NCBI RefSeq assembly: GCF_036898825.1
Contig: NZ_JARUND010000002.1
Span: forward strand, 186,001-250,000
Direction of reading: 5' to 3'
DNA: 64,000 bases
From: Streptomyces sp. B21-083
Lineage (GTDB): Bacteria; Actinomycetota; Actinomycetes; Streptomycetales; Streptomycetaceae
Shown here: positions 1 to 64,000 of the stretch, in pieces
Layout: every line of letters begins with the position of its first letter
Numbering within the stretch: position 1 is the stretch's first letter
The notes under the pieces: model-generated
Databases searched by the model: none
What the model was told of the DNA's origin: nothing
Seen by the model: the letters and a program-made list of their open reading frames with translations, nothing else
Position numbers and translations under genes: made by a program

Positions 1-7900: not shown

Positions 7901-9637
7901 ATGACCGCCGCCCCGACCGGCCCGCCCTTCTCCGTCCACGACATACCCTTCAGCGCGCACGGCTCCTGGTTCGGCATCTCACCCGTCCTGGCGGAGAAGA
8001 CGCGCGCCGAGGACCTGCATCTCGTCTCGCACCAGAACGGCATGCACGCCGTCCTGCGCCTCGTCCCCCTCGACGCGGCGACGGGCGATCGCGCCGAGAC
8101 CCGCGTCGAGGCGACACCGGGCCTGCTCAGCTGGGGCGGCACGGGCGGACGCGTCGACCTCGCCTACGAGTCGCCGGACACCGTACGCCTACAAGGCACC
8201 GGTCTCGGGTTCGGTATCAGCGCCGCGGCTCAGGCCCTGACCCCGTTCAGCGGGACCTACTTCTATCGCGACCCGGTGGACGGCGCCCACACGTTCACCT
8301 CCTACCAGACCGGCCGCCGCTATCGGATCACCGTGCTGTCCGGCACGGTCGACGAGGTGTACGGATCCCAGGCGCTGGGCGCCGGGGAGCGTGGACTCAC
8401 GGTCGCCGCCGGGGCGGACGGCTCCTGGGAGGTCGCGGTCGAGGAACTCGACAGTGCGCGCCGGCCCTACCGTCCGTCGGCGGCGTTCGGCGAGGTCAAG
8501 GAGGCCGCCCGGCGATCGTTCGCCGAGTTCGCCGACACGGTCGCCCCATGGCGCTCGGCCGACACTCCGGCAGCCGAACTCGCCGCGTACGTGGTGTGGT
8601 CGGCGACCGTGCGCCCGGCCGGCCTGGTCACCCGGCCCGGTGTGCTGATGTCCAAGCACTGGATGGACAAGGTGTGGAGCTGGGACCACTGCTTCAACGC
8701 CCTCGCGCTGGCCCCCGGATCCCCCGGCCTCGCCTGGGACCAGTTCTCGCTGCCCTTCGACCACCAGGACGAGAGCGGGGCCCTGCCCGACTCCGTCACC
8801 CATTCGGAGGTCCTCTACAACTTCGTCAAACCGCCCATCCACGGCTGGGCCCTGGGTCACCTGCGCACGCGGCTCCCCGAACCTCTCGACCCGGCCCAAC
8901 TGGCGGAGGCGTACGACAGGTTGACCCGCTGGACGGACTTCTGGCTCACCGCACGACGCGCACCCGGCGCCACGCTGCCCCACTACCAGCACGGAAACGA
9001 CAGCGGCTGGGACAACGCCACCACCTTCGACCCCGACCGCGTGGCCGTCACCTCCGACCTCACCGCGACGCTGATCCTCCAGCTCGACGAACTGGCCCGG
9101 CTGGCCGGCGAAGTCGGCTTCGCGGACGACGCCCGACGCCGCACCGAGACGGCCGACGCCCTCCAGGACGCACTGCTGGACGAGCTGTGGGACGGCGAAC
9201 GGTTCCTGAGCCGCCCGGCCCACGGCGGGGCCCTCGCCCGGAGCGCGAGCCTGCTCGACCTGATGCCGATCGTGCTCGGTGACCGCCTGCCCGCCAAGGT
9301 CCGCGACCGGCTGGCCGAACAGATCGAAGCCCACCTCACCGCGTTCGGCCTGGCGACCGAACACCCCGACTCCCCTCACTACGAGTCCGACGGTTACTGG
9401 CGCGGCCCGATCTGGGCCCCCGCCACCGTCCTCATCGAGGACGGACTGCGCCGCGCCGGCCACCACCGGCTCGCGGACGAGATCAGCGCCCGCTTCCGCG
9501 CCCTGTGCGAGATCTCCGGCTTCGCCGAGAACTTCGACGCACTGACTGGCAAGGGCCTGCGCGACCGCGCCTACACCTGGACCGCGAGCAGCTACCTCCT
9601 CCTCGCCGAAGCACACGCCCAGCGAGACAGCCACTGA
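7901..9637 (+). CDS. Cytoplasmic (alpha/alpha)6-barrel glycosidase, GH63/GH37-like
   Basis: 578 residues with no signal peptide, so it probably acts on imported oligosaccharide. An N-terminal beta-rich domain (about 1-220) is followed by an (alpha/alpha)6 catalytic domain with family-like motifs: VWSWDHCFNAL near residue 258, HYQHGNDSGWDN, and YWRGPIWAP near 498. These match the GH63/GH37/mannosylglycerate-hydrolase group, which uses an Asp and a Glu in inverting catalysis. The exact linkage cannot be read from sequence. The ATG at 7901 is preferred over an in-frame ATG at 7832 that adds a Pro-rich, unconserved-looking leader. The last 50 residues are duplicated as a relic at 11684-11815. Confidence 0.82.
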   Translation: MTAAPTGPPFSVHDIPFSAHGSWFGISPVLAEKTRAEDLHLVSHQNGMHAVLRLVPLDAATGDRAETRVEATPGLLSWGGTGGRVDLAYESPDTVRLQGTGLGFGISAAAQALTPFSGTYFYRDPVDGAHTFTSYQTGRRYRITVLSGTVDEVYGSQALGAGERGLTVAAGADGSWEVAVEELDSARRPYRPSAAFGEVKEAARRSFAEFADTVAPWRSADTPAAELAAYVVWSATVRPAGLVTRPGVLMSKHWMDKVWSWDHCFNALALAPGSPGLAWDQFSLPFDHQDESGALPDSVTHSEVLYNFVKPPIHGWALGHLRTRLPEPLDPAQLAEAYDRLTRWTDFWLTARRAPGATLPHYQHGNDSGWDNATTFDPDRVAVTSDLTATLILQLDELARLAGEVGFADDARRRTETADALQDALLDELWDGERFLSRPAHGGALARSASLLDLMPIVLGDRLPAKVRDRLAEQIEAHLTAFGLATEHPDSPHYESDGYWRGPIWAPATVLIEDGLRRAGHHRLADEISARFRALCEISGFAENFDALTGKGLRDRAYTWTASSYLLLAEAHAQRDSH

Positions 9638-9710
9638 CCCCACGGTCCACCCACCGCCCCGGGACCCTTCCGGTCCGGGTACCCCTCCCCGCTCACGCAG
9701 GAGCCGCACC

Positions 9711-11555
9711 ATGAAATCGCCCTGGACCCTTCCCCGGCCCACCACCCGCACCGGTCGCCGAGCGACCTCGTCCATAGCCGTCCTCCTGGCCGCCCTGGGC
9801 ACGACCCTGCTGCCCGCCGTCCCGTCACAGGCCGCGGACACCAGCGTCACCGTCGACTTCGCCACCGCCGGAGGCGCCCCCACCTACCGCGCCTCAGGCA
9901 CCCTGTACGGGATGAGCCCCGACGGCTCACTGCCGCAGGACCACTTCTACAAAGACATCAAGTGGCACTTCGAGCGGGCCGGTGGCGCCCAGCTCAACAG
10001 CGGCGGCTACGGCACCAGCCTCGCCGCCTACCAGACCCGCTGGAACGCCACCCTCGCGCAGTACAAGCGCACCGCCGCCCTCGGCGGCACCTTCGAGCTG
10101 CTCCCGCACGACCTGTGGGGCGCCGACAGCACCACCAGCCAGGCCTTCCCCGGCGACAACGGCGACTGGACCCAGTTCGACAACTTCGTCAACCAGCTCT
10201 TCTCCGACGTCAAGTCCAACCACATGACGGTCCAGTGGGACCTCTGGAACGAGCCCAACGGCCAGGGTTTCTGGCCCCGGCCGGAAACCCAGTACCTCCA
10301 GATGTGGTCCCGCTTCTACGCCGCCGTCCGCGCCAACTTCCCCGGCCAGCTCATCGTCGGCCCCAGCTACTCCCAGCATCCCGAGAACAACACCTGGTGG
10401 TCGGCGTTCCTGCCCTACGTCAAGACCAACAACGCCGTCCCCGACATCTGGAGCTGGCACGCCGAGGCCGGTGACCCGGTCGCCGACGCCGGCGTCATGG
10501 ACGGCCTGCTCTCCTCCTACGGCCTCACCAACCACCGGCCGTACGAGATCAACGAATACGCCACGCGCGCCCAGCAGAGTCCCGGCGGCGGCGCCTGGTA
10601 CATCAGCCGTCTGGAGCGGGCCGGCGCTGACGGTCTGCGCGGCAACTGGGCGTCGGGCACCGCCCTGCACGACTACGAGGCCAACCTGCTCACCAAGAAC
10701 AGCGCCGGCCAGTACCTGCCACGCGGCGAGTGGTTCATGTACCGCTACTACGGCTCCCAGACGGGCAACGTCGTCAACCTGACCCCCGGCACCAACACCG
10801 ACGGCGTGGCCACCAAAGACAACACCGCCAGGAACGCCAAGATCCTCCTCGGCAGCAACGGCAACACCGGCAACGTCACGGTCAACCTCGACCGGCTCGA
10901 CACCACCTCGGTCGTGGAGAACGGCCACGTCCGCGCCGTCGTCCAGCGCGTCGCCAACAGCAACGGCGCCGCCGGACCCACCACCATCGCCGACACCAAC
11001 CTGACCGTGAGCAGCGATGGCGCCTCGGTGACCGTCCCCTACACCAACGCCACGGACGGCTACACCATCACCCTGCTCCCGCCGTCCAACACCACCATCT
11101 CCACGGTCGCCGTCAGCGAGAACAGCGGCCAGTGCCTGGACGACACCGGCCTGAGCACCGCCAACGGCACCCAGTACCAGCAGTACTACTGCGAGGGCGG
11201 CTACCAGCAGATGCTCGACCTCAAGCCGGTCGCCGGCCGGACCGACACCTACACGGTCGTCAACGAGCTCAGCGGCAAGTGCCTGGACGTCGCGAGCGCT
11301 TCCACCGCCGACGACGCCGCCGTCATCCAGTACACCTGCAACGGCGCCACCAACCAGATGTTCACCCTCAACCCCGTCACCGCGCTCGGCAACAGCCAGG
11401 ACTACCAACTGGTCGCGGTCCACAGCGGCAAGTGTGTCGACGTCAGCGATGTCTCGAAAACGGCCGGAGCCAAGATCCATCAGTGGACCTGTGACCCCGC
11501 GAGCGCACTGAGCACCAAGAAGAACCAGATCTGGCGCCTCCAGGGCAAGGCCTGA
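9711..11555 (+). CDS. Secreted clan GH-A-like glycosidase (GH39-like) with C-terminal ricin-type lectin domain
   Basis: 614 residues. Signal peptide with cleavage near VPSQA-A (residue 41). The catalytic (beta/alpha)8-like domain has WDLWNEPNG with the likely acid/base Glu181, and YEINEYA with the likely nucleophile Glu282, the two-Glu pattern of retaining clan GH-A enzymes. A beta-sandwich follows, and residues 465-614 form a ricin-type trefoil with repeated CLD/CVDVS and Q-x-W/F motifs and paired cysteines, which should bind polysaccharide. It lies 73 bp after the intracellular glycosidase, presumably in the same LacI-controlled unit, and supplies extracellular cleavage. Substrate unknown. 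Confidence 0.82.
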   Translation: MKSPWTLPRPTTRTGRRATSSIAVLLAALGTTLLPAVPSQAADTSVTVDFATAGGAPTYRASGTLYGMSPDGSLPQDHFYKDIKWHFERAGGAQLNSGGYGTSLAAYQTRWNATLAQYKRTAALGGTFELLPHDLWGADSTTSQAFPGDNGDWTQFDNFVNQLFSDVKSNHMTVQWDLWNEPNGQGFWPRPETQYLQMWSRFYAAVRANFPGQLIVGPSYSQHPENNTWWSAFLPYVKTNNAVPDIWSWHAEAGDPVADAGVMDGLLSSYGLTNHRPYEINEYATRAQQSPGGGAWYISRLERAGADGLRGNWASGTALHDYEANLLTKNSAGQYLPRGEWFMYRYYGSQTGNVVNLTPGTNTDGVATKDNTARNAKILLGSNGNTGNVTVNLDRLDTTSVVENGHVRAVVQRVANSNGAAGPTTIADTNLTVSSDGASVTVPYTNATDGYTITLLPPSNTTISTVAVSENSGQCLDDTGLSTANGTQYQQYYCEGGYQQMLDLKPVAGRTDTYTVVNELSGKCLDVASASTADDAAVIQYTCNGATNQMFTLNPVTALGNSQDYQLVAVHSGKCVDVSDVSKTAGAKIHQWTCDPASALSTKKNQIWRLQGKA

Positions 11556-11571
11556 CCAGTCCCTTGAGCAC

Positions 11572-11605
11572 GGGTGGGGGCTCCCACGGCTGGGAGCCCC
11601 CACCC
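11572..11605 (+). terminator. Strong hairpin terminator
   Basis: A 15-bp perfect inverted repeat (GGGTGGGGGCTCCCA with its complement) around a four-base CGGC loop, 16 bp after the stop of the ricin-domain glycosidase. There is no U-tract, which is usual in Streptomyces. It should separate the upstream operon from the large glycosidase gene at 11939. Confidence 0.8.
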
Positions 11606-11683
11606 CGGGCCGGCCAGGCTCATGAACCGTTCGCTGCCCCACGGCCGACGACAGCCCGATCCTGCGCGCGCCGGTCACGAACG

Positions 11684-11815
11684 CCCCGCGGACAAGATCA
11701 GCACCCGCTTCCGGGCTCGCTGTGAGACCCGGGTCCGCCGAGAACTTCGTAGCCCTGACCAGCCAGGGCTACGGGACCCCGCCTACACCTGGACCGCCGG
11801 CGCCCATGTGCTGCC
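11684..11815 (+). pseudogene. Relic of the 3' end of a GH63-like glycosidase gene
   Basis: One frame reads ADKISTRFRARCE and LRDPAYTWTAG, and another frame reads SAENFVALTSQGYG. Together they match the C-terminus of the glycosidase at 7901-9637 (ADEISARFRALCE, FAENFDALTGKGL, LRDRAYTWTAS). At least two frameshifts separate the pieces and there is no start. It marks an old duplication that placed a glycosidase 3' end ahead of the next secreted enzyme, just as the intact gene sits ahead of the one at 9711. Confidence 0.82.
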
Positions 11816-11938
11816 GACCCGCGACCACCGACGCGGCCTCCACCCTCGCCCGACCCGCGAGCGACAACCCATCCAGACGTCCGGCGCGGGGGCCGGCGCA
11901 GCAACAACCCAGCCGCACCCCTGAAGGGACGTAAGCAC

Positions 11939-14900
11939 ATGCCACCACTCGGGCAAAGACGCTCGACCACGAGACGCCTTCTCCACGGCATCACCAAGGC
12001 GCTGCTCCCGCTGACCGTCATAGCCGGCGTCACCACCGCGACGGCAACGCCGGCCGCCGCCGCCACCCCCACCCTCGCCGTCGACCTCGGCACCACCACC
12101 GGGGCCTTCCGCGGCGGCGCCTCCGGGGCGCTGTACGGCCTGTACGGCCAGGACGTGCCGACGAACAACCTCATCGAGGGGATGGGGCTGAAGACCACCA
12201 ACACCAAGTACCAGGACGGCCAGCAGCACCCGGGCTCGGACGCCCTGGAGATCGCCAAGCCCTTCGTGGACAGCGGCGGCGGGGACGTCTTCATCTACAT
12301 GACGGACGTGTACCGCGCGGGCTACGAACGCACCAGCTACTCGGCCTACCAGGCGACCATGAAGACCCAGGTCGAGCAGGCGGAGGCCAGCCCCTACGCG
12401 AGCCACATCGTCTTCATCCCCTACAACGAGCCCGACCTGAACTGGTTCAGCGGCATGCGCACCAACTCGACCGCGCTGGCCAACTTCAACTCCGAATGGC
12501 GTCAGACCTACAACTTCGTCAAGGGCATCTGGCCTGAGGCACGGCTGGCGGGCCCCAACCTCTCCAGCTACTCCAACTCCGCTCTCAGCGGCTTCCTCAC
12601 CTACTGCAAGGCCAACAACTGCCTGCCCGACGTCGTGACCTGGCACACCCTGGGCAGCCCGGCGGACGTCCGCAACACCGTCAACGCCTACCGCGCGGCG
12701 GAGACGGCCGCGGGGATCACCTCCCCGATCACCGTCAACCTCAACGAGTACGCCCACCGCTACCATCTGACCGACCCCGGCCAGATGGTTCAGTGGATCG
12801 CGGCCCTGGAGGACGAGAAGGTCGACGGCAACCTGCCGTACTGGAACATCAACGGCAACCTCGGCGACTCGGCCGCGGCGCAGAACACGCCCAACGCCCA
12901 GTGGTGGCTTTACAACTGGTACAGCTCCATGAGTGGCAACACCGTCAAGGTCGACGGCGCCGCGTCCAACGCCGCGTACACCCTCCAGGGCCTGGCGAGC
13001 CTGGACACGGCCAAGAAGCAGGCCCGCGTCATCCTCGCCGGCGGCGGCACCAGCGGTGACTCGAACACGGTCATCAAGAACATCGACCCGGCGGTCTTCG
13101 GCAGCACCGTGCACGTCAGCGTGTTCCAGGACCGCTACAGCGGCTACCTCGGCGCGGCGGCCACCCCTACCCGGCTCTCCGACGCCGACATCGCCGTGGG
13201 CTCCGACGGCTCGATCACCCTGCCCATCACCCTCGACGCGATGTCGGCGTACGAGGTGATCGTCTCCCCCGGAGGCACCGGCAGCACCACCGCCTCCGAC
13301 AACACCTGGACAGGCACGTACGAGGCCGAGAACGCCACACTCAGCGGCACCGGCTACAACATCAACACCGAGGGCACCACCGGCAATGTCGGCAAGTTCG
13401 CCACCTCGGGCACCAAGGACGTCGGGGGCCTGCGCACCGGCTCGACCACGGTGATCTCCTTCCCCGTCAACGTTCCCACCACCGGCGACTACGACCTGTC
13501 GGTGTTCGGCAACAGCTACGCCAAGGACGCCGACGTCAAGGGCCCGACGGACGTGTACGCGCGAGTCGACGGCGGCGCCTCCACCAGGATCGACGTCCCC
13601 GTGGGCTTCCAGTGGGTGGTGTGGGGGCACAGCGACGCCACCGTGCACCTGACCGCCGGCAGTCACACCATCACCCTGGCCACCACCGGCGACAACGGCG
13701 CGAAGACCACCGGCGACGCCCTTATCGACAAGATCGACCTCCACTACAAGGACGCCGCCGTCCAGGGCACCACGCTCTACGAGGCCGAGCAGGCCAACCT
13801 CTCGGACAGCGGCACGGCCACCTACACCGCCCAGGGCCAGTCCGGCGCGGGCGCGGTGACCCTCACCTCCGGCAAGTCCGCGACCTTCTGGGTCTACTCG
13901 GCGCGGGACGGCTACGTCGACCTGACGGCCCGCTTCCGCAACACCGGCCAGGCCGACCTCACCGTCAACGGCAAGGCCGCCGACGACCAGACCCTGTCCG
14001 GCGCGACAACCGGCGCCTGGTCCACCTCCACCAACCGGGTGTACCTCAACGGCGGCATCAACAAGGTCGAGGTGACCGGCGCCGGCGGCACGCTCGCCCT
14101 GGACGACCTGGCCGTCACCCCGTTCAGCGCCTCCGACGCCGTCACCACCGGCAACGTCGTCACCTACCAGGCCGAGAACGGCACCCTCACCGGCACCGCG
14201 GCCGCCGACACCACTTTCAGCCAGGCCGACGGCGGTGTCGTCACCGGCATCGGCAACGGAACCGCCAACTCCCTCACCCTCGACGTCAACGCACCCTCGG
14301 CCGGCACCTACGCCATGACCATGCGCTACGCCAACGCCGAGGAACTGCCATCCAACCACTACAACCCCGACCTGTACGCCGAGCACGCCGACGTCAGCGT
14401 CAACGGTGGCACCTCCACCCGCGTCAATTTCGCCAGCACCCTGCACTGGAACCAGTTCGAGGACTACACCGTCCCCGTCACGCTCGCCAAGGGCGCCAAC
14501 GCCGTCAAGTTCACCGCCTCACAGCTGTTCGACTGGGACGGCACCACCATCGGCAAGGTCTACTCCGGCGGCGGCACCGACATCGGGCAGCCCATGCGCT
14601 CCAGCTCCGCGCCCCACCTCGACCAGGTCTCCTTCGCACCGTCCGCCCTGCACATCGGCGCCTCGACCGGCTTCTCCTCGACGGCCGTCGCCCAGCACAG
14701 CGCGCTCTGCCTCGAAGACCCGGCCAGGTCCACCACCGACGGCACCCAGTACCAGCAGAACACCTGCGGCAGCGGCCAGGAGCAGATCTTCGACTTCCAC
14801 CCCGTCTCCGGCACGACCGACACCTACACCGTCGTCAACCACTCCAGTGGCAAGTGCCTGGACATCTCCGCCCTCTCCACGGCCAACGGAGCCGCCGTCC

Positions 14901-15130
14901 AGCAGTGGACCTGCCACGGCGGCACCAACCAGCGGTTCACCCTCAAGCCCGTCACCGCACTCGGCAACAGCCACGACTACCAGCTCGTCGCCGTGAACAG
15001 CGGCAAGTGTGTCGACGTCAGCAACATCTCCACCGCCACCGGCGCCCTCGTCCACCAGTGGACCTGCGACGCGGCAAGCGCCCTGACCACCAAGAAGAAC
15101 CAGATCTGGCGCCTGCTCGGCAAGGCGTGA
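11939..15130 (+). CDS. Large secreted clan GH-A-like glycosidase with three CBM-like modules and a ricin-type domain
   Basis: 1063 residues. Signal peptide ends near TPAAAA (about residue 41). Catalytic domain about 45-450, with FIPYNEPDLNWF (likely acid/base Glu164) and VNLNEYAHRY (likely nucleophile Glu270). Three carbohydrate-binding-like beta-sandwich modules begin with TYEAEN near 460, LYEAEQ near 611 and TYQAEN near 741 (CBM6/CBM35-like openings). A ricin-type trefoil at about 914-1063 is almost identical in its end to that of the preceding enzyme. The start has AAGGGACG upstream. It is a paralogue of the enzyme at 50625-53321, which lacks the ricin domain. It likely attacks a branched plant or microbial polysaccharide; substrate unknown. 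Confidence 0.85.
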   Translation: MPPLGQRRSTTRRLLHGITKALLPLTVIAGVTTATATPAAAATPTLAVDLGTTTGAFRGGASGALYGLYGQDVPTNNLIEGMGLKTTNTKYQDGQQHPGSDALEIAKPFVDSGGGDVFIYMTDVYRAGYERTSYSAYQATMKTQVEQAEASPYASHIVFIPYNEPDLNWFSGMRTNSTALANFNSEWRQTYNFVKGIWPEARLAGPNLSSYSNSALSGFLTYCKANNCLPDVVTWHTLGSPADVRNTVNAYRAAETAAGITSPITVNLNEYAHRYHLTDPGQMVQWIAALEDEKVDGNLPYWNINGNLGDSAAAQNTPNAQWWLYNWYSSMSGNTVKVDGAASNAAYTLQGLASLDTAKKQARVILAGGGTSGDSNTVIKNIDPAVFGSTVHVSVFQDRYSGYLGAAATPTRLSDADIAVGSDGSITLPITLDAMSAYEVIVSPGGTGSTTASDNTWTGTYEAENATLSGTGYNINTEGTTGNVGKFATSGTKDVGGLRTGSTTVISFPVNVPTTGDYDLSVFGNSYAKDADVKGPTDVYARVDGGASTRIDVPVGFQWVVWGHSDATVHLTAGSHTITLATTGDNGAKTTGDALIDKIDLHYKDAAVQGTTLYEAEQANLSDSGTATYTAQGQSGAGAVTLTSGKSATFWVYSARDGYVDLTARFRNTGQADLTVNGKAADDQTLSGATTGAWSTSTNRVYLNGGINKVEVTGAGGTLALDDLAVTPFSASDAVTTGNVVTYQAENGTLTGTAAADTTFSQADGGVVTGIGNGTANSLTLDVNAPSAGTYAMTMRYANAEELPSNHYNPDLYAEHADVSVNGGTSTRVNFASTLHWNQFEDYTVPVTLAKGANAVKFTASQLFDWDGTTIGKVYSGGGTDIGQPMRSSSAPHLDQVSFAPSALHIGASTGFSSTAVAQHSALCLEDPARSTTDGTQYQQNTCGSGQEQIFDFHPVSGTTDTYTVVNHSSGKCLDISALSTANGAAVQQWTCHGGTNQRFTLKPVTALGNSHDYQLVAVNSGKCVDVSNISTATGALVHQWTCDAASALTTKKNQIWRLLGKA

Positions 15131-15202
15131 CCGTCGGCGGATCCCGCTGATCTCCCGGCCACACCGACAGAAACAGGGCTCCGCTCCCCCGGGACCTGAC
15201 AA

Positions 15203-15231
15203 GAGGGCCACGACATCCGGTCGTGGCCCTC
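15203..15231 (+). terminator. Hairpin terminator after the large glycosidase
   Basis: Perfect 12-bp stem GAGGGCCACGAC with its complement around a five-base ATCCG loop, 72 bp after the glycosidase stop and before the DNA ligase gene. It closes the carbohydrate locus. Confidence 0.85.
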
Positions 15232-15295
15232 AGCGGTCACCGTGTCCAGACACCCCGCTCCGTCGGCCAGGGCGTTGTCAGTGGTGGCAGGCAAG

Positions 15296-17392
15296 ATGAC
15301 CGGCATGACAACACCAGCTGCAGTGATCGTGGATGCCGCCGCCTACGCGCAGGCGGTCGAGGACGCGGTGAAGGCGTCGGCCGCCTACTACACGGGCGGC
15401 ACCTCGGTGCTCGACGACGACGCCTACGACCGGCTGGTGCGCGGTGTCGCGGAGTGGGAGGCCGCTCATCCCGAGCAGGTGCTGCCCGAGTCGCCGACCG
15501 GAAAGGTCGCGGGCGGCGCCGTGGACGGGGATGTCCCGCACACGGTGGCGATGCTGAGTCTGGACAACGTGTTCTCGCCCGAGGAGTTCACCACCTGGAC
15601 GGCGTCGCTGGCCAGACGTATCGGCCACGACGTCACCCTCTTCAGTGTCGAGCCCAAGCTCGACGGTCTCGCGATCGCCGCCCGTTACACCCGAGGCCGC
15701 CTCACCCGGCTGGTCACACGCGGCGACGGGACGGCCGGAGAGGACGTCTCGCACGCCATCGGCACCGTCGAGGGCCTGCCCGACGAACTCGCCGAACCGG
15801 TGACGGTGGAGGTACGCGGCGAAGTCCTCATGACCACCGCCCAGTTCGAGTACGCCAACACGGCACGGACGACACACGGCGGCACTCCGTTCGCGAACCC
15901 GCGCGGCGCCTCGGCCGGCACCCTGCGGGCCAAGGACCGCGCGTACACCGTACCGATGACGTTCTTCGGGTACGGACTGCTCCCCGTGCCCGGAACCGAG
16001 ACGGAGCTCGCCGGACAGCTGGGCGAGCTCGCACACAGCGAGCTGATGACACTGGCCGGCGAACTGGGAGTGAACACCACCGCGACCACCGCGGTACCCG
16101 GCATCACCGCCGACACCGTCGAGCAGGTGCTGGCCCGCGTCGGACAGATCGCCGAGCTGCGGGCGGAGTTGCCCTTCGGGATCGACGGGATCGTCATCAA
16201 GGCCGACCTCGCTGCCGACCAGCGGACCGCCGGGGCGGGATCGAGGGCCCCGCGCTGGGCGATCGCCTACAAACTCCCCGCCGTGGAGAAGATCACCCGG
16301 CTGCTGGAGGTCGAGTGGAACGTGGGCCGTACCGGCATCATCGCCCCACGCGGCGTGCTGGAGCCGGTCGAGATCGACGGTGCCACCATCACCTACGCCA
16401 CCCTCCACAACCCCGGCGACATCACCCGCCGCGACCTACGCCTGGGCGACCACGTCATGGTCCATCGCGCCGGCGACGTCATCCCCCGCGTCGAAGCCCC
16501 TGTCGCCCATCTGCGCACCGGGGACGAGCAGCCCATCGTCTTCCCCGAGGTGTGCCCGCGATGCGGAGCGGGAATCGACACCAGCGAACAGCGCTGGCGG
16601 TGCGAGAACGGCCGCAACTGTCATCTGGTGGCCGCTCTCTCCTACGCCGCAGGCCGCGACCAGCTCGACGTCGAAGGTCTCGGGCACACGCGCGTGGTCC
16701 AACTCGTCGACGCCGGTCTGGTCAAGGATCTCGCCGACCTGTTCTCTCTCAACCGGGAGCAGTTGCTGGGCCTGGAGCGGATGGGCGAGACGAGCACCGA
16801 CAACCTCCTCGCCGCTATCAGTGCGGCGAAGGAGCAGCCGTTGTCGCGGGTGCTGTGCGCTCTCGGGGTGCGCGGCACCGGCCGCTCCATGTCCCGCCGT
16901 ATCGCCCGGCACTTCGCCACCATGGACAACATCCGCGCCGCGGACGCCGAGGCGATGCGGCAGGTCGAGGGCATCGGCACGGAGAAAGCCCCTTCCATCG
17001 TCGCCGAACTCGCCGAACTGGCGCCGCTCGTCGAGAGGCTCGTGGCAGCCGGGGTGAACATGACCGAGCCCGGCGCGACCCCGCCCGCCCCTGCGGCCGA
17101 GGGCGGCGAGGGCATCCCGGAGGGCGCTGAGGCGACGGGCGGGCCGCTGACCGGGATGACCGTCGTGGTGACGGGAGCGATGACCGGCGTACTGGAGAAA
17201 CTCAGCCGCAACCAGATGAACGAGCTCATCGAACGGGCCGGGGGCCGCTCGTCCTCCAGCGTCTCGAAGAAGACCAGTCTGGTCGTCGCCGGCGAGGGTG
17301 CCGGCTCCAAGCGCGCGAAGGCCGAAACCCTGGGCGTCCGCCTGGCCACCCCGGACGAGTTCGCCGCCCTCGTCACCGACTACGTCGGCTGA
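15296..17392 (+). CDS. NAD-dependent DNA ligase (LigA family, probably an additional copy)
   Basis: 698 residues. It seals nicks using NAD. Domain Ia covers about 1-65 (YYTGG..LDDDAYD..L), and adenylation motif EPKLDGLA has the catalytic Lys at 121, followed by [11 protein letters not shown] and GIDGIVIK. An OB fold is followed by a zinc finger (CPRCG ... C ... C near 420-445), helix-hairpin-helix repeats, and a C-terminal BRCT domain about 620-698 ([12 protein letters not shown]). All parts are present, so the enzyme should be active. An alternative ATG three codons later is possible. Several features differ from the usual essential LigA, such as VFSPEEF in place of the common NAF motif, and it stands outside a housekeeping context, which suggests a second ligase. 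Confidence 0.93.
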
Positions 17393-17704
17393 CCGCGTCC
17401 CCGGCGCCGTGAGGTGCGCCAGCTCACACGGCAATGGCTCAACGGCGGAACATCCAGGGGTGGTTGACCGTTCATCTGTATGTGGCTGCGGAGGGGACAG
17501 TGTCCCCGGGCCTCACCTATAGCCCATGGGGAAGATCGTTCGGCTGAAGCCCCATGGAGCCTTTCGCCGCGAGGCGACCGCCCTTCCGCACGCCACACCG
17601 CCCCGGCCGGCTCCCCCGTCCAGCCGGGGCTTCACGCTGTGCGGCAACCGCTCAAGCGTCGGCAGGGGCCGTCTCGGTCTCTTCCGAGCAGGCAGGCTCT
17701 GATG
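17393..17704. other. Intergenic region between convergent genes
   Basis: About 310 bases between the ligase stop and the stop of the DHFR-like gene. No convincing gene. It contains an 8-bp inverted repeat, CCATGGGG at 17524 and CCCCATGG at 17550, with an 18-base loop. This could be a weak bidirectional terminator, but the loop is long. Confidence 0.4.
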
Positions 17705-18349
17705 TCACTTCCGCCAGAACAGGTGGTGCGCCACGCCGCTCGGGCTGGGCACGACGTCCAGGTGGAAGCGGTCGAGCAGTTCGTCGGGAGACTCCCACAG
17801 GCGAAGTCCGGACCCGAACTTCACCGGCAGGACCGCCACATGCAGACTGTCGACGAGGTCGGCGTCAAGGAACTGCCGGACGGTGGAGACCCCGCCGCCG
17901 AGCCGTACGTCCTTGCCCTGGGCCGCCACCCGCGCCTGTTCGAGCACCGATTCCGGGTCACCGTCAACGAAGTGGAACGTGGTGTCGGAGAGTGTGAACG
18001 AGGGACGCTCATGGTGGGTCATGACGAACACCGGGGTGTGGAAAGGGGGTTCGTCCCCCCACCAGCCTCGCCATTCGTGGTCGTTCCAGGGACCGCGCTG
18101 GGGCCCGAACTTGTTGCGGCCCATGATCTCGGCACCGATGTTGCGTGCCCAGTCCCGTACGACGTAGTCGTCGAGGCCGCGGCTCCCGCCGGGCTCGGTA
18201 CGCCCTGGCCAGCTCGCCGTGGCACGCGCCCAGGTGAACAGCTGCTCCGGATCGACGTGCCCGAACGGGTGGTCGAGACTCTGTTCGACTCCGGCACCGA
18301 TCCCGTCACTCGACACGCCGAAGTTGTGGACTCTCAGCAACTGAGCCAT
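17705..18349 (-). CDS. Dihydrofolate reductase / RibD C-terminal-like family protein
   Basis: 214 residues. The fold is recognised from the N-terminal strand LLRVHNFGVSSDGIGAG, the nucleotide-loop region IGAEIMGRNKFGP, HHERPSFTL, and the Gly-rich VRLGGGVSTVRQFLDADLVD typical of the YwjB/RibD_C group. Members bind NADPH and act as reductases of small heterocycles, but most are not true folate enzymes. The start has AGGAGG 5 nt upstream, an ideal ribosome site, so the 118-codon upstream extension of the frame is discarded. It is convergent with the ligase gene. Confidence 0.88.
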   Translation of the reverse strand: MAQLLRVHNFGVSSDGIGAGVEQSLDHPFGHVDPEQLFTWARATASWPGRTEPGGSRGLDDYVVRDWARNIGAEIMGRNKFGPQRGPWNDHEWRGWWGDEPPFHTPVFVMTHHERPSFTLSDTTFHFVDGDPESVLEQARVAAQGKDVRLGGGVSTVRQFLDADLVDSLHVAVLPVKFGSGLRLWESPDELLDRFHLDVVPSPSGVAHHLFWRK

Positions 18350-18452
18350 GTGTTCCTCCTGAAGTCGCCGATCATGATGTTGCCGATCACGGTGACAAGA
18401 CCGCGCGCGCCACGAAAACTCATCGGCGTGTCCGCGACCGGCCCGAAGGCGG

Positions 18453-19460
18453 TCACCGGCTACCCACCGCCTCGCCGGCCACGATCTGTGGACAGACAGC
18501 CGCTCCGACCCACCGGTGATACGTGTCCACGTCGACGTTGCTGCCGCACACGATGGTGACCACATGCCGGCCGGCGAAGCGCTCGCGGTCTTCGAGGATC
18601 GCCGCGACGCCGAGTGCGGCCGACGGTTCGACGACCAGGCCTGCGTGATCGAGAAGCATCCGCATACCGGCGATGATCGACGCCTCCTGAACCAGGACGG
18701 CATCGTCGGCGACCAGGAGGAGGTCGTCGAGGACGGCGGGGATGGGACGCCGCCCGGCGACGCCGTCAGCGATGGTGTCGGTCGAGTCTGTGGTCACGAC
18801 ACGCCGTCCGAGCCACGAGTGGGTCATCGCCGGTGCGCCCAGCGGCTGGACGCAGATCACCTCGATCTCGGGTGCCAGGGCCTTCATCACATGACCCACG
18901 CCGGTGGCCAGCGCCCCGCCGCCGAGAGCGATCAGGACGGCGTCGAACGACGGCTCGGACTCCACCAGTTCCAGGCCGATGGTCGCCGCACCCTCGCAGG
19001 TCTCGATGTCCAGGCTGTCTTCGACCAGCCGGATGCCGTCGTACCGCGCGATGGCCGCCGCCCGCTCGCGAGCCATCTCGTGATCGCCGTCCACCAGCTC
19101 CAGCGCGGCGCCCAACGCGCGGATGCGGTCAAGCTTGGCCACAGTCGCGACGCGGGACGCCACGACGGTCACGTCGAGCCCCCGGCCGCGCCCGGACCAG
19201 GCGAGGGCTTGGCCGAGGTTGCCCGCGCTGGCGCACACCGCGGCTCGTGCGCCTTCTTTGGCGAGCAGGCTCGCGACCAGCTCGGTGCCGCGGCCCTTGA
19301 AGCTACGGACCGGGTTCGCCGTTTCGAGCTTGATGCTCACCGTGCAGCCCAGGTCGGGCTCCAGGGCCTCACAGCGGTACAGCGGAGTGCTGAGAAAAAC
19401 CGGATCGATCAGCCGACGAGCCGCCCTGATCCGAGCAGTGTCGAGGCGTGTCTCCCGCAT
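18453..19460 (-). CDS. PLP-dependent threonine/serine dehydratase-like protein
   Basis: 335 residues, fold type II. The PLP-binding lysine lies in NPVRSFKGRG near residue 49. Further family features are the substrate loop ASAGNLGQALAW and the phosphate-binding Gly loop ALGGGALATG. There is no C-terminal ACT-like regulatory domain, so it resembles the short catabolic or biosynthetic forms (IlvA-like, serine/threonine dehydratase or diaminopropionate-lyase relatives). The start at 19460 (MRETRLD) is chosen because the family N-terminus begins here; the longer frame upstream has a Ser/Pro/Arg-rich lead without homology. It may be co-transcribed with the DHFR-like gene 103 bp downstream. Confidence 0.86.
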   Translation of the reverse strand: MRETRLDTARIRAARRLIDPVFLSTPLYRCEALEPDLGCTVSIKLETANPVRSFKGRGTELVASLLAKEGARAAVCASAGNLGQALAWSGRGRGLDVTVVASRVATVAKLDRIRALGAALELVDGDHEMARERAAAIARYDGIRLVEDSLDIETCEGAATIGLELVESEPSFDAVLIALGGGALATGVGHVMKALAPEIEVICVQPLGAPAMTHSWLGRRVVTTDSTDTIADGVAGRRPIPAVLDDLLLVADDAVLVQEASIIAGMRMLLDHAGLVVEPSAALGVAAILEDRERFAGRHVVTIVCGSNVDVDTYHRWVGAAVCPQIVAGEAVGSR

Positions 19461-19971
19461 GGCACAGCAGGGTAGCGCCACCACGCGCTTCCCTCGGGCG
19501 AACGCCCACCGATCTCGCTGTACGCGACTGTCGGTCGAGCTTGGCTGGCGCGGTGATGGAGGCGTTGATCGATTGGCTTGGATCAGGCCGTTCGCAGTTT
19601 GCGGCAATACGGGCAATCCCCGCTACGGTGCTTGCGTTGCTGTGCACGACTCCCATCGGGTCCTGCGGGCCACCGGCCGTGGCGTCGCCGGGATCTGGGA
19701 TTTCTGGTCGAGCGTGGTCTCCGACGACGACTGAACGCTCGCGGCGGCGACCGTCCCGAACATCCTGGTGCTGCCCAGGTCGCGAGATGGACTGGGGCCG
19801 CATACCCGGCTCGTATCGCCTGTACCCCGGCCGAAGTCGACACACGCAAGCAGTCGGTGTCGGTTTGCCGACTGTGAGCGAGGGTGGGGCTGAATCGGTC
19901 GACGGCGGGGCAGTCGGAAAGGCAGATACCGTCAAGGAGGCGGGCCGCGCGTCACGTAAGGAGATCAGGGC
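19461..19971. other. Intergenic region between divergent genes, no gene seen
   Basis: About 510 bases separating the divergent dehydratase and phosphatase genes. The open frames across it lack ribosome sites and family-like motifs. The sequence is less GC-biased than its neighbours. It must contain both promoters, but I cannot place them with confidence. Confidence 0.45.
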
Positions 19972-21702
19972 ATGGCAGGACCGGAACATACGGATACCCA
20001 CGGGAAACGGCCCGTGGCGACGCCGACCGCCAGGCTCGTCGAGACGCTGGAAGCCATCGGGACCGGGGCCTACGTCGTGGACGAGCAGGGCCGGATCATC
20101 GCCGTCAACTCCCGCGCCGAGCAGTTTCTGGACCGGTCGGCCGGAGATCTTTTCGGCCATGACGCGCATGACCTGCTGCACCGGGACGCGCACGGCCAGC
20201 CCCTGCCCAGGACCCGGTGCCGTATGCGGCAGGCCTTCCATGCCCGGCGCACCGCTCAGGCCGAGGAGGACTTCCTCGCGCGCGGGGACGGCTCTCTGCT
20301 GCCCGTCTCGTGGCTCTTGACCTCCTTCGACCTCGGCGACCACGACCTCGGTGAGCACGAACACAGCACGCTCGTCATCTTCCATCCCCGGCACCCGCCG
20401 GCACCCTCGCTGCCGCAGCCGGAGGCCACCCTGCTGCCGGAGATCGAACGGCTCGCTCTGCTGGCCGCGACCACCACACAACTGACCTCCACTCTCGACG
20501 CCGAAGAGGCGCTACGGCGGCTGGTGACCCTGGTGGTACCCCGGTTGGCGGACTGGGCGATCATCGACCTGATCACCGAACGCGACGAGGTGTGGCGCAC
20601 TGTCGTGGCCGAGGCGGACAATGACGGCGTGGTGCACCACGAGGAACTCCAGGGACCGATGCCACCGGTCCCCGAGGAGTCCCCGATGCCCCTGTCCAGG
20701 GCGTTGCGCGGGGTCGCGTCGACCCTGGCCGGCCCGCAGACCTACCAGGGGCCGCCGGATTCCGGTATCGCGGTCGAACAGCGCCGCCTGTTCGACGCCA
20801 CCGGCATCCACTCGGCGGCCATCGCCCCCATCCGCAGCACCCGTGCCGTCCTCGGCGCGCTGACCCTGGGCCGCGCCAAGCAGCCGGGAGACTTCGCCAC
20901 CGTCGACCTCCCCCTCATCGAGGACATCGCCCGCCGCGCGGGCCTGGCTCTGGACAACGCGCGTCTCTACCAGCGCCAGCGCAAGGTCGCCGAGACCATG
21001 CAGAACCACCTGCTCCCCCAGATGCCGCGCGTGCCGGGGCTGCAGATGACAGTGCGCTACCTGCCGGCGCCCGACGCGTCACAGGTCGGCGGCGACTGGT
21101 ACGACGCCTTCTCCCTGGCCGACGGTGCCACCGCGCTGGCCATCGGCGACGTGGTCGGCCATGACCTGGAGGCGGCGGCCGGCATGGCACAGGTGCGCAA
21201 CATGCTCCGCGCCTACGCCTGGGCCCTGCAGGAGCCCCCGAGCCGGATCGTCGAGCGCCTCGACGAGGCGGTCCTGCACATCACGGACGTCGCCATGGCC
21301 ACCATGATCCTTGCCAGGGTCGAAGAGACCCACGACGGCCAGTGGAAGCTGACCTGGACCAACGCCGGCCATCCACCGCCGCTGCTGATCAGCCACGACG
21401 GGCTGGCCGACTACCTCAGCGACGGCCACGGCATTCTCCTGGGCACCGGATCCCAGAGGCCCCGCACCGACGCCACCGCCTTGCTGCCGCCCGGATCCAC
21501 CCTCCTGCTGTACACCGACGGTCTGATCGAGGAACCCGGACACACTCTCGACGAGGGCCTGCACCGACTGCGCCGTCACGCCGCCGCCCTGGCCCACCGC
21601 CCTCTGTCATCCTTCACCGACCAGATGCTGAGCCGGGTCCGCCCCGTCGCCAACGACGACGACGTCGCCATCCTCGCCCTGCGGGTGCCCACCCGAACGT
21701 GA
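19972..21702 (+). CDS. PAS-GAF-PP2C (SpoIIE-type) serine phosphatase
   Basis: 576 residues. A PAS sensor at about 22-125 (LEAIGTGAYVVDEQGRIIAVN) is followed by a GAF domain at about 165-335 and a PPM/SpoIIE phosphatase at about 355-570. Metal-binding acidic residues are intact: VGGDWYDAF, AIGDVVGHD, and DDVAILAL near the end. Such enzymes dephosphorylate anti-anti-sigma factors in partner-switching control of stress and development. There are no membrane segments, so it is cytoplasmic. AAGGAG lies 13 nt before the ATG. No anti-sigma or antagonist gene is adjacent; an RsbW-like ATPase and SigB/F-type factor occur 35 kb away. Confidence 0.92.
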   Translation: MAGPEHTDTHGKRPVATPTARLVETLEAIGTGAYVVDEQGRIIAVNSRAEQFLDRSAGDLFGHDAHDLLHRDAHGQPLPRTRCRMRQAFHARRTAQAEEDFLARGDGSLLPVSWLLTSFDLGDHDLGEHEHSTLVIFHPRHPPAPSLPQPEATLLPEIERLALLAATTTQLTSTLDAEEALRRLVTLVVPRLADWAIIDLITERDEVWRTVVAEADNDGVVHHEELQGPMPPVPEESPMPLSRALRGVASTLAGPQTYQGPPDSGIAVEQRRLFDATGIHSAAIAPIRSTRAVLGALTLGRAKQPGDFATVDLPLIEDIARRAGLALDNARLYQRQRKVAETMQNHLLPQMPRVPGLQMTVRYLPAPDASQVGGDWYDAFSLADGATALAIGDVVGHDLEAAAGMAQVRNMLRAYAWALQEPPSRIVERLDEAVLHITDVAMATMILARVEETHDGQWKLTWTNAGHPPPLLISHDGLADYLSDGHGILLGTGSQRPRTDATALLPPGSTLLLYTDGLIEEPGHTLDEGLHRLRRHAAALAHRPLSSFTDQMLSRVRPVANDDDVAILALRVPTRT

Positions 21703-22044
21703 CCGTCCGCCCGCTGGCGACCGCACCGGCCCTGATCCTCTGACTCCGGGGGCGGTCCGTCGGTCATGAACGCCCGCTACTGACTCGCAAATGCGCAAAG
21801 CCTCGACAACACTCGCCAACAGTCGCATCCGACTACGTAGTTGTGACCCAAGCCGAACCCGACATGAACTCCGTCGAACAACCAACTCCGCCCGCCCGTA
21901 GTATTTCTGTACCGAGGCAAGCCCTCACCAGGTGCGACTTGCTCATGGCTCGTTCAAGTGCCGCCGCATCACAGCTCAGCCCAGGCGCCTGCTCCGCGAT
22001 TTGCTTCACCGCCTGCGGACGCCACCCGAGGAAAGGCCGGCAGC
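21703..22044. other. Intergenic region with no gene seen
   Basis: About 340 bases, noticeably richer in A+T than the genes on either side between 21780 and 21920. No ORF with a ribosome site and no clear hairpin. It should hold the promoter for the basic coiled-coil protein at 22045. Confidence 0.4.
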
Positions 22045-22698
22045 ATGCCCGACAGCAAGACCCCCACCACCGAACTGACATCGCAATACATGGCACAGGT
22101 GGCCAACGACCTTGACCGCAATGCCAAGGAACAGGACCGCATCGGCGCGGAAATCGACGCCCTTCAGGAACAACTGCGCGCCCTGCAGCACGACAACACC
22201 GTGCTGACGAACATGCGAAACGCGCTCGGCGCCACGGGCACCGCCGCTCAGCGTGCCCCCAAGTCGGCGGGGACACCCGCGGTGGCCCGGCAGAAAGCCA
22301 CCCCTCAGCACAGTGCGGCCAAGGGGACACAGGCGAAGAAGACGGCCACTGCTCAGGGCAGCGAGGCGGCCCGGAAGCCGGCCGCCAAGAAGACCGCGGC
22401 CGTAGCCAAGTCGGCGGCCACGAAGGCGGCCCAGCCCACCCTCGTCGAACTGATCCGCCGCCACCTCGCCGATCAGAACGAGCCCCGCTCCGCGGCGGAA
22501 ATCGCCACCGCTCTCGGCGAGGCCCACCCCGACCGTGGCATCAAGACGACCGTCGTACGCACGACAGTCGAAGGGCTCGTCGCCAAGAGCCACGCCCAGC
22601 GCACCAAGCAGGGCCACTCCGTCTACTACACCACCACCGACACACAGAGCCCGACCCCGCCCGCGGCAACCCCGGCCGACGAGCAGCCCGAGGCGTAA
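22045..22698 (+). CDS. Basic coiled-coil / winged-helix protein, possibly nucleoid-associated
   Basis: 217 residues. An N-terminal coiled coil (about 10-65: QVANDLDRNAKEQDRIGAE, then IDALQEQLRALQHDN) is followed by a long Ala/Lys/Pro-rich linker with histone-H1-like AAKKTAA repeats (about 75-140). A compact C-terminal domain (about 142-200: LVELIRRHLADQNEPRSAAE, then VRTTVEGLVAKSHAQR) reads as a winged helix-turn-helix. This layout suggests dimerisation plus DNA binding through a basic tail and wing. GGAAAGG precedes the ATG by 9 nt. I do not recognise a characterised homologue; a chromatin or regulatory role is inference. Confidence 0.75.
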   Translation: MPDSKTPTTELTSQYMAQVANDLDRNAKEQDRIGAEIDALQEQLRALQHDNTVLTNMRNALGATGTAAQRAPKSAGTPAVARQKATPQHSAAKGTQAKKTATAQGSEAARKPAAKKTAAVAKSAATKAAQPTLVELIRRHLADQNEPRSAAEIATALGEAHPDRGIKTTVVRTTVEGLVAKSHAQRTKQGHSVYYTTTDTQSPTPPAATPADEQPEA

Positions 22699-22907
22699 CT
22701 GATCACCGGGGAGCCGTTCCTGTGCGCACCGGGTGGCCTGGGTGAACCGGGTGGGCCGGCAGTGCGGTGACGTTCATCGGCGTGCGGCCGGGGCTTACGT
22801 CCGGCCAGTGGGCGTAGCCAGGGCTGGGACCGATGGGCGCCCGGTTGACACGGCCGGAGGCTGCGCGCCGATGAGTTTGGGCCGGGACGGCAGTCTGTTG
22901 TGGTGAC

Positions 22908-22929
22908 CGTCGTAGGACGTCATACGACG
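22908..22929. promoter_or_regulatory. Inverted repeat, possible operator upstream of the DUF899 gene
   Basis: CGTCGTA and TACGACG separated by eight bases, about 31 bp before the start of the DUF899 gene. The size and spacing fit a TetR- or MarR-type site, but no such regulator is adjacent. Confidence 0.4.
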
Positions 22930-22959
22930 TCGTCGGCACGAGACACCATGGAGGACCCC

Positions 22960-23742
22960 ATGACGACCACGCCCCATGATCCGACCACCGCGCTGCCCGG
23001 CCGCCCACCCGTCGTCGACCTGGCCCATTGGCAGGCCGCCCGTGACGAGCTGCTGGTCCGCGAGAAGGCTCACACCCACGCGGGCGACGCCCTGGCGGCG
23101 GCCCGCCGACGGCTGCCGATGGTGGAACTCGACGGGACGGTCGAGATCGTCGGGCCCGACGGTCCGGTCCCGTTCCTGGATCTGTTCCAGGGCCGCGACG
23201 AGCTCGTGGTCTACAAGCACATGTGGTACGACGGAGCGCCGCACCAGGGGCAGTGCGAGGGCTGCACGACGACGGCCTGGCATCTGCAGGACGCCGCCTA
23301 TCTCAACGCTCGCGGTGTCTCGTTCGCCGTCCTGACCACGGGACGGTGGGACGAGGTGGCCTCCTACACCGAGTTCATGGGTTACACCCAGCCCTGGTAT
23401 TCGGTGCGCGACGTGGACGGGCCGGTCGGCGGCGACATGGGGTACCTCACCTTCTTTCTGCGCGACGGCGACCGCATGTTCCTCACCTACTCCACGACGG
23501 GCCGTGGCAACGAGGCGGTCAACGGGTCTCTCCGTCTGCTCGACATGACTCCCTACGGCCGCGGCGAGGCCTGGGAGGACAACCCTGAGGGCTGGCCCGA
23601 GGGACGCCAGGCGTGCTGGTCCTGGCGCTCGGACGCGGACGGGAACAGCGACCGGGGACCGACCAGCCGCCCCGTGCCGCAGTGGACCCGCCCGGGCGCG
23701 ACCCCCGTGGAAACCCTCGGGCGACAGGGCCACCACCACTGA
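22960..23742 (+). CDS. DUF899 family thioredoxin-like protein
   Basis: 260 residues. The DUF899 pattern is clear: DLAHWQAARDELLVREKAHT at the N-terminus, RRRLPMV, LDLFQGRDELVVYKHMWY, and a CxxC pair (Cys99, Cys102) in QCEGCTTTAW, followed by FAVLTTGRWDE and a Trp-rich C-terminal half. The fold is thioredoxin-like and members are annotated as possible dithiol-disulfide isomerases; a substrate is not known. The ATG at 22960 has GGAGG 5 nt upstream and is preferred to two earlier in-frame starts. It is a single-gene unit. Confidence 0.88.
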   Translation: MTTTPHDPTTALPGRPPVVDLAHWQAARDELLVREKAHTHAGDALAAARRRLPMVELDGTVEIVGPDGPVPFLDLFQGRDELVVYKHMWYDGAPHQGQCEGCTTTAWHLQDAAYLNARGVSFAVLTTGRWDEVASYTEFMGYTQPWYSVRDVDGPVGGDMGYLTFFLRDGDRMFLTYSTTGRGNEAVNGSLRLLDMTPYGRGEAWEDNPEGWPEGRQACWSWRSDADGNSDRGPTSRPVPQWTRPGATPVETLGRQGHHH

Positions 23743-23842
23743 CTGCCCTTCGTCCACAGTGTCGATCTTCCGTCGATATTCCCCGTCTCATCCGTCGGGA
23801 ACAGGTGAGGCGGCGCCCGGGTGAACCGCGAAGGTGCGGCGG

Positions 23843-24523
23843 TCAGGTTCTGTGCTGTCGTTGGTCACCGCTTTGTCGGCGGAGTCGGTCGGTGTGACGG
23901 GCGATGTCGTCGACGCGCTCGGCGAGGTCGGGATGGCCGGACGTCAGATACACGTAGGTGAGCGCCAGGGGGCCGACGAGGGCGGCGGTGTCGTTGTCGG
24001 CGAGGGCGACGGTGAGTTCGGCGAGCGGAGTGCGCGCGTCGGCGGGGAGGTCTGTGAGCGCGGTGATCTGGCCTGCGAGCCGGCGTAGGTCGGCGGCATT
24101 GGCGCGGGCCCAGGTGGTCACGGTGCGGTCGGCGGCCCGGCGGTCGCGGGTGGCGCGTACCCGCTGTTCGCCCGTGGACCCCGGATTCCCGGGGCGTACC
24201 CGCAGGTAACGGCGTTCGGCGGCCTGCCGGCTGGAAACGCCGAGAGGGTGGGCGAGGTCGGCCCAGCTGGCGCCCGCCTCCCGGGCCTCTTCGATCAGGC
24301 CCGGCTCCCACTCGGCGAGCTGATCACGCACTTCGCGGAGCAGCAGGAGGGCGGCGAGTGCCTCCTCCGAGCCGGCCCGGCCGGGCTCGGAGTGTTCTCC
24401 GTCCCCCGTTGTCCGGGCCGCGCGAACGGCTTCGTGGATCGCGTCGAGCGCCGCGGCTGCGGCGAGGAAAGACGTGGGGGTGAGACCGGGCGCCCGAGCG
24501 GCGGGCTGATCGTCCGTGGTCAC
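23843..24523 (-). CDS. rheA: HSP18 transcriptional repressor, RheA-like
   Basis: 226 residues. A helical N-terminal half contains a helix-turn-helix-like segment EEAREAGASWADLAHPLGVS, then SRQAAERRYLRVRPG; a helical C-terminal half follows. The gene is divergent from a small heat-shock gene, and the shared promoter region carries TGTCATC-N5-GATGACA, the operator reported for RheA, the thermosensing repressor of hsp18 in Streptomyces albus. By that precedent the protein binds at normal temperature and is reversibly inactivated by heat. The identity call rests mainly on synteny and operator rather than alignment. Confidence 0.8.
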   Translation of the reverse strand: MTTDDQPAARAPGLTPTSFLAAAAALDAIHEAVRAARTTGDGEHSEPGRAGSEEALAALLLLREVRDQLAEWEPGLIEEAREAGASWADLAHPLGVSSRQAAERRYLRVRPGNPGSTGEQRVRATRDRRAADRTVTTWARANAADLRRLAGQITALTDLPADARTPLAELTVALADNDTAALVGPLALTYVYLTSGHPDLAERVDDIARHTDRLRRQSGDQRQHRT

Positions 24524-24566
24524 GGGGCCTCCAACACGCGGTGTCGTCGCATCAACGACGCTCTAC

Positions 24567-24595
24567 TTGTCATCACTTCGATGACATGTTACAAC
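24567..24595 (+). promoter_or_regulatory. Promoter of hsp18
   Basis: TTGTCA at 24567 and TACAAC at 24590, separated by 17 bp, form a plausible vegetative promoter. The RheA-type operator occupies the -35 box and most of the spacer, so bound repressor would exclude RNA polymerase. Confidence 0.65.
24568..24586. promoter_or_regulatory. RheA operator between rheA and hsp18
   Basis: Perfect inverted repeat TGTCATC-N5-GATGACA. It matches, as I recall it, the operator defined for RheA in S. albus, and lies between the two divergent starts, so it can control both genes. Confidence 0.82.
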
Positions 24596-24653
24596 GAATA
24601 CGGGTGAACGCATTGGCAGCAACTGCCTGACCTGAACATTGGAGGTGTTCACA

Positions 24654-25088
24654 GTGTTGATGCGCACCGACCCGTTCCGTGAGCTCGATCGGCTCACCCA
24701 GCAACTCCTGAACACGACCGGCACCTGGTCGCGGCCGTCGGCGATGCCGATGGACGCCTACCGCGAGGGCGAGGAGTACGTGATCGCCCTCGACCTGCCC
24801 GGCGTCTCCAAGGACGCGATCGACATCGACGTCGAGCGCAACATGCTGACCGTGAAGGCCGAGCGGCGGCCCGTCGCCAAGGCGGACGACGTCCAGATGG
24901 AGCTCTCCGAGCGACCGCTGGGTGTCTTCTCCCGACAGCTCGTGCTGGCCGACACCCTGGATACGGAGCACATCAGGGCGGACTACGACGCAGGTGTGCT
25001 GACCCTGCGTATCCCGATCGCCGAGCGCGCCAAGCCCCGCAAGGTCGCCATCGGCGGCAGCGTCGCGCACAAGGAGATCCGCGGCTGA
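24654..25088 (+). CDS. hsp18: Small heat-shock protein Hsp18 (Hsp20/alpha-crystallin family)
   Basis: 144 residues. [17 protein letters not shown] is the conserved N-terminus of actinobacterial Hsp18 proteins. The alpha-crystallin domain covers about 35-130, with [24 protein letters not shown] and the C-terminal [14 protein letters not shown] containing the A-x-x-x-G-V-L signature. It is an ATP-independent holdase that keeps unfolding proteins soluble. The start is GTG at 24654, 8 nt after GGAGG. Heat induction through RheA is expected from the operator. The DUF2267 gene downstream may be co-expressed. Confidence 0.92.
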
Positions 25089-25183
25089 TCCCCGCCACCC
25101 GGGAGACGGGGAGCCGGCCTTGCCTGGGGCCCGTTCCCCGTCCCCCGTCCTCCGCTCGCCGCCACACACGCCAGGGAGCAGCA

Positions 25184-25579
25184 ATGGCCATGCGATGGAG
25201 CGCGTTTCTGGACCAGGTCAAGGAGCGCGGCGCGTACGACACCACAGAGGAGGCCGAGCGGGCGGCCCGCACCGTGCTGGCACTGCTGGGCGCTCACTTG
25301 GTGGGCGGGGTCCGGGCAGAACTGGCGGCGCGGCTGCCGGAGGAGTTGGCGCTGATCCTTCTCAATCCGCTCCAGGCGCACGAGCCCCTCTCCCCCGAGC
25401 GGTTCGTGCGGGCCACCGCGGCCTGGATCGAGGGAGCCACCGAACGGACCGCGGCCTGGGACGTGGGCGCTGTGTTCAGCGTGGCCGCGGACGCCGCGGG
25501 CGAAGAGGTCACCCGCCGTATCCTGCTCCAGCTCCCGGCGGGCTACGACCTGCTGTTCGGCCGTACCCAGCTCGCATAG
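25184..25579 (+). CDS. DUF2267 domain protein
   Basis: 131 residues covering a single DUF2267 domain: MRWSAFLDQVKERGAYDTTE, then AERAARTVLALLGAHL, RAELAARLPEELA and a LQLPAGYDLLFGR end. Small, acidic and soluble; function unknown. It starts 95 bp after hsp18 with GGGAGCA upstream, and has a related gene directly after it, which suggests a stress-linked set. Confidence 0.85.
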   Translation: MAMRWSAFLDQVKERGAYDTTEEAERAARTVLALLGAHLVGGVRAELAARLPEELALILLNPLQAHEPLSPERFVRATAAWIEGATERTAAWDVGAVFSVAADAAGEEVTRRILLQLPAGYDLLFGRTQLA

Positions 25580-25647
25580 CCCCGGGCAGCGACAACCCGT
25601 TTCTGATCGAGCGGAGTCGATGGCGGGGCACGCCCTCAGCCACCGAC

Positions 25648-25667
25648 TCCCAGTCCCAGTCCCAGTC
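25648..25667. repeat. Short CCCAGT repeat
   Basis: Three tandem copies of CCCAGT followed by a variant CACTGT pair in the gap between the two DUF2267 genes. Probably slippage; no function assigned. Confidence 0.6.
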
Positions 25668-25714
25668 ACGTCACTGTCACTGTCAATTCGAACGAGAAAG
25701 GCAACGGTGTCATC

Positions 25715-26149
25715 GTGATCTCCCAGCAGGAACTGTGCCGATTCACTGCGGCCATGACGTTCGAGCAGATGCTGGAAAGAGTGCGCTACGAAGGCGCGTA
25801 CCCCACCCGTGCAGCGGCCGAGGAGTCCGTACGCGCCGTGCTGGGTGCCCTTGGACGCCAGCTCGCGGGCGACGAGCGCGCGGAACTCGCGGCGAGGATG
25901 CCGTACGAGGCCGCTGTCGCCCTGACCTCCGGGATTCCCGCCACCGACCCGCTCACCGGTTGGGGCTTCGTCAGGGACCTGGCGTCCCGCACGGGCCGCA
26001 CGGCGGCTACCACCCGTTGGGACACCGGCACCGTCTTTCGCGTCGTGGGTCGGCTCGCCGGCGAGGAACTGCTCAGTCGTCTCCTCGCCCAACTCCCGTC
26101 CGGCTACGCCCTGCTGTTCGGCCGCGCCGAACTCACCCAGGCGGCCTGA
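25715..26149 (+). CDS. DUF2267 domain protein, second copy
   Basis: 144 residues and alignable end to end with the preceding DUF2267 protein: MTFEQMLERVRYEGAYPTRA, AELAARMPYEAAVAL, and the same LPSGYALLFGRAEL ending. The GTG at 25715 is used; a shorter form beginning at the ATG at 25754 would match the neighbour's N-terminus better but has no ribosome site. The pair looks like a tandem duplication with considerable divergence. Function unknown. Confidence 0.82.
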   Translation: MISQQELCRFTAAMTFEQMLERVRYEGAYPTRAAAEESVRAVLGALGRQLAGDERAELAARMPYEAAVALTSGIPATDPLTGWGFVRDLASRTGRTAATTRWDTGTVFRVVGRLAGEELLSRLLAQLPSGYALLFGRAELTQAA

Positions 26150-26279
26150 CGCGCTCGAAGGCGGGCCCGACATCACATGCCTCCCAGCCCTTCTCATGAC
26201 CCCTAGGGGATGACCGCAGGCCGAAATGGGGGAACACCCCGATGGTGCGCGCGGCCGGCGGGCTGCAACATGAGTTGAC

Positions 26280-27557
26280 ATGACGGAGGAACAGTCGATC
26301 AAGCAACGAAGCAACCGGCGTCGCGGCCTGCGGGCCGCCGTCGCCTGCGCGGTCATCGTGATCAGCGCTCTGGGCGCCGTGCTACCCGCTGAAGCCGCTG
26401 CGGCACCTACGGAATCCGCGCCGGCCGTGAACGCCGCTCCATTGAGTCTGCCCGTCCCCACGGGCAGGTACGGGGTCGGCGAAGTGCCCCTGCATCTCGT
26501 GGACCACTCCAGGCCCGACCCCTGGCAGAGCGGTCGGCAAGACCGCGAGCTGATGATCAGCGTGTACTACCCCACGACGCGTGGGGAAGGCCACCGTGCC
26601 GCTCCCTACATGCTTCCCAAGGCGGCGGCGCACTTCGACTCGGTGACCGTCAACGACTACCTCGGGATGAACCTGCCGACGGGGCAGATCAACTGGGCGG
26701 CCACCGCCACCCACGTGGTGCAGGGCGCTCCGGCTACCCAAGTGGGCGGGAAGCGACCGGTGTTGGTCTATTCCCCGGGGCTCGGCGAGCCCCGGACCTG
26801 GGGCACCACCCTGGTCGCGGATCTTGCCAGCCGGGGCTATGTCGTAGTCACGATCGACAACACCTACGAATCCCCGGAAGTCCAGTTCCCCGACGGTTCT
26901 CTGGCCACCATGGTCACGCCTACGGACCCCGATGCCTTCATCAGGAAGTCCCTCGCCGTGCGGACCACCGACACCGGTTTCGTCCTGGACCAGTTGGGCC
27001 TGCTGAACGCCGGTCACCAACCCGACACGGACGGCCGGCGGCTGCCGAAGGGTCTCGCCGGAGCGCTCGACCTGTCCAAGGTCGGTATGTTCGGCCACTC
27101 GATGGGTGGCACGGCCACGGCCACGGTCATGGATGCTGACCCGCGAGTCAAAGCCGGCATCAACATGGACGGCAACCTGACCAACTTCGACGGCACCCTC
27201 ATGCCAGTGGCGGAACACGGGCTCACACGGCCGTTCCTGTTCATGGGCAAGGACGGGACGACGGACACCGGCCCCGGCTGGCAGGCGTTCCGCGCCCACA
27301 CCCCCGGCTGGACCCGCCAGCTGACCCTACGCGGCTCGGAACACGCGTCCTTCACGGACGCGGAGGCGCTGCTCCCGCAGCTGGGCCTGCCGCCGGCCAC
27401 CCAGACGCAGAACATCGGGATCATCGATCCGGCCACGGCGATACGTACCAACGAGGCCTACATCTCCGCGTATTTCGACCACTGGTTGCGCGGGCGGTCG
27501 GACCGACTGCTGAACGGGCCGTCAGACCGGTACCCAGCAATGGAGTTCGTCGACTGA
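26280..27557 (+). CDS. Secreted alpha/beta hydrolase, PAF-acetylhydrolase/lipase-like
   Basis: 425 residues. Signal peptide with a basic start (RSNRRRGLRAAVAC) and cleavage near AEAAAA (about residue 41). The alpha/beta-hydrolase core shows RPVLVYSPGLGE for the oxyanion region and the nucleophile elbow MFGHSMGG with Ser274. SEHASF near the C-terminus probably holds the catalytic His, and an Asp lies in MDGNL. The family hydrolyses esters of lipids or polyesters outside the cell. GGAGGAAC is within the start region. It is monocistronic. Confidence 0.87.
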   Translation: MTEEQSIKQRSNRRRGLRAAVACAVIVISALGAVLPAEAAAAPTESAPAVNAAPLSLPVPTGRYGVGEVPLHLVDHSRPDPWQSGRQDRELMISVYYPTTRGEGHRAAPYMLPKAAAHFDSVTVNDYLGMNLPTGQINWAATATHVVQGAPATQVGGKRPVLVYSPGLGEPRTWGTTLVADLASRGYVVVTIDNTYESPEVQFPDGSLATMVTPTDPDAFIRKSLAVRTTDTGFVLDQLGLLNAGHQPDTDGRRLPKGLAGALDLSKVGMFGHSMGGTATATVMDADPRVKAGINMDGNLTNFDGTLMPVAEHGLTRPFLFMGKDGTTDTGPGWQAFRAHTPGWTRQLTLRGSEHASFTDAEALLPQLGLPPATQTQNIGIIDPATAIRTNEAYISAYFDHWLRGRSDRLLNGPSDRYPAMEFVD

Positions 27558-27851
27558 TCACCCCGGCCGGGGCACTTGGCAAGGTGGGTCAGGTTGGTGT
27601 TGCTTCGGTGCCCGCCACGTCATCAGTCTCATCTGCCTCATCAGCGCGCCAGAGGCACCTGAAGGCTTCGAGTTCGGTTCGAGGGAAGGGCCTGCCCCAC
27701 GTGTCCCGGTAGCCGCTCTCGTGCCCTTGGTCTCCGGCTCACCCGCGGTGAGCCGGGCCACCGCCGTCAGGAACTCCCCGGGCGCATCGCTGATGTAGGA
27801 GGCGGTAAGTAAGGCTTTCGCCTGGTGATCCTCGACCGTGCAGTCGGCCAC
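27558..27851 (-). CDS. Small uncharacterised ORF, doubtful
   Basis: 97 residues beginning at a GTG with GAGG about 10 nt upstream. The first 45 residues (VADCTVEDHQAKALLTASYI, LTAVARLTAGEPETKG) look like ordinary coding sequence, while the remainder is Ser/Pro/Arg-rich and may be non-coding. It follows the LuxC-like relic on the same strand and could be the remnant of another gene in that unit. I do not recognise a family. Confidence 0.25.
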   Translation of the reverse strand: MADCTVEDHQAKALLTASYISDAPGEFLTAVARLTAGEPETKGTRAATGTRGAGPSLEPNSKPSGASGALMRQMRLMTWRAPKQHQPDPPCQVPRPG

Positions 27852-27939
27852 CTATGTGCCACCTCGCCGACTACGTGAGCCGTCGGCACGGGGGAACGGC
27901 CCGGCTGGTGAGATTCCCGCCGTCCGCGCGGCCGCCCGA

Positions 27940-28754
27940 TCACTCGTCGTTCACCCAGCGCATGAGCCGTTGGAGGGGGTAGAAGCCGTCGTGGACAGGC
28001 CCGGCGGCATGCCACCCGCTCCGCCGAGGGAGACGACTCGTTGCACTCCGGCGCAGGCGACGGCGCCGCGGAGTTCCGGTTTGCGGGTACCTGGGTAGAC
28101 GCCGACCGTCTGGGTGGCGACCCCCGCGTGGAGGGCCGCTTCGGAAAGGGCGGCGACCGGGACGACGTTGACGATTTTTCCGTCAGGATGGGAGTCCACC
28201 GGCTCCGGTGAGCGGATGACCAGGCCCCGGCCGTCGCACCCGCCCCACACCCGGTAGTCGGGCGCCAGCGAGCGCAGTACGTCGATCTCCTCTCGGAGTT
28301 CCGCAGGGACCCGCGGGCCGTCTGCGGAGCTGAACTCCCGGGCGACGCCGAGGCGTTCGCACAGCAGCGCGGTGTACCCGTCGGCGTCCTCCTCCGAGCC
28401 CTCGACGAACTGGAAGCGGCTGGCCACGCACGCCTGCTGGTTGAAGAACGTGGCGTCGGCGGCTCCGGCGTCGGCCGCCAGGGCCAGCGACTCGGGCGAC
28501 TCGAAGGCCTCTCGGCCGATCAGCGAGATGGACGTCCTGGGGTCGAAGGACACGAGTTCGAACCCCGGACCGACATATCGCAGCGCCCCGCGGATCGTGG
28601 ACTCGCCGCCCCAGGCGACCAGCTTGTCGAAGAACTGGGGGCGTAACAGCCCGCTCTCCACCGTCTCGTCGCCGCCGCGCCAGTACGCGGCGGAGAACGA
28701 GCGCACCACGGGATGGCCGGGGGCGACGGCGGCCACCCCGTGGTGCGCAGGATC
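27940..28754 (-). pseudogene. Decayed LuxC-type long-chain acyl-CoA reductase gene
   Basis: Readable from about the middle of the family: YWRGGDETVESGLL, VAWGGESTIRGALRYVGPG, FDPRTSISLIGREAFES, and FFNQQACVASR with the acyl-accepting Cys. Family members reduce acyl-CoA or acyl thioesters to aldehydes with NADPH. The roughly 150-residue N-terminal half is absent or unrecognisable upstream of 28754. Near 27995 a one-base deletion breaks the C-terminus: another frame gives HDGFYPLQRLMRWVNDE and a stop at 27940. With two lesions it is unlikely to make active enzyme. Confidence 0.8.
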
Positions 28755-29134
28755 GCGGTCGCCTGAACAGGCCGTTCGAGGGCAGTCTGAGGAGGCGGTG
28801 CCACCGTGACGTACCGCGTGACGAAGTCCGGAGGTTCGGTGACCGGAACCGTCGGCTGACGGACAATCCCCGCCCCAGGTGCCGGACCCGGCGCATGGGG
28901 TCCTGGGTGGGGCTGTGCACTCACGGAACTGCGCCAGAAACATTGAGTCATACGGTCGCCGACCTTGCGTCCGACCGAACGTTCCCTGAAGAGAATCCCG
29001 TCGTTCGCACCACCGAGGAGCCTGGCCTAGACCACCTGGTCAAGTTTCGATCTCCCCTGCCCGAGGCGGCGACACAAGCGGGTTACCAGCGGTACGTTCC
29101 CGCTGCCCCCTCCACTTCACAGGAGTTCAGCTTC

Positions 29135-30481
29135 ATGCGCCGTCTTCTCACCTGCCTCACGGCCGCGGCCGTCACCTGCGGCGGGTTCGTCGCGACCGCG
29201 TCCCCGGCAGCCGCCGCGGACCCGGTCTCCGGGACCTTCAGCACCCTCACCTACAACGTCGCCGGTCTGCCGTCGATCCTCTCCAGTGCGTCCACGCCGC
29301 GCGACACCAGCACCACGGCCATCGGCCAGCGCATCGCGCCGTACGACATCGTGCACGTCGAGGAGGACTTCAACTACCACGCCAACCTGTACGCCGGGGA
29401 CACGGCGCACGCCTACCGCACACCCACCAGTGGCGGTGCCGCTATCGGCAGCGGGCTCAACACGCTGTCCAAACTCCCTTACGACGAGGACGACTTCGAG
29501 CGCGTCCACTGGAACTCCTGCCAGTGGGACTCCGGCGACTGCCTGACTCCCAAGGGGTTCACCTTCATGCGTGAGCGCCTCGCGGAGGGCGTTTACGTCG
29601 ACTTCTACAACCTGCACACCAACGCGGGCACCAACGACGGCGACGAGGCCTCACGCGCCGACAATCTCAACCAGCTCACCGCCTTCATCAAGGCCCACTC
29701 CGCGGGCAACGCGGTCGTGGTCATGGGTGACACCAACACCCGCTACACGCGCGCCGCCGACACCATCGCCGAGTTCGGCGCCGCCAACGGGCTGACCGAC
29801 GCGTGGGTCCAGCTGATCCGTGGCGGCACCCCGCCGATCAAGGGCAGCGACGCCCTCGTCTGCGATCAGACCGGTCCCACCGTGCCCAACACCTGCGAGG
29901 TCGTCGACAAGATCCTCTACCGCGGCAGCAAGCTGGTCTCGCTGAACGCCACGTCCTACAACAACGAACACGCCAAGTTCCTCACGGACGGCGGTCTCAT
30001 GCTGTCCGACCACGACCCGGTCGCGGTCGGCTTCTCCTGGTCGCGCAACGCGGACTTCCAGCTCAGCGACCAGTCCGGCGGACCGCACGGCGACTACTAC
30101 AACGACATCGACGCCGTACCGGCGGGCGCCCGCCCTGTCAGCCTCTCGCTGCGCAGTGGTTCCCGCGTCGACAGCGTCGGTCTGACCCTGGACAACGGCA
30201 CGGTCCTGACCCACGGAGGCACCGGCGGCACGGCCTCGTCCCTGACTCTGGGCAGCGGGGAGTACGTCACCTCCGCCCAGCTGTGCCAGGGCTCGAAGGA
30301 CGGCCACACCCGGATCTTCTACGCCAAGTTCACCACCAGCCTCGGCCGGAGCCTCTCCGGCGGAAGCACCACGTCCGACTGCGTGACGCGCACCGCGCCG
30401 TCGGGATGGCAGCTCGCCGGGTTCCACGGGCGCGCCGCCGACGAGATCGACAAGCTCGGCGTCATCTTCACGAAGCGCTGA
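29135..30481 (+). CDS. Secreted EEP-family phosphodiesterase (sphingomyelinase-like) with C-terminal lectin-like domain
   Basis: 448 residues. Signal peptide MRRLLTCLTAAAVTC followed by cleavage near SPAAAA (about 31). The EEP catalytic domain is about 38-305: TLTYNVAGLP, HVEEDFNYH, NLHTNAG, VVMGDTNTRY, and the C-terminal SDHDPVAVGF with the catalytic His. A jacalin-like or PLAT-like sugar/membrane-binding domain follows at about 315-448 (SGGPHGDYYNDI ... GFHGRAADEIDKLGV). Actinobacterial relatives are annotated as sphingomyelinases or phospholipases C. AGGAG 9 nt before ATG 29135 fixes the start; the 80-codon upstream extension is not coding-like. A relic of the last domain sits at 1078-1400. 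Confidence 0.87.
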   Translation: MRRLLTCLTAAAVTCGGFVATASPAAAADPVSGTFSTLTYNVAGLPSILSSASTPRDTSTTAIGQRIAPYDIVHVEEDFNYHANLYAGDTAHAYRTPTSGGAAIGSGLNTLSKLPYDEDDFERVHWNSCQWDSGDCLTPKGFTFMRERLAEGVYVDFYNLHTNAGTNDGDEASRADNLNQLTAFIKAHSAGNAVVVMGDTNTRYTRAADTIAEFGAANGLTDAWVQLIRGGTPPIKGSDALVCDQTGPTVPNTCEVVDKILYRGSKLVSLNATSYNNEHAKFLTDGGLMLSDHDPVAVGFSWSRNADFQLSDQSGGPHGDYYNDIDAVPAGARPVSLSLRSGSRVDSVGLTLDNGTVLTHGGTGGTASSLTLGSGEYVTSAQLCQGSKDGHTRIFYAKFTTSLGRSLSGGSTTSDCVTRTAPSGWQLAGFHGRAADEIDKLGVIFTKR

Positions 30482-30552
30482 TCCACTCCCCCGCACGGCG
30501 AACACGCGGCGGCGGCCTCCGGGTCGTCGCCGTCGCCGTCCGGGCTCAGCCG

Positions 30553-32772
30553 TCAGTCACCGAGGTGCCGTTGGAGCCAGTCGGCGGCGGCACGGCGGAA
30601 CAGGCGCCGGCTGTCCGCGCGCAGGAAGTCGTGGCCCTCGTCGCGCAGAGCGAGCAGTTCGGCGGGGATGCCGCGTTCCCGGGCGGCCCGTACGAACTGC
30701 TCGGACTCCCCCGGCGGAACGTTGTTGTCGTGTTCGCCGTGGACCGCGAGCACCGGGACACGCAGCGCGTCGACGCGGCTCATCGGGGAGAGAGAGCGCA
30801 GCAGTGCCCGGTCCTGCTCCGGATGGCCGTACTTGTGCACCGCCGAATCGGCGATCCACGGCTCCGTACCGGCGAAGAAGGTCAGCAGGTCGGACATGCC
30901 GCAGACGGCGACCCCGGTGCGGAAGAGATCCGGATGCCACACGAGGGACGCGAACGTCAGATAGCCGCCGTACGAGCGTCCCATGACGGCCAGTCGGGTC
31001 GGGTCGGCGGGACCTGCCGTCACCGCGTGGGCCGTGCAGTCCGCGACGTCGTCCAGCGCGGCGAAGCGGCCGGATCCCAGGTCGGCGTCGACGAAGGACC
31101 TGCCGTGTCCCGACGAGCCGCGGACGTCGGGGGCGAAGACGTCGAGACCGCGTCCGAGCAGTTCGTGGTACAGCGGGTTGAAGACGGGGCGTTCCTGTTC
31201 CTCGGGGCCGCCGTGCAGATGGATCACACACGGGGCCGGCTCGCCCGGGGCGCGCCCCGGCGCCCTGTAGTACCAGCCGCTCAGGGGCAGCCCGTCCCGT
31301 GCCGCGAGGCGCAGGGGAACGGGCCGCACGGGTGGGCGGCCCGGCGGTACGGCGTCCTCGTCACGCGAGGACCACGGGGTGCGCAGCAGGGACACGCCCT
31401 CGTGGGCCCACCACACACCCGGGCGGCGTTGCGAGCCGGAGAGCGCGAGCAGCATGCGCCCCGGCCCGGCCGCCACCACCCGTGTGACGACCTCGTGCGG
31501 CAGGGAGACGGGCCGCGCCGGCCCCGTGTCGTCCGGACCGTGGCGCGCGCGGGACGTCTCGACGAGTTCGAGTTCACCGGCGCCCTGCGTGTTCCACACC
31601 AGCACGGCTGTCCGGCCGTCGTGAGCCATCGCCAGCAGTTCCAGTTCCTGGTCCTCGCGCTGCGCCACGACCGACCTCTCGCGCGGCTCGCCGTCGGCGT
31701 CGAGCGCGAGCGCGAACAGTGCCGCGTACTCCCGGTCGGCGTCGCTGCGCAGCCAGAGGGTCCGCCCGTCCGGGGAGAACCGGCCGATCCATGGGTCACC
31801 GTCGGCGACCGGCACCGTGCACAGGGTCGCCGAGTCGGCCGTGCGGCGTACGACCGCCTCGCGTCGGCCGCGCGGCCCCCGGCGCAGCAGTGCGAGCGTG
31901 CCGTCGCGGCTGAGGTCGCACACGCGCAGGGTGGCGGCGTGTGTCTCCGTGGCGAGGAGTACCGGCGAGGCCGGACCGTCGGGATCGATCAGGTAGGCCG
32001 ACAGTCCGCCGCCGGGCCGTACGGCCGGCGCCTCCGGTGCCGTGAGGTCGACCGGCGCCGGCGCCGGCGCCGTCCGTTGTCCGGAGTCGTAGCGGGCCCC
32101 GCCCAGGAGCGTCGCGCGGCCGTCCCGGTCCTGCCGGTCTCGTGGGAGCGGGGCACCGGTGGGGTCCAGGTCCGTCGACGCGTGTCCCCCACGGTTCGGG
32201 TGTGAGTGGCCGGTCTCGGCGACGGTGACCGCGACGGCCGATCCGTCGTGCGTCCAGCACCCCAGGTAGGCGGAACTTCCCGGATCCGCTCCGGCGAGGA
32301 TGCGGCGGCCGGTGCCGTCGGGCCGTACGCACAGCACGCGTGAGTGCTCGCCACCGCCGGGCGCGGTGGTGTACGCGATCCAGCGGCCGTCCGGTGACCA
32401 GGACACCTCCTTGACGGGGTCCGGGCTGGAGTCGAGCAGCCGTACCTCGTCACCGTCCACGGGCCCAGCCCACAGCTGCGGGACACCGCCCCGGTCGCAG
32501 ATGAAGGCCGCCTCGGTGCCGTCGGCGGTGGCGGAGGGGTACCAGCAGCCGTGCGCGCGCAGCCGGGTCACCGCGTCGCGCGGGCCTGCCGCGTCGGGCA
32601 GCGGCACCGGGACGGGCGCGGCGGCGCGGGCGGGCTCATGCCCGTCCACCGACCACGGGTCCGGCGGCGGGGGAGCCGGCGCCGCGAGGGCGGACGTCCC
32701 GGGGCGGTCCGCGGCCGGCGGGCGCGGGGCCGTCGCTGCCCACGGCGCCCGCGCGCCCGCCTCGTCGGTCAC
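30553..32772 (-). CDS. S9 (prolyl-oligopeptidase) family peptidase
   Basis: About 739 residues. An N-terminal beta-propeller (about 55-470) with WD-like SPDGRWIAYT and FSPDGRTLWL blades shields an alpha/beta-hydrolase peptidase domain. The nucleophile is in MGRSYGGYL, the Asp in HGEHDNNVPPGES and the His in RDEGHDFLRA; the oxyanion region is HLHGGPEEQ. It should cleave small peptides. The GTG start overlaps the stop of the amidotransferase gene (GTGA), showing coupling; an ATG at 32796 is an alternative. Position in the operon suggests it acts on the product made by the two synthetic enzymes upstream. Confidence 0.9.
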   Translation of the reverse strand: MTDEAGARAPWAATAPRPPAADRPGTSALAAPAPPPPDPWSVDGHEPARAAAPVPVPLPDAAGPRDAVTRLRAHGCWYPSATADGTEAAFICDRGGVPQLWAGPVDGDEVRLLDSSPDPVKEVSWSPDGRWIAYTTAPGGGEHSRVLCVRPDGTGRRILAGADPGSSAYLGCWTHDGSAVAVTVAETGHSHPNRGGHASTDLDPTGAPLPRDRQDRDGRATLLGGARYDSGQRTAPAPAPVDLTAPEAPAVRPGGGLSAYLIDPDGPASPVLLATETHAATLRVCDLSRDGTLALLRRGPRGRREAVVRRTADSATLCTVPVADGDPWIGRFSPDGRTLWLRSDADREYAALFALALDADGEPRERSVVAQREDQELELLAMAHDGRTAVLVWNTQGAGELELVETSRARHGPDDTGPARPVSLPHEVVTRVVAAGPGRMLLALSGSQRRPGVWWAHEGVSLLRTPWSSRDEDAVPPGRPPVRPVPLRLAARDGLPLSGWYYRAPGRAPGEPAPCVIHLHGGPEEQERPVFNPLYHELLGRGLDVFAPDVRGSSGHGRSFVDADLGSGRFAALDDVADCTAHAVTAGPADPTRLAVMGRSYGGYLTFASLVWHPDLFRTGVAVCGMSDLLTFFAGTEPWIADSAVHKYGHPEQDRALLRSLSPMSRVDALRVPVLAVHGEHDNNVPPGESEQFVRAARERGIPAELLALRDEGHDFLRADSRRLFRRAAADWLQRHLGD

Positions 32773-34553
32773 CTGATCCCGTGCGTCTGCAGCCATGTCT
32801 CCAGCAGAGCCACCTGCCACAGGGCGTTGGCTCCCCGCTTGGTCCGGTGCTCGTCGGGCGCCGCCAGGAGTTCGGCCACGTACGACTCCTGGAACAGGCC
32901 GCGCTCCTTCGCCTCGGGCGCGTCGAGCGTCGCCCGCACCCGGTCCAGGACGGGGCCCGCCATGTGCTTGACGGCCGGGACGGGGAAGTAGCCCTTGGGC
33001 CGGTCGACGATCTCCGGGGGCAGGAGCTTCCGGCCGGCTTCCTTCAGTACGCCCTTGCCTCCGTCGGCCAGTTTGAGTTCCGGCGGGCAGGCGGCGGCCA
33101 GCTCCACCAGTTCGTGGTCGAGGAACGGTACCCGGGCCTCCAGACCCCAGGCCATGGTCATGTTGTCGACGCGTTTGACGGGGTCGTCGACGAGCATGAC
33201 GTGGGTGTCCAGCCGGAGGGCCGCGTCCAGGGCCGTCTGGGCACCGGGGGCGGCCATGTGATCCTTGACGAAGCGGTCCGAGACGTCCTCGTCGGGCAGC
33301 ATGTGGGGCTGCAGGATCCGGGCGAGGTCGGCATGCGGCCGGTCGAAGTAGGTCTGGGCGTACCTGTCCGGCTCCTCCTCCCGGCTGACCTCCGCCAGTT
33401 CCGGATACCAGTGGTAGCCGGCGAACACCTCGTCCGCGCCCTGTCCGCTCTGTACGACCTTCACCTCCTTCGCGACCTGCTCGGACAGCAGATAGAAGGC
33501 GACCGTGTCATGGCTGGTCATCGGCTCGCTCATCGCCGCGACGGCCCCGTCCAGGGCCGCCGACACACGGTCGGAGGGAATCAGCAGCCGATGGTGGTCG
33601 GTGTCGAACTCCCGTGCCACCAGGTCCGAGTAGGCGAACTCGTCCCCTTCCTCGCCTCCCTCGGCCTCGAACCCCACGCTGAACGTCTTGAGGTCGTGCT
33701 GGCCCTCGTCGGCGAGCAGCGCGACGACCAGGCTGGAGTCCAGTCCGCCGGAGAGCAGCACGCCGACCGGCACGTCGGAGACCATCCGGCGGCGTACGGC
33801 GGTGCGCAGCGCCTCCAGTACGGCGTCGCGCCATTCGGTGGGGGCCATGTCGGCGTACTCGGGCCGCCGGGTGTACGACGGCTGCCAGTAGCGGTGGTCG
33901 TGGTGGGTGCCGTCCGGCTCGACGACGCGCACGGTGGCCGGCGGCAGCTTGCGGACGCCGTTGAGGACGGTGCGCGGCGCCGCCACCGTGGCGTGCCAGC
34001 TCAGGTACTGGTGCACGGCCACCGGATCGAGGGAGGTGTCGACGTCCCCGGCGGCGAGAAGGGCCGGCAGCGTGGAGGCGAACCGCAGGCGGCCCGGCGT
34101 CCGCGCCAGGTACAGGGGCTTGATCCCGAGTCGGTCGCGGCCCAGCACGACCCGCCCGGTGCGGTGTTCGACGAGGGCGAAGGCGAACATGCCGTAGAAG
34201 TGCTCGACGCAGGCGGTTCCCCACTGCTGGTAGCCCTTCAGCATCACCTCGGTGTCGGACGTCGACTCGAAGCGGTGGCCCAGGTTCTGGAGCTCTTCGC
34301 GCAGCTCCTGGTAGTTGTACACGCAGCCGTTGAAGACACCGGTGATCCGGCCCCGGGCATCGGTCATCGGCTGGGCGCCGAACTCCGACAGATCGATGAT
34401 CTTCAGGCGGCGGTGTCCCAGCGCGACCGCGCCCCGCGTCCACGTCCCCTGTCCGTCAGGGCCACGGGCGGCCAGCCGCTCGCTCATGCGCTCGACGGCG
34501 GCGAGGTCGGGTCGCCGGCCGTCGAAGCGGATCTCCCCGCTCAGACCGCACAT
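32769..34553 (-). CDS. Asparagine-synthetase-like class II amidotransferase (NAGGN-amidotransferase type)
   Basis: 594 residues. MCGLSGE gives the N-terminal nucleophile Cys2 of the glutaminase domain (about 1-200; GHRRLKIIDLS, VFNGCVYNY). The synthetase domain has the ATP-binding SGGLDSSLVVALLAD, SGQGADEVFAGY and GLEARVPFLDHELVE. Both halves are intact. It resembles the amidotransferases that make N-acetylglutaminylglutamine amide, an osmoprotectant in some bacteria, more than housekeeping AsnB, though this is a judgement by eye. The ATG at 34553 is set by the need for Cys2. It lies 177 bp downstream of the ligase gene and overlaps the peptidase gene. Confidence 0.85.
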   Translation of the reverse strand: MCGLSGEIRFDGRRPDLAAVERMSERLAARGPDGQGTWTRGAVALGHRRLKIIDLSEFGAQPMTDARGRITGVFNGCVYNYQELREELQNLGHRFESTSDTEVMLKGYQQWGTACVEHFYGMFAFALVEHRTGRVVLGRDRLGIKPLYLARTPGRLRFASTLPALLAAGDVDTSLDPVAVHQYLSWHATVAAPRTVLNGVRKLPPATVRVVEPDGTHHDHRYWQPSYTRRPEYADMAPTEWRDAVLEALRTAVRRRMVSDVPVGVLLSGGLDSSLVVALLADEGQHDLKTFSVGFEAEGGEEGDEFAYSDLVAREFDTDHHRLLIPSDRVSAALDGAVAAMSEPMTSHDTVAFYLLSEQVAKEVKVVQSGQGADEVFAGYHWYPELAEVSREEEPDRYAQTYFDRPHADLARILQPHMLPDEDVSDRFVKDHMAAPGAQTALDAALRLDTHVMLVDDPVKRVDNMTMAWGLEARVPFLDHELVELAAACPPELKLADGGKGVLKEAGRKLLPPEIVDRPKGYFPVPAVKHMAGPVLDRVRATLDAPEAKERGLFQESYVAELLAAPDEHRTKRGANALWQVALLETWLQTHGIR

Positions 34554-34730
34554 GTCGTACCGCCTCCCTGCCGCACGGCCTGGACGGCCGGGGCGCGTCT
34601 TCGAGGCACGATCCGGGTGTTGTCGCTGGACATGACGAAACATCTCCTGTGCGGGTGGGTGAGGGACAGGGCACGCCCGGCGGCCGTGACACCCCAGGGC
34701 TGTGCCGACCTCATGGCGTTCGCCGCCCCG

Positions 34731-35924
34731 TCAGTGGCCGATGGCCTCCGGCGCGCCGGAACCGAACGGGGGGCCTGTGGTGCCGGCCCCGGAGTACGGA
34801 AGACTCACGCGCCCGAGCGACGCCGATCTGGGGTTTCTGCGTTCGCCCCGGGTCTCGGCGATCAACAGGTCGACGCAGGCCAGCAGATCCTCGTCCCGCG
34901 CCGTACGCCGTATGTACTCGGCAGCGCTGCCCTCGGCGAGGGCCTCGTCCGTCAGCTCCCTGACCGTCCGCCAGTCGCCGTGGGACTCCAGCGCGGGGCG
35001 CAGCCGGGCGAGCAGCTTGCGCACGACCTGGGGCGCGGGCGCGTCCTGGTGGGTCTCGGGGTCCACGAGGGTGCCTTCGAGTCCGGAGCGGGCGGCCCGC
35101 CAGGAGGCGCCGCGCAGCCACTCGTGCCGGCCCTGACAGGGCGGCGCGTCGTCCTGCCGCAGCCGCTCGAGGGCCTCCGTCACCAGGGCGCGGAACAGTC
35201 CGGCGATGAGTACGACGGTCTCCGCGCGCGGGCAGGCGTCACAGATCCGCAGTTCGAGGGTCGGCAGATGCTCGGAGGGGCGTATGTCGTAGTAGATCAT
35301 CCCGGCGTCGGTGATGATCCCGGCCCGGACCAGGTCGCGCACCGCGGCGTCGTACTCGGTCGCGCTCGGGAAGCAGCCGATCGGCCCGGCGGTGGGCCAG
35401 CGCTGCCAGAGCATCGTGCGCCAGCTGGCATAGCCGGTGTCGGAGCCCTGCCAGAAGGGTGAGCTGGCGGACAGCGCCAGGAGCACGGGCAGCCAGGGCG
35501 AGACCTCGCACATCACCCGTACCGCCGTGTCCCGGTCCGGGATGTCCACATGGACCTGGGCGCCGCAGATGAGCTGCTCATCGGCGACCTGGCGGTATTC
35601 CTCGACCATGTGGTGGTAGCGGGCGTCGGCGGTGGGCTGCCCGCAGGAGGCGGGCGCGAGCGGCGCCGTGCCCGAGGCCACCGCGGCGAGGCCGAGCGAG
35701 GCGGCTGCCCGGTCGAGGCGCCGCCTCGTGCGGGCCAGGTCGCAGTACAGGTCGTGCAGGGATGCGTGCACTCCGCTGTTGGATTCCACGACGGACTGGT
35801 GCAGCTCGCTGGTGAAGGTCCGCCGGGGAAGCCGTCGCAGGATCGGATCGGCTCGCGGAACGAGCAGTCCGCTCTCCACCTCCAGCACGTGGAACTCTTC
35901 TTCCACTCCGATGCACATGCTCAC
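34731..35924 (-). CDS. YbdK-like carboxylate-amine ligase (GCS2 family)
   Basis: 397 residues. GVEEEFHVLEV at the N-terminus, ICGAQVHVDIPD, SPFWQGSDTGYASWRT, and YYDIRPSEHLPTLELRICD are hallmarks of the glutamate-cysteine ligase family 2 (YbdK, EgtA relatives), which join an amino group to the gamma-carboxylate of Glu using ATP. The GTG at 35924 has AAGGAG at a 5-nt spacing; an earlier GTG overlaps that site and a later ATG at 35918 is possible. It opens a leftward operon with the amidotransferase and S9 peptidase. I infer that it makes the dipeptide-like precursor that the amidotransferase then amidates. Confidence 0.88.
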   Translation of the reverse strand: MSMCIGVEEEFHVLEVESGLLVPRADPILRRLPRRTFTSELHQSVVESNSGVHASLHDLYCDLARTRRRLDRAAASLGLAAVASGTAPLAPASCGQPTADARYHHMVEEYRQVADEQLICGAQVHVDIPDRDTAVRVMCEVSPWLPVLLALSASSPFWQGSDTGYASWRTMLWQRWPTAGPIGCFPSATEYDAAVRDLVRAGIITDAGMIYYDIRPSEHLPTLELRICDACPRAETVVLIAGLFRALVTEALERLRQDDAPPCQGRHEWLRGASWRAARSGLEGTLVDPETHQDAPAPQVVRKLLARLRPALESHGDWRTVRELTDEALAEGSAAEYIRRTARDEDLLACVDLLIAETRGERRNPRSASLGRVSLPYSGAGTTGPPFGSGAPEAIGH

Positions 35925-36115
35925 GGTCACTCCTTGAGGGCATCAATGCCTTCCGTCCCGGGAGTGCGGTCACTCGCCGGAAGGATGCGACGGCTGTGAC
36001 AAGCACCGAGTTCCCCGGACACCGACGAATAAGCTCAGATTTGCACCTTTAGCCTGTCATCTTCGCAGATGAGCGTATGAGCGCATCTTGTGCGGGACAG
36101 ACGGACCCCCGGCCG

Positions 36116-36571
36116 TCACCTGTCACCGGCGGTGGTGCGGGGCCGGGTCAGCAGCCCGCCCAGCGCGATCATGCCGAGGGCGAGAACGAAGTGCAGCCGG
36201 TTGTCGGCCGTGTTCAGCGGCACGAAGTTGGCCGCGCTGTCGTGGCCGACGAACAGGCCGTACAGCCAGAGCACCAGATAGATGGCACCGCCGGCCAGCA
36301 GGAACGTGCCCGCACCGGAAGCGGTGCGCGCCATGGCCACTCCCGCGACGCCGAAAGCCAGGTGGACGAGGTTGTGCAGGACGGAGACCTGGAAGAGCCC
36401 CAGCAGTTCGGCGCCGGATTCGTGCGAGGCGAACGTCATCGTGTCGTAGTGCGTCGTGATCCCCGGAATGAATCCCAGGATGCCCACCAGCAGGAACACC
36501 ACGCCCACCAGCAACGAGGCCTGTTGTACGGGCGAACGAGAGGTGGTCGACGTACGCGCGTGCGTGGTCAT
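36116..36571 (-). CDS. DUF4383 membrane protein
   Basis: 151 residues with four predicted membrane segments: ASLLVGVVFLLVGILGFIPG, VSVLHNLVHLAFGVAGVAMA, FLLAGGAIYLVLWLYGLFV and HFVLALGMIALGGLL. The conserved ITTHYDTMTFA and HNLVHLAFG pattern fits DUF4383. Function unknown; often found next to stress genes, here next to a catalase. The ATG 36571 gives the Thr/Ser-rich cytoplasmic start MTTHARTS; the longer frame upstream is rejected. Confidence 0.88.
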   Translation of the reverse strand: MTTHARTSTTSRSPVQQASLLVGVVFLLVGILGFIPGITTHYDTMTFASHESGAELLGLFQVSVLHNLVHLAFGVAGVAMARTASGAGTFLLAGGAIYLVLWLYGLFVGHDSAANFVPLNTADNRLHFVLALGMIALGGLLTRPRTTAGDR

Positions 36572-36696
36572 GGGAGTCCGGACCTTCCCTCGGGGCGCCC
36601 CGGTGAGCGCCGTTGCGCGGCGAGTACCCCGGCACCACGACACAACCCTGCCGAACGCACCGAGTCCGCATGGGCGTCAGCGGTCGTGCCAGGTTT

Positions 36697-38371
36697 CTAC
36701 CGGGTCACCACATGCCGTTCGTCGGGCACACAGTGCGTCATGGTGAGGCCCTCGACATCACGCGGCGGATTGTCACCCAGGCCGGCGAGCCGCTTGCGGT
36801 CCTCGTCGGTCAGGTCCTGGCCCGTCAGCGGCTCCAGGCCCGTCACGTCGCCCGCGCTGATGCCCAGACCGTCGCCGATCCGCCGGCCGAGGTCGTTCTC
36901 GGCGAGCAGGAAGTGCCAGACCATGCGCTCCTGCACCGGCCGTGCGCACTGCGCGAGCGCGGCCGTGAGGTTGCTGACCAGGTCGTCGCGCTCCCACTGC
37001 TCCATCAGCAGATAGCGCTGGGCGGCCTGCAGGTAGTCGTTGGTGCGCGAGATGCGCCCGCGGGCCAGCCTGCCGTGGATCTCGGGGCCCTGCTCGTCGT
37101 CCGTGGCGTACCGCGCCTCGCGCAGGCCGCCGGTGATCGACGGCTCGTAGTTGACGCTCGGGTTCTCGCCCCCGCCGTCCTGGTGGTACGCCATGAGGCC
37201 GTCTCGCTGGTTGGTGCGTACCTCGGCGTTCTTGGCCTGGTTGACGGGCAGTTGGAGGTAGTTGGGCCCGACCCGGTAGCGCTGGGTGTCGCTGTAGGAG
37301 AAGGTGCGACCGACCAGCATCTTGTCGTCGGAGAAGTCAAGGCCGTCGACGAGCACGCCGGTGCCGAAGGAGATCTGCTCGTTCTCCGCGAAGAAGTTCT
37401 CCGGCATGCGGTCCAGCACCATCCGGCCGACGGGCCGGGGCGGGAAGTCCTGCTCCGGCCACGTCTTGGTGTCGTCCAGCGGGTCGAAGTCCAGCTCCGG
37501 GTGGTCGGAATCGTCCATCATCTGCACCAGGAGTTCCCACTCCGGGTGGTCACCGCGGCCCACCGCCTCGTAGAGGTCCTTCGTCGCGTGGCCGAGCGAC
37601 TCCGCCTGGACGTTCGCGGCGTCTTCCTCGGTCATGCTGCGTACGCCCTGCGAGGGCATCCAGTGATACTTGACCAGCACGGTGCGGCCCTCGTCGTTGA
37701 CCCACTTGTAGGTGTTGACGCCGAAGCCCTGCATATGGCGGTAGTCGGCGGGGATGCCGCGCGGGCTGAACAGGTTGACGAGCATGTGCATGGCCTCGGG
37801 CGTCTGCGACATGAAGTCGAAGATGCGCCGCGGCTGCTGCTCGAACGTCACCGGGTCGGGCTTGAGCGCGTGGATGACGTCCGGGAACTTGATGGCGTCG
37901 CGGATGAAGAAGACGCCGAGGTTGTTGCCGACCATGTCCCAGTTGCCGTCCTCGGTGTAGAACTTCACCGCGAAGCCCCGCGGGTCACGGGCGGCCTCGG
38001 AGGAGTCACGGCCACCGATCACGGTGGAGAACCGGACGGCCAGATCGGTCCGTTTCCCTCGCTCCTGGAAGAGCTTGGCCCGGGTGTATCGGCTGGCGGG
38101 TTCGTCGCCCCAGCTGCCGTACGCCTCGAAATAGCCGTACGCCAGGACGCCGCGCGTGCACGACCCGCTCGGGGATACGCTCCCGGTCGAAGTGGCTGAT
38201 CTTCTCCAGGAACTGGTAGTTCTCGAGTGTGGCGGGGCCCCGGGAGCCGACGGTGCGCTGGTTCTGGTTGTCGTGGACCGGGTGGCCCTGCCGGTTCGTG
38301 AGCACCTTCCGGTCGTCGCCGGGAGGGGGGCCGCCGCCGGGGGTGGAGCCGGGGCTGGATACGTCCGTCAT
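36697..38371 (-). pseudogene. Catalase gene interrupted by a frameshift
   Basis: The N-terminal piece (start ATG 38371, GGAG 9 nt upstream) includes [33 protein letters not shown] and the catalytic His in RVVHAR, then runs out of frame. A second frame supplies the rest, including [20 protein letters not shown], the Asn region [13 protein letters not shown] and [15 protein letters not shown] with the heme-ligand Tyr. Between them, near 38150, two bases appear missing from a CGCGCG run; restoring them gives the expected [20 protein letters not shown]. All other catalase parts are intact at about 550 residues in total. It is either a recent inactivation or an error in the sequence. Confidence 0.85.
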
Positions 38372-38583
38372 GACCATGGGCTCCTTCGGGCGCGTCCCCA
38401 CCGTCCGGGTGGGGGTCGGTGTCGCCGGGTATCCGAGGGCGCGGAGGAGTCACCTCGATCGGTGATCGAATGCGGACCGGGTCGCGGGGACGGACGGTGA
38501 ACCGGCCGTTCGGGGGCAGGCGACACCGCAGACGCCGGGGACCTGGGAGAGGACCCGGGTCGAGCGGAGGGAGCCGGTACGCG

Positions 38584-39549
38584 ATGGGAACCGTCGTTCA
38601 CGTTCCGCAGACCAGCGACATGATCGGGGAGGAACTCTCCGGGGACGAGGCGCTCACCGCGCTGCGGCGGTACGGCGGCATCCGGCTGCTGGTGGACTCG
38701 TTCACCCGGTTCCGCTACGCCGACGGCTTCACCAACGCACGCGCCCTGGCGTTCCAGATCGTCCTCGGCCTGGTGCCCCTCAGCCTGGCCCTGGTGGGTC
38801 TCGCCACGTCCGTGCACACCGAGGTCGTGGGCCGGGTCATCGAACGGGCTCTCGGTGACATCGTCCCCGGCGCCGGTGCCGGGGTGTTCGACGAGGCGTT
38901 CGCGGGGACGCGGCGCAGTGCCGACGGTGATGTGTGGAGCACCCTCGCCCTGTGGCTGGGGCTGGCCTTCGCCGTGCTGAACCTCGCCTCGGCGATGGGC
39001 CAGATCGAGCGCGGCGCCAACCGTATCTACGGCATCGAGCGGGACCGCCCGTTCACCCGGAAGTACGGCCGCGCCCTGCTGCTGTCCGTGGCGGGCGGTC
39101 TGCCCATGGTGCTCGGGTTCATGGTGCTCGTCGCCGGTGAGGCGGTCGGCGACGCCGTCGCCCGGACCCTGGGCTCCGCGGGCGACGGAACCCGCTGGTG
39201 GGTCACCCTGGAGGTCCCGGTGGGTCTGGCGCTCGCGTGGATCGCCTCCGCCGTGATCTTCCGGTGGTCGCCCCGCCGCAGGCAGCCGGGCTACACCTGG
39301 CTGGCCTTCGGCAGCGGCGTCCATCTCGTCCTGTGGCTCTCGGCCACCTGGCTGCTCGCCCTGTACGTCGGCAAGAGCGCGGCGTTCGGAGCCGTGTACG
39401 GTCCGCTCACCGCGTTCGTCGCCCTGCTGCTGTGGGCCAACGTCACCGGCGTCGCCCTGTTCCTGGGCATCGCTTTCGCCGCCCAACTGGAGGCGCGGCG
39501 CGCCGGGATCGAGTCCGCCGTACGCCCGGATCCCGGGCCGGGTGCCTGA
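38584..39549 (+). CDS. YihY/BrkB-family inner-membrane protein
   Basis: 321 residues with about six membrane segments. The YihY family pattern is seen in FTRFRYADGFTNARALAFQI, VLGLVPLSLALVGLA, LAFAVLNLASAMGQIERGANRIYGI, a central helix LLLSVAGGLPMVLGF and the C-terminal YGPLTAFVALLLWANVTGVALFLGIAF. Despite the old name (ribonuclease BN), members are membrane proteins of uncertain function. The ATG at 38584 follows GGAGGGAG by some distance; the longer frame from 38419 is Arg/Gly-rich and unlikely. Divergent from the catalase gene. Confidence 0.88.
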   Translation: MGTVVHVPQTSDMIGEELSGDEALTALRRYGGIRLLVDSFTRFRYADGFTNARALAFQIVLGLVPLSLALVGLATSVHTEVVGRVIERALGDIVPGAGAGVFDEAFAGTRRSADGDVWSTLALWLGLAFAVLNLASAMGQIERGANRIYGIERDRPFTRKYGRALLLSVAGGLPMVLGFMVLVAGEAVGDAVARTLGSAGDGTRWWVTLEVPVGLALAWIASAVIFRWSPRRRQPGYTWLAFGSGVHLVLWLSATWLLALYVGKSAAFGAVYGPLTAFVALLLWANVTGVALFLGIAFAAQLEARRAGIESAVRPDPGPGA

Positions 39550-39576
39550 AGGGCCGGCGCACGCGCGGGGCGGCTG

Positions 39577-39876
39577 TCAGGCGGCGCCGGTGATCCCTGG
39601 GGCGACGAAACGCCGGTGCAGAGGTGTGAAGGCCGTCTCCGGGGCGCCCGCGATGCCGACCTTCTCGATCGCGGGGGCCAGCCGTTGGACGAAGAAACTC
39701 TGGAAGCCCTCCTCCGACTCCCAGACGTCGATCACCCGCAGCCCCTGGTCGTCGAACCACGCCAGGTGTACTTCACCGCCGTCCGCGGCGACCTCCTCCC
39801 AGCCGACCGTGTCCCGCACCATGTCGTACTGCTCAGGGCTTACCCCGGCCCAGCTCATCGTCATCACTACAGCCAT
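39577..39876 (-). CDS. Small ABM-like (dimeric alpha/beta barrel) protein
   Basis: 99 residues. The alternating strand-helix pattern MTMSWAGVSPEQYDMVRDTV ... LRVIDVWESEEGFQSFFVQR ... LAPAIEKVG is that of the antibiotic-biosynthesis-monooxygenase-like ferredoxin fold. Members may be small monooxygenases or ligand-binding proteins. It is convergent with the YihY gene, 27 bp apart. Function unknown. Confidence 0.75.
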   Translation of the reverse strand: MAVVMTMSWAGVSPEQYDMVRDTVGWEEVAADGGEVHLAWFDDQGLRVIDVWESEEGFQSFFVQRLAPAIEKVGIAGAPETAFTPLHRRFVAPGITGAA

Positions 39877-40053
39877 TTTCCCGCCCTCTGCTTCCCGTTC
39901 CGGATGTGCAGGAGCATCGTCCCGTCGGAGGGGCCGCCGACGAATGGCGCACAGAGGTGCGACACCGCCGGGTTCCGCCTCGCACGCCCGGCGTGCGGCC
40001 GTGCGAGGGGCGCCCCCTGTGCTTCGGGTGGCTCCGGTCAGAAGGATCGGGGG

Positions 40054-41199
40054 TCAGCGGACCCCGCGTGCGTTGAGCCGGGCCGCCTGACGGGTCAGAT
40101 GGTCGCGTTCGGGGAGGTTGGGTGCTTTCAGGGCCGCCTCCGCGTAGAGACGTGCCGCTGTCGTCAGGTCACCGTCGCGCTCGTGGAGGTAGGCCTCCAC
40201 AGCGGTGTGGCGGGGCAGTGTGTACTCCAGCGTCGCGAGCGCCGCCAGGCCGGCGCGCGGTCCGTCGGCCTCGCCGACGGCCACCGCGCGGTTGAGCTGG
40301 ACGACGGGACTGTCGGTCAGTCGCACGAGTTCGTCGTACCACTCGACGATCTGTACCCAGTCGGTCTCCTCGGCGGTGGGTGCGTCGGCGTGAAGGGCGG
40401 CGACGGCGGCCTGTGCCTGGAACTCACCCAGCCGGTCGCGGGAGAGGGCCGCCTGGAGAATGCCGACGCCCTCAGCGATCGACGTGGTGTCCCATCGGCC
40501 GCGGTCCTGCTCGGCGAGGGGTACCAGGCTGCCGTCGGGTGCGGTGCGGGCCGTACGGCGGGCGTGGTGGAGCAGCATGAGGGCGAGCAGCCCCGCCACC
40601 TCGGGGTGATCGACCCGCGCCGCGACCTGCCGGGTGAGCCGGATGGCTTCGGCGGCGAGGTCGATGTCGCCGGAGTAGCCCTCGTTGAAGACCAGGTAGA
40701 GGACGCGCAGGACGGTGGCGACGTCGCCGGGCTGGTCGAATCGTATGCCGGAGACGGTGCGCTTGGCGCGGCTGATGCGCTGGGCCATGGTCGCCTCGGG
40801 CACCAGGTAGGCCTGGGCGATCTGGCGGGTGGTCAGCCCGCCGACGGCGCGCAGCGTGAGCGCGACCGCCGAGGAGGGGGTCAGTGACGGGTGGGCGCAC
40901 AGGAAGTAGAGCTGAAGGGTGTCGTCCGTCGCGGGCGTGGGCCCGGGCACCGGCTCCTCGTCGACACGGTCCTCACGCCGGCGCCGGGCCGTGTCCGCGC
41001 GGGTCGCGTCGAGGAACCGGCGCCAGGCGACGGTGACCAGCCAGCCCTTGGCGTCCCGTGGCGGGTCGTCCGGCCAGACGCGGACCGCCTCGACCAGTGC
41101 GTCCTGTACGGCGTCCTCGGCCGCCGCGAAGTCTGCTCCGCGGCGGACGAGGACGGCGAGCACGCTCGGGGTGAGGCTGCGCAAGAGTGCCTCGTTCAT
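40054..41199 (-). CDS. ECF42-type RNA polymerase sigma factor with C-terminal extension
   Basis: 381 residues. Sigma region 2 is about 15-80 (RGADFAAAEDAVQDALVEAV, DAKGWLVTVAWRRFLDATRAD), and region 4 about 110-160 (GLTTRQIAQAYLVPEATMAQ, RISRAKR). A roughly 210-residue helical, TPR-like extension (VLYLVFNEGYSG, WVQIVEWYDELVRLTDSPVV, LNRAVAVGEADGP) follows; this is the ECF42 layout, where the extension replaces a dedicated anti-sigma. The ATG at 41199 gives the usual MNEALLRS N-terminus, and a GTG at 41211 would overlap the stop of the DGPF gene. It is co-transcribed with that gene, the known partner of this group. Confidence 0.92.
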   Translation of the reverse strand: MNEALLRSLTPSVLAVLVRRGADFAAAEDAVQDALVEAVRVWPDDPPRDAKGWLVTVAWRRFLDATRADTARRRREDRVDEEPVPGPTPATDDTLQLYFLCAHPSLTPSSAVALTLRAVGGLTTRQIAQAYLVPEATMAQRISRAKRTVSGIRFDQPGDVATVLRVLYLVFNEGYSGDIDLAAEAIRLTRQVAARVDHPEVAGLLALMLLHHARRTARTAPDGSLVPLAEQDRGRWDTTSIAEGVGILQAALSRDRLGEFQAQAAVAALHADAPTAEETDWVQIVEWYDELVRLTDSPVVQLNRAVAVGEADGPRAGLAALATLEYTLPRHTAVEAYLHERDGDLTTAARLYAEAALKAPNLPERDHLTRQAARLNARGVR

Positions 41200-41207
41200 C
41201 GATGCTG

Positions 41208-41615
41208 TCACTCCGTGGTGGCGCAGTGCTCGGCCATGAACGGGCGCAGTTCGATCCACTCGTGGATCGGCTTACCGTCGGCTCCGGGGGCGGCCGACAG
41301 TTCTCCGGCCAGCTCGACGGCGCGTTCGTAGCTGTCGACGTCGATCGCCATCCAGCCGGCGATGAGGTCCTTGGTCTCGGCGAACGGGCCGTCGGTGACC
41401 GCGGGGCGCCCCTCACCGCCGTACTGGACGAACGTGCCCTCGGGGGCGAGCGCCTGGCTGTCCACGAACTCGCCGGTCTCCTCCAGCCGGGCCGCGAAGT
41501 CGCGCATGTACTGGATGTGCGCCGAGATCTCCTCCGGCGTCCACTTGTCCATCGAGACGCAGTTGACCGGAGCCGGGGCGCCTCGGTAGTGCTTGAGCAG
41601 CAGGTACTTGGCCAT
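41208..41615 (-). CDS. DGPF-domain (YciI-related) protein, partner of the ECF42 sigma factor
   Basis: 135 residues. Opens with MAKYLLLKHYRG and carries the family motif VTDGPFAETKDLIAGWMAID around residue 75, a ferredoxin-like YciI fold. In other Streptomyces, DGPF genes lie beside ECF42 sigma genes and are among their targets. AGGAGAACC is just before the ATG. It precedes the sigma gene by 8 bp and is likely the first gene of the pair. Enzymatic role unknown. Confidence 0.9.
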   Translation of the reverse strand: MAKYLLLKHYRGAPAPVNCVSMDKWTPEEISAHIQYMRDFAARLEETGEFVDSQALAPEGTFVQYGGEGRPAVTDGPFAETKDLIAGWMAIDVDSYERAVELAGELSAAPGADGKPIHEWIELRPFMAEHCATTE

Positions 41616-41768
41616 GGTGGTTCTCCTCGGTGCTGGTGCGGCCCATTGTGGCCGCTTTCACTTCGAGGACGGAGCCGGGTACGGGTTCTCGACATCGGCG
41701 ACCGACTTTTTTTGTTTTCTCGGTCAGGCCTGGTCAGCAGGGGCTCCCGGTCGTCCGTGCCTGAGGCG

Positions 41769-42623
41769 TCACAGGGTGGCCGCGCCGGTCACGACGGCCG
41801 CCAGTCCGGCGATCAGCTGGATGATGATCACGCCGACGGCCGACTCGTTGTCACGGCGCTCGGCCGCGGGATCGGAGGTGTGGAAGGCGGGGTCGGAGGG
41901 GGCGTAGTGGATGGTGAGTTCGCGGCCGAGTGAGCTGCCGGGGTCGGGGATGCCGTCGTAGGACAAGGCGGTGACGTGGACGCCCTCGCGGGTGGTGAAG
42001 GTGATGACGGGGGCGTGGTTGACGATCTCGTCGCCCTCCCCGTCCGTGCGGACGTCCTTGGCGACGGCCACGACACGCGCCGGGACCGCGACGGCCGACG
42101 ACAGCAGCGCGTCACGGGTGCGCACTCTGCGGAGATCGCCGCTGGTCACCGTCCAGGCGATGAGCAGGGCGCCGAAGCCGAGCAGCGCCCAGGGGTAGCC
42201 CCGGGCGACGGTCGCGTGAATGACCAGTCCGACGGCGAGCAGGGCCCCGGTGCAGTTCGGGACGACCCGGCCGCCCCTCTCGTCCCCGGTACCGAGCATG
42301 ACGCGGAACCGGTCCGGCCGCCCGCGCGGATAGCGCACCGTGAGTTCGAGGCCCACCCAGGCCGCGTCGACGCCGATGCCGTGCCTGCCCGTGTTCGGGA
42401 GGACGAACTCCCGCCCGCTGTCCGGGTCCTGGAACGCGACCGTCACCGGAATCCCCGGGAGCTTGGAGGCGCCGTGCTCCGGCTGTCCCACTTCCACGAT
42501 CCGGGCCGTCACCCAGACCGCTCGCTGGGCCGGTGTGAGCCCGGCCAGGGAGAGCCCGTAGCCGAGCGATGCCAGAGCCGCCGGCACCACCCACCACAGC
42601 TGCGACATGTCGTGCGCGCTCAC
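41769..42623 (-). CDS. DUF3592-like membrane protein
   Basis: 284 residues. Membrane segments lie near the N-terminus (LWWVVPAALASLGYGLSLAG), middle (LLAVGLVIHATVARGYPWAL, LGFGALLIAWTV) and C-terminus (IIIQLIAGLAAVVTGAA). Two soluble strands-rich parts, RPARIVEV-like (VTARIVEVGQPE) and VPARVVAVAKD, end in NHAPVITFTTREGVHVTAL and LTIHYAPSDP, the DUF3592 pattern duplicated. The GTG start directly follows the stop of the next upstream gene. Function unknown. Confidence 0.75.
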   Translation of the reverse strand: MSAHDMSQLWWVVPAALASLGYGLSLAGLTPAQRAVWVTARIVEVGQPEHGASKLPGIPVTVAFQDPDSGREFVLPNTGRHGIGVDAAWVGLELTVRYPRGRPDRFRVMLGTGDERGGRVVPNCTGALLAVGLVIHATVARGYPWALLGFGALLIAWTVTSGDLRRVRTRDALLSSAVAVPARVVAVAKDVRTDGEGDEIVNHAPVITFTTREGVHVTALSYDGIPDPGSSLGRELTIHYAPSDPAFHTSDPAAERRDNESAVGVIIIQLIAGLAAVVTGAATL

Positions 42624-43085
42624 TCAAAGCTCCAGGCGGAACATGCTGCGGGCCGGGTCGACCACGGCGCGGAGCAGGAGACCCACGCGGAGCGCCGGGT
42701 GCGACGAGTGCTTCCAGGTCGTTTCGAACGGCTGCACCCCCGGCCCGCTGATCCGCAGCCCGACGGCTACTCCGGTCGATTCGCCGTCGTCCCAGTCGGT
42801 GAGGCTGCTGACCTCCGCCGTCACCGCGATCCCGACGGCGTCGAGCCGCCGGTTGTCCTCCCTCTCGAACTGGGCGTTGAACCAGAGTGCGAGGCCCAGG
42901 GGGGTGCAGAACACGGTGCACAGGACGCTCCCGAGCAGGAAATCAAGATCGGCGAAGAAGGTGAAGGCCAACAGAACCGGCCCGCACAGGCCCAACATCG
43001 CGCCGAAGGAGTAAAGGATCAGTGCTTCGAACGGACCGACCCTGTCCACCTGCCTCGGCCCGGGGCCGTCGGCGCCGTCCGGCAT
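42624..43085 (-). CDS. Small membrane protein, DUF3592-related
   Basis: 153 residues. Two membrane helices (about 20-75: ALILYSFGAMLGLCGPVLLA and FLLGSVLCTVFCTPLGLALW) precede a soluble domain with AVTAEVSSLTDWDDGESTGV and AVDPARSMFRLEL. It abuts the DUF3592-like gene downstream (stop next to GTG), so the two are probably made together and may form a complex. Family not certain. Confidence 0.65.
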   Translation of the reverse strand: MPDGADGPGPRQVDRVGPFEALILYSFGAMLGLCGPVLLAFTFFADLDFLLGSVLCTVFCTPLGLALWFNAQFEREDNRRLDAVGIAVTAEVSSLTDWDDGESTGVAVGLRISGPGVQPFETTWKHSSHPALRVGLLLRAVVDPARSMFRLEL

Positions 43086-43124
43086 CTCAGGATTCCGGTC
43101 TCTCGGACACCGTTGCTCTGCGGG

Positions 43125-43547
43125 TCACGGGGTCACACCGTCCCCGGCGTAGAGGTAGGCACCGGGTCGGGCGGGGTCGGCGATCAGCAGTACCTGGTCG
43201 CCGGTGCGGGGTATGCGCAGCTTGGAGACGATGGTCTGGAGAGTGATCCGGTCGGCGGCGCCGGGCGGTTGGAGGACCAGGTCGACGACCGGATCGAAGT
43301 TGACCAGCTTGCCGGTGTCGCCGATCGACACGACGGTGGCGGGCACGGTCGGCGCCCCGGCGGCGAGCAACTGCTGTACGTCGAGGCCTGAGTTGTACGC
43401 GCCGATCGACTGCTGGACCTTGGCGAAGTCCGACTCGCCGAGGAACGCGCGCGTGGTCCGGCCGTAGAACCCCTTGCCGCTCGCCACCTTGCCCCCGATC
43501 TCGGCGGCCCGCTCCTCGCGGCTCTTGCGGCGCCCGAAGATTCCCAT
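43125..43547 (-). CDS. Uncharacterised small cytoplasmic protein
   Basis: 140 residues with no membrane segment. Begins with a basic MGIFGRRKSREERAAEIGGK; the C-terminal part VPATVVSIGDTGKLVNFDPV and VDLVLQPPGAADR resembles the short beta domain common in DUF3592-type proteins. GGAAG precedes the ATG 43547. It is divergent from the CHAT operon, separated by 127 bp, and leads the two membrane-protein genes after a 39-bp gap, so it may share regulation with either set. Confidence 0.65.
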   Translation of the reverse strand: MGIFGRRKSREERAAEIGGKVASGKGFYGRTTRAFLGESDFAKVQQSIGAYNSGLDVQQLLAAGAPTVPATVVSIGDTGKLVNFDPVVDLVLQPPGAADRITLQTIVSKLRIPRTGDQVLLIADPARPGAYLYAGDGVTP

Positions 43548-43674
43548 GGCGTTCTTCCCTTCCGACGGTGTCGGTTTCCCTGTCGCTGTGCTGACGAAGT
43601 GGACGCTAGGCGGCCCGGGACGCCTACCGATCCCAGGTTCGTACGCACGTTTGTCCTCGGCGTACGCTCCTGAC

Positions 43675-45051
43675 ATGCCGCCGCCCTCCAGCCCGCCGAC
43701 CGGTGAGCGCCGACCGCGTGCCCTGGTCATCGATCACGCCTGGCGCGGACTCGGCCCGGGACTCGAACCGCTGAGCGGTCCCGGCGGGGCGCCGCTGACC
43801 CGGACGGTCAAACTGATCGTGCTGCCGCTGATCGTCAGGCCGGCGCTGCGGCCGGCACTCGCGGCGGACTTCCTCGCCCCGGCCGAGACCTCGCTCCTCG
43901 ATGAGCTGATCCGGGAGTCCACCGGGCGGCTGGTGGCGACGGCGCAGTGGTTCACCCTGCTCAAGAAGGCTCGCCGAGCGCTGGGCGTCGTGGCGGGAAA
44001 CCCGCAGGACCTGTACTTCCAGCGCTGCTTCGAGCTGGCCGTCGAGCACGGCGCGCCCCGGCAGGGTGCCGACGTTCTGGCCAGGGCGTTGGTCGAGGAG
44101 GTGGCGCACTCCCCCGGTGGACGTACCGTGGACGCGCTGAAGGACCATCTGGGCGATGCCGCCCGGCGCTCGCGCCTCGACGCGGAGCTGGCCGCGGCCT
44201 GGGAGAGCCGTCCCCCGCCCGCCGACGCGGCTGCCGCGACCGCGGCTCTCCAACGGGCCGCCGAGGTCCTCGACGCCTGCGGTACGCCGGGCCCGGCGGG
44301 CACGTCACCGACGTACACCGGCATGGTCGAGGCAGGCCTCGGAGAGTTGTTCGGCCGGGTGCTGTGGGCGTACGCGAGCGGCGTCTGGGGCCGCGGAAAT
44401 CTGCCGACGCATCTGGGGCTGACGGGGCGGCAGGTGCCCCCGCGTCCGGAGGTGGGGCGGGGCGCCTCGACGGCCACGCTGCCCGCGCCGCTGGACCGCA
44501 CGCTCTTCGAGCGGCTGTTCACCGTGCTGCAGTCGTCGGCCCACCGGGAGGAGTTGGCGACGGTGGCGGAACTCGTCGCGCGGGAGACCGGCCGCAGTTG
44601 CGCTCCGCTCGGGCTGTACGACGAGAGTCTGCGCGTCGCCGTGGTCCTCGGCGGTGGGCTCGCGGCCGGCCTCGATCCGCTGGGCACCGGGGAAGGCGCA
44701 CCGGGTCGGACCGCCGCGCACCGGGCCGTCAACAGCCGCTGGCGACGGGAGGCGTCGGTCCTGCGCGCCCGCCGGATGACCGTCTCGGCCCGCCCGGACC
44801 CGGACGGCGGTGTCCTGGACGCCCTCGCCCAGGACCTCCGTACCCCGTGGGCCGCCTACATGCGGCGCCTGTGGGTGCGGTTGCACGGACGCGACGTACG
44901 CGACGCTCCCCTGGAAGACCTCGCGTCGGCCTGGGCCGTCCTCGACGGGGTCGCCCGCTCGGTGATGATGGACCACCGCGCGCGGGTCCGCGCGGCCCTG
45001 CGCGCCCTGTCGGTGCCGCCCGCCCCGGTGGCCGAACCGAGGAGCGCGTGA
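43675..45051 (+). CDS. Uncharacterised protein, first gene of the CHAT operon
   Basis: 458 residues. A Pro-rich start is followed by a largely helical protein (PAETSLLDELIRESTGRLVA, QWFTLLKKARRALGVVAGNP, DLYFQRCFELAVEHGAP) without membrane segments, signal or recognised catalytic motif. The ATG at 43675 has no clear ribosome site, so it may be translated from a leaderless or near-leaderless message. Its TGA overlaps the next ATG (TGATG). Linkage with the following two genes suggests a sensor, adaptor or effector of the CHAT protein. Confidence 0.7.
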   Translation: MPPPSSPPTGERRPRALVIDHAWRGLGPGLEPLSGPGGAPLTRTVKLIVLPLIVRPALRPALAADFLAPAETSLLDELIRESTGRLVATAQWFTLLKKARRALGVVAGNPQDLYFQRCFELAVEHGAPRQGADVLARALVEEVAHSPGGRTVDALKDHLGDAARRSRLDAELAAAWESRPPPADAAAATAALQRAAEVLDACGTPGPAGTSPTYTGMVEAGLGELFGRVLWAYASGVWGRGNLPTHLGLTGRQVPPRPEVGRGASTATLPAPLDRTLFERLFTVLQSSAHREELATVAELVARETGRSCAPLGLYDESLRVAVVLGGGLAAGLDPLGTGEGAPGRTAAHRAVNSRWRREASVLRARRMTVSARPDPDGGVLDALAQDLRTPWAAYMRRLWVRLHGRDVRDAPLEDLASAWAVLDGVARSVMMDHRARVRAALRALSVPPAPVAEPRSA

Positions 45052-46355
45052 TGGCGGCGCCGGAACACGTCGACGTCCGGGTGGTGCGCGGTGCGGACGG
45101 CACGATCCGGATCGCCGCCGGGCCCGGTCTCCGTGACGTCGAGGGGTACGGGGATGTCGTCGCCGTGGGCCCCGCGTTCACCCGGGCCGTCCTGGACGTC
45201 GCGGGCGCCGTGCTGACCTGGCCGGTGCTCGACGACCCGGCACTGCCGTCGGCGGAGATCCATGACGCGGGGCGGGCCCAGCAGTGGGTGTGGGCCCTGT
45301 ACGGCGAGGGCGTCGCCGCCGCCGTCCACGACTGTCCGGCGGGGGAGGCCGGCGTACGGGTGTCGGCGGAGGTGACGGCTCTCGCGGGCGCCGCCGCCCG
45401 GCTCGGCCTCGGCCACTGGGCGGCCCGGTGGTGGCCGGCGTCGTACTCGGACGGGATACCCGCCCTCGAACCGGACCTGCTGGGCCTGGAGTCGGCCGCG
45501 CTCACCCATCGCTGCCAGCAACTGTTCGACGACGGGGGTGACCAGCCCGACGACTGCGCGGCCGAACTGATCGAGGAGCACGGGGCAGCGCTCGACCCGT
45601 TGATCCAGTGGTGGCGGGGGGCACCACGGGCGACGGACACCGCTCGTCGGCTGGAAGGTGTGCTGCGGCTGCTCGACGACGCGGCGGACAGCGCCGGACT
45701 CGACGGGCCGGCCCTGCGCCACCTCCGCTCGGCTCTGCAGGGTCACGGTCCGGCCGGTACGACGGCCGACTCCGGTACGCCCTTCGGCCGCCACGCCGGT
45801 TACGCACTCGCAGCGGGGGAAACGGCTGTAGCGGGCGGCCGGGTGATCGCCCGGGGCTCAGGGGTCAACGACTGGTGCCGTTACCCGCCCGGTTTCGTCG
45901 ACGCCGCCGAGGACGCGGTGTCCTGGACGGCTCGCGCGCTCGGCGCTCGGCGGCTGGTCGAGGTCGAGGCCCTGGCCGCCCTCGCCGCGCCCGCCGCCGG
46001 TACACCTCTCGTCGCGGAAGTCAGGGTGAACGGCGGCGACCCGCACCGAGCGCCCCTCACCAGGCGCGACGACCTGTGGACCGGCCAGGCGGACCTGTCC
46101 TCGGACCTGCCGGCGGGGATGCGGGCGCCGCGTGTCGAGATCGGCGTCCTGCTGCCCGGCTTCGACCCGGGCCCCGGCACACCGGGCGAACCCGACGGCC
46201 GCGCCGAGCGTGACGCCGTCCGTGCCCTGGTCCGACGACGACTGACGGCCGCCGCCCGGCCACCGGCGGACGAAGCGACCCCGCACGACGGCTTCTCGAC
46301 GCCTTTCCTCGCCGAGACGGCCGCCGCCGAAGCCGCCACCGACGAGGACTACTGA
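45051..46355 (+). CDS. Uncharacterised protein, second gene of the CHAT operon
   Basis: 434 residues. The N-terminal half has alternating strands and helices (IRIAAGPGLRDVEGYGDVVA, FTRAVLDVAGAVLTWPVL), a Trp-rich middle (LGLGHWAARWWPASYSDG) and a C-terminal Ig-like strand series (PLVAEVRVNGGDPHRA, PRVEIGVLLPGFDPG) ending in an Ala/Glu-rich tail. GAGGAGCG lies 5-10 nt before the ATG, which overlaps the previous stop. No family is recognised. The overlap and 3-bp gap to the CHAT gene imply fixed stoichiometry with both neighbours. Confidence 0.7.
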   Translation: MAAPEHVDVRVVRGADGTIRIAAGPGLRDVEGYGDVVAVGPAFTRAVLDVAGAVLTWPVLDDPALPSAEIHDAGRAQQWVWALYGEGVAAAVHDCPAGEAGVRVSAEVTALAGAAARLGLGHWAARWWPASYSDGIPALEPDLLGLESAALTHRCQQLFDDGGDQPDDCAAELIEEHGAALDPLIQWWRGAPRATDTARRLEGVLRLLDDAADSAGLDGPALRHLRSALQGHGPAGTTADSGTPFGRHAGYALAAGETAVAGGRVIARGSGVNDWCRYPPGFVDAAEDAVSWTARALGARRLVEVEALAALAAPAAGTPLVAEVRVNGGDPHRAPLTRRDDLWTGQADLSSDLPAGMRAPRVEIGVLLPGFDPGPGTPGEPDGRAERDAVRALVRRRLTAAARPPADEATPHDGFSTPFLAETAAAEAATDEDY

Positions 46356-46358
46356 CGT

Positions 46359-49331
46359 ATGCGGGACGACAAGGTCGAACACAGCGAACAGGTTGAACAG
46401 GGCGAGCAGGGCGAGAGGGCGGGCGTGATGCCGCTGTACGGGGAGCCGTTCGACAGCGGCCTCGCCCTGGCCGAGGAACTTCAGCTGGCGGCCGACCTCA
46501 CGGCCGCCGGCGCTGTCTACGGGGAACTGCTCACCGTGGCGGAGTCCATCGAGGACTCCCCCGACGTACGGTTTCTGCGGGCCCACCTGCTGTCCGACCT
46601 CGCGACCGTCCGGCTCACCGCCACGGACTTGTCCGGAGCTGAGGACGCCGTCGAGCGCTCCCGCACGCTGCTGGACGGCATCGCGTCCGAGCCGATGGGG
46701 CCTCGCGGCCGCCAACTGTGGCTGGAAGTCCTGCTGAAGACGCTCCTCGCCAAGGCTGACCTGCGACGCAGGACGGGGCGGCTGGACGAGGCGCTGGCCT
46801 GTCTCGACGAAGCGGCCGCCAGGCTGCCCGAGTTCGACGATCCGGAGGGGCTGCGCGCCGCCGAACTCGGCTCGAACCGGGTGCTTCTGCTGATGGAGCG
46901 CGGCGAGTGGGGAGCGGCCGAGGAACACGCGACCTCGCTGCTGTCCACCCTGGAGGCGACCGAACTGGAGACCGTGCCACGGCTGCTGACCGCCCTCGGC
47001 ATGATCTGCTCCTCGACAGGGCGATACGACGAGGCCGAGGACCACCTCGCCCGTGCGGAGGAGGGTTACCGCGTCCTGGGAGACGTCGGTGAGCAGCACT
47101 CACTGCTCGCGCACCGCGCCCATGTCGCGATGGACCGGGGTGAACTCGACCTGGCGGAGCGGCTGTTCGCCGAGGCCTCGGCGTTCTTCGAGCGGCAACG
47201 GTGGTCCGGAGACCTGGCGGTCTGCGAACAGGCCCGTGCCTACCTCGCCGGCCGGCGCGGCGACAGTGCCGGCGCGGGCGAGCTGATGGCGGCGAGCCTG
47301 GCCCGGTTCGAAGAACTCGGCGCCTCGGTCGCCGCCGCCGACAGCATGCTGCTGGGCGCCCAACTCGCCTACGATCAGGGCGACATCAGCGAGCTGCAGC
47401 GACTGGCCCAGAGCGCCCGTGACATCTACCAGGCCCGGGAGGTGTACGAGCGGTGCGCCCAGGTCGACCTCATGCTCGCGCGCACCCTTGAGGACAACCT
47501 CAACCGCACGGACCACGGCGACCACGAGAGGCGGTCCGTCGACAACGCGCTCTCCCTCGCGCTGCCCGCGGCCCTGACCCTGCAGGCGGCGCGCTTCGAC
47601 TTCGCCACCGCCCACGCCCGCCATCAGTGGCTCCAACTGGCGGACGAAGCCATGGAGTTGGTGTTCAGGCTCGCCGTACGCCGCCAGGACCAGGGGCTGT
47701 TGTTCGAACTGGTGGAACACCGCAGTGCCGGCGCCTTGCTCGCCCTGGACCGTACGCCAGCGTCGTCGGCGCCCCACGCGTCGCCCTCGGGGTCCGTCGA
47801 AGACGCCGGGTCGGTCTTCCCCGGTGCGGCCATGAAGACCTACGCGCGCGCCGACGGCCCGATGACCCTCGGCGGGGTGGCGGCGGAGGCCGCCGCCACC
47901 GCCGGTCTGCGCGTCGCGCCGCCGCCGAAAGTGCGGATGGCGGCACAGGGGCCGGGACGTTTCGCGCTCCAGGAGTACATCGCGGGGGCCGAGTTCCGTT
48001 ATCACCGGCGGATCGTGAACGAGGAGGAGGTCCCCTTCTGGTTCACCGACGACCTGACCGGCCGACCGGTGGTCCAGGTCCGACTGGCCGACGCCGGCGA
48101 CCTGTTCATGACCTGGACATGGGCCGGCGGCGCCCGGGGTTTCGGCACCGGCCGGGGACCCGCCGGCGAAGTCGACAGTGCGGTGCGGGAGTTGGCCGCC
48201 GCGCTGCCGGGTACGGGAGAGGGCGCGGCGGGGGTGCGGCGCGCGTTCGGCTCCGGAGCTCTGGCGGAGCCGGGGGCCGAGCGCCGGCTCGCGCGGGTGC
48301 TGGCCGAGGCGCTGTGGCCGGCGGAACTGACGGCGCAGATACGCCAGGTGTCGCAGCGCGCGGGCCGTCCGCTGGTGCGGATCCAGCCCTCGCCCCGGGT
48401 CGCCCAGGTCCCCTGGGAACTGCTCGCCGTCGACGGGGCGTCCGACGAACGGCTCATCGAGCTGGCGGACGTCGTGACCACCACGCCGATGTCGTTGCGA
48501 CGCCAGGCCGACTCCGCGCGCCGGGCGCCGGACCGGGACCCGGATACGAACGCCGGTCCGGTCGTTCTGGTCCTCGACCCCCGGATCCCCGGGTTCCGGG
48601 CCGACTCCCCGCTCGGCTCCGTCCTGGGGCCGCCCGGATCGGACCCGGAGCTGCTGTCCTTCGTGCGGAGGCGTCTCGACGAGGGCGCCGTCGTGCCGTC
48701 CGTCGCCACCCCGGCGGAGGTGTTGCGCCGCACCGACCTGGACCGGGACTGGCTGAGCGGAGTGCTCCGCGAGGGCGCCCGCAGGCTCCTGTACGTCGGG
48801 CATGTGAGCGGCGCGCCAGTCGAGGGCGGGCAGAGCGAGGACGGCACACTCCATCTGTGCTGCGGCCCGGAAACCGCCGGACTGGCCGAACCGGTGCGCG
48901 GTCACCGCCCGTTGTCCGCGAAGGATCTTCTGCTGGGCACGCTTCCGTTGCGGGCCGACGGCGAGCCGGGCGCCCGGCTCTGGCCCGCGCCGCCGCGTGT
49001 CGCCCTCATCGGCTGCGAGAGCGGCGGCGACCTTCGCTTCGCCGAGTCGTTCGGCCTCGCGACAGCGATGATCCACAACGGTGCCGAACTCGTCACCGCC
49101 ACCAGGTGGGTGCTGCCGACCAGCTTCGTCTTCCATCAGCTGGCGGCCCTGCCCGAGTCCGTGCGCCCGCTGACGGAGGCGATCATCGCCGTCGACACCG
49201 CCCACGAACACCCCGACCCCGTGGGCCGGTTGGGCCGCTGGCAGCGCGAGCGGCTCGGCCTCTGGCGGACCGGCGGCCGGATCGAGCACTCGCCTCTGCT
49301 GTGGGCGGCCCTCACCTCCATCACCGTATGA
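46359..49331 (+). CDS. TPR-CHAT protein (caspase-like peptidase)
   Basis: 990 residues. Residues about 30-470 form TPR-like helical repeats (LLKTLLAKADLRRRTGRLDE, RYDEAEDHLARAEEGYRVLG, RGELDLAERLFAEASAFFER). A linker and a beta-rich region follow, then a C-terminal CHAT domain about 660-990. The caspase-type catalytic dyad is visible: His815 in LLYVGHVSG and Cys886 in ALIGCESGGDL. CHAT proteases typically wait for a trigger and then cut a partner protein or cellular targets. GAGGA lies 10 nt before ATG 46359, three bases after the preceding stop. I infer that the two upstream proteins are its partners. Confidence 0.9.
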   Translation: MRDDKVEHSEQVEQGEQGERAGVMPLYGEPFDSGLALAEELQLAADLTAAGAVYGELLTVAESIEDSPDVRFLRAHLLSDLATVRLTATDLSGAEDAVERSRTLLDGIASEPMGPRGRQLWLEVLLKTLLAKADLRRRTGRLDEALACLDEAAARLPEFDDPEGLRAAELGSNRVLLLMERGEWGAAEEHATSLLSTLEATELETVPRLLTALGMICSSTGRYDEAEDHLARAEEGYRVLGDVGEQHSLLAHRAHVAMDRGELDLAERLFAEASAFFERQRWSGDLAVCEQARAYLAGRRGDSAGAGELMAASLARFEELGASVAAADSMLLGAQLAYDQGDISELQRLAQSARDIYQAREVYERCAQVDLMLARTLEDNLNRTDHGDHERRSVDNALSLALPAALTLQAARFDFATAHARHQWLQLADEAMELVFRLAVRRQDQGLLFELVEHRSAGALLALDRTPASSAPHASPSGSVEDAGSVFPGAAMKTYARADGPMTLGGVAAEAAATAGLRVAPPPKVRMAAQGPGRFALQEYIAGAEFRYHRRIVNEEEVPFWFTDDLTGRPVVQVRLADAGDLFMTWTWAGGARGFGTGRGPAGEVDSAVRELAAALPGTGEGAAGVRRAFGSGALAEPGAERRLARVLAEALWPAELTAQIRQVSQRAGRPLVRIQPSPRVAQVPWELLAVDGASDERLIELADVVTTTPMSLRRQADSARRAPDRDPDTNAGPVVLVLDPRIPGFRADSPLGSVLGPPGSDPELLSFVRRRLDEGAVVPSVATPAEVLRRTDLDRDWLSGVLREGARRLLYVGHVSGAPVEGGQSEDGTLHLCCGPETAGLAEPVRGHRPLSAKDLLLGTLPLRADGEPGARLWPAPPRVALIGCESGGDLRFAESFGLATAMIHNGAELVTATRWVLPTSFVFHQLAALPESVRPLTEAIIAVDTAHEHPDPVGRLGRWQRERLGLWRTGGRIEHSPLLWAALTSITV

Positions 49332-49386
49332 CCACGTACCGGAGCCGCGAAGGCGTGGAGTGGCGGAGGCGTGGAGTGGCGGGCCG

Positions 49387-50412
49387 TCAGCCGCCCGTCG
49401 CGGGCAACCGGGCGGGCCCGGTACTGGCACGCAGGGAGATGGGCGGTGTGAGGAGGTGGTGGCGGGGCACCGCGTCGGGGTGGTCGAGCCGCTCGACGAG
49501 CAGTTCTACGGCGAGTCGGCCCATGTGCTCGGCCGGCACGTCCGCCGCCGTCAGTTGCGGGGTCACCGTCTCCGCCCAGCGGCCGGCCACGACCCCGGTG
49601 ACGGAGAAGTCGCGCGGTATGTGACGGCCCGCCATGGCCAGGCCCCGGTAGAGGCCGCCGAGCGCGGCCTCGTTCAGGGTGACCAGCGCCGTGGTCTCCG
49701 GGTCGTCGTGGAGGATCCGCTCCAGGCACTCCTGGCCGGCAGGGGCGTCGTCTCCGCAGCAGTACGTCCGTACGGTGAGCCCGCGTTCGGCCGCCGCCTT
49801 GGTGAAGCCGTCGAGGCCGCGGTGCGCCGACTCGTACCCGGCCCGCAGCAGGTGCTCGGGCCGGTTCACGAGGGCGATGCGGCGGTGTCCCAGGTCGGCG
49901 AGGTGGTTGACGCAGGCCGCCGCCAGCGCGGTGTGGTCGAGGCCGACCCACCAGTCCCGGTCCGCGTGTGCCGTGCGGCCGATGCAGACGGCGGGGAAGT
50001 TCTCCTCGCCCAGGTGGTCGACCCGGTCGTCCTGGAGCCTGATCTCCATGAGGATCGCGCCGTCGACCCGCCGCTCACCCAGCAGCCGCTGGAACGAGCG
50101 GTCGCTGTCCACCCCGCTCGGAGAGAGCAGCACGTCGTAGTCGTACGCCGCCGCGGCCTCCACCACGCTGCCGATGAAGTCGAGTTGCATGCCGGTGTAG
50201 TGGTTTCCCGCCGGCGGGAAAACCAGGCCGATGGTGCTGGTGCGGCCGTTGGCCAGGGCGCGTGCGCTGGCGTTGGGCCGGTAGCCCAGCTCGTCGATGA
50301 CCTGCTGGATCCTGCGCCGGGTCTCCTCCGACACGGAGCGCTTGCCGCTGAGCGCGTAGGACACGGTGCTCCGCGAGACCCCGGCCCGTTTGGCGATCTC
50401 CCCGATGTTCAC
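49387..50412 (-). CDS. LacI-family regulator, second copy
   Basis: 341 residues. Starts GTG with AAGGAG 4 nt upstream, giving MNIGEIAKRAGVSRSTVSYA as in the regulator at 3466. The two proteins are nearly identical through the helix-turn-helix, hinge and first half of the sensor domain, and differ mostly around residues 135-150 and at the C-terminus. It is divergent from the secreted glycosidase at 50625. Operators at 50435 and 50580 flank the intergenic region, so it probably represses both itself and the enzyme and may cross-regulate the 3-15 kb locus. Confidence 0.92.
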   Translation of the reverse strand: MNIGEIAKRAGVSRSTVSYALSGKRSVSEETRRRIQQVIDELGYRPNASARALANGRTSTIGLVFPPAGNHYTGMQLDFIGSVVEAAAAYDYDVLLSPSGVDSDRSFQRLLGERRVDGAILMEIRLQDDRVDHLGEENFPAVCIGRTAHADRDWWVGLDHTALAAACVNHLADLGHRRIALVNRPEHLLRAGYESAHRGLDGFTKAAAERGLTVRTYCCGDDAPAGQECLERILHDDPETTALVTLNEAALGGLYRGLAMAGRHIPRDFSVTGVVAGRWAETVTPQLTAADVPAEHMGRLAVELLVERLDHPDAVPRHHLLTPPISLRASTGPARLPATGG

Positions 50413-50434
50413 GGCACTCCTTCGTCGAATTCGT

Positions 50435-50446
50435 CGAACCGGTTCG
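50435..50446. promoter_or_regulatory. LacI-family operator O4
   Basis: CGAACCGGTTCG 23 bp upstream of the regulator's GTG, in its leader or promoter. A related half-size palindrome CGAATTCG lies at 50426. Same core as O1-O3. Confidence 0.75.
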
Positions 50447-50579
50447 CGTGGGGGCAAATTAGGAGCGGCAGCCGCCCCTGTCAATGGCTGACGCAGATCT
50501 TCAATCACCTGCCAGCCTATCCGCGTTGAAGTATTGCCCAGCACTTTTCGGCAGTGTTAGCTTCCCGGCACGCATCGTT

Positions 50580-50591
50580 CGAACCGGTTCG
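50580..50591. promoter_or_regulatory. LacI-family operator O5
   Basis: CGAACCGGTTCG 33 bp upstream of the GTG start of the secreted glycosidase. Its centre is 145 bp from O4, so looping between the two divergent promoters is possible. Confidence 0.75.
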
Positions 50592-50624
50592 ACACTCATC
50601 TTGGCTCACCCCACGGAGACTTCA

Positions 50625-53321
50625 GTGCGACCCACCCGCAGCAGAACCAGTGCCGGCGCCACCGCCGTCACCGCCCTCGCCGCCCTGCTCGCCGTGCCCG
50701 CCGGCGGCACGGCCCGCGCGGCGCAGCCCGAACAGCTCACCATCGATCTCGCCACCGACACCGGCGCCTTCCACGGCGGCGCCTCCGGCTCACTCTACGG
50801 CGTCTACGGCGACGGCGTGCCCAGCCGCAACGTCCTGGAGGGCATGCACGTCCGTACGGTGTCGACCAAGGCACAGGACGGTCCCCAGCACCCTGGCGCG
50901 GACGCCCTGGAGATGCTGCCGCCGTTCGTGGACTCGGGCGGCAAGGACGTCTACGTCTACATGACCGACATCTACCGCGGCTTCCCCTACCAGTGGCCGG
51001 GTGCTGACGGCCCGGCACGGCTCGCCGACTTCGAGGAGAAGATCAAAAAGCAGGTCCAGCAGGTCCTGACCCTGGACGGCGCCTACAAGGACCACGTCGT
51101 CTACGTTCCCTTCAACGAGCCCGAGGGGAACATGTTCGGCACCGGCGAGTGGAGCTACGACAAGGTCTCCTGGCTGAAGGACCCGCAGGCCTACTTCGCG
51201 GCATGGAAGGACGTCTACCGGCTCATCAAGGGCCTCGACCCCGGCGCCCGCATCGCGGGCCCCAACACCAGCGTCCTCTACGACCAGGTCAAGGGCTTCC
51301 TGCAGTACGCCAAGGCCAACGACGTCGTGCCGGACGTGATGACCTGGCACGAGCTGTCGTCGCCCGCCGCGGTCCGCACGAGCGTGGCGAAGTACCGGCA
51401 GATGGAGAAGGACGTCGGTGTCGGCCCACTGCCCGTCAACGTCAACGAGTACGGCCACAACTTCCACCTCTCCGTGCCCGGTCAGGTCGTCCAGTGGGTC
51501 TCCGCGATCGAGGACTCCAAGATCGACGCCGACCTCGCGTACTGGAACATCGACGGCAACCTCAACGACTCGGCGGTGGAGGCCAACAAGGGCAACGGCC
51601 AGTGGTGGCTGTTCAACGCCTACGGCCAGATGTCCGGCCACACGGTCGAGGTGACCGCCCCGCATCCCAACCAGCAGTACACCCTCCAGGGCGTCGCCAC
51701 CCTCGACGAGGACAAGCAGCAGTCCCGGGCGATCTTCGGCGGCAAGAGCGGTGACGCGGACGTCGTCTTCCGGAACATCGACCCCAAGCTGTTCGGCAGC
51801 GCCGTGCACGCCACCGTGCAGGAGATCCCCTGGACCGGCCAGGTCGGCGACTCGGCCCAGCCCCTGCGCCTCGCCGACCAGGAGCTCGCGGTAGGCGCGG
51901 ACGGCACCGTCACCCTCCCCATGACCGGCATGAACGAGATGTCGGCCTACCAGGTCATCCTCTCCCCCGGCGGCCACGGCGCGGTACCGGCCGAGCCGTC
52001 GGTGAGCTGGCGCGGGACGTACGAGGCGGAGAACGCCACCTACACCGGCGGCGGCTACTCGAAGAACGGCCCCGAGGGCACGCCCTCCAACGTCGGCGGG
52101 TTCGCCACCTCCGGAACGTACAACGTGGGCGGTCTGCGCACCGGTTCCGACGGGGTCCTCGGCTTCGACGTGGAGGTCCCGCAGGACGGCACGTACGACC
52201 TGAGTGTGTTCGCCAACTCCTACAACCTGTACGACCTGGTGAAGGAGCAGGGTCCCACCAACGTCTTCCTGCGGGTCGACGGCGCCGATCCGCAGGAACT
52301 GCGGCTGCCGCTCGGATACAAGTGGGTGGTCTGGGGCCACACCGACACCACGGTGAAGCTCACCGCCGGCAGGCACCGCATCACCCTCGCCGCGAAGGAC
52401 CCCGACCTGGGCGTCACCAAGGGCGACGCCATCATCGACAAGATCGACCTGTCACTGCGGGACGCGCGCGTGACCGCACCGGCGGTCTACGAGGCCGAGT
52501 ACGCCACCCTCTCCGGAACGCGGCCCACCTACACGCGCCCCGGCGCCTCGGGTCCCGGCACGGTTCCGCTGGGCAAGGGCGCCACCGCGACCTTCTGGGT
52601 CCACTCCCCCACCGACGGTGAAGCGACCGTGTCCGTCGACCACTTGGGCGGCGGCAGGGCGAGCCTGTCCCTCAACGGCGAAAAACTGGACGTGTCCAAG
52701 GTCGGGGGCGACAAGAAGGGCACCGACCGGGTACGGATGTTCCTGTCCGGCGGCATCAACAAGATCACCGTCACCGGCGCCTCACGCGCCCTGCTCCTCG
52801 ACCGGCTGCGGGTCGCCCGGACCGGCGGCACCCTGACGACCAGGGTCTACCAGGCGGAGGACGGCCGGCTCTCCGGCGCCGCCAAGGTGACCGCCGCCTA
52901 CACCTTCGCCACCGGCGGCAAGGCGGTCACCGACATCGGCGACGGCACGGCGAACGCCCTCACGGTCGACGTCGTCGCCGACAGAGGCGGGCGGCACGCC
53001 GTGACCATCCGCTACTCCAACGCCGAACAGCCGCCCGCCACGCACTACAACCCCGATCCGATCGCCCGGCACGCCGACCTCTCGGTCAACGGCGGACCGG
53101 CCCACCGGGTGCTGTTCCCGACAACCTTCCACTTCAACAACTTCTGGGAGCTGACCGTCCCGCTCACCCTGAGGAAGGGCACCAACCGGCTCACGTTCAC
53201 CGCCGACGAGCTGCCCGACTTCAACGGCGACACATACAACCAGTACGACCAGCGATCCCCGTACGCGCCGGTCATCGACCGTATCGCCGTCACCCCCCTG
53301 GCACAGAAGCAGCCCGCCTGA
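50625..53321 (+). CDS. Secreted clan GH-A-like glycosidase with three CBM-like modules
   Basis: 898 residues. The GTG start has GGAG 5 nt upstream and gives a signal peptide RPTRSRTSAGATAVTALAAL ending near TARAA (about 33). The catalytic domain (about 37-455) has YVPFNEPEG (likely acid/base Glu165) and VNVNEYGHNF (likely nucleophile Glu275). Modules opening with TYEAEN near 464, YEAEY near 622 and YQAED near 741 match the three CBM-like modules of the enzyme at 11939 in order and spacing. The ricin-type domain of that paralogue is absent here. It is controlled by the divergent LacI protein. Confidence 0.87.
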   Translation: MRPTRSRTSAGATAVTALAALLAVPAGGTARAAQPEQLTIDLATDTGAFHGGASGSLYGVYGDGVPSRNVLEGMHVRTVSTKAQDGPQHPGADALEMLPPFVDSGGKDVYVYMTDIYRGFPYQWPGADGPARLADFEEKIKKQVQQVLTLDGAYKDHVVYVPFNEPEGNMFGTGEWSYDKVSWLKDPQAYFAAWKDVYRLIKGLDPGARIAGPNTSVLYDQVKGFLQYAKANDVVPDVMTWHELSSPAAVRTSVAKYRQMEKDVGVGPLPVNVNEYGHNFHLSVPGQVVQWVSAIEDSKIDADLAYWNIDGNLNDSAVEANKGNGQWWLFNAYGQMSGHTVEVTAPHPNQQYTLQGVATLDEDKQQSRAIFGGKSGDADVVFRNIDPKLFGSAVHATVQEIPWTGQVGDSAQPLRLADQELAVGADGTVTLPMTGMNEMSAYQVILSPGGHGAVPAEPSVSWRGTYEAENATYTGGGYSKNGPEGTPSNVGGFATSGTYNVGGLRTGSDGVLGFDVEVPQDGTYDLSVFANSYNLYDLVKEQGPTNVFLRVDGADPQELRLPLGYKWVVWGHTDTTVKLTAGRHRITLAAKDPDLGVTKGDAIIDKIDLSLRDARVTAPAVYEAEYATLSGTRPTYTRPGASGPGTVPLGKGATATFWVHSPTDGEATVSVDHLGGGRASLSLNGEKLDVSKVGGDKKGTDRVRMFLSGGINKITVTGASRALLLDRLRVARTGGTLTTRVYQAEDGRLSGAAKVTAAYTFATGGKAVTDIGDGTANALTVDVVADRGGRHAVTIRYSNAEQPPATHYNPDPIARHADLSVNGGPAHRVLFPTTFHFNNFWELTVPLTLRKGTNRLTFTADELPDFNGDTYNQYDQRSPYAPVIDRIAVTPLAQKQPA

Positions 53322-53327
53322 CGGGCC

Positions 53328-53353
53328 GGCCCGGGCCGCCGGCGGCCCGGGCC
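53328..53353 (+). terminator. GC hairpin terminator after the glycosidase
   Basis: A perfect 26-bp palindrome built from GGCCCGGGCC on each side of GCCGGC, starting six bases after the stop codon. It would fold into a very stable stem. Confidence 0.75.
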
Positions 53354-53357
53354 CTCT

Positions 53358-53400
53358 GCCGTCGGCGAATCTGCTGCGGGCCGAGAAATCCGCCGACGGC
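53358..53400. promoter_or_regulatory. Inverted repeat upstream of clpP3
   Basis: GCCGTCGGCG at 53358 and CGCCGACGGC at 53391 are exact complements separated by 23 bases, about 95 bp before the clpP3 start. It could be a second terminator for the upstream gene or an operator for PopR; the spacing favours paired protein-binding half-sites. Confidence 0.4.
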
Positions 53401-53496
53401 GTCGGGTCGGACCGAGAGTGGGGAGTGCGGAGCGATCCGCCCGCACGAAATCCACGACTCACGATCGACAACCCGACGACTCGCCGAGGAGCCCCC

Positions 53497-54153
53497 ATGT
53501 CCCCACTCACCGCCGCCGGTCCCTGGCCGGCGCTGCTGCCCCGGGCCGAGGAGGGCGACACCCCTCCCTCCCGGTTCGACGACCATCTCGCCGCCCAACT
53601 GCTCGCCCAGCGCATCGTGTTCCTCGGAACGCAGGTCGACGAGGTCTCGGCGAACCGGATCTGCGTCCAGCTGCTCCTGCTGTCGGCGGAGGACCCGCGC
53701 ACCGACATCAGCCTGTACATCAACAGCCCCGGCGGCTCGGTGACAGCGGGCCTCGCCATCTACGACACCATGCAGCTCATCCCGAACGACGTGTCCACGC
53801 TCACCATGGGATTCGCGGCCAGCATGGGCCAGTTCCTGCTCAGCGTGGGCGCGCCCGGCAAGCGGTACGCGCTGCCGAACGCGCGGATCATGATGCACCA
53901 GCCGTCGGCCGGGATCGGCGGCACCACCTCCGACATCGAGATCCAGGCGGAGAACCTGGAGTTCACGAAGCGGACCGTCGAGCGCATCACGGCCCAGCAC
54001 ACCGGTCAGAGCGAGGAGACGATCTCGCGCGACGGCGACCGCGACCGCTGGTTCACGGCCGAACAGGCCCTGGAGTACGGCATGGTGGACCAGGTGGTCG
54101 GCTCGCTGGCCGACGTGCGCCCCGCCACCTCGCGACGACGGATGGGGCTCTGA
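53497..54153 (+). CDS. clpP3: ATP-dependent Clp protease proteolytic subunit ClpP3
   Basis: 218 residues. [19 protein letters not shown], the nucleophile in [11 protein letters not shown] (Ser109), the catalytic His in [10 protein letters not shown] (His134) and the C-terminal acidic region [19 protein letters not shown] are all in place. ClpP subunits form a barrel peptidase fed by Clp ATPases. The ATG 53497 with GAGGAG upstream is used. It is one base from clpP4 and followed by popR, the arrangement of the second clpP operon of Streptomyces, which is induced when the clpP1-clpP2 pair is missing. Confidence 0.92.
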
Positions 54154-54154
54154 C

Positions 54155-54757
54155 ATGGGGACGTACACGATTCCGAACGTCGTCGAGCGCACCCCGCAGG
54201 GCGAGCGGTCGTACGACGTGTTCAGCCGGCTGCTGTCCGAGCGGATCATCTTCCTCGGCACCGAGATCGACGACGGCGTCGCCAACGTCGTCATCGCACA
54301 ACTCCTGCATCTGGAGTCCTCGTCGCCCGAGCAGGAGATCGCGATCTACATCAACTCGCCCGGCGGCTCGTTCACTTCGCTGATGGCGATCTACGACACG
54401 ATGACGTACGTCCAGGCGCCGATCTCGACGTTCTGCGTCGGCCAGGCGGCCTCGACGGCGGCGGTGCTGCTGGCCGGTGGCGATCCGGGGCGCCGGTTCG
54501 TGCTCGAACACGCGCGGGTGCTGCTCGGCCAGCCGGCGAGCAGCGGACACCGGGGCATGGTCTCCGATCTGGCCGTCCAGGCCAGGGAGATGGTCCGTAT
54601 CCGCGCCCAGGTCGAGGAAGTGCTCTCCCGGCACACGCACCACGACATCGCGACGCTGCGCGCGGACATGGACCGCGACAAGGTGTTCACCGCCGCCGAG
54701 GCGGTGGCGTACGGGCTGGCCGACGAGGTGGTGAGCCGACGCCTCGCCGTCGTCTGA
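54155..54757 (+). CDS. clpP4: ClpP4 subunit lacking the catalytic His
   Basis: 200 residues. [19 protein letters not shown] and the Ser nucleophile region [13 protein letters not shown] (Ser100) are conserved, as is the acidic [20 protein letters not shown]. Where ClpP3 has MMHQPS, this protein reads LLGQPASS: the position equivalent to the catalytic His, 25 residues after the Ser, is Gly125. On standard ClpP chemistry this subunit should be inactive or need a partner, acting as a structural ring with ClpP3. It begins one base after the clpP3 stop, so expression is coupled. Confidence 0.9.
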
Positions 54758-54788
54758 CGGGAAGGCACCCCCGCGGCACGCCGAACCG

Positions 54789-55199
54789 CTAGGCGGCGAC
54801 CACGCAGAGCCCGTTGTAGGGCGCGGACGTCGTCGTACGCGCCCGGGTGCGGCTTCGGGTGTGCCGGGTCAGCTCGCTCTGGGCCAGGGACAGCAGGTCT
54901 CCCAGGCCCAGGCCGAGGGCGTGGGCGGCAGCCGCGAGGACCTCTGAAGAGGCTTCCTTGCGGCCCCGCTCCAGCTCCGACAGATACGGCATGGAGATCC
55001 TGGCCTCGTCCGCCACGTCCTTGAGGGTGCGTTCCTGGACGAGCCGTTCGCGGCGCAGGACGTCGCCGACCAGGTCGCGGAAGAGCGGTTCCCTGGGTGC
55101 GGGCGGCCCCGGAGGCACCGTGCGGGCGGGAGCCGGTGCCGCTGTGGTCCTGGGACGCAGCGGGATGACGCGGGCCTGGTCGGGCGCTTGATTGCTCAC
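54789..55199 (-). CDS. popR: XRE-family activator PopR-like
   Basis: 136 residues. A Pro-rich start is followed by a helix-turn-helix, RLVQERTLKDVADEARIS and MPYLSELERGRKEASSEVL (about 52-95), and a basic tail ending in VVAA. PopR activates clpP3-clpP4 and in S. lividans is itself degraded by ClpP, for which its two C-terminal alanines are required; this protein also ends in Ala-Ala. It is convergent with clpP4. The expected loop is that loss of ClpP1/P2 activity stabilises PopR and turns on clpP3-clpP4. Confidence 0.9.
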   Translation of the reverse strand: MSNQAPDQARVIPLRPRTTAAPAPARTVPPGPPAPREPLFRDLVGDVLRRERLVQERTLKDVADEARISMPYLSELERGRKEASSEVLAAAAHALGLGLGDLLSLAQSELTRHTRSRTRARTTTSAPYNGLCVVAA

Positions 55200-55295
55200 C
55201 CCCTCAGCCTAAAAGCCGTCGCTTCCAAGGGAAGGGGTCGGCATTCTGCCCTGGGTGGAATCACCACGGCGGGACGGACAGGGCGAGGGGCGAGC

Positions 55296-56072
55296 ATGCT
55301 GCGTGACACATTCGACGAGGCGGCGGAACTGTACGACCGGGCCCGTCCCCGGTATCCCCAGGGCCTGGTGGACGACCTGGCCCGAGCGGCCGGCCTCGGT
55401 CCGGGCACCCGCGTCCTGGAGATCGCCCCGGGGACGGGCCAACTCACCGTCCCGCTGGCCGCGTCGGGCTGTCGGCTCACGGCCGTCGAACTGGGCCCGT
55501 CCCTCGCTGCCGTGGCCCGGCACAATCTGCGGGCGTTCCCGCTGGCGGAGGTGACGGTCGCCGACTTCGAGCACTGGCCATTGCCGACCGAGCCGTTCGA
55601 CCTGGTCGTCTGCGCGACCGCGTTCCACTGGCTCGACCCGGCGGTACGGCTGCCCAGGATGGCTCGGGCGCTCCGCCCGGGCGGGCTGCTCGCGCTCGTC
55701 ACCACGCACCATGTCAAGGGCGGCACCGTCGACTTCTTCGAGCGGGTACAGCGGTGTTACGAGCAGTGGGACCCGGCCACGCCGCCCGATCTGCGACAGG
55801 TCGACGAGGCCGACACTGCGACGGACACCGGCGAGTTGGAGACCTCCGAGTACGTCGACCGGGTCACCGTCCGGCGCCATGCCCAGGACATCGCGTACTC
55901 CGTGGACGAGTACATCGACGTCCTGCTCACCTACTCGGGCCACCGCGCGCTCGACGCACCCTCGCGCGACGGTCTGCTCGCCGACATCCGGGACCTGGTG
56001 GAGACGCGGTACGGTGGCCGGCTCACCAAGCGCTACCTCCACGAACTGATCACGGCGACACGGGTCTCCTGA
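55296..56072 (+). CDS. Class I SAM-dependent methyltransferase
   Basis: 258 residues. Starts MLRDTFDEAAELYDRARPRYP, with the SAM-binding motif I VLEIAPGTGQLT near residue 48, acidic VELGPS, and FDLVVCATAFHWLDPA typical of small-molecule methyltransferases (UbiE/tellurite-resistance types). GAGGGG precedes ATG 55296. Substrate unknown. It is divergent from popR, and its upstream frame extension overlaps that gene, so the shorter start is used. Confidence 0.86.
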   Translation: MLRDTFDEAAELYDRARPRYPQGLVDDLARAAGLGPGTRVLEIAPGTGQLTVPLAASGCRLTAVELGPSLAAVARHNLRAFPLAEVTVADFEHWPLPTEPFDLVVCATAFHWLDPAVRLPRMARALRPGGLLALVTTHHVKGGTVDFFERVQRCYEQWDPATPPDLRQVDEADTATDTGELETSEYVDRVTVRRHAQDIAYSVDEYIDVLLTYSGHRALDAPSRDGLLADIRDLVETRYGGRLTKRYLHELITATRVS

Positions 56073-56286
56073 CCGCCACCACGACGTCGGCGGGAATCCG
56101 GTGAGCGGGGCGCGGCACCGGGTTCCCTACGCCGATCCTCCGGCCGGTGCACCGCAATCGCCCCACGGTCCCTACGCCGGAACCACGACCGGTCCGACGC
56201 TCCTTACCGCCAGGTCAACACCCGTGGTTCCGCGGGGCTTTTCCCCCCTCGCGTCCACTCCGCCCTTGCGCGGAGCAACATTTGCG

Positions 56287-56311
56287 GCATGCATGGCGCT
56301 CGACCGGGTAC
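56287..56311 (+). promoter_or_regulatory. SigB/F-type promoter before the sigma-factor gene
   Basis: GCAT at 56287 and GGGTAC at 56306 with a 15-base spacer match the GNNT-N14-16-GGGTAY pattern recognised by Streptomyces SigB-group factors. It lies about 60 bp ahead of the gene for such a factor, suggesting positive autoregulation. Confidence 0.5.
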
Positions 56312-56373
56312 GCGCAGTCGGGAACCGTTCTATCGTCCGCAGCTCGATGTTTTCGTGGGAGAGGTAACAGGTA

Positions 56374-57261
56374 ATGGACACCGCCATGATCCGGTCGAAG
56401 GCAGAGGTCGTCGAGGACACCGCCGGAGCCAGGACGGGTGACGGCCCACTGCCCGAACTCGCGGAACCGCGAAAGGTGGCCCCGCGCGACGCGCGGGAGC
56501 TGTCCCGCCAGTTCTTCAGGCGCCTGACCGAACTCGAAGAGGGAACGCAGGAATACCAGTACGCGCGCAACACCCTGATCGAGATGAACATGTCGCTCGT
56601 ACGGTTCGCCGCCGGGCGTTTCCGGAGCCGTGGCGACGACATGGAGGACATCGTCCAGGTCGGCATGATCGGCCTGATCAAGGCCATCGACCGGTTCGAG
56701 CTGACCCGTGAGGTGGAGTTCACCTCGTTCGCGGTGCCGTACATCGTCGGTGAGATCAAGCGGTTCTTCCGCGACACGACGTGGGCGGTGCACGTGCCGC
56801 GCCGACTCCAGGAACTGCGTGTCGAGCTGGCCAAGGCCCGCGAGGAACTGGCGAGCAGGCTGGACCGTGATCCGACGGTCGCCGAACTCGCCACGCTGAT
56901 GAACCTGCCCGAGAACGAGGTGGTCGAGGGCCAGATCGCCGCCAACGGCTACAACTCCTCCTCCCTCGACGCGGCGTTGACCGGCGACGGCCCGGACGAC
57001 GGCGAGGCGGTGCTCGCCGACTTCATCGGGGTCGAGGAGCACGGGATGCGACTGGTCGAGGACTTCCAGTCGCTGGCCCCGCTGCTCGCCGAACTCAGCG
57101 ACCGGGACCGGCAGATCATCCATCTGCGGTTCGTCGAGGAAGCCACCCAGGCGGAGATCGGTGAGCTGCTCGGCTGCTCGCAGATGCATGTCTCCCGGTT
57201 GATCAAGCGCATCATCACGCAGCTGCGTGAGGGCATGCTCGGCGAACTCGACTACGCCTGA
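56374..57261 (+). CDS. SigB/SigF/SigG-group RNA polymerase sigma factor
   Basis: 295 residues. Region 2 about 65-130 (NMSLVRFAAGRFRSRGDDME, DIVQVGMIGLIKAIDRFE, FTSFAVPYIVGEIKRFFRDT), region 3 about 135-215 (VPRRLQELRVELAKAREELA) and region 4 about 230-285 (LSDRDRQIIHLRFVEEATQA, SQMHVSRLIKRI). All are typical of stress/developmental factors of group 3. Possible regulators are the RsbW-like ATPase 99 bp downstream on the other strand and the PP2C phosphatase at 19972. AGGTAACAGGTA precedes the ATG. Convergent with the ATPase gene. Confidence 0.93.
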   Translation: MDTAMIRSKAEVVEDTAGARTGDGPLPELAEPRKVAPRDARELSRQFFRRLTELEEGTQEYQYARNTLIEMNMSLVRFAAGRFRSRGDDMEDIVQVGMIGLIKAIDRFELTREVEFTSFAVPYIVGEIKRFFRDTTWAVHVPRRLQELRVELAKAREELASRLDRDPTVAELATLMNLPENEVVEGQIAANGYNSSSLDAALTGDGPDDGEAVLADFIGVEEHGMRLVEDFQSLAPLLAELSDRDRQIIHLRFVEEATQAEIGELLGCSQMHVSRLIKRIITQLREGMLGELDYA

Positions 57262-57359
57262 CCGGCCGGTCGACGACCCGCACATCCAGCTCGACCAGTT
57301 CAGTGACGGGCAAGTGCCAGTTCAGCGAGTGAGCCGAGACCTGCGAGCCGGGTCTCGGC

Positions 57360-57812
57360 TCATCGGCTGAGCGGCAGTACGGCCCGGACGTACTTGCCCA
57401 CCGGCACCAGGCCGGCGGTCACCTCGGTGGCGAGGGTGTGCACGATCTCCAGACCGTGTCGGCCGATCCGCTGCGGGTCCCGGGGGTAGCGGACGGGCAG
57501 CGCCGCGCTGCTGTCGTACACCCACACCGTCACCGAGGTGTCCGTGCCCTCCAGTTCGAGGACGTACGGGCCGTAGCTGTGCCGGTCCGCGTTGGTGACC
57601 AGCTCGCTCACCACCAGAAGCAGCTCACCGTCGACGCGCTCGTCCGTCGGGGCGCGGCATTCCTTCCTCAGCTGTTCGAGGAAGATCTCCGCGAAGGCGC
57701 GAGCCTCGGCGATGCAGCCCGGCTCACCGGTGAAGTGCGTCGCCCGTCGCAGCGGTTCGACGGGGACACCCGAACCACTCGGTATCACTGGTCCGCCCAG
57801 GTGTTCGATCAT
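57360..57812 (-). CDS. RsbW-like anti-sigma / GHKL ATPase
   Basis: 150 residues. HATPase_c domain of the anti-sigma-kinase type: N box LLLVVSELVTNADRHS with Glu and Asn, G1-like VWVYDSS, and G2-like GRHGLEIVHTLATE. In Streptomyces many such single-domain ATPases bind sigma factors or anti-anti-sigma proteins. It faces the SigB/F-type sigma gene, a suggestive but not conclusive link. ATG 57812 (MIEHLGGP) is chosen over an upstream start. Confidence 0.85.
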   Translation of the reverse strand: MIEHLGGPVIPSGSGVPVEPLRRATHFTGEPGCIAEARAFAEIFLEQLRKECRAPTDERVDGELLLVVSELVTNADRHSYGPYVLELEGTDTSVTVWVYDSSAALPVRYPRDPQRIGRHGLEIVHTLATEVTAGLVPVGKYVRAVLPLSR

Positions 57813-58399
57813 GTGGGGCTCTCTCGGTGTCCGGGTCCGGCCGGACCCGGTCGCACACTGCTCGTACCCCGAGTCGCGCGCCACAGTCCCCGTGTCCCGG
57901 GCCTCCGCCGAACCTCAGGAGGACGTCGTGCCGGAGCCGCCGTCGTCGGGCGGGGACGGGGGTGACCCCAGGGCCGAGGACAGTGGCTGGACGGCCGGGG
58001 GTGCGGAGGAGGGCGGGCTCGATGCCGGCGGGCAGGGCTTGGCCGACGGGCTCGCGGTGCCCGGTGACGCGGGCGACGCCGGCGGGCCGGTGGGCGCGGA
58101 CACGCACGGCAGCGGGGGCTGCGGCGGCCGCAGACCGGGGGCCTTGGACGTCGGCTCCGAGGACGCTGCCGAAGGTTCCGAGGGTGTCGGTGGACTCACC
58201 GACGGGGGGCGGCCGAAGGACGGCTGTCGGACGCTCACGGGCTCTTCTTCCGACGCGGGCTCCTGAGGCACTTAAATGCGTTTCTGCCGTCTCCTTACAC
58301 AATGTGCTTATTGTGCACTCTGGCCCCGGCCCCTCCGCAAACGGACGCCGGCCCCGCTTTCGACAGGCACACCTCCCGCGTGCTGCTTAGCGTGGCAGG
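57813..58399. other. Region with doubtful Pro/Ser-rich ORF
   Basis: About 590 bases between the ATPase and the streptophobe gene. On the minus strand a 118-residue frame (57915-58271, GTG start) is Pro/Ser-rich with blocks such as SPPTPSEPS and PPQPPLP; it might encode a secreted or disordered protein, but there is no signal or ribosome site. From 58260 to 58330 the DNA is more A+T-rich and likely contains promoters. Confidence 0.35.
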
Positions 58400-59689
58400 G
58401 TGAGCACCCGAACCCCCGCTCCCGTGCCGACGCTCAGCGAGGAGCGGACCCCCTCCCGGCACGGCTGGGTACAGGCCCTGGCCGCGGTGCTGACCGGGCT
58501 GGGCGCCATGGTGCTGGTCGCCGGGCTGGGACTGTGGGCGGCCGGTGCGGGCGACCTGCCGGACGGCGCGTTTCCCCGGGTCGTCGCGGCCACCGTCGTC
58601 ACGGCGGTCGGCGGAAGCGTCGGCCTCACAGGCGACGCCGGAGACCTCGCCGAGACAGCCGGCGGTCTCACCGTGATGCCGCTGTCGGTGACGCTGGTCG
58701 GGGCGCTCGTGATGGGCGCGGGATTCCTGCGCCCTCTGCGGCACCGGGCTGTCGCCGGGGCTCGCGAGCTGGCCGGCTGGGCGGCGCGCGTCGCCGTCCT
58801 GTGGCTGCTGGGTCTGACCGGTCTGGCGTTCGCGGCCCGCCAGACCTTCGCGGTCTCGCTGGGCGACGGAACGCTCGGCGACATCGGCGACCTCCTCGGC
58901 GCCTCTCCGCGGATCGGCTTCACGACGGATGTACCGCCGACGCTCCTCGCCGGCCTGCTGTGGCTGGCGGCCGTACTGGCGCTCGCCCTGCTGGTCTCGC
59001 GCGGAGCCCCGCTGCCGGCGCGGCTGCTGCGCTTCCAGGAGTCGGTGCGTCCGGCCGCGTACGCCATGGTCGTGCTCCTGCTCGTCTTCGTGGGCCTCGG
59101 GATCGTGATCGGGCTTGTCGTGGCGGTGACGCGTGGACAGCCCGCGCAGTCGCTCGCGCTGGTGCTGCTGGGCATGCCGAACCTCGTCTGGCTCGCCCTC
59201 ACCACCGGCCTGGGCGCCACCTGGGAAGGGCGCGTCGAGGGCCCCTTCGGCCTGCCGATGCCGCATGTCCTCGACGATGTGCTGCGCACTCCGGACACCG
59301 CCACGCTCAACCTGAACACCCTCTCCGGCTACGACGGCAAGGTGTGGTGGCTGCTGGTCGTCGACGCCGTGCTGCTGCCGGCCGCCGCGTTCCTGATGGC
59401 GGCGCGCTCACCGGCCAGGATGCGGGCGTGGCAGCACGCCGTGCACATGGCGGTCGCACTTGCGCTGACAGTCCTGGTGATCTGTCTGCTCGGCCGGATC
59501 TCCGCCCACTACGGCCTGTCCGTACTCGGCATCGGAGACCTCGGCGGCAACCTCTCCGGCAGCCTGTTCCTGCGTGCGCGCATGTGGGGCGCGCTCGGTC
59601 TCGCGCTGTTGTGGGGGCTGGTCACCGGTTTCCTGGGCGCGCTGCTGGCCCGGCGGGTGCACAGGCGGGGAGAGGTCGGCAACCGCTAG
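58400..59689 (+). CDS. Streptophobe-type multi-spanning membrane protein
   Basis: 429 residues with about nine predicted membrane helices, among them VQALAAVLTGLGAMVLVAGL, LLAGLLWLAAVLALALLVS and YAMVVLLLVFVGLGIVIGL. The LGMPNLVWLALTTGLGATWEG region and repeated Gly-rich loops fit the large, Streptomyces-rich family called streptophobe. No enzymatic motif. The GTG start follows a run of GGCAGG. Function unknown; often present in many copies per genome. Confidence 0.82.
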   Translation: MSTRTPAPVPTLSEERTPSRHGWVQALAAVLTGLGAMVLVAGLGLWAAGAGDLPDGAFPRVVAATVVTAVGGSVGLTGDAGDLAETAGGLTVMPLSVTLVGALVMGAGFLRPLRHRAVAGARELAGWAARVAVLWLLGLTGLAFAARQTFAVSLGDGTLGDIGDLLGASPRIGFTTDVPPTLLAGLLWLAAVLALALLVSRGAPLPARLLRFQESVRPAAYAMVVLLLVFVGLGIVIGLVVAVTRGQPAQSLALVLLGMPNLVWLALTTGLGATWEGRVEGPFGLPMPHVLDDVLRTPDTATLNLNTLSGYDGKVWWLLVVDAVLLPAAAFLMAARSPARMRAWQHAVHMAVALALTVLVICLLGRISAHYGLSVLGIGDLGGNLSGSLFLRARMWGALGLALLWGLVTGFLGALLARRVHRRGEVGNR

Positions 59690-59725
59690 GCGAATGGCGT
59701 TGATCACGTCATCTCACCCACCCCC

Positions 59726-62068
59726 TCACTTCCGCATGACGGCCGGTTCGTGCCGCCGCAACAGCCGCAGGACCAGGTACCCGAACATCGCCGAGAGGAC
59801 GAGCAGCATGCCCGCGTCGATCAGCCAGACCCCGGCCGAGTGTTCGAACAGCGGGTCGCCGGTGAGATCGCCGGGGACGATCCGCGACAGTCCGATCGTG
59901 CCCGCCATCGCGCCGAGCGCCCACCGTGAGGGCACCAGCCAGGAGAGCTGTTCGATGCCGGGGACGCCGTCGAGTTTCAGCAGGGCCCCGCAGAACACCA
60001 CCTGGACGATGGCCAGCAGCACGAGCAGCGGCATCGTCACCTCTTCCTTGCGGACGAGCGCCGAGACAAGGAGGCCGAGCATCATCGCCGTGAAGGAGAG
60101 CAGCGCGACGGCGACCGTGATCTCCACGAGGGGTGGCATCAACACCCCTTTGCTGCCGGGCGCGTTGAGGTCGACGCCGAACAGGGCGACGAGGGTCAGC
60201 ACGACGGCCTGGGCGACGGTGACCGTCCCCAGGACCACGACCTTCGACATCAGGTACGCCGACCTGGACAGGCCCACGGCCCGTTCACGCTGGTAGATCA
60301 CGCGTTCCTTCACCAGCTCGCGCACCGCGTTGGCCGCCCCGGTCAGGACGCCTCCGACGCACAGGATGAGCAGCGCGTTCATCGCCGTCTCCTGGGTCAG
60401 CTTGCTGCCGGCCAGCGCCCTGACCATCGCGCCCATCACGAACGGCAGCGCGATCACGATGGCGAGGAAGGTGCGGTCGGCGCTCAGCGCGGCGGTGTAG
60501 CGGCGGACCAGGGTGCCCAGCTGGGCGCCCCAGCTCCGCGGCTCGGGCGGGGGCGGTGCGGCGTCGACCGGGCCCGACCTCGGCAGCCGGGGCTGGGCGG
60601 TCGAGTCGGCGATGTACCGCCGGTGGAAGGGCGAGGTGCGGTAGTCCCCCGCCCAGTCCCTTTCCCGGTCGCGTTCGAAGGCCTCGAACGCCTCCGGCCA
60701 CTGCTCGTACCCGAAGAAGGCGAGGGTGTCCTCGGGTGGGCCGTAGTAGGCCACCTTGCCGCCCGGCGCGAGCACGAGCAGCCGGTCGCAGACGTCGAGG
60801 CTGAGCACGCTGTGGGTGACGACGATGACGGTCCGGCCGTCGTCGGCGAGGCCGCGCAGCATGTGCATCACCGAGCGGTCCATCCCCGGGTCGAGACCCG
60901 AGGTCGGCTCGTCGAGGAAGAGCAGCGATGGCTTGGTGAGCAGTTCCAGGGCCACGCTGACTCGCTTGCGCTGTCCGCCGGAGAGGCTGTGCACGGGCTG
61001 GCGGACGCGCTGTTCCAGGCCGAGTTCGCGCACCACCTCGTCGACGCGGGCCCGTCGCTCCGCCTTCGCGGTGTCCTGCGGGAAGCGCAGTTCGGCGGCG
61101 TAGGTGAGGGCTCCGCGCACGGTCAGCTGGGCGTGCAGGATGTCGTCCTGCGGCACCAGGCCGATGCGCTGGCGCAGCTCGGCGTAGTCACGGTAGAGGT
61201 CGCGTCCGTCGTACAGGACCGTGCCGTGGTCGGCGGGGCGCTGGCCGGTCAGCGCGTTGAGGAGGGTGGACTTGCCGGCGCCGCTGGGGCCGACGACCGC
61301 GAGCAGGCACTTCTCCCCCACCGGGAAGGACACGTCCTCCAGGAGCGTCTTGCGGCCGTGGTCGACGGCGACGGTGAGGTTCTGGACATCGAGGGAGACC
61401 TCGCCGGTGTCGACGTACTCCTGGAGCTGGTCGCCGACCAGGCAGAACGCGGAGTGGCCGACGCCGACGATGTCACCGGGCGTGAGGATCGCCCGGGCGA
61501 CGGGCCCGCCGTTGAGGAACGTGCCGTTGTGGCTGCCCAGGTCGACGATCTCGTACGTCCCGTCCGGGTGGGCCCGCAGTTCGGCGTGCCGGCGGGAGAC
61601 GAGGAGGTCGTCGACGATCAGGTCGTTGTCGTCGGCGCGGCCGATGCGGACGGTACGGGCGGGCAGTGGCCGGACGGTCGTGGGCTGCCGGAAGGTGCCG
61701 GTGAGGGAGGGCATCAGAACAGCCGAGGAGCGTTCGGGAACCGGCGGGGGCGGACTGACGAGGACGGCTCGTGGCCCGTCGGCGAGGCTGCCGAAGTACA
61801 GGACGCTGCCGGGGCCGACGTCCCGCTCCTGGACGCGCATCCCGTCGGCGTACGTACCGTTCGTGCTGTTCTCGTCCTCGACCGTCCAGTGGCCGTCCTC
61901 GGGCCGCAGCACCGCGTGGTGCCACGAGACCCTGGCGTCGTCGATGACGATCTCGCTGAGTGGGTCGCGTCCGACGTGATAGTCGCGGCCCGGACTCATC
62001 ACCGTGGAGCCCGTCTCCGTCTCCAGGACGAGTTCGGGCGCGGTCGGCGCGACCGAGCGGTCCACCAT
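59726..62068 (-). CDS. FHA-FHA-ABC ATPase-permease fusion
   Basis: 780 residues. Two forkhead-associated domains (about 30-95 and 130-205: VGRDPLSEIVIDD ... STNGTYADG and IGRADDNDLIVDD ... SHNGTFLNG) bind phosphothreonine. An ABC ATPase follows (about 225-450; Walker A GPSGAGKST, signature LSGGQRKR, Walker B LLFLDEPTSGLD) and then an ABC-2 permease with six membrane helices (about 520-770). This is the White/ABCG half-transporter order. The FHA pair suggests control by Ser/Thr kinases. ATG 62068 is preferred, since the upstream 15-codon extension is not typical. Confidence 0.93.
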   Translation of the reverse strand: MVDRSVAPTAPELVLETETGSTVMSPGRDYHVGRDPLSEIVIDDARVSWHHAVLRPEDGHWTVEDENSTNGTYADGMRVQERDVGPGSVLYFGSLADGPRAVLVSPPPPVPERSSAVLMPSLTGTFRQPTTVRPLPARTVRIGRADDNDLIVDDLLVSRRHAELRAHPDGTYEIVDLGSHNGTFLNGGPVARAILTPGDIVGVGHSAFCLVGDQLQEYVDTGEVSLDVQNLTVAVDHGRKTLLEDVSFPVGEKCLLAVVGPSGAGKSTLLNALTGQRPADHGTVLYDGRDLYRDYAELRQRIGLVPQDDILHAQLTVRGALTYAAELRFPQDTAKAERRARVDEVVRELGLEQRVRQPVHSLSGGQRKRVSVALELLTKPSLLFLDEPTSGLDPGMDRSVMHMLRGLADDGRTVIVVTHSVLSLDVCDRLLVLAPGGKVAYYGPPEDTLAFFGYEQWPEAFEAFERDRERDWAGDYRTSPFHRRYIADSTAQPRLPRSGPVDAAPPPPEPRSWGAQLGTLVRRYTAALSADRTFLAIVIALPFVMGAMVRALAGSKLTQETAMNALLILCVGGVLTGAANAVRELVKERVIYQRERAVGLSRSAYLMSKVVVLGTVTVAQAVVLTLVALFGVDLNAPGSKGVLMPPLVEITVAVALLSFTAMMLGLLVSALVRKEEVTMPLLVLLAIVQVVFCGALLKLDGVPGIEQLSWLVPSRWALGAMAGTIGLSRIVPGDLTGDPLFEHSAGVWLIDAGMLLVLSAMFGYLVLRLLRRHEPAVMRK

Positions 62069-62137
62069 GCCCAAAATTCTAGCGATTCGTCCGTATATAC
62101 GCCTGGCCAGCATGGCGCGGTACGGGGGTCCGCCCGG

Positions 62138-62548
62138 TCAGGCGACCGGCACGACCAGTGCCGGGTTGGTCCGCTGCATGCGCAGTGCGTCGACGGACTC
62201 GGCGAGCAGTTCGTACTCGGTGGTCTCGTCGTACGTGGCGATCCGTACGAGCCTGCCGGCCGCCAACTCGTCGGCGACCAGCTCCTGTTGGTACGGGTCC
62301 ATCGCCCAGGCGCGCATCAGGCCGGGCACGTCGGGCACGGTGGCGGCGACCGGGATGAGCGAGTTCGGGGGGAAGTACGGTTCGTCGGGCTGCGGATCGA
62401 GCCGTTCGGCGATCCAGTTCGCCCGGTCCCGTAACCACCACAGCGCGAGCGCCAGAGTCGGCGCGCGGTAGGTGCCCAGCGGTACGCCGATACGCCGGCC
62501 CGCGCAGACGCCGTACGCCGTGACATGACAAAGAAACTCGTCGTGCAC
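62138..62548 (-). CDS. Uncharacterised conserved-looking small protein
   Basis: 136 residues starting at GTG (VHDEFLCHVTAYGVCAGRRI) with GGAAAG upstream. Balanced composition with Trp-rich ALALWWLRDRANWIAERLDP and LVRIATYDETTEYELLAESV looks like a folded globular protein. It precedes the FHA-ABC gene by about 70 bp on the same strand and may be co-transcribed. No family recognised. Confidence 0.7.
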   Translation of the reverse strand: MHDEFLCHVTAYGVCAGRRIGVPLGTYRAPTLALALWWLRDRANWIAERLDPQPDEPYFPPNSLIPVAATVPDVPGLMRAWAMDPYQQELVADELAAGRLVRIATYDETTEYELLAESVDALRMQRTNPALVVPVA

Positions 62549-62879
62549 GATCTTTCCCCCGATCGCCTGCTGGCCCTGCCTCGCTTTCCCTGCGGCTCAC
62601 TCGCTGCGCCGCGTTGGTGCTGGTCACTCGATGGTCCACTTGGTGCAGTGTTCTACCAGTTGAGTATCTTCACTATTGACACTCTGTCACCACGCCTTTC
62701 CAGCCAGTTTCCAGGCATTCTCCTGGCATATTCCTGGCAGGTATGGACCGGAATCCGACGGGACGGCCTCTTCTCCCGCCGACAGATCCCCGAAGATTCC
62801 GGAAGATCATGGGATTCGCGATGAGTTTTCCGCTTCCCGGTTGTCTCTTCAGTGAAGACCACTGGAAATGGAGGGCCCC
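62549..62879. other. Intergenic region with a short palindrome, relatively A+T-rich
   Basis: About 330 bases between divergent genes, and less GC-rich than surroundings from 62640 to 62860. It contains a perfect inverted repeat TGACA-CTC-TGTCA at 62677-62689, a candidate regulatory site for either gene. No ORF. Confidence 0.4.
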
Positions 62880-63176
62880 ATGGCCACCAGCGAAGAAGTC
62901 GACAAGCTCGACGAGGAATTCACAGCCGTACTGCGCAAAAGCCCGGCACCAGGGGGCTGGACCTACCTGGTCTGGCCGGAATCCGTCACGTACTTCGGTA
63001 CCCGCGGCCTGGTCAAGGTCAGCGGGACGATCGACGGACACCCTTTCCGCAGCTCGTTCATGGCACTGGGCGACGGCACCCACAAACTCCCCGTGAAGTC
63101 CGAGATCCGGAAAGCCATCGGAAAGGAAGAGGGTGCCACCGTGACAGTACGGCTGGCCGAGCGGTTCCGTTCATAA
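62880..63176 (+). CDS. DUF1905 domain protein
   Basis: 98 residues. The DUF1905 beta-barrel pattern is seen: [60 protein letters not shown] and a C-terminal [23 protein letters not shown] 62880 has GGAGG 5 nt upstream and is preferred over an ATG four codons earlier. Function unknown, sometimes linked to YdeI-type bacteriocin-resistance proteins. Stops 27 bp before the stop of the convergent aldo/keto reductase. Confidence 0.85.
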
Positions 63177-63203
63177 CGGAACACGGGAAGACCCGAACAG
63201 AGA

Positions 63204-64000
63204 TCAGGCCTTGATGACCGCGTCGATCCGGGCCAGTTCGTCGTCGGAGAACTCCAGGTTGCCGATGGCCGCGACGCTGTCCTCAAGCTGCTTCGGGCTG
63301 CTCGCGCCCACCAGCGCGGAGGTGACCCGGCCGCCACGCAGGACCCAGGCCAGAGCCAGCTGGGCCAGGCTCTGGCCGCGCGACTTGGCGATGCCGTCGA
63401 GGGTACGCAGCTGCTGTACGAGGTCCTCGGTGATCTTGTCGGAGTTCAGGAAGGGGCTGTCGCTGGCCGCCCGCGAGTCCGCCGGGATGCCGTTGAGGTA
63501 GCGGCCGGTGAGCACGCCCTGCTCCAGCGGCGAGAAGACGATGGAGCCGACCTGGAGCTCGTCCAGCGCGTCCAGCAGGCCCTCGTCCTCCGGACGGCGG
63601 TCCAGCATCGAGTAACGCGGCTGGTGGATCAGGAGCGGGGTGCCCAGCTCGGCGAGGATGCGGGCGGCCTCCCGGGTCTGCTCCGCGGAGTAGTTGGAGA
63701 CGCCGACGTAGAGCGCCTTGCCCTGCTGAACCGCCGTGTGCAGGGCGCCCATCGTCTCCTCCAGCGGAGTCTCCGGGTCGGGGCGGTGCGAGTAGAAGAT
63801 GTCGACGTGGTCCAGGCCCATGCGGGTCAGGCTCTGGTCGAGGGAGGAGAGCAGGTACTTGCGCGAACCCCACTCGCCGTACGGGCCCGGCCACATGAGG
63901 TAGCCCGCCTTGGTCGAGATCACGAGCTCGTCGCGGTACGGGGCGAAGTCGGCCTTGAGGGCCTCGCCGAGCGCGGACTCGGCGGCGCCGGGCGGCGGGC
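63204..64000 (-). CDS. Aldo/keto reductase (YghZ/Gpr type), 5' end outside window
   Basis: At least 265 residues, still open at the right edge of the window. ELVISTKAGYLMWPGPYGEW contains the catalytic Lys, DIFYSHRPDPETP the catalytic His, and VGVSNYSAEQTRE plus VGASSPKQLEDSV are the NADPH-binding parts. The GPYGEWGSRKYLL segment is typical of YghZ-like enzymes, which reduce aldehydes such as L-glyceraldehyde 3-phosphate or methylglyoxal. The GTG at 63923 is internal, since homologous sequence (AAESALGEALKADFAPYRDE) continues beyond it. Confidence 0.92.
   Translation of the reverse strand, partial: PPPGAAESALGEALKADFAPYRDELVISTKAGYLMWPGPYGEWGSRKYLLSSLDQSLTRMGLDHVDIFYSHRPDPETPLEETMGALHTAVQQGKALYVGVSNYSAEQTREAARILAELGTPLLIHQPRYSMLDRRPEDEGLLDALDELQVGSIVFSPLEQGVLTGRYLNGIPADSRAASDSPFLNSDKITEDLVQQLRTLDGIAKSRGQSLAQLALAWVLRGGRVTSALVGASSPKQLEDSVAAIGNLEFSDDELARIDAVIKA

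Follow-up and report, generated by a model that had tools for sequence, protein, structure and literature searches.

A candidate co-regulated CHAT-protease module with a conserved 16-bp promoter box in Streptomyces and other actinobacteria

What is known of CHAT proteases concerns mainly their part in triggering immunity or cell death, and few of their partners are known. An autoinhibited TPR-CHAT protein is established in Craspase, whose CHAT protease, in the part of the source on which we draw, serves CRISPR-linked defence; there the TPR-CHAT protein (Csx29) accompanies gRAMP/Cas7-11, is bound by a controlling partner and, like the protein described below, has TPRs followed by a CHAT domain with a His/Cys pair (PMC9729208). 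The CATRA systems are called, in the corresponding part of PMC8195603, caspase-dependent ternary conflict systems. Here we analyse an operon from a 64,000-nucleotide stretch of Streptomyces sp. B21-083 DNA, the whole of which we call the window. The initial annotation had read its three genes as a coupled operon ending in a TPR-CHAT protease with an intact dyad, which stands, and had raised CATRA membership as a possibility, which is not supported. We are fairly confident that the operon represents a dedicated, co-regulated CHAT-protease module. Its genes are the following:

43675..45051, + strand: g1, 458 residues, no known family (open reading frame and relatives)
45051..46355, + strand: g2, 434 residues, no known family (open reading frame and relatives)
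46359..49331, + strand: g3, TPR-CHAT protein of 990 residues (open reading frame and relatives)

All three are real genes, because database searches returned at least 548 matches for g1, 328 for g2 and 178 for g3 (E <= 1e-3, query counted; the g3 query was residues 500-990, and the best 120 matches were listed for each gene). The close packing first reported was borne out: the TGA of g1 and the ATG of g2 overlap by one base (tgatg, 45049-45053) in the manner of translationally coupled genes, and g3 follows g2 after a gap of 3 bp. It is likewise correct that g1 and g2 belong to no recognised family, being without a match in Pfam, NCBIfam or PADLOC, and family scans of their relatives gave weak, scattered matches and nothing more.

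The TPR repeats of g3 are matched by Pfam TPR_12 (E 8e-9). Its CHAT assignment, which is predictive, rests on relatives: the Pfam check put six of six distant orthologues above the cut-off and left the window copy uncalled, and the domain (PF12770) was called in just 2 of the 30 close members of alignment A3. The elements concerned are these:

47994..49328, + strand: C-terminal part of g3 with the CHAT domain, residues 546-990 (comparison with orthologues)
48801..48803, + strand: codon of His815, predicted catalytic dyad, reading CAT
49014..49016, + strand: codon of Cys886, predicted catalytic dyad, reading TGC

Both codons of the dyad are present, so that it is intact in g3, as had been claimed. 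His815 is identical in all 30 close members of A3 and Cys886 in 29, the exception (P0242) having Arg, and both residues are kept in 28 of 28 sequences of a more diverse set made up of the window, nine Streptomyces-type loci and 18 others. The LGSVLG and CxSGGD motifs of the CHAT part are also kept in these 28, with one exception at one Gly of CxSGGD. The predicted protease dyad is thus, as judged by comparison, under strict constraint. When the g3 and CHAT profiles were compared with solved structures, no CHAT protein was found by sequence and TPR proteins alone were matched.

That the operon belongs to the CATRA ternary conflict systems is very improbable. All that the two share is a general plan, in which TPRs and partners accompany a caspase-superfamily protease; against this, PF20270 (CATRA-C) and PF20271 (CATASP) have no match in the window's genome (G000), whereas 5 of the 41 family genomes searched are positive for PF20270, and the profiles of g1, g2, TPR and CHAT gave no match among the 478 open reading frames of six CATRA/CATASP loci. 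For CATRA-N, no Pfam family was found in g1 or g2, and their relatives gave stray weak matches. The five CATRA proteins compared were unrelated in sequence, and four of them had C-terminal hydrophobic stretches by eye. Profile comparison gave probabilities of about 0.1% and 1%, and within the scope of these searches CATRA was rejected as a candidate family.

The distribution of the genes argues for their belonging together. One and the same set of 121 Streptomycetaceae genomes was searched with profiles of g1, g2 and g3, and g1, g2 and a full CHAT part occurred in the same six genomes, which supports the co-occurrence of the trio; the g3 profile matched strongly in those six, found a C-terminal CHAT fragment in one further genome (G009) and gave weak matches to the TPR part in eight others. 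Nor are g1 and g2 widespread without CHAT: they are paired with it in six of six Streptomycetaceae genomes with g1 and in 40 of the 44 named loci in which g1 was found (Streptomyces, Kitasatospora, Actinacidiphila, one Kutzneria and three labelled actinobacteria or actinomycetes), and these 40 have all of g1, g2, TPR and CHAT. Three of the incomplete loci (L027, L039 and L050) stop at contig ends, and the fourth, L065 of Streptomyces hainanensis, has g1-g2 and no TPR-CHAT within the next 8.7 kb. By eye, the neighbours at L065 resemble a sensor kinase and a response regulator. Of the complete named loci, 24 have TPR and CHAT in one protein, 15 have them as separate genes and one (L063) is broken.

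Across a class-wide sample, g1 was present in 22 of 296 genomes, its carriers being the window's genus, genera g20 and g47 (family f4) and genus g53 (family f19); it was also found in a Nocardia farcinica record. Within g20 it occurs in 53 of 78 genomes. Genus g20 is presumably Mycobacterium, judging by a 19-kDa lipoprotein family (two of two scanned) and by PE-like proteins, so called here for their likeness to mycobacterial PE proteins. In all 13 g20 loci, each with the four modules, TPR-CHAT precedes g1-g2, with a gap between them except in L104, and in complete loci outside g20 the order is g1-g2-TPR-CHAT. In L101 the stretch that separates CHAT from g1, at about 12200-12800, seems by eye to contain a VapBC-like toxin-antitoxin pair. 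That the parts have been split, fused and reordered while none was lost is strong evidence for a common task, and on these comparisons g1, g2, TPR and CHAT are inherited as one set, a genuine unit.

Upstream of g1 lies a conserved sequence, flanked by promoter-like elements on both sides:

43624..43639, + strand: conserved 16-bp box CTACCGATCCCAGGTT, upstream of g1 (locus comparison)
43663..43668, + strand: -10-like element TACGCT, 6 nt before the ATG of g1 (predicted leaderless start)
43603..43608, - strand: -10-like element TAGCGT belonging to the divergent promoter; the core GGTAG is 15 nt away (box comparison)

The pattern CTACCGAWCCCARSTT has a single exact match in the window's genome, which is the box at 43624-43639. 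Exact copies of its 12-base core are present in 56 of 63 loci versus none of 1260 shuffles, which, like all the box and promoter shuffles given here, preserve base composition only. All 43 named loci whose upstream sequence is available have the box at g1, as do 12 of 13 mycobacterial loci; in family f19, g1-g2-TPR-CHAT is present, a recognisable box is absent in four of four loci, and genome G281, although it carries the genes, contains none. TANNNT-N6-ATG follows the box in every one of the 57 loci whose box was usable and occurs in 0.5% of shuffled stretches, the search having covered 118 nt of real sequence (longest real distance 73) and 60 nt of shuffled sequence. This count omits L063, L065, L091, L092, L097, L104 and L109 for want of a usable box position, although L063 does carry a box. 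The mRNA of g1 is, given this pattern, very probably leaderless and its start at 43675 correct.

On the opposite strand the box faces a group of companion genes, in the order div, 153-residue protein and DUF3592-like protein in the window:

43125..43547, - strand: div, 140 residues, divergent neighbour of g1 (in 42 of 44 named loci)
42624..43085, - strand: companion of 153 residues, hydrophobic in places as judged by eye (17 of the 44 named loci have it upstream, on the opposite strand)
41769..42623, - strand: DUF3592-like protein of 284 residues, also hydrophobic in places as judged by eye (28 of the 44 named loci have it near the operon)

When only named loci with upstream sequence are counted, div is present in 42 of 43. 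The DUF3592-like assignment scores 20.8 bits in Pfam, below the cut-off of 25.3. This gene lies upstream in 16 of the 44 loci; in 12 more it is on the other strand, downstream of CHAT, and so relocated it has a box of its own in 10 of the 12, and likewise in G063. Different small proteins occupy the divergent position in mycobacterial loci, and in all 13 of these another box precedes the operon in which a lipoprotein-like gene comes first and TPR and CHAT follow; in L104, where g1 stands directly behind CHAT, this upstream box alone is left. Also in the window, at 40054-41259 on the - strand, a gene looks by eye like a member of the sigma-70 family, and it has the same place in just 3 of 44 loci.

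The box follows the presence of g1 closely. Exact matches to CTACCGAWCCCARSTT occur in 6 of 6 Streptomycetaceae genomes with g1 versus 0 of 115 without it (Fisher p 3e-10) and in 50 of 53 g20 genomes with g1 versus 0 of 25 without it (Fisher p 2e-17), both p values being uncorrected for shared ancestry, and a reverse-read control pattern had no match in the Streptomycetaceae or g20 genomes searched. The three g20 genomes with g1 and no exact box are G259, G401 and G419; among the other 50 an exact match stands at g1 in 43, only 3-5 kb off in two and only elsewhere in five. There are 76 exact matches in g20, 28 of which, in 22 genomes, are off the protease locus, and these off-locus boxes too are confined to genomes with g1 (22 of 53 versus 0 of 25, p 4e-5). 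Six of the 28 were viewed by eye: PE-like genes are faced by two, a lipoprotein-like gene and a SelO-like/secreted pair by one each, and two are unclear. The box at L132:4913-4924 (G123; the same site as in L142) lies by eye between the SelO-like gene and that of a small secreted protein, far from the locus, and those at L137:1516 and L145:1516 precede genes whose products we take to resemble mycobacterial PE proteins. In G150, of genus g47, a second box (L133:7173-7184) precedes a small membrane protein that is DUF4870-like by eye. By sequence comparison, the box marks a regulon: it sits at the promoters of g1-g2-TPR-CHAT as well as those of companions that are envelope proteins, and the 28 off-locus matches could define the rest.

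What reads the box is a separate question, on which the spacing of the promoters bears. On the side away from g1, NANNNT stands 14-15 nt past the core GGTAG in 77 of 97 boxes (4% when shuffled), a count that uses a loose -10 and includes some sites twice, as L140-L142 repeat sites of other loci; the stricter TANNNT at 11-17 nt is found in 48 of 83 boxes and in none of the mycobacterial boxes inspected. Spacing so nearly fixed resembles that of a -35 element or a class II activator and is counted in favour of another explanation for the same module, in which the box either binds a regulator whose gene lies elsewhere in the genome or serves a dedicated sigma factor as promoter element. The protease system would then be one target among others, as the 28 of 76 g20 matches off the locus, some of the six viewed facing PE-like, lipoprotein or SelO-like/secreted genes, would allow, and regulator and sites would have been lost along with the system. 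We consider this explanation quite unlikely: spacing on the g1 side varies, from -38 to -73, and off-locus matches are absent from 25 of 25 g20 genomes without g1. That confinement suggests instead that the box-reading protein is probably part of the module, with which it seems to travel.

Within the module, g1 is the best candidate reader of the box, by its basic and helical make-up. It is predicted to be largely helical, the model being poor (pLDDT 51.9), and its 60 near-invariant residues in the 28-member set include 17 R/K/H and 4 D/E. It has no match to any known DNA-binding family and, with the model so poor, its basic residues could instead bind RNA or an acidic protein. The composition of g2 is different: 31 near-invariant residues in the same set, with no R/K/H and eight Trp, and three invariant Arg in a smaller alignment set. 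Its N-terminal part is alpha/beta and helical, a sandwich-like domain lies at about residues 262-374, and the C-terminal tail is conserved (FLAE...EDY-COOH). The last two residues are [DE][YF] in 117 of 120 g2 sequences, the window included, and FLAE falls within the last 40 residues in 110 of the 120; ESDY is the C-terminal end in 10 of 13 g20 copies, and the ending is missing from three f19 copies (all three complete ones), from Kutzneria and from L108. Standing after a variable linker, the tail resembles a peptide used for docking, with the TPR part as a possible partner.

The set recurs with a box that is unseen in the sampled genomes without it, and so looks like one self-contained protease signalling unit; boxes shared by the protease and envelope-type genes point to a co-regulated module linked to envelope proteins. 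Our preferred reading, plausible and tentative as a whole, is a self-contained, co-regulated CHAT-protease signalling module with the following mechanism. g1, g2 and TPR-CHAT would form a complex, to which g2 may dock by its conserved acidic-aromatic tail and in which the protease would be kept inactive, as TPR-CHAT is in Craspase, and g1 would read the box. An envelope signal relayed by the DUF3592-like or lipoprotein companions would free the protease, which would cleave a partner (g1, g2 or a companion) and so alter expression from the box promoters, its own included. The protease would then act as a gate on a small envelope regulon and not merely as a killer. That g1 founds a new family of sequence-specific regulators, gated by a CHAT (separase/caspase-like) protease and with a 16-bp operator of its own, is a possible if doubtful extension. 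If true, it would mean a bacterial protease-controlled transcription switch wired to envelope lipoproteins and small membrane proteins and kept from Streptomyces to mycobacteria.

A role in defence is a serious rival, though we judge it somewhat unlikely. In such an anti-phage or programmed-death system, g1-g2 would sense infection and the released CHAT protease would cleave a killer, perhaps one among the small membrane companions. The CHAT protease of Craspase works in CRISPR-linked defence, as described in part of PMC9729208. The present system is patchy in Streptomycetaceae (6 of 121 genomes), its g1 is on six records of a plasmid collection, every one a replicon of 1.2-2.7 Mb, and it is decaying in G009, where L131:6395-7381 holds the CHAT end and broken DUF3592-like pieces, without g1, g2 or an exact box. 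All this would suit a defence system; however, none of the three operon proteins matches the anti-phage systems of PADLOC-DB 2.0.0, g1 has no match among 50,697 phage records, swapping or variable effector domains are not seen, the sequence is strongly conserved, and g1 is present in 53 of 78 g20 genomes, all of which is unlike a fast-turning-over conflict system.

For the signalling module that we prefer, partners, gene set and a dedicated DNA element are definable by comparison alone, which makes the question of how a CHAT protease is switched on, and on what substrate it acts, directly testable in Streptomyces. The box offers a handle, as a reporter and as bait for the missing sensor and regulator.

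Our literature searches turned up no description of the g1-g2-TPR-CHAT set or of its box. Bacterial gasdermin systems are activated by a caspase-like protease, and the present locus is like them in having a protease and a possible membrane executor; unlike them, it has no Pfam gasdermin match for g1, g2 or div, and its membrane companion is DUF3592-like. The EACC1/EACC2 and VMAP ternary systems are likewise multi-gene, protease-containing and found in multicellular bacteria, in the parts of PMC8195603 and PMC7159879 used here, which give them variable effector domains, whereas all parts are constant in g1-g2-TPR-CHAT; CHAT does not occur as a word in the text of PMC7159879 drawn on here. Unlike Craspase, the operon is without a gRAMP-like partner, its other genes, g1 and g2, matching no Pfam family, and the likeness is limited at most to the TPR-CHAT half. 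The locus is of a known kind in its CHAT protease with partners, and what is new in it is the regulon defined by the box.
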